Shown in pieces: positions 1 through 47,198 of a stretch of DNA of 47,198 bases (its first letter is position 1; each line of letters begins with the position of its first letter). Origin of the DNA: an uncultured Massilia sp. (lineage in GTDB: Bacteria > Pseudomonadota > Gammaproteobacteria > Burkholderiales > Burkholderiaceae). Under the pieces are notes generated by a model. It was not told the origin of the DNA. It made no database searches and was given only the letters and a program-made list of their open reading frames with translations. The translations under genes and the position numbers were made by a program. The stretch covers positions 1 through 47,198 of the forward strand of contig CAMLMV010000052.1 of NCBI GenBank assembly GCA_946481275.1, written 5' to 3'.

Positions 1-418
<418 letters not shown>

Positions 419-481
419 ATGCGTTTTCAACAGTAAATGTTGCGTGATGGGCGGAAGAGCTCGAGACTTTCGACTTCCGGA

Positions 482-497
482 ACCCACTAGTATAGCA
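482..497 (-). promoter_or_regulatory. Candidate extended -10 promoter for typA
   Basis: On the minus strand the sequence TGCTATACT (hexamer TATACT at 489-494, preceded by TGn) fits an extended -10 element; transcription would start near 482, about 64 nt before the typA ATG. No good -35 hexamer lies 16-18 nt upstream, which extended -10 promoters tolerate. Sequence-only prediction. Confidence 0.4.
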
Positions 498-571
498 TGC
501 TTACAGGCCTCTGCTGCACCGCAACGGCCTGCTTCACGAGAATAACGGCGAATTGTTGAACGACGATGACG

Positions 572-1117
572 TCAGGTACGCAATGCCCAGGCGGCGCTGA
601 GCCACAGGATGAGTCCGGCACCGAGGAAACCCACCGGCGCCGTCGGGCCGCCGGCCAGCAGCGGATACAGCGCGGCGAACGCGACCATGGCCAGTCCCGT
701 CACGTAATGCGGCGGATTCTTGAAGACATGGGCCAGCGGCAAGAAGTGCAGGCCGATGATGGCGATGGCCATCGGAATGATCCAGGCGCCTTTGCCGAGG
801 TGGATCAGCACCTGCGCGAGGATGAAGATGGCGGTCCATTGCGCCGCGTTCACGATGTTGAAGACGCGTTTCATGCGGCGCCGCTCCGGCGTGTCCTGCG
901 CGTGTGCCAGCGCGGGCGCGTAGCGGCGGTAGCGGCGCCAGGCGACGGCCAGCAGCGCCAGGGCCAGTACGGCGATGCCGGCGACTGCCGGGACGCCCTC
1001 GTGAGCTTGCGTCGCCCAGCCTTCCAGCCAGACGGCGCCGAAGACGAAAAAGAACATGGCGCCGGTGGCCCGGCCGGCCAGTTGCGCTTCGGTGCGAAGG
1101 GAGTCGGTCGCTTGCAT
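572..1117 (-). CDS. Small integral membrane protein of unknown function
   Basis: A 181-residue hydrophobic protein that I do not recognise. It has about five predicted membrane segments (for example GAMFFFVFGAVWLEGWA, VAGIAVLALALLAVAW, WTAIFILAQVLIHLG, WIIPMAIAIIGLHFLPLAHV and a C-terminal segment) and a basic cytoplasmic loop RRMKR. I chose the ATG at 1117; an in-frame TTG at 1135 would add six residues but overlaps the hairpin after truB. The gene follows truB by 39 nt on the same strand and may be read as the last gene of the rimP-truB transcript. No catalytic motif is visible. Confidence 0.7.
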   Translation of the reverse strand: MQATDSLRTEAQLAGRATGAMFFFVFGAVWLEGWATQAHEGVPAVAGIAVLALALLAVAWRRYRRYAPALAHAQDTPERRRMKRVFNIVNAAQWTAIFILAQVLIHLGKGAWIIPMAIAIIGLHFLPLAHVFKNPPHYVTGLAMVAFAALYPLLAGGPTAPVGFLGAGLILWLSAAWALRT

Positions 1118-1155
1118 CGCTTGATTCTGGCGCAATGTTGACGCCAGAGCAAGCG
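1118..1155 (-). other. Intercistronic hairpin between truB and the membrane-protein gene
   Basis: Two nested perfect arms, CGCTTG (1118-1123) with CAAGCG (1150-1155) and CTGGCG (1127-1132) with CGCCAG (1142-1147), form a 12-bp stem just after the truB stop codon and directly before the next ATG. There is no U-run, so it looks more like an mRNA 3'-end stabiliser or a fold that hides the downstream ribosome site than a strong terminator. Confidence 0.5.
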
Positions 1156-1156
1156 G

Positions 1157-2080
1157 TTAACCTTGCGGCCGCGCGATCAGCCGTTCCGGCGCCAGCACGC
1201 CCCAGTCCTGCAGGATCGCCGTGCCCAGCAGTTTATCGTCGTGGTACACGCGCACCCTGCCGGGAGTCTCCGGCAGCGTCACCGGCTCGCGGTTCAGCGC
1301 GAGGCGCTGGCCGTTGAGGAAGCGCGCGGCCAGCTCGGGCGTGAGCTCGACGCGCGGGAAGCTCGACAGCAGCGCGTCGACGGGGGCCAGCAGCGACAGC
1401 GGATTGTCGTGCGCCTGCAACTGTTCCAGCGTGACCATGCCATCGACCGTCAGCGCGCCGACCTGGATCCGGCGCAGCGCATTCAGGTGCGCGCCGCAGC
1501 CGAGTTCGGCGCCGATGTCCTCGCCCAGCACGCGCACGTACGTGCCCTTGCTGCACGTGACGCGGATGGTGAGCATCGGCGCGTCGTACGCGAGCATCTC
1601 GAGCTTGTGGATCGTCACGGGGCGGGCTTCGCGTTCCAGCGTGATCCCTTCGCGCGCATATTCGTACAACGCCTTGCCGTCGCGCTTCAGGGCCGAGTAC
1701 ATCGGCGGGATCTGCAGGATGGGACCGCGGAACTTCGCCAGCGCCGCTTCGATCTGTTCGACCGTGACGTTCACGGGACGCGTCTCGACGGCCTCGCCTT
1801 CGGTATCGCCCGTGGTCGTCGTGATGCCCAGGTGGACGACGGCGTCATACGTCTTGTCCGCTTCCAGCAGGTCCTGCGAGAACTTGGTCGCCTCGCCGAA
1901 GCACAGCGGCAGCAGGCCGGTGGCGAACGGGTCCAGCGTGCCGGTGTGGCCGGCCTTCTTCGCGTTGACGACGCGTTTCGCCTTGATCAGCGCATCGTTC
2001 GACGACAGGCCGACGGGCTTGTCGATGAGGAGCACCCCGTCGACGAGGTCGCGGGGCTTTTTCGGCGGACGTGCGTTCAC
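1157..2080 (-). CDS. truB: tRNA pseudouridine(55) synthase TruB
   Basis: Isomerises U55 in the T-loop of elongator tRNAs and also acts as a tRNA folding chaperone. The 307-residue protein carries the TruB signature [19 protein letters not shown] near residues 44-62, whose Asp is the catalytic nucleophile, preceded by [15 protein letters not shown]; the C-terminus has a small PUA-like extension. It starts with GTG, whose bases overlap the rbfA stop (GTGA), implying translational coupling. The rbfA-truB pairing at the end of the nusA-infB operon is the usual proteobacterial order. A hairpin follows the stop codon. Confidence 0.97.
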
Positions 2081-2478
2081 TCGGCTTCCGTGCCTTCTTC
2101 ATCGTCTTTGGCCCGCGTCGCGTTCGCCTGGTCGATCAGCGCCGACATCGCGAGGCCGCGGCTGGTCGACGTGTCGTGCACGAAATGCAGCTGCGGCAGC
2201 GTGTGGATGTGCAGGCGCTTGCCGAGCAGGTTGCGCAGGTAGCCGGACGCCTTGGTCAGGCCCTCCAGGGTCTGCTTGATCTCTTCCGGGCTGTCCTTGA
2301 GCAGCGTGAAATAGATCTTCGCGTGCGCGTAGTCCGGGGTCAGCTTGACCTCGCTGATGGTGACCATGCCGACGCGCGGATCCTTCAGTTCGAAGGCGAT
2401 CAGTTCCGACAGGTCCTTCTGGATCTGGTCGGCGACGCGCAAACCGCGCTGGGGGATGCTTTTGCTATGTTTTGCCAT
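2077..2478 (-). CDS. rbfA: 30S ribosome-binding factor A
   Basis: Small KH-fold protein that binds the 30S subunit and helps mature the 5' end of 16S rRNA; a cold-shock gene in E. coli. The 133-residue sequence has the family features [14 protein letters not shown], a DPRVG motif (about residues 33-37) and an acidic C-terminus. Its stop codon overlaps the truB start. The start codon lies only 16 nt downstream of the U-run of a strong terminator-like hairpin, so expression must depend on read-through from infB. No strong Shine-Dalgarno sequence precedes the ATG. Confidence 0.96.
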
Positions 2479-2494
2479 GTTATTGACTGCTTAT

Positions 2495-2546
2495 AAAAAA
2501 CTTGGGGCCAGCGGCCCGCGCCACGGCGCAGGCTTGCCAGCCCCAA
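2495..2546 (-). terminator. Terminator-like hairpin between infB and rbfA
   Basis: On the minus strand TTGGGGCTGGC pairs with GCTGGCCCCAA (11 bp with two G-U pairs; outer perfect arms 2540-2546 and 2502-2508). An inner GC-rich stem extends it, and G then six U follow (2495-2500). This is the pattern of an intrinsic terminator, yet it lies inside the operon with only 16 nt left before rbfA. That suggests a leaky or regulated terminator rather than an operon end. Confidence 0.7.
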
Positions 2547-2574
2547 TGCTACTCCTTAATGAAGGAGCGTCCGA

Positions 2575-5463
2575 TTACAGCGTACGCGCCACTTCCTGAA
2601 CTTCGAAGACTTCCAGCGTGTCGCCCACCTGGATCTCGTTGTAGTTCTTCAGCGACAGACCGCACTCCAGACCGGCGCGCACTTCCTTCGCATCGTCCTT
2701 GAAGCGCTTGAGCGAGTCGATCTCGCCCGTCCACACGACGATGTTGTTGCGCAGCAGGCGGACCGACGAGGTACGCTTGACGACGCCGTCCGTGACCAGG
2801 CAGCCCGCGATCGCGCCGACTTTCGACACGAGGATGACCTGGCGGATTTCCACCTGGCCAGTGACGTGCTCGCGCTTCTCCGGCGCCAGCATGCCCGACA
2901 GTGCCGTCTTGATCTCGTCGATCGCATCGTAAATGATGCTGTAGTAACGGATGTCGACGCCGTTCGTCTCGGCCAGCTTGCGCGCCTGGGCGTCGGCACG
3001 GGCGTTGAAGCCGATGATGACTGCCTTCGACGCGGTCGCCAGGTTGACGTCCGACTCGGTGATGCCGCCGACGGCCGCGTGCACGATCTGCACACGCACT
3101 TCCGACGTCGACAGCTTCTGCAGCGAGCCGACCAGCGCTTCCTGCGAACCCTGCACGTCCGTCTTGATGATGAGCGGCAGGTTCTTGACTTCGCCTTCGG
3201 CCATCTGGTCGAACATGTTTTCCAGCTTCGCTGCCTGCTGCTTGGCCAGCTTCACGTCGCGGAACTTACCTTGACGGAACAGTGCGATCTCGCGCGCCTT
3301 GCGCTCGTCCGCCATGACCATGACTTCCTCGCCGGCGCTCGGCACTTCGGTCAGGCCCTGGATCTCGACCGGGAAGGACGGACCCGCTTCGGTCACCGAC
3401 TTGCCGTTCTCGTCCAGCATCGCACGGACGCGGCCGAAGGACGAACCCGCCAGCACGACGTCGCCGCGCTTCAGGGTGCCGGACTGCACCAGGATCGTCG
3501 CGACCGGGCCGCGGCCCTTGTCCAGACGGGCTTCGACCACCAGGCCACGGGCCAGCGATTCCACCGGCGCCTTCAGTTCCAGCACTTCGGCCTGCAGCAG
3601 CACCTGCTCCAGCAAGTCGTCGATGCCCTGGCCGGTCTTGGCCGACACCGGGACGAACGGCGAATCGCCGCCGTATTCTTCCGGCACGACGCCTTCCGCG
3701 ACCAGTTCCTGCGTCACGCGGTCGGTGTTGGCGCCCTGCTTGTCGATCTTGTTGATCGCCACGACGAGGGGCACGCCGGCCGCTTTCGCGTGGGCGATCG
3801 CTTCCTTCGTCTGCGGCATCACGCCGTCGTCCGCCGCCACCACGAGGATGACGATGTCGGTTGCCTTGGCACCGCGGGCACGCATTGCCGTGAAGGCCTC
3901 GTGACCCGGGGTATCCAGGAAGGTGACCATGCCGCGCGGGGTGTCCACGTGGTATGCACCGATGTGCTGGGTAATGCCGCCGGCTTCGCCAGCAGCCACT
4001 TTCGCACGGCGGATGTAGTCCAGCAGCGACGTTTTACCGTGGTCGACGTGGCCCATGACGGTCACGACCGGTGCACGCGGCTTGGCTTCGAACTCGGCGT
4101 GCTCGCCCTGGTCGGCCAGCAGCGCTTCCGGATCGTCCTCGGCGGCGGCGAAGGCCTTATGGCCCATCTCTTCCACCACGATCATCGCGGTTTCCTGGTC
4201 CAGCACCTGGTTGATGGTGCACATCTGGCCCAGCTTCATCAGCTGCTTGATGACCTCGGATGCCTTGACGGACATCTTGTGCGCCAGTTCGGCCACGGTG
4301 ATGGTCTCCGGCACGTAGACATCCTTGACGATGGCTTCGGTCGGGGCCTGGAAGTTCGATTCGCGATCGTCGTGACCGCCACGACGGCCGCCACGGCCGC
4401 CGCCCGCACGCCAGCCGTCACGGCCGGTCGGCGCCGCGTTGCCGCGCCCCTTCGTACCGCCGCTCGGACCGCCGCGCTTCTTGTCGTCCGACCAGGTCGA
4501 GGCCACGTTGGCCGACTTGATCGATTTCTTGTCGCCCGGCTTGGCACGGCCGCCCGCGCCCTCGGCAGGCTTGGCTTCGGCCGGTTTCGCCGTCGTCGCC
4601 GGCTTGTGCAGCGTGCTCGGTTCGGCCGCTTTCGGCTTCGCAGCCGGCACCACTTCCGGTGCCTTGATCACGCGGCGCGGCTGGGCCATCATCGCCTTGA
4701 TCTGGGCGACTTCATCGGCCACGGCCTTGCGTGCGCGCTCGGTGGCGGCAGCGCGTTCGGCGGCTTCCTTCGCGGCCTCTTCGGCCTTGCGCTTGGCATC
4801 CTCGGCAGCAGCCTTCTTGGCTTCTTCCGCAGCGGCGCGCTTCGCTTCCTCGGCGGCGCTCGCAGCGCCGGCCGACGCCTGCGAGGCTTTCTGCGCCTCG
4901 TTGGCACGCGCTGCCTCGGCTTCCGCGGCTTCGCGCCTGGTGCGCTCTTCCGCGTCGCGCTTGGCCTGCTCTTCGGCCGCCCTGGCCTGCTCGGCCTTTT
5001 CGGATTCGAGCTTGGCCAGGCGTTCCTGCTTCTCGCGCAGTTCCGCTTCCTGACGCGCGATCAGCTCTGCCTGACGGCGCGCTTCTTCATCGCGGCGTGC
5101 CTGTTCGGCAGCGTCGACGACCGGCGACTGCTGGGCAGCCGCTTTCGGCGTGACGAGATCGTCACGCTGCACGAAAGTACGCTTCTTGCGCACTTCCACC
5201 TGGATCGTGCGCGACTTGCCACTGGCGTCAGCCTGCTTGATCTCGGAGGTTTCCTTGCGGGTCACCGTGATCTTCTTCTTTTCGCCCGATTCGGCGGCAC
5301 CGTGGGTACGGCGCAGATGGTTCAGCAGCTTATCCTTATCATCCTTGGACAAGGGATCTGACGTCGAACTTTTCTCGACGCCGGCAGAACGCAGCTGCGT
5401 CAGCAGCAAATCTGCAGGCATCTTCAGTTCGGTGGCAAATTGGGCTACGTTGTTACTCGCCAT
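2575..5463 (-). CDS. infB: Translation initiation factor IF-2
   Basis: GTPase that places initiator fMet-tRNA on the 30S subunit and promotes 70S joining. In the 962-residue protein an IF2_N domain occupies residues 1-50. A long charged Ala/Lys/Glu linker follows (about 100-250, coiled-coil-like), then a Gly/Arg-rich stretch (about 335-370), a second IF2_N-like region (about 381-435), and the G domain from about 465 with [20 protein letters not shown] and SAK. The C-terminal beta-barrel and fMet-tRNA-binding domains close the chain. Length and order match betaproteobacterial IF-2. It lies about 100 nt after nusA; hairpins flank it on both sides. Confidence 0.98.
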
Positions 5464-5520
5464 TCAGTCCTCTTTTCTATGTGTCGCGAGATGATAAAGA
5501 AATTTGCTAGCTTAATAAAG

Positions 5521-5558
5521 CGCGAAGACCGGAAAGCAATGTGCTCCGGTCTGTCGCG
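5521..5558 (-). other. Hairpin in the nusA-infB gap
   Basis: The arms 5521-5533 and 5545-5558 pair over 13 bp with one bulged C and an 11-nt loop. On the minus strand the stem is followed by CTTTATTAAG, a poor U-run. It starts 7 nt after the nusA stop codon and could be a weak terminator, an RNase-processing site or a 3'-stabilising hairpin. Confidence 0.55.
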
Positions 5559-5564
5559 TCTCAT

Positions 5565-7627
<2,063 letters not shown>

Positions 7628-7659
7628 GGTCCGGTGCCGGACCCCTAAAACGATTCAAC

Positions 7660-7684
7660 AAAAAAAAAATGGGCAACTGCCCAT
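7660..7684 (-). terminator. Intrinsic terminator/attenuator upstream of rimP
   Basis: On the minus strand ATGGGC, a four-base loop, then GCCCAT, followed directly by a run of ten T. It lies between the rimP promoter and the rimP start, so it can stop operon transcription before the first gene. It would also catch any read-through from rluB upstream. Confidence 0.75.
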
Positions 7685-7744
7685 CTTTTGTATTCCCAAC
7701 TGGAGCTTGTTCGCCAAAACAATATTGGGAAGCACTCGGGTTAG
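7660..7744 (-). ncRNA. rimP-operon leader RNA ending in an intrinsic terminator
   Basis: From the predicted start near 7744 the minus-strand transcript would form a 7-bp stem TTCCCAA (7725-7731) with TTGGGAA (7693-7699) that encloses a small TTGTT/AACAA hairpin. A terminator hairpin then follows at 7669-7684, ending in ten U (7660-7669). This makes an 80-90 nt structured leader before rimP. A putative attenuator called the rimP leader is described in gammaproteobacteria; whether this is its homologue I cannot tell. Prediction from pairing only. Confidence 0.55.
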
Positions 7745-7750
7745 ACACGC

Positions 7751-7779
7751 ATTATAACCCGATACAGGGGCAGCCGCAA
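7751..7779 (-). promoter_or_regulatory. Sigma-70 promoter of the rimP-nusA-infB operon
   Basis: Minus strand: -35 TTGCGG (7774-7779), 17-nt spacer, perfect -10 TATAAT (7751-7756). Start predicted near 7744, about 117 nt upstream of the rimP ATG. It is one of the best promoter matches in the window, and its position suits the whole operon. Confidence 0.75.
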
Positions 7780-7864
7780 TCGCCGCACTGCAAAATGAAC
7801 AGCTATGCAACAGTTTACTCCAATGGAGAACACGGCGCTGCGAGCGGTTCATTTTCGCGCGGCA

Positions 7865-7909
7865 CGTTCGGCCAAATTTGAGGCTGGGGGCCTCAAATTT
7901 GGCCGAACG
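7865..7909 (-). terminator. Perfect 20-bp hairpin directly after rluB
   Basis: The arms 7865-7884 and 7890-7909 are exactly complementary over 20 bp with a 5-nt loop, and the stem starts 5 nt after the rluB stop codon. No U-run follows on either strand. Position suggests an mRNA-stabilising or Rho-assisted 3' end for scpB-rluB; the stem length is unusual for a plain terminator. Confidence 0.6.
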
Positions 7910-7914
7910 AAACC

Positions 7915-9915
7915 TCAGCCGCGGCGGCCGCGGCGCGGCATGCCGTGGTCGCTCACGCGCGGCCCCTGGCTGCGGCGGTTCTGGCCGGCGCCGGCGAAGC
8001 CGAACGTCGTCTGCAGCGGATCCGGCTGGCGCGGGCCCTTGGTGCCGCCACCGCCGCCACCACCACTACCCCGCGGCTGGTTGTTGCCACGCGGCTGGTT
8101 GCTGCCGCGTGCCTGGCCACCGCCGAAGCCGCGTCCACCCTGGCCCTGGCCCTGCCCCTGGCCGCCACGGCCACCCAGGATGCCGCCCTCTTCGCGGCCC
8201 GTGCCGACACGCACCACCGGCGGGCCGAACGGATCCACGTTGCGGTTGGCGTCGGCACGGTCGATGCGGTTGCCGTTCGAGCGGAGATCGTCGTTGCCGC
8301 GGCCCTTGGGACCGCCCTGCGCCTTGCCCTGCCCCTTGCCGCCGGCAGCGCCCTTGCTGCTCTGGCCGCCGCCCTTCTTCTCGATGCCGAAAGCGTCGAG
8401 GAAGTTGCGCACGTCGTTTTCTTCCAGCTCTTCCCAGCGGCCGCGCTTGAGGCCCGACGGCAGGGTCATGGCGCCGTAGCGCGTACGGATCAGGCGCGAG
8501 ACGGTGAGACCCACCGCCTCGAACATGCGGCGCACCTCGCGGTTGCGGCCTTCGCCGATCACCACGCGGTACCAGCGGTTGACACCTTCGCCGCCGCCAT
8601 CGGCGATCTTGGTGAACGAGGCCGTGCCGTCGTCCAGCTCGACGCCGGCCAGCAGCTTCTGGCGCATGCCCTCTTCCAGCTCGCCCAGCGTACGCACGGC
8701 GTATTCGCGGTCGATGTTGTAGCGCGGGTGCATCAGGCGGTTCGCGAGGTCGCCGGAATTCGTGAACAGCAGCAGGCCCTCGGTGTTGAAGTCGAGGCGG
8801 CCCACGGCCAGCCACTTGCCGGTCTTCATGGTCGGCAGGCGGTCGAACACGGACGGACGGCCTTCCGGATCGTCGTGGCTGACGATCTCGCCGGCCGGCT
8901 TGTGATACACCAGCACCCGCGGCGGCTTGTTGCTGGGGCGGCGCTGGATCAGCTTGCCGTTGATGCGCACGGCATCGGTCGGCAGGATGCGCTGGCCGAT
9001 GTGGGCCGGCTCGCCGTTCACCGACACGCGGCCGGCGATGATCAGCTCTTCCATGTCGCGGCGCGAACCGAGGCCCGCTTCCGCCAGCACCTTGTGCAGC
9101 TTCGGTGCGTCGTCCTCGGCCGTCAGGTCGCGGCGCGCCTTCGTCGGCTGCGACTGGCCGCGGCCGCCCTCGTTGGCGTCGAATGCGTCGGACGTGACGA
9201 ACGAGAACACGGCGTCGGCATCGTTGCCCTTGCCGCCCCGGGCCGGCTTGTTGCCGGGCCTGGCGTTCTTGCCCTTGCCCTGCTGCTGCTTCTGGTTCTG
9301 GCCGGGCTGCTGGGCGTTCTGGCCGCCCTGCGCGTTCTGGGCCTGCTGGCCGCGCTGCTGGCCTTTCTTCTTCTGCTGCTTGCCGCCGCGCTGGTCGCGG
9401 CGCTGCTCGTTGCGGCCGGCTTCGACCGGCGCCGCCTCGGCGGCGACCGCCTCCACCGCGGGCGCTTCGGACTCGACGCGCGGCTGGCGCGGTTCGCGCT
9501 GCTGGCGCTGCTCGCGCATCTGGCGCGGGCCGCGCGGCTTGCGCTGGCTTGCGGCGTCGTCCGCCGGCGCAGGTGCGGCGACAACGGGCGCAGGGGCTGG
9601 CGCGGGCGCCGGCTCGGCCGCTGCGGGCGCTGCCTCGGCCACGGCGGCCTTGCGGGTACGCGGCTTGCGCGGCGCCGGTTCGGCGGCGGCCGGTGCGGCC
9701 ACGGCCGGGGCCGTGCCTTCGGCTGCCTCGGCCGCCTTCTGGGCCGCGGTCTTGCGCGTGCGCTTCGGTTTTTCCACGGCGTCCGGCTGCGCGCCCTCCG
9801 GTGCGGGGGCGGGTGCCGCCTCCGCCTTCGGCTTGGTGCGACGCTTCGGCTTGGCGGCCGTCTCCTGTCCTGCCTCGGCAGGGGTCGTCTCGTTCATGTC
9901 AGTTGGATTCATCAT
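7915..9915 (-). CDS. rluB: 23S rRNA pseudouridine synthase RluB with long low-complexity tails
   Basis: RsuA-family enzyme expected to make pseudouridine 2605 in 23S rRNA. In this 666-residue protein the enzyme itself spans only about residues 268-515: an S4 RNA-binding domain ([20 protein letters not shown], about 270-318) and the catalytic domain with [14 protein letters not shown] (Asp about 373) and [11 protein letters not shown]. The first 265 residues are Ala/Pro/Lys-rich, then Gln/Gly-rich; the last 150 are Gly/Arg/Gln-rich with repeated GQGQ, RGSNQ and RGNNQ units. E. coli RluB has about 290 residues. Two adjacent ATGs (9915, 9912) and one at 9897 are possible starts. It follows scpB by 33 nt. 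The assignment as RluB rather than RluE/F or RsuA rests on the scpB neighbour and domain layout. Confidence 0.9.
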
Positions 9916-9948
9916 TCGTTTCTTGGTTTTGCTGACCTGGCGCGACGA

Positions 9949-10605
9949 TCAGTCGTTGGACGCGAGCGCTTGGTCGTGTATCGGGACTTCAACGGGTGAA
10001 GTGTCGTCAAATTGTTGCAGTGCCGCTTCCAGCGCTTCCAGGCTGCGCCCGGCGCCGATGTCGGCCACCTGCTGCAGCGGCGGCAGCTGGGACAGTGCGG
10101 CGAGCCCCAGGTCGTCGAGAAACTGCTTCGTCGTGCCCAGCAGCGCGGGGCGCCCGGGCACTTCGCGGTGGCCCACCACGTCGATCCAGCCGCGGTCTTC
10201 CAGCATCTTGATCGTCTGCGAATTCACCGCCACGCCGCGGATTTCCTCGATGTCGCCGCGCGTCACCGGCTGGCGGTAGGCGATGATCGCCAGGGTCTCC
10301 AGCGTCGCGCGCGAGTACTTCGGCGGTTTTTCCGGCGCGATCCGGTCCAGGTAAGGCTTCATTTCCGGGCGGCTCTGGAAACGCCAGCCCGATGCCAGGC
10401 TGACGATCTCGATGCCGCGATCCTGCCAATCCTGGCGCAATTCTTCGAGCAGGATCTTGATCGTATCCGACCCGACGCCGGCGCCGAGCGGTTGGCCGTC
10501 CCTGTCCACGTCGACGAACAGCTTTTTCATGGCGTGGATCGTCATCGGCTCGCGCGCGCACAGCAAGGCGGTCTCGAGGACCCTCTTGGCCTCATCAGTG
10601 TTCAT
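9949..10605 (-). CDS. scpB: Segregation and condensation protein B
   Basis: Winged-helix kleisin-associated subunit of the SMC-ScpA-ScpB condensin complex, which compacts and segregates the chromosome. The 218-residue protein contains the ScpB hallmark [20 protein letters not shown] near residues 97-116, followed by [21 protein letters not shown] and a [18 protein letters not shown] motif. It is encoded directly before rluB, a common pairing. No scpA lies in the window. The ATG at 10605 is preceded by a long geneless region. Confidence 0.95.
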
Positions 10606-10991
10606 AACGATGTCGTCAGCGGAGTGAGCAACTCTGGATGCTAAGAATCATCAAACATAACCCCATTCCCGGCTGGCAGCTGTGCGACAGCCACCAGACT
10701 GAGACTTCATGCTGTGAAACGGGGTTCCATCGCCCGGATTGGCGTACCGGACGGGATACCGTGAGGGTTTGCGCCCTGGCACGGGGCGGCTCACCGGCAA
10801 GTGGGCCGCAAACGGTTGATTTTCAAGAGAAACGGGGCTGCCGGTACCATCGGGAGACTGGGCTCTGGAGGCGAGGCTCCTGGCGCCGGGCTAAGCGAAC
10901 GACATCGTTTCTTCCAACTGACGGCCATTGTACCCGATAAAACCGGGAAAAGAACATTGCCATGCACCGGAACGCGATGACGCGGTCGGCA
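10606..10991 (-). other. 386-bp geneless, structure-rich region between glk and scpB
   Basis: No convincing protein is encoded on either strand. A -10-like TACAAT (10927-10932, minus) could start a transcript of about 320 nt ending at scpB. Within it are strong local pairings, for example a near-perfect 9-bp stem GCGGCTCAC / GTGGGCCGC around 10785-10815, enclosed by GTTTGCG / CGCAAAC. Two related modules on the plus strand share GAAACGGGG (near 10717 and 10830) and a following CCATCG. I compared it by eye with cobalamin, FMN, TPP and glycine riboswitches, 6S, 4.5S, tmRNA and RNase P RNA, and found no match. It may be a long scpB leader or an unrecognised RNA gene. Confidence 0.4.
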
Positions 10992-12044
10992 TTACACGCC
11001 GGGATGGTCCGCCAGGATTGCCGAAACGCCCACGAAGGCGGGGTAGCCGGCGGTGATCACATAGGTCGGCACCTGCGCCAGATAGCCTGCGAAGCGGCCC
11101 TTCTGCTCGAAGCGGGCGCGGAAGCACGAGGCGGCGAAGCGCTCGCCCAGGCGCGGCACGATGCCGCCGCCGATATAGACGCCGCCCTGGGCGCCCAGCG
11201 TGACGGCCAGGTTGCCGGCGATGGTGCCCAGCATGCCGCAGAAGACTTCGATGACTTCGTCGCATAGCACGCACGTGCCGGCCAGGCCGCGGCGCGTGAT
11301 CTCGGGCGCATCCAGCGCCTCGACGGCGCCGCCGCGCAGGTTCGCCAGCGCGCGGTAGATCAGTTCGAGGCCGGAACCGGACAGGAAGCGCTCGGCCGAC
11401 ACGTGTTCGAATTCGCGCCACGCGAATTGCAGGATGGCGACTTCCGTCTCGTTGGCCGGGGAAAACGTCACATGGCCGCCTTCGCTGCGCAGCGCCGTCC
11501 AGGCCGGCCTGGCGCCGGCAGGCAGGTTTTCGGCCGGCACCAGGCCGGACACGCCCAGGCCCGTCCCCGCGCCCAGCAGGCCGATCGGGCTGCCGGCGAC
11601 GGGCGCGCCGCCGCCGACCTGGCGCTTCTCGCCGTCCGCCAGGTGCGGCAACGCCATCGCCAGCGCGTAGAAATCGTTGACGACCGCCAGTGCGTCGAAT
11701 CCGCATTCCAGGCGCAGTGCCTCGATCGAGAATTCCCAGTGATGATTGGTCATGCGCACGAAGTCGCCGACGATGGGATTTGCGATCGCGATCGCGCCAT
11801 GGCGGACGGCACCCGCCGCGGCCACGTGCGGCAGCGCCAGGTAGGCCCGGAGGGCGTCGGCGAGGGTCGCGTACGCGGCGCAGGGCAGGACTTCGATCTG
11901 CCCGACCGTGCCGGGACCGGTTTCCAGCGCGAAGCGCGCATTGGTTCCGCCGATGTCGGCCAGCAGGCGCGGGCTCGCATATCGGGCGCTGTCGAGGCGC
12001 GGTTCGGTGGACGGATCGACGATGGCAACGGGCGAAACGATCAT
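10992..12044 (-). CDS. glk: Glucokinase
   Basis: ATP-dependent phosphorylation of glucose to glucose-6-phosphate. The protein has the group A glucokinase pattern: nucleotide-binding [15 protein letters not shown], catalytic region [34 protein letters not shown] and a C-terminal [18 protein letters not shown] start it at the ATG at 12044 (350 residues). An upstream in-frame ATG at 12137 would precede a good -10 box at 12108-12113 and would give an atypical N-terminus. It stands alone on the minus strand, without the zwf/pgl/edd genes that often accompany glk. Confidence 0.93.
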
Positions 12045-12107
12045 GGCAGGCCGTAAGAAACAGATTCCTCGAAGCTTAAGGATTTCTTGGCTGCAGCGCA
12101 AGCATTT

Positions 12108-12113
12108 ATTGTA
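12108..12113 (-). promoter_or_regulatory. Candidate -10 box of glk
   Basis: TACAAT on the minus strand, with a start predicted near 12101 and a leader of about 57 nt to the chosen glk ATG. The -35 region (TGTTGG at 17 nt) is weak. It helps decide the glk start, because the longer reading would begin upstream of it. Confidence 0.4.
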
Positions 12114-12152
12114 GTTTAGGTACATCCGACCCAACATCCGGGCGAATCCGCG

Positions 12153-12203
12153 TAAAACCCCCGTGCGTCGACGAGTAGTCCAGCTACCAATGCGAGGGTT
12201 TTA
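12153..12203. repeat. Inverted repeat/hairpin downstream of the DedA-rhodanese gene
   Basis: TAAAACCC (12153-12160) pairs exactly with GGGTTTTA (12196-12203); after one mismatch the pairing continues two more base pairs, and an inner GTAG/CTAC hairpin fills the loop. Both strands end in GGG plus four T, so it could terminate in either direction. It lies 66 nt past the end of the DedA-rhodanese gene and about 100 nt before the glk start. Confidence 0.45.
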
Positions 12204-12268
12204 TCGAAAGCATGGGCAAGCGGCGACGCCAGGCAGGCGCCGCGCGATCCGGAAAGGAAGGAGGCTGG

Positions 12269-13222
12269 TCAGCCGTGCTTGGGCTTGAGCTCGGCGTCGG
12301 CCTGGCTGGCCGCGCAGTAGTCGTTCCACGCGTCCAGGCCGCCGTGCAGCGGACGGGCGCGATGAAAACCGTTCTTGACGAATTCCTTCGCCACCTGGGC
12401 CGCCGTGACGTCGTTCGGGCAGGAGCAATAGATGACGATGTGGCGGTCCTTGTCGAGCGTGGCCATTAAACGTTCCGGCACGGCGTCGCCATAGACCAGC
12501 GCGCCGGGGATGCCTGCTTCCAGCTGGCGCGCGGTGACGCCGCGGGCGTCGACGATCAGCGGATCGTGCCCCGCTTCCAGCAGGCTCTTGAGCTCGTCCA
12601 TGGTGATGCGCGGCAGGTTGGCCCCGCCGAGGTTGCGCTTGCGCTCGATGTACTTGAACAACACGAACAGCGCGAGCAGGAAGCCGACGACCATCAGCGC
12701 CGTGCTGCCCAAGGTCTCGAACCAGGCGATGACGTCGTCCACGCTGTTGTGGAACCACGCGCCGAGGCCCATGCCCACGCCGCTCCACAGCAGGCCGCCG
12801 GCGACGGACAGCCAGACGAACTGCGTCGTCGTCGTGCCCATGGCGCCCGCGAGCGGCGGCGCGATCGTGTTGAAGCCGGGGATGAACTTGGCGACGACGA
12901 GGGATTTCGCGCCCCAGCGGCTGAAATTGTCCTCGGTCTGGCTGACGCAGGAATCGGGCGACAGCGAAATCTTGCACAGCAGGCGCAGGATGCGCTTGCC
13001 GTAGAAGCGGCCGGCGCGGAACCAGAAGTAATCGCTGATGAGGCAAGCCAGCACGGACGCGGCCAGGTACAGCGGCCAGTTGGCCCCGCCGTCGACGGCC
13101 AGTGCGCCCGCGATGATCAGCACCGGAAACGCGGGAATGGGCAGCCCGATCTGTTCGAGCAGGACGATGCCGAACACGATGAGGACGCCATACACGTGAA
13201 TCAGGTGGGAGAGCTGGGCCAT
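12269..13222 (-). CDS. DedA-family membrane protein fused to a rhodanese domain
   Basis: The N-terminal 200 residues are a DedA/SNARE-associated membrane protein: VLLEQIGLPIPAFPVLIIAG near the start, then SRWGAKSLVVAKFIPGFNTI and PPLAGAMG, with about five membrane segments. DedA proteins are thought to be lipid scramblases or flippases, for instance for undecaprenyl phosphate. A basic linker leads to a cytoplasmic rhodanese-like domain (about 205-305) with IVDARGV, the loop YCSCPNDVTA carrying the putative active Cys at about 266, and the closing LHGGLDAW. I start it at the ATG at 13222; a GTG at 13249 would add nine residues. Sulfurtransferase activity is unproven, since many rhodanese domains are only regulatory. 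Confidence 0.9.
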   Translation of the reverse strand: MAQLSHLIHVYGVLIVFGIVLLEQIGLPIPAFPVLIIAGALAVDGGANWPLYLAASVLACLISDYFWFRAGRFYGKRILRLLCKISLSPDSCVSQTEDNFSRWGAKSLVVAKFIPGFNTIAPPLAGAMGTTTTQFVWLSVAGGLLWSGVGMGLGAWFHNSVDDVIAWFETLGSTALMVVGFLLALFVLFKYIERKRNLGGANLPRITMDELKSLLEAGHDPLIVDARGVTARQLEAGIPGALVYGDAVPERLMATLDKDRHIVIYCSCPNDVTAAQVAKEFVKNGFHRARPLHGGLDAWNDYCAASQADAELKPKHG

Positions 13223-13294
13223 CCTCGTATGGTAGCGGAAAACAGACACCGGCGTGGCGAAAGCGGCAACGCACGCAGCCCCCGCGCAACACCC

Positions 13295-13519
13295 AAAATT
13301 CGGGGTCAGAGCACATTAATTTCGAAATTCGGGGTCAGAGCACATTTTCGATCAATGGCCTGTGATCATAAATTCCCCACAAAACCAGCTACGGCACGTC
13401 GGTGTATCCCCCAGCATCCCGCTAAACTTTATCGGGAGCCATAGCCGCAAAAAGTGCTCTGACCCCGAATTCGGCCCGAAATGTGCTCTGACCCCGAATT
13501 TTTCTGACCCCGAATTTTT
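13295..13519. repeat. REP-like palindromic repeat cluster (two direct plus two and a half inverted copies)
   Basis: A unit with core TTCGGGGTCAGAGCACATT occurs at 13295-13317 and 13325-13350 in plus orientation. Inverted copies lie at 13451-13471 and 13479-13503, and a truncated inverted copy (CTGACCCCGAA) at 13504-13519 runs into the yejF stop codon. The two arms flank about 100 bp of unrelated sequence (13351-13450). The arrangement resembles a REP/BIME or REPIN-type non-autonomous element. No transposase lies nearby. It fills the gap between the DedA-rhodanese and yejF genes. Confidence 0.8.
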
Positions 13520-15195
13520 CAGGCGCCGCGTGGAATCGCGGCCAGCAGTTGCTGCGTGTACGGATGCCGCGGATTACGGTAGAGCTCGTCTGCGTCGGCC
13601 ATCTCGACGACGCTGCCGTGGTGCATCACCATCACGCGGTCCGAGATGTATTTCACCACCGACAGATCGTGCGAGATGAAGATGTAGCTCATCCTGTACT
13701 CGTCCTGCAGGTCCTGCAGCAGGTTCAGCACCTGGGCCTGCACGGACACGTCGAGGGCGGACACGGATTCGTCGCACACGAGGATTTCCGGCTTCATCGT
13801 CAGGCAGCGCGCGATGGCGATGCGCTGTCTCTGGCCGCCGGAGAATTCGTGCGGGTAGCGGTCGAACGCATGTGCAGGCAAACCGACACGCGCAAGCAGG
13901 TAGCGCGCATGTTCCGTGCGCTCCGCATCGTTCGCGCCGATGCGGTGGATGCGCATCGGCTCCAGCAGGATCTGGCCGACGGTGAAGCGCGGGTTCAGCG
14001 ACGCGTACGGATTCTGGAACACGATCTGGATGCGCCGTTTATACGCCTGGAACTCGGCATCGCTCATCGCGACGAGGTCGCGGCCGTCGAACATCGCGCT
14101 GCCGCCCGTCGCACGGTGCAGGCGCAGCAGGGTGAGGCCCACCGTCGTCTTGCCCGATCCCGATTCGCCCACGACGCCCAGCGTCTTGCCGCGCGGGAGC
14201 GTGAACGACACGTCCTTCACGGCCTGGAATTCGCGCTTGCCGAACAGGCCTTCGCGTATGTAGAAACTCTTGGCCAGCCCCTTGACCACGAGGATGTCTT
14301 CATCGTCCGGCGTATAGCCGCGCGTGCGCTGGGGCAGCGCCGCACCGACGTCGATGCGTCCGCTCATGTAATCGTCGATGACGGGCAGCCGCACGGGCCG
14401 CGCATCCAGCGGCGGCCGGCAATGCAGCAGCGCGCGCGTGTACGCATCGCGCGGGTCGCCCAGCACCTGCGTGGCAAGCCCCTCTTCCCGCACCTCGCCG
14501 TGGCGCATGACGATCACGCGGTCCGCGATCTCGCCCACCAGGCCCAGGTCGTGCGTGATGAACAGCACGGCCATGCGGCGGCGTTGCTGGAGCGTCGCGA
14601 TCAGTTCCATGATCTGCTTCTGGATCGTCACGTCCAGCGCCGTCGTGGGCTCGTCCGCGATCAGCAGCTTCGGTTCGCACGCGATGGCCATCGCGATCAT
14701 CACGCGCTGCTGCTGGCCACCCGACATCTGGCTCGGGTAGGCGTCGATCTTGCGCGCCGGGTCGGGAATGCCCACTTCCTCCAGCAGTTCGAGCGTGCGG
14801 GCGCGCGCCTGGCGCTTGTCCATGCCGAGGTGCAGGCGCAGCACTTCGCCGATCTGGAAGCCGACCGTGAACACGGGGTTCAGCGACGACATCGGCTCCT
14901 GGAAGATCATCGCGATGTCCTTGCCGCACAGGCGCCGGCGTTCCGCGACCGGGAGATCGAGCAGCTCGCGGCCTTCGAAGCGGATCGACGAGCCGGGGTG
15001 GATGATGGTCGTTTCCGGCGGCAGCAGGCCCATCACGGCGAGCGAGCTGACGGACTTGCCGCTGCCCGATTCGCCGACCAGCGCGACGGTGGCGTCGAGC
15101 GGCAGGCTGAACGAGATGCCCTTCACGGCCTCGAACGTGTTCTTCTTGTCGGTCCGGAAGGACACGCGCAGGTTGTGGACGTCGAGCAGGTTCAT
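13519..15195 (-). CDS. yejF: Peptide ABC transporter, duplicated ATP-binding protein (YejF-like)
   Basis: Cytoplasmic ATPase for an oligopeptide importer. The 558-residue chain contains two complete ABC modules. The first has Walker A GESGSGKS (about residue 40), signature MSGGQQQR and Walker B LLIADEPTTALD; the second has GESGSGKT (about 325), FSGGQRQR and ILVCDESVSALD. Each is followed by the oligopeptide/dipeptide C-terminal region, so one protein replaces DppD and DppF, as in YejF of the microcin C/peptide transporter. The start codon overlaps the yejE stop (ATGA). The stop codon lies at the edge of the REP-like repeats. Confidence 0.93.
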   Translation of the reverse strand: MNLLDVHNLRVSFRTDKKNTFEAVKGISFSLPLDATVALVGESGSGKSVSSLAVMGLLPPETTIIHPGSSIRFEGRELLDLPVAERRRLCGKDIAMIFQEPMSSLNPVFTVGFQIGEVLRLHLGMDKRQARARTLELLEEVGIPDPARKIDAYPSQMSGGQQQRVMIAMAIACEPKLLIADEPTTALDVTIQKQIMELIATLQQRRRMAVLFITHDLGLVGEIADRVIVMRHGEVREEGLATQVLGDPRDAYTRALLHCRPPLDARPVRLPVIDDYMSGRIDVGAALPQRTRGYTPDDEDILVVKGLAKSFYIREGLFGKREFQAVKDVSFTLPRGKTLGVVGESGSGKTTVGLTLLRLHRATGGSAMFDGRDLVAMSDAEFQAYKRRIQIVFQNPYASLNPRFTVGQILLEPMRIHRIGANDAERTEHARYLLARVGLPAHAFDRYPHEFSGGQRQRIAIARCLTMKPEILVCDESVSALDVSVQAQVLNLLQDLQDEYRMSYIFISHDLSVVKYISDRVMVMHHGSVVEMADADELYRNPRHPYTQQLLAAIPRGA

Positions 15196-16217
15196 TTCAG
15201 TTTCGGATCCAGCGCATCGCGCAGCGCATCGGCGAACAGCGAGAACGCCGTCACCAGCAGGGCCATGGCAGTGGCGGCGGCCGTCAGCTGCCACCATTTG
15301 CCGAGGATGAGTTCATTCTGCGCCTCGTTCAGCATGCTGCCCCACGAGACGACGCCCACCGGCACGCCGAAGCCGAGGAACGACAGGATCACTTCGGCCT
15401 TGATGAAGCCGACGACGAGGATCGACATCTGCACGAGCGCCACGTGCGACACGTTCGGGAAGATGTGCACGAACATCTTGCGCCAGCCGGAGGCGCCGAT
15501 CGCGTCGGCCGCCATCACGTATTCTCTCGCCTTGTGCTTGATGTACTCGGCGCGGATCAGGCGGTACGGCCCCGTCCAGCCCGTGAGGCCGAGGATCAGC
15601 ACGATCGTCAGCACGCCCTTCGTCTGCAGCACGGCGGCCACGGTGAGGATCATCAGGATCGAGGGAATCGCCGTGAACACGTTGTAGAACCAGTTGAACA
15701 AATCGTCCACCAGCCCGCCGTAGAAACCGGACAGCGCGCCGAACAGCGTCCCCAGCGCGACGGCGACGAATGCGGCGACGAGGCCCACGACGATCGACGT
15801 CTGCCCGCCCTTGATCGTCTTCCTCACGATGTCGTGGCCCCATTTGTCGGCGCCGAACGGCAGCGTGGTCTGTTTCACGACTTGCGCCGCGTGGCCCTGC
15901 CGCGCCAGTTCAGACCGAAGCTGTGCGATGTCGCCCGCCAGCGGATCGAACGCATTCGGCGGCGCCGGGCGCGGCGGCTGCGCGAGCGCGGCCAGCGCCG
16001 GATCGGGCCCGACGAACGAAGGCGGCGCGTAATTCACCGCCACCTCGTCTTCCCAGTCGGCGGCGATCAGGCCCGTCGCGGACAGCACGACGGACAGCAG
16101 GAACAGGCAGACGACGGCCAGAGAGACCATCGCGACGCGGTCCGCGCGCAGGCGGCGCCAGGCCAGCGTCCACAGGCCGGGAGAGATCGCCGGGAGGTTC
16201 AGCTCTTGACCCGTCAT
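15192..16217 (-). CDS. yejE: Peptide ABC transporter permease (YejE-like)
   Basis: Inner-membrane permease of 341 residues. The N-terminal segment MVSLAVVCLFLLSVVLSAT is the first membrane helix, followed by a periplasmic loop (about 50-145) that in YejE proteins is long and contains FGADKWGHDI. The BPD_transp_1 core holds the EAA-type loop EYVMAADAIGASGWRKMFVH, which contacts the ATPase. Start and stop overlap yejB and yejF by 4 nt each, so the three subunits are translationally coupled. Confidence 0.93.
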   Translation of the reverse strand: MTGQELNLPAISPGLWTLAWRRLRADRVAMVSLAVVCLFLLSVVLSATGLIAADWEDEVAVNYAPPSFVGPDPALAALAQPPRPAPPNAFDPLAGDIAQLRSELARQGHAAQVVKQTTLPFGADKWGHDIVRKTIKGGQTSIVVGLVAAFVAVALGTLFGALSGFYGGLVDDLFNWFYNVFTAIPSILMILTVAAVLQTKGVLTIVLILGLTGWTGPYRLIRAEYIKHKAREYVMAADAIGASGWRKMFVHIFPNVSHVALVQMSILVVGFIKAEVILSFLGFGVPVGVVSWGSMLNEAQNELILGKWWQLTAAATAMALLVTAFSLFADALRDALDPKLK

Positions 16218-17152
16218 TTGAGCTGCACGCGCGGATCGACGGCCTGGTACATCAGGTCCGCCAGCAGGTTGAACACCATCGTGGCGGCGGCGACGTAGAC
16301 CGTGATCGCCTTGATCACGGGGAAGTCGCTGCGCTCGACGGCGAGGATCACTTCGCGCCCGATGCCCGGGATACCGAAGAAGCGCTCGAGCAGGAAGGCG
16401 CCGATCAAGAGCGCCGGCAGGTTGGCCATGACGTACGTGATGATGGGAATGGCCGCGTTGCGCAGCACGTGCACCCACACGATGCGCCGTTCCGGCAGTC
16501 CTTTCGCGCGCGCCGTGCGCACGTAGTCCTGCCCCGTTTCGTCCAGCACGAAGCTGCGGAACAGGCGCAGCGTGGGCGCCAGCGACACGGTGAGGCCGAT
16601 CAGGATCGGCAGGGTGGCGTAGCGCAGCAGGTTTTCCGTGAAGTGCTCGCCCCAGCCCTGCACGGGGAACAGCCCCAGCTTATAGGCGAGGCCGTACTGG
16701 AACACGATGATGTAGACGAGGATCGAGATCGACATGCCCACCGTGCACGCGACCATCACGACGCGGTCCGTCAGCGAGCCGCGCACGAACGCGACGGCGA
16801 GCGCCAGCGCGATGCCGATCGTGGTCTCCAGCACCGTCAGCGGCACGAGCACGGTCAGCGACGGCCCGAGGCGGCTGGCGATGATGTGCGACACGGGCTC
16901 GCCCGTCGCCCACGCGTTGCCGAAGTCGAACGTGACGATCTGCTTCACGAAGATGCCGAGCTGGACGTACCACGGCGCGTCGAGCCCCAGCTGCGCGCGG
17001 ATGTTGGCGATGGCGCGCGCGTCGGCCATCTTGCCCGCCAACAGGTACGAGGGGTCGCCGCCGACCCAGTTGAACAGCACGAACACCAGCACGACGACGC
17101 CGGCCATCGTCGGCAGCATCTGCCACAGGCGCCGCAGGATATAAGCAAACAT
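16214..17152 (-). CDS. yejB: Peptide ABC transporter permease (YejB-like)
   Basis: Inner-membrane permease of 312 residues, first gene of yejBEF. It begins MFAYILRRLWQMLPTMAGVV, a typical DppB/YejB start, and carries the EAA loop DYVRTARAKGLPERRIVWVH and the C-terminal ERFFGIPGIGREV motif. I prefer the ATG at 17152; an upstream ATG at 17173 adds seven residues. No substrate-binding protein (YejA) is next to it; the divergent gene is a TonB-dependent receptor instead. Confidence 0.93.
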   Translation of the reverse strand: MFAYILRRLWQMLPTMAGVVVLVFVLFNWVGGDPSYLLAGKMADARAIANIRAQLGLDAPWYVQLGIFVKQIVTFDFGNAWATGEPVSHIIASRLGPSLTVLVPLTVLETTIGIALALAVAFVRGSLTDRVVMVACTVGMSISILVYIIVFQYGLAYKLGLFPVQGWGEHFTENLLRYATLPILIGLTVSLAPTLRLFRSFVLDETGQDYVRTARAKGLPERRIVWVHVLRNAAIPIITYVMANLPALLIGAFLLERFFGIPGIGREVILAVERSDFPVIKAITVYVAAATMVFNLLADLMYQAVDPRVQLK

Positions 17153-17270
17153 CGGGTTTCCCGGGTGAGTCATCGAACGCGTTCGGAACTATAGACCAGA
17201 TTGCGCCGCCCCTGCCGGGAAAAGATGTCATGGGGCCATAACCAAAAGGATGGGCTGTTGTGGCGTTTAC

Positions 17271-17303
17271 GCAATATGCATTGTCATCGTATTGACATAT
17301 TGC
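17271..17303. promoter_or_regulatory. Dyad-symmetric element between yejB and TBDR1
   Basis: GCAATATG (17271-17278) and CATATTGC (17296-17303) are exact inverted copies 17 bp apart, with a second small dyad TGTCA/TGACA inside. The right half contains TTGACA (17292-17297), a perfect -35 hexamer on the plus strand; the -10 at 17 bp spacing is poor. The element sits in the 321-bp divergent gap and could serve as an operator for either gene. No other convincing promoter is visible in that gap. Confidence 0.45.
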
Positions 17304-17473
17304 ACGCTGCGGTGGTCTGATGCGTTGCCAAAAAATGAATTCTAAGTTTTTGGACAATGAGAGAGAGACTAGATCATAAGATTTTCCAGTCCGGCATATG
17401 CATGCCATGAATGTTCGGAATCTGGAATGCATCGATGTTCAGCCTCGCCATCGAAGCCCCATTTGGAGTTGTA

Positions 17474-20245
17474 ATGTATCAAAAGAAAGCTATCGCACAA
17501 GCAGTCACGCTCGCCCTCGCCTATGCGGCGCTGGGCGCTGCACCGGCCGTGGCGCAAGACGCCCAGGGTCCGATCCAGCGTGTTGAAATCACCGGTTCGA
17601 GCATCAAGCGCGCGACCGCCGAAACCGCCTCGCCGGTGCAGGTGGTCAGCCGTGAAGACCTCGCCAAGTCCGGCAAGGGCACCGTCGCCGAATACCTGCA
17701 GACGCTGACGTCGGACGGCGCCGGCTCGCTGCCAACCGGTTTCGGCAACGGCTTCGCCGCCGGTTCCACCGCCATCTCGCTGCGCGGCCTGGGCGCCACC
17801 TCGACCCTCGTGCTGCTGAACGGCCGCCGCATGGCGCCGTTCGCGCGCGCCGACGACGGCCAGAAGAGCTTCACCGACCTGTCGACCGTGCCGATGGAAG
17901 CCGTCGAGCGCATCGAGATCCTGAAGGACGGCGCCTCGTCGACCTACGGCGCCGACGCGATCGCGGGCGTGGTCAACATCATCCTGCGCAAGGACTTCGT
18001 CGGCACGACCTTCAAGGCCGAAGTGGGCGAATCGCGCTACCACGACGCCGGCACCGGCAAGGCCGCCCTCACCTGGGGCAAGGGCCGCCTGGACGAAGAT
18101 GGCTACAACGTCATGGTCAACGCCGAATTCTTCGGCAACCAGTCGCTGCTGAACAAGGACCGCGCGAGCCGCGAATGGATCGGCCACGGCGACATCCGCC
18201 CGTGGGGCTATCCGGCCAACACCCAGTTCGCCGCCGGCTACATCACCCCGGGCGCCTCGAGCCCGACGCCGACCGGCGCGCTGCGCGATCCGAAGACCGG
18301 CAACTACGTCTCGCTGCCGGGCTGCCCGCAGTTCTCCGTCACGACCGCGCAAGACCCGGCCGGCGGCTGCCTGTGGTACTCGGACCAGTTCCGTTCGATG
18401 CAGCCGAAGATCGGCGGCATGAACTTCTACACCCGCTTCACGAAGAACCTGAGCAACGACCTGCAGTTCTACGCCGAAGCCGGCTACTCGAAGCGCGACA
18501 CCGAATTCACGCTGACCCCGGCGTCGACCAGCGGCACCATCGCGTTCCCGCCGAACGCCGCCAACCCGACCGGCATCATCAACTACGGCAATGCGATCCT
18601 GATGGGCGCCAGCCATCCGCAGAACCCGTACGGCGTCCCCGTGCGCCTGCGCTACTCGATGTTCGACGTCGGCCCCAGCACCCGCTCGGCCGACAACGAA
18701 TTCTCGCGCTTCGTGTTCGGCCTGAAAGGCACGATGGCGGGCTGGGACTTCGACACCGGCATCACGCACTCGCACTCCGCGCTCGACCTGAACTACAGCA
18801 ACATGATCAACATGAAGGTGCTGCAGGCCGCGCTGGGCGATCCGAAGAGCGCCTACTTCCCGTACTACATCGGCACGCAGGCCGGCAAGAACCCGGCGTC
18901 GCTGTACGCCGCGCTGGCGACGAACGCCGTGTCGCATTCGACCACCCAGCTGGACGTCGTCGACTTCAAGGCCTCGCGCGAGCTGATGCAGCTGCCGGGT
19001 GGCGCCCTGGGTCTCGCGGTCGGCGCCGAATACCGCCACCAGTCGCTGGACAACCCGTCGCTGTCGGGTTCGCAGGACGGTTCGATCAACTCGTCGTACG
19101 TGGCCGCCAAGGGCGACCAGAACGTGTCGGCCGTGTTCTTCGAAGTGGCCGCGCCGGTCATCAAGTCGGTCGAGTTGAACGCCGCCGTCCGCTACGACAA
19201 GTACAAGCAGTTCTCGTCGACCACGCCGAAGTTCGGCGCCAAGTGGACCCCGCTGAAGACGTTCGCGCTGCGCACGACCTATACCGAAGGCTTCCGCGCC
19301 CCGGGTCCGGCCGAATTCAGCCCGGACAGCCAGAGCACCGGCAACTCGGCCGTGCGTGACCCGGTCCGCTGCCCGGGCGGCACGCCGGCCGCCGGCGGCG
19401 CCACCCAGGCCGACTGCTCGATCACCATCGGCGCCGTCAAGGTCGGCAACCCGAACCTGCAGCCGGAAAAATCGAAGGGCTACACGCTGGGCATGGTGTG
19501 GGATCCGTTCGACGGCACCGCGCTGTCGCTGGACGCCTTCAAGATCAAGCGTTCCAACGAGATCAACCCGCTGTCGTACGTGGAAGCGGCCGCCCTGCCG
19601 ACCGCGATCCGCAACGACAACAACCTGGTCGTGAACGGCGTGGCGATCCCGAACACGGGCACGCTGCTGCTGTCGAAGGCACCGTACCAGAACTCGAGCT
19701 TCACCGAAGTCAAGGGTATCGACCTGGACGTCAAGCAGCGCTTCCGCCTGGGCGACTACGGCCGCGCCACGCTGGGCCTGACCTGGACGCACGTGGCATC
19801 GTGGGTGCGCGCCGAGAAGAACGGCACGCGCTACCAGTACGCCGGCACGCACGGCAACTGCGACACGTCGGATTGCGCCGGCACGCCGAAGGACAAGATC
19901 AGCACGACCCTGTCCTGGGACCGCCAGGACCTGAACGTGACGGCGACCGCGAACTACCGCGCCGACATGCAGAACGTGTACTTCGCGGGCGACAAGTGCG
20001 CCTCGCAGTACGCGAACGGCTCGCCGGCACCGGGCAACTGCCGCGTGGCGTCGTTCACGACGATCGACCTGTCGGCCCGCTACCAGGTCACGCAGCAACT
20101 GCAGGTCTACGGCTCGATCACGAACCTGTTCGACAAGATCGCACCGCTGGATCCGCTGACCTACGGCGGCATGAGCTACAACCCGATGGACGCCAGCGGC
20201 GCCATCGGCCGCTTCTTCAAGGCTGGCGTGCGTTACCAGTTCTAA
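17474..20245 (+). CDS. TonB-dependent receptor 1
   Basis: Outer-membrane active transporter of 923 residues, powered by TonB-ExbBD. A signal peptide (cleavage after AVA, about residue 27) is followed by VEITGSSIKR, a plug domain (about 45-165) with ISLRGLGATSTLVLLNGRRM and ILKDGASSTYGADAIAGVVN, then a 22-strand-type barrel ending in GVRYQF with the terminal Phe typical of barrel proteins. No STN signalling domain and no neighbouring sigma/anti-sigma pair exist. I start at the ATG at 17474 because TTTGGAG precedes it with correct spacing; longer in-frame starts lack this. It is divergent from yejBEF and similar to TBDR3 (shared AGTHGNCD and NLFDKIAPLDPLTYG). Substrate unknown. Confidence 0.93.
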   Translation: MYQKKAIAQAVTLALAYAALGAAPAVAQDAQGPIQRVEITGSSIKRATAETASPVQVVSREDLAKSGKGTVAEYLQTLTSDGAGSLPTGFGNGFAAGSTAISLRGLGATSTLVLLNGRRMAPFARADDGQKSFTDLSTVPMEAVERIEILKDGASSTYGADAIAGVVNIILRKDFVGTTFKAEVGESRYHDAGTGKAALTWGKGRLDEDGYNVMVNAEFFGNQSLLNKDRASREWIGHGDIRPWGYPANTQFAAGYITPGASSPTPTGALRDPKTGNYVSLPGCPQFSVTTAQDPAGGCLWYSDQFRSMQPKIGGMNFYTRFTKNLSNDLQFYAEAGYSKRDTEFTLTPASTSGTIAFPPNAANPTGIINYGNAILMGASHPQNPYGVPVRLRYSMFDVGPSTRSADNEFSRFVFGLKGTMAGWDFDTGITHSHSALDLNYSNMINMKVLQAALGDPKSAYFPYYIGTQAGKNPASLYAALATNAVSHSTTQLDVVDFKASRELMQLPGGALGLAVGAEYRHQSLDNPSLSGSQDGSINSSYVAAKGDQNVSAVFFEVAAPVIKSVELNAAVRYDKYKQFSSTTPKFGAKWTPLKTFALRTTYTEGFRAPGPAEFSPDSQSTGNSAVRDPVRCPGGTPAAGGATQADCSITIGAVKVGNPNLQPEKSKGYTLGMVWDPFDGTALSLDAFKIKRSNEINPLSYVEAAALPTAIRNDNNLVVNGVAIPNTGTLLLSKAPYQNSSFTEVKGIDLDVKQRFRLGDYGRATLGLTWTHVASWVRAEKNGTRYQYAGTHGNCDTSDCAGTPKDKISTTLSWDRQDLNVTATANYRADMQNVYFAGDKCASQYANGSPAPGNCRVASFTTIDLSARYQVTQQLQVYGSITNLFDKIAPLDPLTYGGMSYNPMDASGAIGRFFKAGVRYQF

Positions 20246-20283
20246 TGATCGACAGCCGGTTCGCCGGCTGATCGCGGCACGAT

Positions 20284-20323
20284 AAAAACGGGACAGTGAG
20301 CACTCACTGTCCCGTTTGTTTTT
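20284..20323 (+). terminator. Intrinsic terminator of TBDR1
   Basis: A perfect 15-bp stem (20286-20300 with 20303-20317), tight loop and T-rich tail lie 39 nt after the TBDR1 stop. The upstream A-run makes it plausible in both directions. Confidence 0.9.
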
Positions 20324-20356
20324 GGTGCACTGCCGCACCAGGATGAGGCAGAACGT

Positions 20357-20369
20357 TGTAATTACGCAT
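20357..20369 (+). promoter_or_regulatory. 13-bp box shared with the TBDR5 upstream region
   Basis: TTGTAATTACGCA occurs here, 266 nt before the TBDR2 start, and again exactly at 43208-43220 before TBDR5. It contains the 8-bp palindrome GTAATTAC, which would suit a dimeric repressor or activator. A partial match, TTACGCAA, precedes TBDR1 near 17267-17274. Function not known. Confidence 0.4.
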
Positions 20370-20470
20370 CGACAAAAATTCGAATAAAAAACTAAATGCA
20401 ACATGTAACGCGAGATTTCTTTCGGTTATTTTTTCAATCTGGAAAACAAAGTCTTATATTTACAGCACTC

Positions 20471-20484
20471 ATGCATATATGCAT
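20471..20484. promoter_or_regulatory. Perfect 14-bp palindrome in the TBDR2 upstream region
   Basis: ATGCATATATGCAT is its own reverse complement. It lies about 10 bp upstream of a possible -35 TTGACT (20494-20499; -10 TTTCAT at 17 bp). Related ATATGCAT strings lie upstream of TBDR1 (17275-17281, 17396-17403) and TBDR5 (43239-43245). The rest of the AT-rich gap 20324-20634 shows nothing else clear apart from a 5'-UTR hairpin at 20586-20616. Confidence 0.35.
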
Positions 20485-20634
20485 ATTTACTCGTTGACTT
20501 TGTTTATTAGCAATGATTTCATTGTCTTGTAGCAAATAAAAATTCCCTCCCAAAAGGATGGGGGTAGATCAATAACAGGATCTGCGAGCCGGCGCTCAGC
20601 CGCACCGGCCCAGCTCAGAAGGGACTCAAGACAA

Positions 20635-23538
20635 ATGATGTCGGAAAAAGTTTTATCTCGGTCGGTACGACTGATGTTCGCCGGCGGCATGGCGCTCGGC
20701 GCGTCCGTCGCTCATGCACAGGACAATGCCCCAGCACCCACCGCGTCGATGCAGCGCATCGAAGTGACGGGTTCGCGCATTCCGTCGCTGAACACGGAAG
20801 GCGCCAGCCCCATCACCACCCTGAACGCCAAGGACATCAAGCGGGATGGCGTGCGCAATACCGAAGACTTGCTGAACAACCTGCCCATGGTGTTCGCGTC
20901 GCAGGGTGCAGCCATCTCGAACGGCGCCAGCGGTACCGCAACCGTCGACCTGCGCGGCATGGGTGCCCAGCGTACCCTGGTGTTGGTCAACGGCAAGCGC
21001 CTGCCGTCCGGCAGCGTGCTCAGCGTCGCAGCCGACCTGAACCAGATCCCGAGTGAACTGATCCGCCAAGTCGACATCCTGACCGGCGGCGCCGCCGCCA
21101 CGTATGGCTCGGGCGCCGTGTCGGGCGTCGTCAACTTCATCCTGAAGGACAACTACGAAGGCGTGGAGCTGCAGGCCAACATCTCCGGCGCCAACCATCA
21201 GCAGCACAATGACGAGATCCAGGGGGTCGTGAACCAGAAGGGTTTCCCGCTGCCGGGCAACCACGCGTTCGACGCCAAGAAGTACGACTTCAGCCTGCTG
21301 GCCGGCTCCAACTTCGCCGACAACAAGGGTAACGCGACATTCTTCCTGTCTCACCGTCACGCCGACGCCCTGCTGCAATCGCAGCGCGACTATTCGGCCT
21401 GCTCGCTGGGCGCGTCCGATCCGGGCTTCGCCTGCTCGGGTTCCGGCACGTCGATCGCCCGCGTCGGCGCGTACACCCCGGATGCGAACGGCAATCCGCG
21501 CAAGTACGTGTCGGCCACCGATGCCTACAACTTCGGTCCCCTGAACTTCTTCCAGCGTCCGTCGGACGAGTACAGCGTCAACTCGACGCTGCACTACGAC
21601 ATCAACGAGAACGCGCGCCTGTACAGCGAATTCAACTTCCACAACTACACGACCGACGCGCAGATCGCGCCGGGCGGCATCTTCTACGGCCAGCAGGCGA
21701 CGATTGCCTACGAGAACCCGCTGCTGAATTCGGCATGGCGCACGGCGCTCGGTCTGAACAAGCCGGGCGACACCGCCACCGTTTCCGTCGGCAAGCGCAA
21801 TACCGAAGGCGGCCCGCGCTCCAACAACATCACCGACTCGTCGTTCCGCGAAGTGCTGGGTGTGAAGGGCATGATCGGCGAATGGTCCTACGACGTGTTC
21901 GGCCAATTCGCGCGCGTCAACCACAGCGACCGTTCGACCGGCTATTTCTCCAACCGCCTGATCGCCAACGCGCTGGACGTCGTCGCGGATCCGACCACGG
22001 GCAAGGCCGTGTGCCGTTCCGTCGTCAATGGTTCCGACACCGCCTGCGTGCCGTACAACCTGTACAAGCAGGGCGGCATCACCCAGGCCGCCCTCGACTA
22101 CCTGAACGCCACCGGCTCGAACGGCGGCTTCACGCAGCAATCCGTGTTCGGCCTGAACATCGGCTCCGACCTGACCCGCTTCGGCCTGAAACTGCCGACC
22201 GCGGACAGCGGCGCCGGCGTGTCGTTCGGCTACGAACAGCGCGTCGAGAAACTGTCGTTCCAGCCCGACTACGAAAACCAGACCGGCGACCTGTCCGGCG
22301 CCGGCGGCGCCTCCCCGGCCGTCGCGGGTTCGTACAACGTGAAGGAGGCTTACGGCGAAATCAGGCTGCCGCTGCTGGACAACAAGCCTTTCGCGAAGCA
22401 CATGGACCTGGAGGCGAAGTATCGCCGTTCGAACTACAGCACGGACGCGAAGACCAATACGTTCGGCCTGGGCCTTAACTGGCAGCCGATCAACGAGGTG
22501 CGCATCCGTGGTTCGGCCCAGCGCGCCGTCCGTGCACCGAACATCTATGAACTGTACACGCCGCAAGCCGTCGTGCTGGCCGGTCCGAACGACGACCCGT
22601 GCGAGGGCGAGAACCCGAAAGCCACGCAGGCCCAGTGTGCCAACACGGGCGTGCCGGCCTCGCTGTACGGCAAGCTGACGGAAAATTCCACCAACCAGTA
22701 CAACGGCCGTACCGGCGGCAACCCGAACGTCAAGCCGGAAACCGCCAACACGTACACCGTGGGCATCGTGATCGACCCGATCAAGAACCTGACCATCACG
22801 CTGGACGCGTTCAAGCTGAAGATCAAGGATGCCATCCAGGCCGTCAACGCGCAGAGTGTGTTCACCCAGTGCCTGACCACGGGTAACCCGCTGTACTGCA
22901 ACATGATCCACCGCGACTCGCTGGGTTCCCTGTGGCTGACGCCGGGCGGTTACGTCGAGGCCGGCACGACGAACATCGGTTCGCAGGGCACCTCGGGCCT
23001 GGACATCGGCGCCAACTACCGCGCCCGCCTGCCGCAGAGCTACGGCAACCTGGACTTCACGCTGAACGGCACTTACCTGCACAGCTACACGGTGGAGAAC
23101 CTGCCGGGCACGGGCAGCTACGACTGCGCCGGACTGTATGGCCCGACCTGCGGCGTATCCGCCCCGGCCATGCCGAAATGGCGCCACAAGCTGCGCACGA
23201 CGTGGTCGAGCCCGTACAACTTCGACCTGTCGCTCACCTGGCGCTACATGGACCGCGTCAAGAACGACATGCTCGATTCGAACCCGCAGCTGGCCGGCGA
23301 GCTGGACACCCAGCGCGACGCCTACCTGGCTTCGCGCAGCTACTTCGACCTGAACGGCATGTACCGCTTCGGCCGCCATCTGGCCCTGAGCTTCGGCATC
23401 AACAACCTGCTGGACAAGGATCCGCCGGTTGCATCGTCGAGCTCGGTGACGGGTACCTACGGCAACGGCAACACGTTCCCGCAGGTGTACGATTCGTATG
23501 GCCGTTTCATCTACGCCAACGTGACCTACCGCTTCTGA
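20635..23538 (+). CDS. TonB-dependent receptor 2
   Basis: Outer-membrane transporter of 967 residues (966 if the second ATG is used; AAGGGA lies about 10 nt upstream). The signal peptide MMSEKVLSRSVRLMFAGG... is cleaved after AHA (about 28), followed by RIEVTGSRIP. The plug (about 45-165) contains VDLRGMGAQRTLVLVNGKRL and ILTGGAAATYGSGAVSGVVN, and the barrel ends in YANVTYRF. The TGGAAATYG version differs from the KDGASS(T/I)YG of the other four, so this receptor belongs to a separate subfamily. Four Cys pairs sit in predicted external loops. It is convergent with the hydroxylase gene, sharing a terminator. Substrate unknown. Confidence 0.93.
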   Translation: MMSEKVLSRSVRLMFAGGMALGASVAHAQDNAPAPTASMQRIEVTGSRIPSLNTEGASPITTLNAKDIKRDGVRNTEDLLNNLPMVFASQGAAISNGASGTATVDLRGMGAQRTLVLVNGKRLPSGSVLSVAADLNQIPSELIRQVDILTGGAAATYGSGAVSGVVNFILKDNYEGVELQANISGANHQQHNDEIQGVVNQKGFPLPGNHAFDAKKYDFSLLAGSNFADNKGNATFFLSHRHADALLQSQRDYSACSLGASDPGFACSGSGTSIARVGAYTPDANGNPRKYVSATDAYNFGPLNFFQRPSDEYSVNSTLHYDINENARLYSEFNFHNYTTDAQIAPGGIFYGQQATIAYENPLLNSAWRTALGLNKPGDTATVSVGKRNTEGGPRSNNITDSSFREVLGVKGMIGEWSYDVFGQFARVNHSDRSTGYFSNRLIANALDVVADPTTGKAVCRSVVNGSDTACVPYNLYKQGGITQAALDYLNATGSNGGFTQQSVFGLNIGSDLTRFGLKLPTADSGAGVSFGYEQRVEKLSFQPDYENQTGDLSGAGGASPAVAGSYNVKEAYGEIRLPLLDNKPFAKHMDLEAKYRRSNYSTDAKTNTFGLGLNWQPINEVRIRGSAQRAVRAPNIYELYTPQAVVLAGPNDDPCEGENPKATQAQCANTGVPASLYGKLTENSTNQYNGRTGGNPNVKPETANTYTVGIVIDPIKNLTITLDAFKLKIKDAIQAVNAQSVFTQCLTTGNPLYCNMIHRDSLGSLWLTPGGYVEAGTTNIGSQGTSGLDIGANYRARLPQSYGNLDFTLNGTYLHSYTVENLPGTGSYDCAGLYGPTCGVSAPAMPKWRHKLRTTWSSPYNFDLSLTWRYMDRVKNDMLDSNPQLAGELDTQRDAYLASRSYFDLNGMYRFGRHLALSFGINNLLDKDPPVASSSSVTGTYGNGNTFPQVYDSYGRFIYANVTYRF

Positions 23539-23557
23539 TCGCCTGATCCGGAGCCGT

Positions 23558-23600
23558 AAAAAAACCGCCGCCGGCCGTGAAGCCGGCGGCGGTTTTCATT
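23558..23600. terminator. Bidirectional terminator between TBDR2 and the hydroxylase gene
   Basis: A perfect 15-bp stem (23561-23575 with 23582-23596) and 6-nt loop has T-runs on both strands (TTTT on plus, seven T on minus). It lies 22 nt past TBDR2 and directly after the convergent hydroxylase gene, so one structure can end both transcripts. Confidence 0.92.
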
Positions 23601-23604
23601 TGGA

Positions 23605-24891
23605 TCAGAGGCCGAAGCTGCCTTCGTCCTCGGAAAACGCGTTCATGCCGGCGCTCATGGCGGAAACGAGCGCGCGTTCCGGCCCCGTCAGGTGCGGATG
23701 CCAGATGTCGAACATCAGGATCGCACGCGGCAGATCGCTGTCGTTCCACGCCTCGTGTTCGATGGTGTCGTCGAACACCCACGCCTTCCCTTCTTCCCAT
23801 GCGCGGACGTCGTTGCCGACGCGGAAACCGCAGCCCGGCGGCACGACGAGCGGCACGTGCGTCACGAGGCGGACGTTGCTGACGCCGCAGTGCGGCGGGA
23901 TGCGCGTCTTCGGCTTGAGCACGGAAAACATCGCGACGGGCGTGCGGCCCGGCTGGTCGGGCTGCGGCGCGCCCGCCAGCAAGGCCATCGTGCGCGGGCA
24001 GCGCAATGCGTTGGCCTCGTTGACCTTGCCCGCTTCGACGAGGTGAAAGGCGCTCCAGCGCAGCGAGTTGTTCAGCTCGGCCCACTGGCGCAGCGGCTGG
24101 TCTTCGCCGTACTGCATGTAGGGCGTGAAACCTTCATCACCGGCCTGCGCCGCAAGGAACTCCGCGCGGATCGCGTCCGTTTCGCGCTCGAAGGCGTCGA
24201 GCCACGGAAAGTCCGCGCGGTCGAAGAAGGTGATGGGCGCCAGGCCCTGGAAGTGGAACAGCGCGGGCTGCGGCTCGTAGCGGCGCTTGCGGCCCAGCAT
24301 GATGTCGAGCGATTCCGTGAAACGCTGCACGCGCTCGCCTTGCAGGTCGCGCAGCAGCGGGGCCATGTGGCCGTCGAGGAAGCGGCCGAAATCGGTGTCG
24401 TACTGCTCGCGGTACGCCAGCGCCTCCTGCACGGCCGGGCGCAGCTCGGGCGGCAATTGCTGCAGCGGCGGCGCCACCGCGGCGACGGCCCCGTGTGCAC
24501 GCGCGGCCGCATGGCGCTTGCCCTGGCGCGTCAGGAGTCCCGCGCGCAGGATCAGCGCGACGAGGTCGGTCGGCTCCAGCACGAGCGCGCGCCGGATCGC
24601 CTCTTCCTCGCGCGCCTCGTCGCGCTGGCCCATGCAGACGACGGCGAGGTTGATCCACTGCTGCTTGTCGCGCCCGTCGGCCGCGACGAGGCGTTCGAGC
24701 AGCGCGCGCGCCTCCGGCAGCGCGCCGGACCGGTAATGCAGTTGCGCCATGCCGAGCAGCGCCGGACCGTGCGTCGGCACCTGTTCCAGGATGCGCTGCC
24801 ACAGCTGCGCCGCCAGGCGCGGATTCGCCCCCTTCAGCGCCGCCTGCGCCGCGCGTTCCCAGGCGGCGATTTCACCTTCGTTGGAAGCCAT
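23605..24891 (-). CDS. Aspartyl/asparaginyl beta-hydroxylase-like protein with N-terminal TPR repeats
   Basis: A 428-residue protein. Residues about 1-130 form TPR-like helical repeats (AAWERAAQAALKGANPRLAA, ALLGMAQLHYRSGALPEARA). The C-terminal part (about 245-405) is an Asp_Arg_Hydrox jelly-roll domain: IPPHCGVSNVRLVTH with putative iron ligand His about 334, DDTIEHEAWN with the second His about 379, and PRA with Arg about 389 for 2-oxoglutarate. Fe(II)/2OG oxygenases of this family hydroxylate Asp or Asn side chains. It has no signal peptide, so it is probably cytoplasmic. AAGGAG precedes the ATG. It lies 70 nt downstream of aroG on the same strand and is convergent with TBDR2. The true substrate is unknown. 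Confidence 0.88.
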   Translation of the reverse strand: MASNEGEIAAWERAAQAALKGANPRLAAQLWQRILEQVPTHGPALLGMAQLHYRSGALPEARALLERLVAADGRDKQQWINLAVVCMGQRDEAREEEAIRRALVLEPTDLVALILRAGLLTRQGKRHAAARAHGAVAAVAPPLQQLPPELRPAVQEALAYREQYDTDFGRFLDGHMAPLLRDLQGERVQRFTESLDIMLGRKRRYEPQPALFHFQGLAPITFFDRADFPWLDAFERETDAIRAEFLAAQAGDEGFTPYMQYGEDQPLRQWAELNNSLRWSAFHLVEAGKVNEANALRCPRTMALLAGAPQPDQPGRTPVAMFSVLKPKTRIPPHCGVSNVRLVTHVPLVVPPGCGFRVGNDVRAWEEGKAWVFDDTIEHEAWNDSDLPRAILMFDIWHPHLTGPERALVSAMSAGMNAFSEDEGSFGL

Positions 24892-24961
24892 GCCGCTCCT
24901 TCAAGTATGTACATGACCATACCGATTCTGGAGCGGCTGCTGCCCGTTGGCAAGAACTATG

Positions 24962-26023
24962 TCACGCGTCGTCGCGCAACCGGCGTGCGCGCACGCTGGC
25001 GGCGAGGTTTTCCAGCACGGCGATGCTCGTCTCCCAGTCGATGCAGCCGTCGGTGACGGACTGGCCGTACGTCAGTTCCTTGCCCGGCACGAGGTCCTGG
25101 CGGCCGCCGACGAGGTGCGACTCGACCATCACGCCAACGATGCGCGTATCGCCCGCCGCGATCTGGCTGCCGATGTCCGCGCACACGGGCACCTGGTTCT
25201 GCGGATTCTTGCTGCTGTTGGCGTGCGACGCGTCGATCATCAGGCGGCTCGCGAGGCCGTTGGCGGCGAGCTGCTTGCAGGCGTCCTCGACGCTGGCGGC
25301 GTCGTAATTCGGCGCCTTGCCGCCGCGCAGGATGATGTGGCAGTCCTCGTTGCCCGCGGTCGACACGATCGCCGAGTGGCCACCCTTCGTCACGGACAGG
25401 AAGTGGTGCGGCTGCGACGCGGCCTTGATCGCATCGGCCGCGATCTTGATGTTGCCGTCGGTGCCGTTCTTGAAGCCGACCGGGCACGACAGGCCGGACG
25501 CCAGCTCGCGGTGCACCTGCGACTCGGTCGTGCGGGCGCCGATCGCGCCCCAGCTGATCAGGTCGGCGATGTACTGCGGGCTGATCACGTCCAGGAACTC
25601 GGTGCCGGCCGGCAGGCCCAGTTCATTGATGTCGCGCAGCAGTTCGCGCGCCATGCGCAGGCCGTCGTTGATGCGGAAGCTGTTGTCCATGTACGGGTCG
25701 TTGATCATGCCCTTCCAGCCGACCGTCGTGCGCGGCTTCTCGAAGTACACGCGCATGATCACCTCCAGCTCGCCGGCAAAGCGGTGGCGCTGCTCGACGA
25801 GGCGGCGGGCGTATTCCATCGCGGCGTTCGGATCGTGGATCGAGCACGGGCCGATCACGACCATCAGGCGGTCGTCCTGGCCGTGCAGGATGCGATGCAG
25901 CGCCACGCGCGCCTGCGACGCGACCTGTTCCGCTTCCGGGGTCACCGGGAATTCGCGGATCAGGTGCGAGGGCGGCGTCAGTTCCTTCATTTCGCGGATG
26001 CGTAAGTCGTCGGTGCGAGGCAT
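24962..26023 (-). CDS. aroG: 3-deoxy-7-phosphoheptulonate synthase (class I DAHP synthase)
   Basis: Condenses phosphoenolpyruvate and erythrose 4-phosphate, the first step of the shikimate pathway to Phe, Tyr and Trp. The 353-residue protein follows E. coli AroG/AroF/AroH closely: VIGPCSIH (metal-binding Cys about 60), VYFEKPRTTVGWKG, ISPQYIADLISWGAIGARTT, GFKNGTDG and IDASHANSSKNP. The ISPQY and ASGLS segments that line the allosteric aromatic pocket in AroG are intact, so feedback inhibition is likely; which amino acid inhibits it cannot be read reliably. GGAG precedes the ATG. Expression is probably controlled by the leader-peptide attenuator just upstream. Confidence 0.97.
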   Translation of the reverse strand: MPRTDDLRIREMKELTPPSHLIREFPVTPEAEQVASQARVALHRILHGQDDRLMVVIGPCSIHDPNAAMEYARRLVEQRHRFAGELEVIMRVYFEKPRTTVGWKGMINDPYMDNSFRINDGLRMARELLRDINELGLPAGTEFLDVISPQYIADLISWGAIGARTTESQVHRELASGLSCPVGFKNGTDGNIKIAADAIKAASQPHHFLSVTKGGHSAIVSTAGNEDCHIILRGGKAPNYDAASVEDACKQLAANGLASRLMIDASHANSSKNPQNQVPVCADIGSQIAAGDTRIVGVMVESHLVGGRQDLVPGKELTYGQSVTDGCIDWETSIAVLENLAASVRARRLRDDA

Positions 26024-26063
26024 TGCGGTTCTCCGTTCTTGATCTGGTTAAATTCTGGGGCGT

Positions 26064-26095
26064 AAAAAAAAAGACCGCCAGCTCGGCGGTCTTTT
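26064..26095 (-). terminator. Attenuator terminator upstream of aroG
   Basis: On the minus strand AAAAGACCGCC (26085-26095) pairs with GGCGGTCTTTT (26069-26079) around a 5-nt loop, and the U-run spans 26064-26072. It lies 40 nt before the aroG start. Its 5' arm, ACCGCCG (26084-26090), is also exactly complementary to CGGCGGT at 26148-26154 near the end of the leader-peptide gene, giving a competing antiterminator pairing. Confidence 0.88.
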
Positions 26096-26140
26096 GGATT
26101 CTTGTGTCGGACTCTGTTCTGTTGCTGCGTGAACCTGCCG

Positions 26141-26209
26141 CTACTCCACCGCCGTTGGGCTGGAATGGCTAAACCAAAAATAAAAGGTAAAGAAGACGGC
26201 GTGGCGCAT
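26141..26209 (-). CDS. AroG leader peptide (aromatic-rich, 22 residues)
   Basis: A short gene, MRHAV followed by FFTFYFWF (residues 6-13) and a TAG stop; seven of these eight codons specify Phe, Tyr or Trp. That is the hallmark of a ribosome-stalling leader peptide. A good promoter lies just upstream and a terminator 46 nt downstream of the stop. Leader bases CCACGCCGT (26196-26204) can pair with ACGGCGGTGG (26146-26155, one bulge), giving a protector hairpin. ACGGCGGTGG overlaps the strand that can instead pair with the terminator's 5' arm. A ribosome stalled on the aromatic codons frees that strand for antitermination; one reaching the stop codon covers it. By analogy with the trp and pheA leaders, uncharged aromatic tRNA would raise aroG expression. 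Confidence 0.85.
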   Translation of the reverse strand: MRHAVFFTFYFWFSHSSPTAVE

Positions 26210-26234
26210 GGAGAGATTCCGAATTGGTCGATTG

Positions 26235-26264
26235 ACTATAACAACATTGCAGCGACGTTGGCAA
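26235..26264 (-). promoter_or_regulatory. Promoter of the aroG leader
   Basis: Minus strand: -35 TTGCCA (26259-26264), 18-nt spacer, -10 TATAGT (26235-26240). The predicted start, near 26228, is about 20 nt before the leader-peptide ATG at 26209. The opposite strand of this 252-bp gap must also hold the promoter of TBDR3, for which I see only a weak candidate (TTGGCA at 26258-26263). Confidence 0.7.
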
Positions 26265-26461
26265 GACTTTATTTGGCCTGTGATCTGTCGGTTACGGTTG
26301 CCTATACAGGCGATCGGTTGCATCAAGCCGACATCTTTTCCGCTGTGCCGGACACGCTTGAGAGATGTCAGTTGCCCCTTTATGCAGGATGCAAAAGTCG
26401 CAACGAGCCCCGGATTGATGCACACCGGGTCGACCATCCCTCATCGTATTGGAGTCTGGAC

Positions 26462-29326
26462 ATGACTGAAACCCCGATATCCCGGACGATCCGACGCCTG
26501 TTCGCGGGCGGGGGCGCCATCGGCTTCACGATCCTGGCACTGCCTGCCCTGGCCCAGGAAGTGGCGCCCAAGCCGGTCCCGCGCGTCGAGATCACCGGCT
26601 CGAACATCCGCCGCTCGGAGGCCGAAACGGCGTCCTCCGTCATCACCGTCAACCGCGCCGACATCGAGCGGTCCGGCAAGGCCACCGTGGCCGAGCTGCT
26701 GCAGACGCTGGCCGTCGACAACCAGGGGTCCGTGCCCACCACCTTCGGCAACGGTTTCGCCGCCGGCGCCTCGGGCATCTCGCTGCGCGGCCTGGGCGCG
26801 GCGTCCACGCTCGTGCTGATGAACGGCCGCCGCATGGCCCCGTACGGCCTCGCCGACGACGGCCAGAAGCAGTTCACGGACATGAACGTGATCCCGACGG
26901 ATGCCGTCGAGCGGGTCGAGATCCTCAAGGACGGCGCCTCCGCCATCTATGGTTCGGACGCCATCGCCGGCGTCGTCAACATCATCCTGCGCCGCGACTT
27001 CCAGGGCAACACGGTGCGCTTCCAGCGCGGCGCCAGCGACGACTGGGACGGCAAGCGCATGAACGTCGCCTTCACCAAGGGCGTCGGCAGCCTCGACGCC
27101 GACCGCTACAACGTCCTGTTCAGCATCGAGTACAAGAAGTTCGACGAGATCTGGTACCGCGACCGCGCGGACCGCGAGTGGATCGGCCGCAACGACCTGC
27201 GCCGGTGGGGCTATTCGGCCGACCAGGCGCTCGGCGGTACCGGCGCCATCCTGCCCGGCACCGGCACGGCCGGCAACGCCATCAACGGCAACGTGCGCAA
27301 TCCGGCCGACCCGACCAATTACTACAACCGCGGCAACCTGGCCGGCCCCGGCTTCACCCGCACGTTTCCCGGCGCGGCCTGCTCCAACTTCACCAGCCAC
27401 CCGCAGGGCGATCCCGGCGGCGGCTGCCTGATCGACGCCTCGCTGATGTACAACCAGATCGAGCCGAAGCAGGAAAACCTGAGTTTCTTCCTGCGCGGCA
27501 CACTGCAGCTGAACCCGTCGACCCAGCTGTACAGCGAATTCAACTGGTACACGAGCCAGACGGATTCATCGACGACGCCCTCTTCCGTCAGCGCGTCCGT
27601 CGGCTTCCCGGGCGGGCCCGTCAACAACGCCGTCGTCCAGCTCGGCGCCACGCATCCGGACAACCCGTATTTCGGCACGGCCGCGCGCGTGCGCTACCTG
27701 GCGGCCGACGTCGGCCCGCGCGTCTCGAACATCGACTCGAACTTCCTGCGCTGGCTGGGCGGCGCCAAGGGCACGAACTATGGCTGGGACTGGGACTCGG
27801 GCCTGCTGTTCTCGCACAACCACGTCAACAACACGCAGAACGGCTTCCTGCAGCGCGACGTCGCCTTCGCCCTGCTCGATCCGTCCGTCGCCAACGTGAC
27901 GGCGGCGACGCTGCACAGTCCGGCCTATGCCGCGCTGCCGCCGGGCACCTTCTGGCGCCTTGCCGAGAACAGGGGGCTCAATTCGCCGGCGCTGTATGCC
28001 GCCCTGTCGCCGACCATCGGCAACGCGGCCAACACCAAGGTCGCCCAGGTCGACTTCAAGGCCACGCGCGAGTTCGGCGGCATCCCCTACCTGGCCGGCA
28101 ACCTGGGACTGGCGCTGGGCACCGAGTTCCGTCACGAGATGACCGAACTGCGGCCCACCACGGGCACCGAGCGGGGCAATGTCATCGGCCTGGGCTATTC
28201 CGCGTATTCCGGCGCCCGCAACGTGTTCGCGCTGTACGGCGAAGGCCTCGCGCCGCTGCCGTTCAACGTGGAAGCGTCGGCCGCACTGCGCTACGACCAC
28301 TTCACCGACGTCGGCAGTTCGTATACGCCGAAGTTCGGCCTGAAGTGGACACCGGTGCGGGAATTCGCGCTGCGCGGTACGTTTGCGCGGGGCTTTCGCG
28401 CGCCGAGTCCGGCCGAGAACGGCGTCGGGGGCCTGGCCGCCTTCTCCACCGCGGCCGACCCCGTGCGCTGCGCGCTGGGCGTGACGAGCGCCTGCAACCC
28501 GGCGTCGGTGGCGCTGGTCACGTCGCCGAACCCGAACCTGTCGCCGGAACGGTCGCGCAGCTACACGCTGGGCATCATCTGGGACCCGTTGCCGCGCACG
28601 AGCATCTCCGTGGACTACTGGAAGATCAAGCGCAAGAACGAGATCAACCAGGAACAGGTGGACGCCGCCATCGCCGCGGGCCACGTGGCGCGCGACCCCG
28701 GCAGCGTGAGCGGCATCCCGGGCGACCCGGGCCAGATCACGGCCGTGCTGACCCGCTACGTCAACTCCGCCCAGAGCAAGGTGCGCGGCCTCGACGTGGA
28801 CGCGCGCTACAACCACCGCCTGCCGGACACCTGGGGCAATGCCACGTTCGACGTGAAGTACACACACATCTTCGAATGGCTGCGCACCGAACAGGACGGC
28901 ACGTCGCGCGAATTCGCGGGCACGCACGGCAACTGCGACGTGACGAACTGCACGGGCACGCCGGCCGACCGTGTCAACATGCGCTTCGGCTGGGACCGCA
29001 ACAACCTGCGCGTGTCGGCCAACGTGAACTACCGCGGCGTGCTGGAAAACCGCTTCTTCCGGGGCGACCCGAGCGGTTGCGCCGTGACGTTCGCTAACGG
29101 CGCCGACGCCCCGAACGGCTGCGAACTGGCGTCGTTCACGACGGTCGACCTGGTGATCCGCTGGAAGCCGCAGCAGCGCTGGGAAGTGTTCGGCTCGGTG
29201 CAGAACCTGTTCGACAAGATCGCGCCGCTCGACCCGCTGACCTATGGCGCGCAGGCCTACAACCCGCTCGATTACGAGGGGGCGCGCGGACGCTTCTTCA
29301 CGCTGGGGGCGCGCTATTCCTTCTGA
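26462..29326 (+). CDS. TonB-dependent receptor 3
   Basis: Outer-membrane transporter of 954 residues. The signal peptide, with SRTIRRLFAGGGAIG, is cleaved after ALA (about 31); then come RVEITGSNIRR, a plug (about 50-170) with ISLRGLGAASTLVLMNGRRM and ILKDGASAIYGSDAIAGVVN, and a barrel ending in LGARYSF. It is clearly a paralogue of TBDR1: both have DDGQK(S/Q)FTD in the plug, AGTHGNCD in a late loop and NLFDKIAPLDPLTYG near the end. The ATG at 26462 is preceded by GGAG at a 7-nt spacing; a much longer in-frame extension to 26102 would run through the aroG leader region and is rejected. Substrate unknown. Confidence 0.92.
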   Translation: MTETPISRTIRRLFAGGGAIGFTILALPALAQEVAPKPVPRVEITGSNIRRSEAETASSVITVNRADIERSGKATVAELLQTLAVDNQGSVPTTFGNGFAAGASGISLRGLGAASTLVLMNGRRMAPYGLADDGQKQFTDMNVIPTDAVERVEILKDGASAIYGSDAIAGVVNIILRRDFQGNTVRFQRGASDDWDGKRMNVAFTKGVGSLDADRYNVLFSIEYKKFDEIWYRDRADREWIGRNDLRRWGYSADQALGGTGAILPGTGTAGNAINGNVRNPADPTNYYNRGNLAGPGFTRTFPGAACSNFTSHPQGDPGGGCLIDASLMYNQIEPKQENLSFFLRGTLQLNPSTQLYSEFNWYTSQTDSSTTPSSVSASVGFPGGPVNNAVVQLGATHPDNPYFGTAARVRYLAADVGPRVSNIDSNFLRWLGGAKGTNYGWDWDSGLLFSHNHVNNTQNGFLQRDVAFALLDPSVANVTAATLHSPAYAALPPGTFWRLAENRGLNSPALYAALSPTIGNAANTKVAQVDFKATREFGGIPYLAGNLGLALGTEFRHEMTELRPTTGTERGNVIGLGYSAYSGARNVFALYGEGLAPLPFNVEASAALRYDHFTDVGSSYTPKFGLKWTPVREFALRGTFARGFRAPSPAENGVGGLAAFSTAADPVRCALGVTSACNPASVALVTSPNPNLSPERSRSYTLGIIWDPLPRTSISVDYWKIKRKNEINQEQVDAAIAAGHVARDPGSVSGIPGDPGQITAVLTRYVNSAQSKVRGLDVDARYNHRLPDTWGNATFDVKYTHIFEWLRTEQDGTSREFAGTHGNCDVTNCTGTPADRVNMRFGWDRNNLRVSANVNYRGVLENRFFRGDPSGCAVTFANGADAPNGCELASFTTVDLVIRWKPQQRWEVFGSVQNLFDKIAPLDPLTYGAQAYNPLDYEGARGRFFTLGARYSF

Positions 29327-29527
29327 TCAGTCACCGGGTCCTTCGCCGGGCATCGTGTCGGCCATCAGCCGGAGCTCTTCCGGCGTCAGCTCTTCCGGCT
29401 TCTTGCCCTCGAGGCCGTCGAAGTCGGTGGGTTGCTGCGCGTCCTGTGGGCTCGGCGGCGGTGTGGGCGCCGCCGCGTCCGGCTGCGGTGCGTTGGTCTG
29501 CGGGGACTGTGCTTGATCGTTGGCCAT
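29327..29527 (-). CDS. Small proline-rich acidic protein, unknown
   Basis: A 66-residue protein starting MANDQAQSPQ, with a Pro/Gln/Ala-rich first half (PTPPPSPQDAQQP) and an acidic helix-prone second half (KKPEELTPEELRLMADTMPG). A good AAGGAG site precedes the ATG. It has no signal peptide or membrane segment and is probably disordered. It is the last of the genes following tldD, 41 nt after the SH3-like gene. Its stop codon directly abuts that of the convergent TBDR3. I do not recognise a family. Confidence 0.6.
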   Translation of the reverse strand: MANDQAQSPQTNAPQPDAAAPTPPPSPQDAQQPTDFDGLEGKKPEELTPEELRLMADTMPGEGPGD

Positions 29528-29568
29528 GTCGGGCTCCTTGCGATGATGGATCGGTTGGAACCAGTGTG

Positions 29569-30369
29569 TCACAACGCCGGCTCCGATGGCGTCCGCATCG
29601 GCGCGAGTCGCTCGAGCCTGATCCAGCCGCTGGCTTCGCGGCCCGTGCGCGGATTGCGGTACGCGACGTCCGCGTAATCGCCGTACGTGTGGACGACGGT
29701 CAGCACGTCGCCGGGAACGATGAACAGCTGCGGGAGCCTGCACTCGTCCAGCGGCGCTGTATGGAACCACGCGCGGCCGGTGCCGGTGACGACACGGCCG
29801 GCCTGCCCGGTCGCCACCGGCAACCAGCGCGATGCCGCCGTCAGCTGGGCCGCTTCGCAACGGGTGAGCACGTTGGTGAGTTCCTTCACGCGGTCCTGCA
29901 TCCACACGAACTCGTGCACCTGTCCCGTACTCGCCGAGGCCAGCTGGACGACCAGTTTGTCGCCGGCGCGGCGCGCGCCGAAGCCGGTCAGGCAATCGCC
30001 GAACGGTTGCGACATCGTCGCCTCATCGCCCGGCCCGATCTGCAGCAGGGTAAAGCGGTGGCGGCACTGCGGATCGGGCAACGCCGCATCGACGAGCACG
30101 TAATCGGCATCGTCCTGCACGGTCAGCTTGACGAGGCTGGCGTTGCCGTCGACCTGCCCCAGCGACGCGCCGCGGAAGCGGATGTCGGAACGGTCGGCGC
30201 CGGGCTGCGTTTCGACGGGGCCGAAGCGGGTGGCGACATTCGTATGTTCGTCGGCCGCGGCACTCCAGAGCGGCATCGACACGGCAAACGTGAACAAGGC
30301 AGCCCGGAAGAACAAACGCCCGCGCGAGGCGGGCGTCGTGGTGGAGACAGCGGCGAAGGCGGATGCCAT
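29569..30369 (-). CDS. Secreted protein with a C-terminal SH3-like domain, unknown
   Basis: A 266-residue protein with an N-terminal signal segment (LFFRAALFTFAVSMPLWSAAA, cleavage near residue 39). The middle region (about 60-180) has several Cys (PQCRHR, FGDCL, TRCEAA). The C-terminal region (about 195-258) reads like a bacterial SH3 fold (WFHTAPL, FIVPGDVLTVVHTYGDYADV, GWIRLERL). SH3b domains often bind peptidoglycan or proteins in the periplasm. It starts 16 nt after the tldD stop, so the two are probably co-transcribed. Family not recognised; domain call from pattern only. Confidence 0.65.
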   Translation of the reverse strand: MASAFAAVSTTTPASRGRLFFRAALFTFAVSMPLWSAAADEHTNVATRFGPVETQPGADRSDIRFRGASLGQVDGNASLVKLTVQDDADYVLVDAALPDPQCRHRFTLLQIGPGDEATMSQPFGDCLTGFGARRAGDKLVVQLASASTGQVHEFVWMQDRVKELTNVLTRCEAAQLTAASRWLPVATGQAGRVVTGTGRAWFHTAPLDECRLPQLFIVPGDVLTVVHTYGDYADVAYRNPRTGREASGWIRLERLAPMRTPSEPAL

Positions 30370-30385
30370 CGCGGTGCGGCCGGTC

Positions 30386-31846
30386 TTATGCCGTGCCGCC
30401 GACGGTCACGCCGTCGATGCGCAGCGTCGGCTGGCCCACGCCCACCGGGACGCTCTGGCCTTCCTTGCCGCACACGCCCACGCCGGAGTCAAGACGCATG
30501 TCGTTGCCGATCATGGAGATGCGGTTCATCGTGTCCGGACCGTTGCCGATCAGGGTCGCGCCCTTCACCGGGTACGTCACTTTACCGTCCTCGATCATGT
30601 AGGCTTCGCTGGCCGAGAACACGAACTTGCCGTTCGTGATGTCGACCTGGCCGCCGCCGAAATTCACCGCATACAGGCCGTTCTTGACCGAGGCCAGGAT
30701 CTCGGCCGGATCCTTGTCGCCGGCCAGCATGTACGTGTTCGTCATGCGCGGCATCGGCAGGTGGGCAAACGATTCGCGGCGCGCATTGCCCGTCACCGGC
30801 ATCTTCATCAGGCGCGCGTTCATCGTGTCCTGGATATAGCCCTTCAGGATGCCGTCTTCGATGAGGGTCGTGCACTGGGTCGGGTTGCCCTCGTCGTCCA
30901 TGTTCAGCGAACCGCGGCGGTCCTGCAGGGTGCCGTCGTCGACAACGGTCACGCCCTTGGCCGCCACGCGCTGGCCGATCATGCCGGCATACGCGGACGA
31001 GCCCTTGCGGTTGAAGTCGCCTTCGAGGCCGTGGCCGACCGCTTCGTGCAGCAGCACGCCGGGCCAGCCCGGGCCGAGCACGATGGTCATCGGACCGGCG
31101 GGGGCCGGACGCGCTTCCAGGTTCACGAGGGCCGACTGCACGGCTTCGCTGGCGTATTTTTCCAGCAGTTCGTCGCTGAAGTACGAATAGTCGTAGCGGC
31201 CGCCGCCGCCCGACGAGCCCATCTCGCGCCGGCCGTTCTGCTCGGCGATGACGGTGACGGACACGCGCACGAGCGGACGGATGTCGGCCGCCAGCACGCC
31301 GTCGCTGCGCACGACGAGCACGACGTCGTACTCGCCGGCCAGGCCGGCCATCACCTGCACGACGCGCGGATCTTTTGCGCGCGCGATCTTTTCGACGCGC
31401 TCCAGCAGCGCGACTTTCGCAGTCGCGTCGAGCGAGGCCAGCGGGTCATGCGGCAGGTACAGCGAGCGGCCGCCGGACGGCTGGACATTCGCTGCAACCT
31501 TCACGCGGCCGGCGCCGGCGCGCGCGATCGTGCGCGTGGCCGCGGCGGCGTCCAGCAGGGCGGCCTGCGAGATTTCATCGGAGTAAGCAAAGGCGGTCTT
31601 GTCGCCCGACACGGCGCGCACGCCGACGCCCTGGTCGATCGAAAAGCTGCCGCTCTTGACGATGCCCTCTTCCAGGCTCCAGCCTTCGCTCTTGGTGAAC
31701 TGGAAATACAGGTCGGCGTAATCGACCTTGTGCGTGAACATGGTCCCCAGCGTCGTGATCAGCTTGCCTTCGTCGAGGCCGAATGGCGTCAACAGGACGT
31801 CGCGCGCGACAGCGAGGGAGGAGAGATTCGGTTCGAATGGAGTCAT
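30386..31846 (-). CDS. tldD: Metalloprotease subunit TldD
   Basis: TldD pairs with TldE/PmbA to form a zinc metalloprotease that degrades unfolded peptides and matures some antimicrobial peptides such as microcin B17. The 486-residue protein has the metal-binding [11 protein letters not shown] motif (about residues 266-276), where HExxxH holds the zinc, and the conserved [19 protein letters not shown] just before it. Its length matches the family. The partner tldE/pmbA is not in the window. The order yhdP, nitrilase, tldD is a common betaproteobacterial arrangement. Confidence 0.97.
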
Positions 31847-31889
31847 TGCGTCAGGTCTTTCTGATAGGGATGGGGCATTGTGCCATACC

Positions 31890-32690
31890 TTAAAGTTTGC
31901 GGTGTTTCAGTGCCGGCAAACTCTCGCGCACCTTCGCGATGTATTCAGGATCGATCTCGCCGCTGACGACGCCCTCGCCTTCCGGCAACACGTCCTTCAC
32001 TTCGCCCCACGGATCGATCAGCATGCTGTGGCCGAACGTACGGCGGCCGTTCACGTGCGTACCGCCTTGCGCGGAGGCCAGCACGTAGCACTGGTTCTCG
32101 ATGGCGCGGGCGCGCAGCAGCACTTCCCAGTGCGCGAGACCCGTCGTGTGCGTGAACGCGGCCGGCACGATGATCAGCGCGCAATCGCCCATCGCCCGGA
32201 ACAGTTCCGGGAAGCGCAGGTCGTAGCAGATCGCCAGCCCGACCTTGCCGAACGGCGCGTCGAAGCCGCCGACCGTCTCGCCCGGGACGATGGTGCGGGC
32301 CTCGTCGTACGATTCGCTGCCTTTATTAAATCCGAACAAGTGCATCTTGTCGTAGCGGCCCACGTGCTGTCCTTGCGGATCGTAGACGAGCGTCGTGTTC
32401 AGCACACGGGCAGCAATGCCGGACACGAGCGGCAACGTGCCGCCGATGAGCCAGATGCCGTGCTCGCGCGCTTGTGCGGAGAGGAAATCCTGGATGGGGC
32501 CGTGGCCCGGCTGTTCCGCATGAGCGACCTTGTCCGTGTCCGTCATGCCCATGATGGGCCAGTATTCCGGCAGCGTGACCAGTTGCGCGCCGCGCGCGGC
32601 GGCGTCGGCGATCAGGCGGTGCGCGGTGGCGATATTTTCTTCCACGACGGGAGTCGATACCATCTGTACAGCGGCGACGATCGGCTTCAT
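31890..32690 (-). CDS. Nitrilase-family amidase (Nit1/deaminated glutathione amidase-like)
   Basis: Carbon-nitrogen hydrolase of 266 residues with the Glu-Lys-Cys triad visible: Glu42 in LPEYW, Lys115 in YDKMHLF and Cys155 in ICYDLRFPE. The [10 protein letters not shown] and [12 protein letters not shown] context fits the Nit1/NitX branch, whose best-known activity is repair of deaminated glutathione. Substrate cannot be fixed from sequence. The ATG overlaps the yhdP stop (ATGA); tldD follows after 43 nt. Confidence 0.9.
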
Positions 32691-35600
32691 TTGCTTCCCT
32701 TCTTGTCCTTGTTGCGGTCCTGCGCGGCCGCGTTGGCAGCGGCGGCGGTGACGGCGGGCGAATTGTCCAGCTTGACGATGTGCGGCGACTTCCACGGTCC
32801 CGTCACCTGCATGTGATAGGTGAGCGCCTTCATCACGGGCGCGCGCAGGAACAGCTGGGCCAGGAAGCTGCCGAGACCGATCACGGGGTTTACCGCGAGG
32901 CCGTACACGAGCGAGCTGGTGCCGAGGTTGAATTCCGGGATCACGACGACATGCAAATTCGTCGATTCGTGCGCGATGTCGGCCGTGCCGTCCATCAATA
33001 CCGTCGCCGCGACGCCGTGCATCTTGAGATTGTCGGTGCGCACGACGCCGCGCGTGATCATCGCGTTCGCCGTGATGCCGTCGAAGGCGAGACCTTCCGA
33101 GAACACGTCGTGGAAATCGAGTTTCAGCATGCGCGGCAGCATCTGCAGGCTCAGCACGCCCAGCAGTTTCGCGGCGCCCGGGTCCTGCTTGAGGAACTGC
33201 CCATCCTCGACATTCATCTGGATCTGGCCCGACAGGCTCGGGATATCGAGCGAATACGGCAGCCCGGCCCACGAGATGTCGCCGGACAGCGAGCCCTTGC
33301 CGTGGCGCAGCGTCTCCGGGAAGCCGAGGCGGTCCAGCAGGCGGCCGGCGTCGCTGATGTCGAGCGTGAAATTGAGTGCCGTATTGCTCTTGCCGTCGCG
33401 CGTGAGCCAGCGGCCGTTCGCCTTCAGCTGGCCGTCCGGATTCGTCAGCGCCAGCTTTTCGATGCGCCATTCGCGCCCGGCCAGCGCCTGTGCATTGCTG
33501 GCGACGAGTTCAAGGCGGCCGAACTGCTTGTTGAACAGCTCGAAGCGGTCGGCCACGATATCGAGGGCCGGGATGCTGGCGCTGGCGCCCTTGTTCGATT
33601 CGAGCAGGTCCTTGACTTCGTTCGCGGACGATTCCGGGATCACGAGCGACGCCAGGCGCGCCGTCACCTTGCCCAGGCCCTGGCCCGATTCGGCCCACGT
33701 CACGTAGCCGACGACCTGGCGCGAATCGATGCTGGCCTGCCACGTATTGTTCTGGTGCGTGGCGCCGACGACGACGTCGCGCAGCGCCCGCTCGCCGATG
33801 ATCAGTTCGCCCGCACGCGCGGCGACGATGTCCGGCACGACGTACTGGGCCATGCCGCCGCCGTTCTCGGCAGACGGAACAGGCACGGCCTCGCCCGGCC
33901 CGGCGATGTCGGCCGCCGCCGCGAGCCAGCGGTCGACGTTCAGCGCCTTCATGTTCACGTTGATCATCATGCCGCTGTCGGGCTCGGGCGCCGGCACGTT
34001 GACGCCAATGCCGCCCCGCTTGACGATCCACGGGCCGTGCGGCTGGCGCTCGCGCACGTATTTCGCGGCGGCGATATTGCCCAGCTGGATGCGGATATCG
34101 TCGTGGCCGACGCCGTCCGTTCCCGTCGGCTGGCCCGTGAGGACGAAGTGCAGCGGCAGCGCGTCCGCGGCGGGCTTGTTCAGCGGCGCCGGCAGTTCGA
34201 TGCCGAGGCCGGCCAGGTTGGTGTCGAGGATGATCTGGGTCTGGCGGTCCTTCACCGTGACAGTGCCGCCGAAGCGCGCGCCGCCGGACAGTTTATTGCC
34301 CAGGCGCTGCAGCGCCGGCAGCGAACGCGTCTGGCGCATGCCGTCGGCCGTGGCGCTGCCGGCCATGCGGATCTGGATGCTGCCGTCGCGCTGGGTACCA
34401 CCGGACAATTGCAGCGGCCCGCCCAGGAAGCTGGCGCCCACGCCGTTCAGGTTCACGCCGTGTTCGGAGAACTCGATGCGGCCCAGCGCGGCCTCGATGG
34501 GCGGCAGGTCCGGGAACAGCACGACCTCGTTGTTCTGCAGCTGCAACGCGCCTTGCACCTTCGCATCGTGCAGGTTCGCGAGCGGCAGGTGCAGCTTCAG
34601 GCCCAGTTTCGCCGGCCCCGTCCCCTTGGTGTCTTCGGTGAAATGGCCGATCCATTCGAGCACGGGGCTGGCCGCGACGTAGTGCAGGAACTCGGGCAGC
34701 GGACCGGCGGCCGCGCCGTCGATGTCGAGCATCATCTCGTGGATGCCCAGCTCGGGGATCACGGCCTTCACGTTCGACAGCACGATGCCCTGCGTGCGCG
34801 CCGTGTCGGCGTGGATGTCCATGCGGGCGCGGTCGAACACGATGGACCCGTTGATGTTTTCCAGCAGCGGCCACAGGGGCGCCTTGCCGTCCGCCGCCTT
34901 GTGGCCCGGTGCATACTCGAGCTTGCCGTCCTCGATGCGGCCGCCGACACGGAACTCGCCCTTGGCGCGCTGGACGGCATTCTCGGCGCGGAACGGGAAC
35001 TGGGCCAGGTCGCCGCGCAGGCGCAGGCGCGCGTCGTGCAGCATGCCACCCTGCAGCGCGCCCGTCAGCCATTCGCGCAAGCCTTCCGGCGTCGCGAGCG
35101 GCAGCCAGCGCCCGATGCTGGCGATCTCGAAATTGTCGACCGTGCCCGTGAAGTCGGCATTGCCCGGTCCCTGGCCGGCTTTCAACGGCAGCACGTGGCG
35201 GCCCGTCAGGCTCGCCTTGAGCGCGCCTTGGGACAGGTTCAGGCTGTCGACGTCGACGGCCAGCTGGTCGCCCGCCAGGTGCGTCCAGCGTGCGTGCAGC
35301 GCGAACTGGTCGAACGGCATTTCGGGATCGGCGAACCAGGCCGGCAGCGCCAGCACGAGCTTGTCGGAATCAATGTCGACGCTGCCGCCATGGTCGCTCG
35401 CATCGATGCGGCCCGACAGGTTCCTGAAACCCGGCAGCGCCGGCCGTGCGGCCTGGGCCGGCTGGCCCTCCGTCGCGGCCAGCGCGGCGCGCGCGGCCAG
35501 CGGATTCATGCCGAGATTCTCGACGTCGCCCCGCACGCGGTAACCCGTGATGTGCGGGAACCTGCCCTGCCACTCGACGTCGGCGTCGTTGATGCGGCCG

Positions 35601-36925
35601 CGCGGCGCCAGTTCCGTCAGAAGCTGGCGGTGCGCCGGCGCGATGGGCAGTTGCACGGCGAGCGCGGCCAGCGCGCCCACGTCCAGTTGTTCGGCGCGCA
35701 CTTCGAAACGTTCCGGCTGGGTGCGCGTGGCGGGGCGCCACGATTCGTTCAGCGTGGCCGGCGGCAGGACCACGCCGGCTTCCGTGACGACCGAGAAATC
35801 CTCCAGGCCGATCGTGTGGCCCAGCGCGCCGAAGGTCGGCTTGCCGTCGTCCACGTTCGGGGAGATGGTCTCGCTGGCCGACAGCCGGCCCGATACGCGC
35901 GACAGGGCCAGCGGCGGCGCGTCCGCGCCGAGGCGCGCGCTGACGCCGGCCAGCGCCAGGTCGGCCGTGAATCCGGCCAGGCGGGCGTGGTCGAAATCGA
36001 GCCAGGCGCGCACGGAGCCGCGGCCTTCCTGCAGGGTGAACGGGTAATCGACGTACTGCTTCCAGGCGGCGAGGTCGGTGTTGCGCAGGTCGGCATACAC
36101 CTGGCCCTTCCAGCGCCGGGCGTCGGACGGCTTGGCGCCGAACGGCGGGTGGGAAAAACGTGCGCGCAGGTCGAGCGGGTCGCCGGCGCCCGCCGGCGGC
36201 GCGGCCTTCAGGGCGAAGCGGTGCGTCGTCCAGCGGTTCTGCAGCACGAGGGTCACGTCCGACAGCGCGAGCGTGGGCGCACCGCGCAGCTCGTCCGTCC
36301 ACGACAGGCGGCCCTCGCGGATCACGACTTCGTGCTGGCGCAGCAGCCAGTCGGCGCCGCCGCCCTCTTCCTTTTTATTGGGATCGATGCGCACGCCCGC
36401 GACGGCGATGACGCCGTCCGCGCCGCGCCGCACGTCGAGTTCCGGCCGGTTGATTTCCAGCGCCTCGAAGCGCGGTTCGGCCGCCATCACCGACCACCAC
36501 GACACGGTGGCCGACACGGACGGCAATGCCAGCAGCTGGCGCCCGGCACGGTCGTGCAGGCGCAGGTCGCCCAGGTACAGGTTCGGCCGCAGGCCGCGCC
36601 ACGATGCGTAGACGCGCGCGATGGTCACCTGGTTGCCCAGCGCACGGCTGGCGGCCTTTTCGATGTCGGGCTTGTAATAGTCGATGTTCGGCAGCACCGC
36701 GTAGCGCAGCACCAGGAACAGCACCATGAACGCGAAATAGACGAGCAGGACGGCCTTGATCGTGAAGCCGAGCACGTGATGGGACGCGAGGTTCGCGTAC
36801 CGGTAGCAGGCACGCGCGCGGGCCCAGCGCTCCACCAGCGGCACATGCTCATGCGCATGTGCGTGGGGGTGCGCCTGCTCATGCGCGTCGGGCTCGCGCT
36901 GCGCCTGCGGTTCCGGGCTGTGCAT
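32687..36925 (-). CDS. yhdP: YhdP-family AsmA-like envelope protein
   Basis: Very large protein (1412 residues from the ATG at 36925) with one N-terminal membrane helix (about 51-73) and a long periplasmic beta-rich body; C-terminal conserved segments include LSGDISWAGLPYSLDIPSLSGQIQM and VNPVIGLGSFLAQLFLRAPV. In E. coli YhdP, TamB and YdbH act as bridge-like carriers that move phospholipid to the outer membrane. The N-terminal tail before the helix is His-rich (HAHAHEH, about 21-27). A TTG further upstream (37036) would add 37 residues; neither start has a strong ribosome site. First gene of the yhdP-nitrilase-tldD run, divergent from glnE. Confidence 0.92.
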   Translation of the reverse strand: MHSPEPQAQREPDAHEQAHPHAHAHEHVPLVERWARARACYRYANLASHHVLGFTIKAVLLVYFAFMVLFLVLRYAVLPNIDYYKPDIEKAASRALGNQVTIARVYASWRGLRPNLYLGDLRLHDRAGRQLLALPSVSATVSWWSVMAAEPRFEALEINRPELDVRRGADGVIAVAGVRIDPNKKEEGGGADWLLRQHEVVIREGRLSWTDELRGAPTLALSDVTLVLQNRWTTHRFALKAAPPAGAGDPLDLRARFSHPPFGAKPSDARRWKGQVYADLRNTDLAAWKQYVDYPFTLQEGRGSVRAWLDFDHARLAGFTADLALAGVSARLGADAPPLALSRVSGRLSASETISPNVDDGKPTFGALGHTIGLEDFSVVTEAGVVLPPATLNESWRPATRTQPERFEVRAEQLDVGALAALAVQLPIAPAHRQLLTELAPRGRINDADVEWQGRFPHITGYRVRGDVENLGMNPLAARAALAATEGQPAQAARPALPGFRNLSGRIDASDHGGSVDIDSDKLVLALPAWFADPEMPFDQFALHARWTHLAGDQLAVDVDSLNLSQGALKASLTGRHVLPLKAGQGPGNADFTGTVDNFEIASIGRWLPLATPEGLREWLTGALQGGMLHDARLRLRGDLAQFPFRAENAVQRAKGEFRVGGRIEDGKLEYAPGHKAADGKAPLWPLLENINGSIVFDRARMDIHADTARTQGIVLSNVKAVIPELGIHEMMLDIDGAAAGPLPEFLHYVAASPVLEWIGHFTEDTKGTGPAKLGLKLHLPLANLHDAKVQGALQLQNNEVVLFPDLPPIEAALGRIEFSEHGVNLNGVGASFLGGPLQLSGGTQRDGSIQIRMAGSATADGMRQTRSLPALQRLGNKLSGGARFGGTVTVKDRQTQIILDTNLAGLGIELPAPLNKPAADALPLHFVLTGQPTGTDGVGHDDIRIQLGNIAAAKYVRERQPHGPWIVKRGGIGVNVPAPEPDSGMMINVNMKALNVDRWLAAAADIAGPGEAVPVPSAENGGGMAQYVVPDIVAARAGELIIGERALRDVVVGATHQNNTWQASIDSRQVVGYVTWAESGQGLGKVTARLASLVIPESSANEVKDLLESNKGASASIPALDIVADRFELFNKQFGRLELVASNAQALAGREWRIEKLALTNPDGQLKANGRWLTRDGKSNTALNFTLDISDAGRLLDRLGFPETLRHGKGSLSGDISWAGLPYSLDIPSLSGQIQMNVEDGQFLKQDPGAAKLLGVLSLQMLPRMLKLDFHDVFSEGLAFDGITANAMITRGVVRTDNLKMHGVAATVLMDGTADIAHESTNLHVVVIPEFNLGTSSLVYGLAVNPVIGLGSFLAQLFLRAPVMKALTYHMQVTGPWKSPHIVKLDNSPAVTAAAANAAAQDRNKDKKGSK

Positions 36926-37214
36926 CAATAGCGTCAAAAGACTCGCCGAGTGTCTGGACCTCGCAAACCTGTTGCGCGTTGCAGATTCGGCCTGCGATGC
37001 TCGCTGTACATCCGTACAGCTGCGCTTCTCTGCCAAATCTGCCGCCGCTCACGACGGTTTTCGAGGTGCATTGTTGTTAATCTGTAAATAAAAGAGAGCG
37101 CTTGCAACATCCGCGGCGTCTACCTTACCATCGTGCTGACCCAGGGCAGCATGGCGGGCAATTTTACCCCATAGCAAGCGTCCCGAAACGCACAACTCGT
37201 CTGGAAATCGCCTT
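36926..37214. other. Divergent yhdP/glnE intergenic region
   Basis: No gene, tRNA or strong hairpin seen in these 289 bp. Weak -35-like TTGCAA sequences exist on both strands around 37100, but none has a convincing -10 at the right spacing, so I mark no promoter. Confidence 0.3.
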
Positions 37215-39971
37215 ATGCTCCCAGCTTTCCCTTTCCCAGCTACTTCGCAGTCGGACGCGCAGATGTCGCGCTTTTACCAACGCTGGCTCGCTGCCGATCC
37301 GGCCCGTGCCGGGCGCGTCGATACCCTGTCCGCATTATCGCTGGCCTCCCTCGATTTCGGCGCAGCGCTGAAGACCGAGGCCGCCTCGGGTCCCAATGGC
37401 ACGGTCCTGCCGACAACCCGGGCCATGCGCCGGCTGCGCAACCTGCTCATCTGCACCATCATCCGGCGCGATCTCGACGGCCAGGCCGACCTGGACGAAG
37501 TCGTGACCGCCATGAGCCGCTTCGCCGATTTCGCCGTCCAGACGCATCTCACCGAGCTGATGGCGGAGATGACCGCCCTGCACGGCGAGCCCGTCGGCGC
37601 CGATTCCGGCCGTCCCCAGCAGATGATGGTGCTGGCGATGGGCAAGCACGGCGGCGGCGAACTGAACGTCTCGTCGGACATCGACCTCATCTTCGTCTAC
37701 CCCGAGGACGGCGACACGAAAGCCGGCCCCGGCCAGAAATCGCTGTCCAATCATGAATTCTTCGGGCGCCTCGGCCGCAAGCTGATCGCCGCGCTGTCCG
37801 AAATCACCGAAGACGGTTTTACGTTCCGCGTGGATATGGCGCTGCGTCCGAACGGCAAGTCGGGCCCGCTCGTGGCGAGCCTGAACATGGTCGAGGACTA
37901 CCTGATCGTACAGGGGCGCGAATGGGAACGTTATGCCTGGGTCAAGGCGCGCGCGGTCACCGGCGATCCGGCCGACATCGCGGCGCTCGACGCCATCGTG
38001 CGGCCGTTCGTGTTCCGGCGCTATCTCGACTTCGGCGTGATCGACGCGATCCGCACCATGCACGCCCAGATCCGCGCCGAGGTCAACCGCCAGGAGCGCC
38101 TGCATCCGGAGCGCAACCAGAACGTCAAGCTGGGCCGCGGCGGCATCCGCGAAATCGAGTTCCTCGCGCAAGTGTTTCAATTGATCCGCGGCGGCCGCGA
38201 CCCGGCGCTGCGCGAACGCTCCACGCGCAAGACCTTGCACCTGCTGGCCGAGCGCGAACTGCTGGCCGCGGACACCGTCGAGCAATTGCTCGACGCTTAT
38301 ACATTCCTGCGCAACCTGGAGCACCGCCTGCAATACCTGGAAGATGCCCAGACGCACACGATGCCCGTCGCGCCGGAGGATCGCAACACCGTCGCACGCA
38401 TGATGGGCATGGCCGACGAAGCGGCACTGCTGGCCCGGCTGGACGCCTGGCGTGCCTTCGTTGCCGCCCAGTTCGACGCGATCTTCGCGGACAAGGCGGC
38501 CGGCGCCGAACCGGTCGACCCGGACGCGCTGCTGACCGATCCGGACAACCGCGACGCCATCGCCGACCGCCTCGCGAGCCTCGGCTTCGACGACCCGCAG
38601 GCGGGCGCGAACCGCCTCGTCGCCACATGGCAGGCACCCAAGCTGCAGACCTTGCCGGAAGCGAGCCGCCACCGCCTCGTCGCCCTCGTCAACACGGCGC
38701 TGACGCAGATCCCGGACATCGTTGCGCAGGCCGGCCTCGGCAGCCACGCGGCCACCCTGGGCCGCCTGCTCGATTTCTTCGAAGCCATTGCACGGCGCTC
38801 CGCGTATTTGTCGCTGCTGACGGAATATCCACACACGCTGGAGCGGGTGCTGCGCATGATCAACGCGTCCGGCTGGGCGGCGACCTTCCTCACCCAGCAC
38901 CCGATCCTGCTGGACGAGCTGCTGGACGATCGCGGCAATGCCGCCGAAGACTTGCCCTCGCTAGCCAGCAGTCTTGCGGCCCAGCTCGACGCGGCCGCCG
39001 GCGACACCGAGCGCCAGCTCGACATCCTGCGCGAAGCGCACCACGCCCAGATGTTCCGCCTGCTGGCGCTGGACCTGGCGGGAGAATTGTCCGTCGAACG
39101 GCTGGCCGACCACCTGTCCGCGCTGGCCGACCTGATCGTGTGCGAAGTCGTGCGCCGCGCCTGGCGGACCATCGCGTCCCGCCACGTGGAGGTGCCGCGC
39201 TTCGCCGTCATCGCCTACGGCAAGCTGGGCGGCAAGGAACTGGGCTATGTCTCCGACCTGGACGTCATCTTCCTGTTCGACGACGACGACGACATGGCAC
39301 CCTCGAACTACGCCAAGCTGGCCCAGCGCTTCATCACGTGGATGACGACCCATACGCCGGCCGGCATCCTGTTCGACATCGACACGGCGCTGCGCCCGGA
39401 CGGCGCGTCCGGCATGCTCGTGTCGTCCGTGGCCGCGTTCGAGCGCTACCAGCAATCGTCCGCGTGGCTGTGGGAGCACCAGGCCCTCACGCGCGCGCGC
39501 TTCTGTTCGGGCGACGCCGGCATCGGTGCACGGTTCGAGGCGATCCGCGAACAGGTGCTGCGCCAGGACCGCTCGGGCCGCGAAGCCGAGCTGCGCGAGG
39601 AAGTCGTCAAGATGCGCCAGCGCATGCGCGACGCGCACCCGCCCCGCGACGAGCGTTTCGACCTGAAGCACGACGAAGGCGGCATGATCGACATCGAATT
39701 CATCGTGCAATACCTCGTGCTGCGCCATGCGGCCGCGTATCCGCAGCTGACGGCGAACGTCGGCAACATCGCCTTGTTAAAACTGTGCGGCACGCTGGGC
39801 CTCATCGACATGGGCCTGGCCGACGGCGCCGCCGGCGCGTACCGCGCCATGCGCAAGCTGCAGCACCAGGTCCGGCTTCAGGGCCAGGAAAATGCCCGGG
39901 TGGAACGCAGCCTCGTCGCGAAGCATGCGGACGTCGTCGTGCGACTGTGGCACGAGTGTTTCCATTTATAA
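37215..39971 (+). CDS. glnE: Bifunctional glutamine synthetase adenylyltransferase/adenylyl-removing enzyme
   Basis: Controls glutamine synthetase by adding or removing AMP on its regulatory tyrosine in response to PII. The 918-residue protein has the two nucleotidyltransferase domains of GlnE: N-terminal adenylyl-removing KHGGGELNVSSDIDLIF (about residue 144) and C-terminal adenylyl-transferase YGKLGGKELGYVSDLDVIF (about 667). The RGGIREIEFLAQVFQLI motif lies after the first domain and GGMIDIEFIVQYLVLRH after the second. Length is close to E. coli (946). The ATG at 37215 is used; an in-frame ATG at 37263 is the alternative. Confidence 0.97.
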   Translation: MLPAFPFPATSQSDAQMSRFYQRWLAADPARAGRVDTLSALSLASLDFGAALKTEAASGPNGTVLPTTRAMRRLRNLLICTIIRRDLDGQADLDEVVTAMSRFADFAVQTHLTELMAEMTALHGEPVGADSGRPQQMMVLAMGKHGGGELNVSSDIDLIFVYPEDGDTKAGPGQKSLSNHEFFGRLGRKLIAALSEITEDGFTFRVDMALRPNGKSGPLVASLNMVEDYLIVQGREWERYAWVKARAVTGDPADIAALDAIVRPFVFRRYLDFGVIDAIRTMHAQIRAEVNRQERLHPERNQNVKLGRGGIREIEFLAQVFQLIRGGRDPALRERSTRKTLHLLAERELLAADTVEQLLDAYTFLRNLEHRLQYLEDAQTHTMPVAPEDRNTVARMMGMADEAALLARLDAWRAFVAAQFDAIFADKAAGAEPVDPDALLTDPDNRDAIADRLASLGFDDPQAGANRLVATWQAPKLQTLPEASRHRLVALVNTALTQIPDIVAQAGLGSHAATLGRLLDFFEAIARRSAYLSLLTEYPHTLERVLRMINASGWAATFLTQHPILLDELLDDRGNAAEDLPSLASSLAAQLDAAAGDTERQLDILREAHHAQMFRLLALDLAGELSVERLADHLSALADLIVCEVVRRAWRTIASRHVEVPRFAVIAYGKLGGKELGYVSDLDVIFLFDDDDDMAPSNYAKLAQRFITWMTTHTPAGILFDIDTALRPDGASGMLVSSVAAFERYQQSSAWLWEHQALTRARFCSGDAGIGARFEAIREQVLRQDRSGREAELREEVVKMRQRMRDAHPPRDERFDLKHDEGGMIDIEFIVQYLVLRHAAAYPQLTANVGNIALLKLCGTLGLIDMGLADGAAGAYRAMRKLQHQVRLQGQENARVERSLVAKHADVVVRLWHECFHL

Positions 39972-40125
39972 AGAATATCCCAAGCGCATTTTTTCTCTCG
40001 GGAAGTTGTTTTTCCTCAACGTTTCTTCGGAAACATATTTACCGTTTGATTTTCATCAATACGGACGGCTCCGGTATTGCCAACGTAGACATTGATCTGC
40101 GGCAAAGCCCAATATCGGAGAATTC

Positions 40126-42993
40126 ATGCAACAACCAACGAGAATCGCGCTCGCGGTAGCCCTCGCCGTGTACGCGATGACAGCCCTTGCGCAGGCACAG
40201 ACGGCGGAGCCGCTGCAGCGCGTCGACGTGACGGGCTCGCGCATCCGCCAGGTCGACCTGGAAACGGCGCAACCGGTCCAGGTGCTGACCCAGGAACAGA
40301 TCCAGAAGACGGGCCTCGTCACCGTCGGCGACGTCCTCAACAACCTGTCCGCCGCCGGCACCCCGGCCTTTTCCAAAGGGCAGACGTTGACATCGAACCG
40401 CGAACAGGGCGGCCAGTACGCCAACATGCGCAACCTGGGCGCGAACCGGCTGCTGGTGCTGGTGAACGGCAAGCGCTGGACGCAGACGGTCGCCGGCTAC
40501 ACCGACATGTCGACCATCCCGGCGGCACTGATCGAGCGCATCGACATCCTGAAGGACGGCGCCTCGTCGATCTACGGGTCGGACGCGATCGCGGGCGTCG
40601 TCAACGTCATCCTCAAGAAGAGCATGCAGGGGGGCCTGGCCAGCGTGTACGAGGGCCGGAACGAGAAAGGCGACGGCATCAGGAAGGATTACGCGCTGTC
40701 GTATGGCGCCGGCGACGACAGGGCGAACATGATGTTCGGCCTGACGTACACCGAGGACGGCGTCGTGTGGGCGAAGGATCGCGACGTCACCGCCTTCCTC
40801 TACGGCCGGAACCACCTGAACGCGGGCCTCGCCACGAGCCCGTGGGGCCGCATCCGCCAGGTGAACGCCAGCGGCGCCCCGAGCGGTTTCAACGGGATCC
40901 TGGACCACACCGGTTCGTACCTGGGCGACGGCACGGGCGCCGACGCGCGCGACCCGAACAATTATCACGACTATACCGGCGCGGATGCCGACACGTTCAA
41001 CTCGACGGACCAGATGATGTTCCTGTCGCCGACGCGGCTGACGTCCATCTTCGCCAGGGGCACCCTCACCCTGCCGCACGACATGCGCCTCACCACGACG
41101 GCGATGTTCGCGGACCGGACGGCATCGCGCGAGAACGCCGGCTTTCCGCTGAACTCGCTCGCGCAGAGCAAGTACCCCGTCTACATCGACAAGGCCAGCT
41201 ATTACAACCCGTACCCGGGCCAGGACCTGTTCTTCTACCGCCGCACGACCGAAGTGCCGCGCGTGTCGAACAACGAGAACCGGACGCTCCACATCGATGC
41301 GAGCCTGGAGGGCACCGTCGACCTGGCGGGCAAGGCCTGGAGCTGGAACGTCGGCTACAACCATAGCGCCATCAGGGGCTCGATCCTGTCGAAGGGCAAC
41401 GTGAACCTGCTGAACCTGAAGAAGGCACTCGGTCCGTCGTTCATGAACGCGGCGGGCGCCGTGCAGTGCGGCACGGCCGCCAGCCCGATTCCGCTGGCCG
41501 AGTGCGTGCCGTTCAACGTCCTGGGCGGCCCGTCCGCGTCGACCGCCGCCGCGCTGGACTACGTGATGTCCATCGGCCAGGCGACCTACGGTTCGACCGT
41601 CGATAGCGCCACCGCCGACATCACCGGCGAACTGTTCGACCTGCCGGCCGGCGCCGTCGGCCTCGCGGCCGGCCTCGAACACCGTTCCGTCGACGGCTAC
41701 GACCGCCCGGGCCAGTTCGAGCAGTCGGGGTACTCGACCGACCTGGCCGGCAATGGCACCGTCGGCAAGTACACGGTGCGCGAAGCCTATGTGGAATTGA
41801 ATGTCCCGCTGCTGAAGAACAAGCCGTTCGCGCAACTGCTGAGCGTCGACATCGCGTCGCGCTACTCCGACTACAGCAACTTCGGCAACACCACGAACAG
41901 CAAAGCGAGCGTGATGTGGAAGCCGGTGCGCGACCTGCTCGTGCGCGGCACGTACGCCCAGGGCTTCCGCGCCCCGACCCTGAACGACACGTTCGGTGGC
42001 GGTTCGCAGGCCTATGACGCCTACCTGGACGCGTGCGACAGCAAGTACGGCGAAGCGGCGAAGAATTCCGCCGTGGCGGCCCGCTGCGCGGCTGCCGGCG
42101 TGCCGGCCGGGTTCCGCCAGCTCAACCAGGCCGGCACGCCCGTCCCGGCCGGCGGCGCGCAGACGCCGTTCCCGTTCCAGCAGGGCGCCGGCAACGACGC
42201 GCTGCAGCCGGAGACGGCAACGACGAAGACGATCGGCCTCGTCTACAGCCCCGGCTGGATGAACGGCGCCTCGATCGCGCTGGACTGGTTCGACATCCAC
42301 GTCGAGAACCGCATCACCGCCGTGACGGCGACCTACGAGATCAACCAGTGCTACGTCGGCGGCGTGCAGGCGTTCTGCGACCGGATCAAGCGCGACCCGG
42401 CCACCGGCATGATCGCAAGCCTGTCGCGCGGCAACGCCAACCTCGGCGAACTGCAGACGAAGGGCTTCGACCTGGCCCTCGCTTACCGTTTCCCGCGCAC
42501 GGCCTTTGGCCAGTTCAACGTGCGTTCGGAATCGACCTATGTCGACACCTTCCGCATCAAGAGCACGCCGGCGTCGAACTGGGACAACTACGCCGGCGAG
42601 TTCACGTACAACCGCGTGAAGTCGAACCTGGCGCTGGACTGGGCTGTCGGCAACTGGAGCGCCACCCTGGCGTCGCGCTACTACAGCGGCGTGAAGGTCC
42701 ACTGCTGGAGCGCGGCCAACAACGAGGAATGCAGCAACCCGAACGATCCTGCCAGCTGGGGCACCGGCTATACGACGTTCGGCGCGATGGTCTACAGCGA
42801 CCTGTCGGTCGGGTATGCGCTGCCATGGAAAGCGAAGCTGCTGGCCGGCGCCAACAACGTGTTCGACCGCAAGCCGCGCATCGTCTACGACGCCAGCACG
42901 TCCTTCGTGAACGGCACGTCCGCATCGTCGGCCGTCGATCCGCAACTGCCGATCGATCGCCTGTTCTACGTGCGCTACAACCAGTCGTTCTGA
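40126..42993 (+). CDS. TonB-dependent receptor 4
   Basis: Outer-membrane transporter of 955 residues with ribosome site GGAG before the ATG. The signal peptide is cleaved after ALA or AQA (about 22-24); then come RVDVTGSRIRQVDLETAQPV, a plug (about 40-160) with MRNLGANRLLVLVNGKRW and ILKDGASSIYGSDAIAGVVN, and a barrel ending in YVRYNQSF. It is closely related to TBDR5 over its whole length and identical in length, so the two are a tandem duplication. TBDR4 has a different signal peptide. Substrate unknown. Confidence 0.93.
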   Translation: MQQPTRIALAVALAVYAMTALAQAQTAEPLQRVDVTGSRIRQVDLETAQPVQVLTQEQIQKTGLVTVGDVLNNLSAAGTPAFSKGQTLTSNREQGGQYANMRNLGANRLLVLVNGKRWTQTVAGYTDMSTIPAALIERIDILKDGASSIYGSDAIAGVVNVILKKSMQGGLASVYEGRNEKGDGIRKDYALSYGAGDDRANMMFGLTYTEDGVVWAKDRDVTAFLYGRNHLNAGLATSPWGRIRQVNASGAPSGFNGILDHTGSYLGDGTGADARDPNNYHDYTGADADTFNSTDQMMFLSPTRLTSIFARGTLTLPHDMRLTTTAMFADRTASRENAGFPLNSLAQSKYPVYIDKASYYNPYPGQDLFFYRRTTEVPRVSNNENRTLHIDASLEGTVDLAGKAWSWNVGYNHSAIRGSILSKGNVNLLNLKKALGPSFMNAAGAVQCGTAASPIPLAECVPFNVLGGPSASTAAALDYVMSIGQATYGSTVDSATADITGELFDLPAGAVGLAAGLEHRSVDGYDRPGQFEQSGYSTDLAGNGTVGKYTVREAYVELNVPLLKNKPFAQLLSVDIASRYSDYSNFGNTTNSKASVMWKPVRDLLVRGTYAQGFRAPTLNDTFGGGSQAYDAYLDACDSKYGEAAKNSAVAARCAAAGVPAGFRQLNQAGTPVPAGGAQTPFPFQQGAGNDALQPETATTKTIGLVYSPGWMNGASIALDWFDIHVENRITAVTATYEINQCYVGGVQAFCDRIKRDPATGMIASLSRGNANLGELQTKGFDLALAYRFPRTAFGQFNVRSESTYVDTFRIKSTPASNWDNYAGEFTYNRVKSNLALDWAVGNWSATLASRYYSGVKVHCWSAANNEECSNPNDPASWGTGYTTFGAMVYSDLSVGYALPWKAKLLAGANNVFDRKPRIVYDASTSFVNGTSASSAVDPQLPIDRLFYVRYNQSF

Positions 42994-43207
42994 CCTTTAA
43001 ACAAATTTTGCCTGTTGTACAAATGTAACAGCCTAAAACGCATGCAAATCCTGCCGCCCCAATCTGGTGCAGTCCTGCCGTAAAAGAATGTTGCGCCCAT
43101 TCCAGCGATCTGTAGGGGGTTCTACGCCGAAACCGATGCTTTCGGCACAGATTCATGTCTGTACACAATATTTGTTGGCGCAAACACGCCCAACCTCGGT
43201 GATTTAC

Positions 43208-43220
43208 TTGTAATTACGCA
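43208..43220 (+). promoter_or_regulatory. 13-bp box shared with the TBDR2 upstream region
   Basis: Second exact copy of TTGTAATTACGCA, here 184 nt before the TBDR5 start. The following A extends the match to the TTACGCAA seen before TBDR1. Downstream lie a TTGACA hexamer (43256-43261) without a clear -10, and an ATATGCAT-like string. Confidence 0.4.
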
Positions 43221-43328
43221 AACCCGCAACACCCACAAATATGCATCCTTGAACATTGACAGGCTGCCACGGTGGATGCTTCCATTGCCAGCTTGAAAAA
43301 AAATGTTAACCACATTGCTTTCAAAACA

Positions 43329-43379
43329 GTCGCTTCGCAGCGACGGCCTCACACGGCTGCTGCTACCCAGTTCGCCGTG
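43329..43379 (+). other. Two hairpins in the TBDR5 5' untranslated region
   Basis: GTCGCT/AGCGAC (43329-43334 and 43339-43344, 4-nt loop) and CACGGC/GCCGTG (43352-43357 and 43374-43379) end just before the TAGGAG ribosome site at 43388-43393. They could stabilise the mRNA or modulate translation. The remainder of the 410-bp gap 42994-43403 holds no gene and no terminator for TBDR4 that I can see. Confidence 0.4.
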
Positions 43380-43403
43380 CCCTAACCTAGGAGTTTTGTA
43401 ACC

Positions 43404-46271
<2,868 letters not shown>

Positions 46272-46293
46272 TCTTCGTCTGAACGCCTGAACG

Positions 46294-46326
46294 ATGCCCG
46301 CCAGGTTCGCCTGGCGGGCATTTTTT
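46294..46326 (+). terminator. Intrinsic terminator of TBDR5
   Basis: A perfect 12-bp stem (46294-46305 with 46310-46321) capped by a TTCG tetraloop and followed by six T, starting 23 nt after the TBDR5 stop. Confidence 0.93.
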
Positions 46327-46371
46327 CATCCGAGCGGCTATCATGAACGGTCCATGAAAAAGTAATAAACC

Positions 46372-47136
46372 ATGCCTATCAAACTCAAGACCGATAAAGA
46401 TATCGCCAAGATGCGCGTCTCCGGCCGCCTGGCGGCCGAGGTGCTGGAAATGATCGCGGAATACGTCGTCCCCGGCGTCTCCACGGAAGAACTCGACCGC
46501 CGCTGCAACGAATACATCCGCAAGGTGCAGAAGGCCACGCCCGCCAACGTCGGCTACCACGGCTTCCCGAAGACGCTGTGCACGTCCGTGAACAGCGTCG
46601 TCTGCCACGGCATCCCCTCCCCCGCCGAGATCCTGCAGGACGGCGACATCGTCAACATCGATGTCACCGTGATCAAGGACGGCTGGCATGGCGACACGAG
46701 CCGCATGTACTTCGTCGGCACGCCGAGCCCGGAGGCAAAGAAACTCGTCGACACGACATTCGACGCCATGATGGCCGGCATCCGCGCCGTGCGCCCGGGC
46801 GCGCGCCTGGGCGACGTGGGCCATGCGATCCAGAAGCTGGCGGAAGCCCAGGGCTACTCCGTCGTGCGCGAATACTGCGGCCACGGCATCGGCAAGGTCT
46901 ACCACGAAGACCCGCAGGTGCTGCACTACGGCCGCCCCAACACGGGCATGCTCATCAAGGAAGGCATGACCTTCACGGTCGAACCGATGATCAACCTGGG
47001 CGACGCCGACGTCGAACAACTGGACGACGGCTGGACCGTCGTGACGCGCGACCGCTCGTTGTCCGCGCAGTGGGAACACATGATCGCGGTGACCAGGAAC
47101 GGGTTCGAGATTTTGACCCCGTGGCCAAAAAAATAA
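46372..47136 (+). CDS. map: Type I methionine aminopeptidase
   Basis: Removes the initiator methionine from nascent proteins. The 254-residue protein has the five metal ligands of type I MetAP at the usual spacing: Asp in VNIDVTV (about 96), Asp in HGDTSRMY (about 107), His in CGHGIGK (about 170), Glu in FTVEPM (about 203) and Glu in QWEHM (about 235), plus the substrate-binding CHGIPS. It lacks the N-terminal zinc-finger extension, as in E. coli Map. A tiny ATG-AAA-AAG-TAA frame precedes the start and no strong ribosome site is seen. It is not flanked here by rpsB, where one map copy often lies. Confidence 0.96.
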   Translation: MPIKLKTDKDIAKMRVSGRLAAEVLEMIAEYVVPGVSTEELDRRCNEYIRKVQKATPANVGYHGFPKTLCTSVNSVVCHGIPSPAEILQDGDIVNIDVTVIKDGWHGDTSRMYFVGTPSPEAKKLVDTTFDAMMAGIRAVRPGARLGDVGHAIQKLAEAQGYSVVREYCGHGIGKVYHEDPQVLHYGRPNTGMLIKEGMTFTVEPMINLGDADVEQLDDGWTVVTRDRSLSAQWEHMIAVTRNGFEILTPWPKK

Positions 47137-47142
47137 AATAAG

Positions 47143-47169
47143 CTGTCACGTCCTAAGATAGGTTGACAG
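47143..47169. repeat. Inverted repeat after map, near the window end
   Basis: CTGTCA (47143-47148) with TGACAG (47164-47169), and inside it CCTA with TAGG. No T-run follows. It could be a weak terminator for map or the terminal inverted repeat of an insertion sequence lying beyond the window; too little sequence remains to decide. Confidence 0.3.
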
Positions 47170-47198
47170 GATAACGGCCTTTTTCGTTACCCCGTAGA

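Follow-up and report, generated by a model that had tools for sequence, protein, structure and literature searches.

A putative ribosome-mediated transcription attenuator with aromatic control codons upstream of the DAHP synthase gene aroG

Comparison of related loci together with RNA folding points to a ribosome-mediated transcription attenuator ahead of aroG in the window (the whole stretch of DNA analysed, 47,198 nucleotides), a reading to which we assign a probability of roughly 0.92. The initial annotation had seen attenuation logic of the trp/pheA type before this gene, and the reading is sustained by the conservation of leader, antiterminator and terminator and by a predicted fold that depends on where the ribosome stands. 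Sequence comparison and folding back the leader, the selection of its aromatic codons, the terminator, the complementarity of the antiterminator arms and the ribosome-dependent fold; from these we infer that the leader is translated, that transcription terminates in the cell and that the element responds to each of the amino acids. On these models aroG is probably turned up when aromatic amino acids are short. The features of the locus, all on the minus strand, are as follows.

26235..26264, minus: sigma-70-like promoter TTGCCA-18-TATAGT with TG before the -10 (sequence, promoter scan)
About 26228, minus: probable transcription start
26141..26209, minus: leader peptide gene MRHAVFFTFYFWFSHSSPTAVE, 22 codons plus stop, with ATG at 26209 and stop TAG at 26143-26141 (sequence; related leaders elsewhere)
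26171..26194, minus: control codons 6-13, F F T F Y F W F (sequence; folding of the Massilia sp. Root133 locus, L001)
26182..26188, minus: segment 1, outer 5' arm of the proposed protector/pause hairpin (consensus folds, pair counts)
26157..26169, minus: core 5' arm of the proposed protector hairpin, GC.AUUCCA.CCC (consensus folds, pair counts)
26140..26153, minus: core 3' arm of the proposed protector hairpin, segment 2 region including the leader stop codon
26133..26139, minus: outer 3' arm of the proposed protector hairpin, past the leader stop codon, partner 26188-26182
26148..26154, minus: segment 2, antiterminator 5' arm CGGCGGU
26084..26090, minus: segment 3, antiterminator 3' arm ACCGCCG
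26064..26095, minus: intrinsic terminator, stem 26095-26085 with 26079-26069, T tract to 26064
24962..26023, minus: aroG, AroG-type DAHP synthase, by sequence Phe-sensitive, 353 aa (NF006723 over cut-off)

The order on the minus strand is thus promoter, 22-codon leader, terminator and aroG; forty bases separate the start codon of aroG from the T tract. A promoter scan of 25980-26400 returned a single sigma-70-like site with 10 of 12 matches (mean for shuffles, 0.3), and this is the good promoter placed at 26235-26264 by the initial annotation; L001 and L010 likewise have TATAGT, 25 nt ahead of their leader start. The 22-codon leader with its FFTFYFWF run was also read correctly, the run being codons 6-13, and its ribosome binding site is weak as judged by eye. 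The terminator stem described earlier is present together with its nine T (26072-26064), but four of these lie inside the stem as drawn. The upstream neighbour of the locus is a divergent gene for a TonB-dependent receptor and the downstream neighbour, on the same strand as aroG, encodes an Asp/Asn beta-hydroxylase. TonB-dependent receptor genes flank this pair on both sides, at 20635-23538 (plus) and 26462-29326 (plus), the second being divergent from the attenuator.

The arrangement is widespread among relatives. We screened 228 aroG loci with a script that seeks, upstream of the gene, an aromatic-rich short frame followed by a terminator, and both were found in 174. They are present in 77 of 80 loci of named genomes (misses L029, L048 and L056), in 29 of 30 family loci (miss L083) and in 58 of 60 family regions, hand-picked to span many genera (misses L198 and L225). 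The order set gave 9 of 28 loci and the class set 1 of 29 (L140); loci of these two sets were best matches, so the sample is not even. Some genomes are shared between collections, so that the locus sets overlap, and the upstream stretches of L195 and L255 are short (251 and 294 bases). Start codons of the leaders are ATG in 172 of 174 and GTG in 2, with a script that prefers ATG. Slightly looser script settings, applied to further regions of the order, found the leader in 20 of 40: 5/6 in f4, 6/6 in f9, 2/2 in f22, 5/5 in f31, 1/3 in f19 and 1/6 in f29, and none in f17 (0/4), f20 (0/4), f46 (0/2), f10 (0/1) or f38 (0/1). With f1 and f12 added, eight families of the order carry it. The peptide of one f31 leader (L264) is identical to that of a named Burkholderia (L076). 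The single aroG paralogue examined (L111) has no leader (0/1), and the idea of a second DAHP synthase under the same control was rejected on that ground. The region upstream of aroG in relatives, proposed earlier as the place to look, retains the frame, the aromatic codons, the terminator and the antiterminator.

Two further comparisons bear on this distribution. Of 97 genomes, 33 contain a strict core pattern, always as a single site, and its backward-read control gave no sites in any of the 97; the pattern misses many leaders by design and is therefore uninformative on the other 64 genomes. The site lies 91-202 bases before the listed aroG in 29 of the 33, the remaining 4 genomes having no listed aroG position. 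On an AroG tree of 137 rows, with L048 and L083 scored as leader-bearing, leader presence requires 7 changes, at least 4 of them forced by well-supported branches, against a shuffled mean of 39.6. This distribution fits an early gain followed by later losses, a fit that stops short of proof of a single origin.

Several loci depart from the common arrangement. L048 and L083 keep the aromatic run and segment 2 and differ in the downstream frame; the frame after the aromatic run differs in L006, L016, L055, L083, L090 and L222, with segment 2-like bases kept, as if the RNA and not the C-terminus of the peptide had been selected. L056 (Undibacterium sp. TS12) and L225 (G188) have no leader and hold copies, seen by eye, of a CTCTGTGTCTC..CTCTGTGGTGA repeat that looks like a mobile repeat unit. 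L112, L242 and L244 also have no leader, and their aroG stands behind the end of a frame that we take to be TldD-like from the likeness of its C-terminus; loss of the attenuator may accompany this gene order. In L120, L122 and L123 of f12 (TAGAGT, TACAGT and TACAGT, by script) and, as judged by eye, in L125 (TAAATT) and L131 (TACTAT), the leader ATG comes 6 bases after the end of a -10-like hexamer. These lineages may therefore translate the leader from a leaderless transcript.

Folding of the whole leader RNA with its terminator gives a z-score of -3.04 (1 of 200 shuffles as good), and without the terminator only -1.76 (12 of 200). The weight rests on the conserved frame, the aromatic codons and the stems. 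The terminator is paired in 96.3% of cells, with slid controls at or below 74.8%. The antiterminator postulated at the outset, 26148-26154 with 26084-26090, holds up well: the two arms are fully complementary in the window, and the stem is paired in 88.0% of cells (slid controls at or below 59.3%), its six-pair core nearly always. That paired percentage is reached by 57 of 500 shuffles, and the near invariance of the core in the alignment A1 (62 sequences) leaves almost no covariation, so the evidence is one of conservation. Among 29 hand-chosen leaders, segments 2 and 3 change across families yet remain complementary.

The protector hairpin needs a different placing. The stem drawn initially (26196-26204 with 26146-26155) has 9 pairs and one bulge on paper; it is absent from the minimum-energy fold of the leader RNA, and its pairing in 62.2% of cells is close to that of slid controls (up to 59.7%), for which reason it was rejected as a conserved structure. 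RNAalifold, run on the leader cut before segment 3 for two groups apart (30 and 32 sequences), gives instead a core that pairs GC.AUUCCA.CCC with GG.C.UGGAGU.GC; the Massilia-Janthinobacterium-Duganella group adds an outer helix of ACC[U/G]GCU with GGC[A/C]GGU beyond the stop codon. On A1 this hairpin is paired in 82.3% of cells (core 91.2%, outer helix 68.2%) against 39.7-55.9% for slid controls, although structures derived, as this one was, from the same sequences tend to beat such controls. The full-length consensus fold of all A1 shows the terminator and not the proposed protector. The best covarying pair of the outer helix is UA in 15 of 30 and GC in 11 of 30; it amounts to about 3 changes on the AroG tree (27 rows), a number too small to bear a test, and is supportive only, and its use as strong proof of the protector was withdrawn. 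The window itself has one U-C mismatch in this helix, and in its lineage a Phe codon takes the place of the Cys or Gly seen in several relatives. On these models, the better candidate for the protector is a hairpin in which the aromatic and following codons pair with bases near the stop codon and past it.

The dependence of the fold on the ribosome was modelled by placing a ribosome at each codon, leaving out the ribosome and everything upstream of it, and folding the RNA up to the second arm of the terminator. The first free base after a ribosome is 13 after the first base of the A-site codon. The predicted probability of the antiterminator with the ribosome on the aromatic codons averages 0.931 in 89 Oxalobacteraceae-type leaders, 0.954 in 17 Burkholderia-type leaders and 0.734 in 9 others, and falls to 0.028, 0.041 and 0.040 with the ribosome on the stop codon; the former value exceeds the latter in every leader (89/89, 17/17 and 9/9). 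In L001, whose leader peptide is that of the window, the probability is at least 0.67 over codons 2-20 and drops to 0.18 at codon 21, which places all seven aromatic codons inside the control stretch. Shuffling segment 2, with the ribosome at a mid-run codon, lowers the probability from 0.952 to 0.491 in 45 leaders (every second Oxalobacteraceae-type one), from 0.999 to 0.597 in 17 and from 0.847 to 0.569 in 9, shuffled segments retaining about half the pairing with segment 3. The real segment beats all 15 shuffles in 29/45, 14/17 and 4/9 leaders. In these predicted folds, stalling at the control codons frees segment 2 and a ribosome at the stop codon masks it.

Without a ribosome the antiterminator probabilities are 0.183 in the Oxalobacteraceae-type, 0.694 in the Burkholderia-type and 0.414 in the other leaders; with the RNA cut before segment 4, the last two groups favour the antiterminator or are near balance. 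In the Burkholderia-type group a ribosome at the stop codon may be what permits termination. The full-length consensus fold of these leaders (L049-L080, alignment A2) pairs the start-codon stretch AUGUCCGCC with segment 2 (GGCGGAU), a pairing that could hide the start codon of the leader; this hairpin loses to the antiterminator when the RNA is cut before segment 4.

The mechanism that we propose would run as follows. RNA polymerase would start near 26228, with a ribosome following on the leader. If charged tRNAs for Phe and Tyr (here also Trp) are plentiful, the ribosome would run to the stop codon and cover segment 2, segments 3 and 4 would pair, and transcription would end about 165 nt in. 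If one of these tRNAs is short, the ribosome would stall within codons 6-13 and block the protector hairpin; segment 2, left free, would pair with segment 3 and the polymerase would read into aroG.

Which amino acids are sensed is suggested by the aromatic block of 115 representative leaders. Mean numbers of Phe, Tyr and Trp per leader are 4.71, 2.38 and 0.19 in the Oxalobacteraceae-type (n=89), 4.06, 2.65 and 1.06 in the Burkholderia-type (n=17) and 4.67, 2.11 and 0.78 in the others (n=9), and all three residues occur together in 15/89, 16/17 and 5/9 leaders. Phe plus Tyr is thus the common theme and Trp varies by lineage, that of the window having it; by these counts the sensor appears to be mainly Phe plus Tyr. 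The claim that Phe, Tyr and Trp are read together therefore suits the window and the Burkholderia-type leaders (Trp in 16/17), but not the Oxalobacteraceae-type, where Trp occurs in 16/89 and its role as a general part of the sensor is unsupported. A narrower alternative is that Phe alone is sensed, as in pheL, with Tyr and Trp codons as tolerated fillers or parts of hairpins. Phe is the commonest residue, Trp is rare outside the Burkholderia-type leaders, His sometimes occupies Tyr positions, AroG has the Phe-type residue, and the Tyr codon TAC belongs to the hairpin in one leader group, all of which fits Phe alone. Yet the aromatic block of the 89 Oxalobacteraceae-type leaders holds 200 Tyr against 27 His codons, the last Tyr/Trp codon of the Massilia group lies in a stretch unpaired in the consensus fold, and Trp is nearly constant in the Burkholderia-type; sensing of Phe alone is, in our view, possible but unlikely.

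The other alternatives fare worse. The terminator could be an ordinary one or end a stand-alone small RNA, with aroG served by its own downstream promoter: the forty bases between T tract and ATG give some room for this, and a short transcript could act in trans, with the Sinorhizobium trp leader peptide as a reported precedent. We hold this to be very improbable: the scan of 25980-26400 lists no promoter-like site other than the one upstream of the leader, the leader is conserved along with its terminator, and the upstream neighbour is divergent, so that no upstream gene needs this terminator. That the leader peptide is itself the functional product agrees with its good conservation within groups and is scarcely credible otherwise, because the frame of the C-terminal half differs in several relatives (L006, L083, L090 and L222) with the bases of segment 2 kept, and conservation extends past the leader stop codon. 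Equally hard to credit is that the U-rich run serves the RNA, as an unstructured or purine-pairing tract, and not amino acids: part of the run does pair around or beyond the stop codon in consensus folds, but the two-T codons of the 115 blocks are TTC or TAT in 233 cases and others (ATT, GTT) in 2, despite seven non-aromatic codons among the nine single-base neighbours of TTT, and TGG and TAC are used though poorer in U. The codon preference led us to reject a U-rich tract free of amino acid selection; it indicates that the codons are retained for being aromatic, not for U-richness.

The enzyme downstream of the attenuator is by sequence of the Phe-sensitive type. The window AroG is 100% identical over its full length to that of Massilia sp. 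Root133 (L001) and scores 589 bits against NCBIfam NF006723 (cut-off 568). The position of E. coli Ser211, where Ser marks DAHP synthases inhibited by Phe, holds Ser in 115 of the 116 leader-bearing loci whose protein was available (Ala in L140); Ser is also usual there in loci without leader, and the 51% paralogue L111 has Gly. A search of 97 family genomes for type II DAHP synthase gave no match, the control being positive in 2 of 14, and some genomes with the leader (G023, G027 and G029) have a single type I match at E <=1e-40, so AroG is the only DAHP synthase found in them. No TrpR match exceeded the cut-off in 60 family genomes, 3 weak matches falling short of it; the E. coli and Bacillus subtilis controls were positive. 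The TyrR-type DNA-binding domain was found in 4 of the 60, the E. coli control being positive; the four frames measure 520-554 aa (G059:C77, G033:C13, G026:C94 and G022:C40).

A wider interpretation, on which we are evenly divided, is that a sensor with several inputs (Phe and Tyr, joined by Trp in some lineages) switches on the first enzyme of the shikimate pathway when any of them is in short supply. It would complement a DAHP synthase that, judged by its residues, is inhibited by Phe only and that is the sole one found in some genomes; across much of Burkholderiales attenuation would then replace TyrR, TrpR and the E. coli scheme of three isozymes. Found in at least eight families, the attenuator offers a concrete and testable account of control over the first step of aromatic synthesis in Burkholderiales, a matter untold in the literature we found; the family sampled mostly lacks the E. 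coli regulators. It also gives a handle on aromatic production in harmless relatives.

Database searches left an annotation gap at this locus. No Rfam family, T-box included, reached gathering in the 47,198-base window, and the four leader peptides tried had no match in Pfam or NCBIfam. Membership in Phe_leader (RF01859, 22.2 of 55 bits) and Trp_leader (RF00513, 20.4 of 41 bits) was rejected, both scores being below gathering. We found no description of a leader before betaproteobacterial aroG in the open-access literature, of which our coverage is incomplete; the 82 short 5' UTRs of Burkholderia cenocepacia (PMC5688073, table S3) could include it. The mechanism is known; its widespread target and sensor mix were not found described in that literature, and the breadth of the sensor is one that we infer.

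Attenuation has been brought up for DAHP synthase genes before. The uORFC-13-1 motif before aroF (DAHP synthase) of Acholeplasma is a uORF with at least one Phe codon plus a terminator, and its 24 representatives are reported solely from Acholeplasma and from environmental sequences whose source is unknown (PMC8632094); by description, the one basis of this comparison, it resembles the element before aroG. Attenuation of E. coli aroF-tyrA was proposed by Camakaris 1980 (as cited in PMC8632094 and PMC2659441), RNA motifs were predicted before Shewanella aroF and aroH (PMC2659441), and attenuators were predicted for Vibrio DAHPS-tyrA operons (PMC1173090, table 7). These cases are alike in proposing or predicting attenuation of DAHP synthase genes and unlike in concerning Gammaproteobacteria and Tyr- or Trp-type enzymes, as hypothesis or prediction. 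TrpR and TyrR regulons are described for gammaproteobacterial lineages (PMC5343134). Such control also makes expression of DAHP synthase genes follow aromatic supply, but it acts at initiation, and the family genomes here have TrpR over cut-off in 0/60 and a TyrR-type domain in 4/60.

The nearest likenesses are in mechanism. The E. coli pheA and trp leaders share the codons for the product amino acid, the 1:2/2:3/3:4 logic as proposed here and the intrinsic terminator, and differ from the element described here in the gene controlled, in sequence and in that its aromatic codons are mixed. The enterobacterial ilvGMEDA and thr leaders hold codons for several amino acids in one leader. These operons are named as attenuated in PMC1183508. 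They resemble the proposed aroG element in using a single leader for several members of a pathway family; that family is branched-chain or threonine in the enterobacterial leaders and aromatic here, and the aroG attenuator would provide a comparative case of multi-amino-acid attenuation outside enterobacteria.
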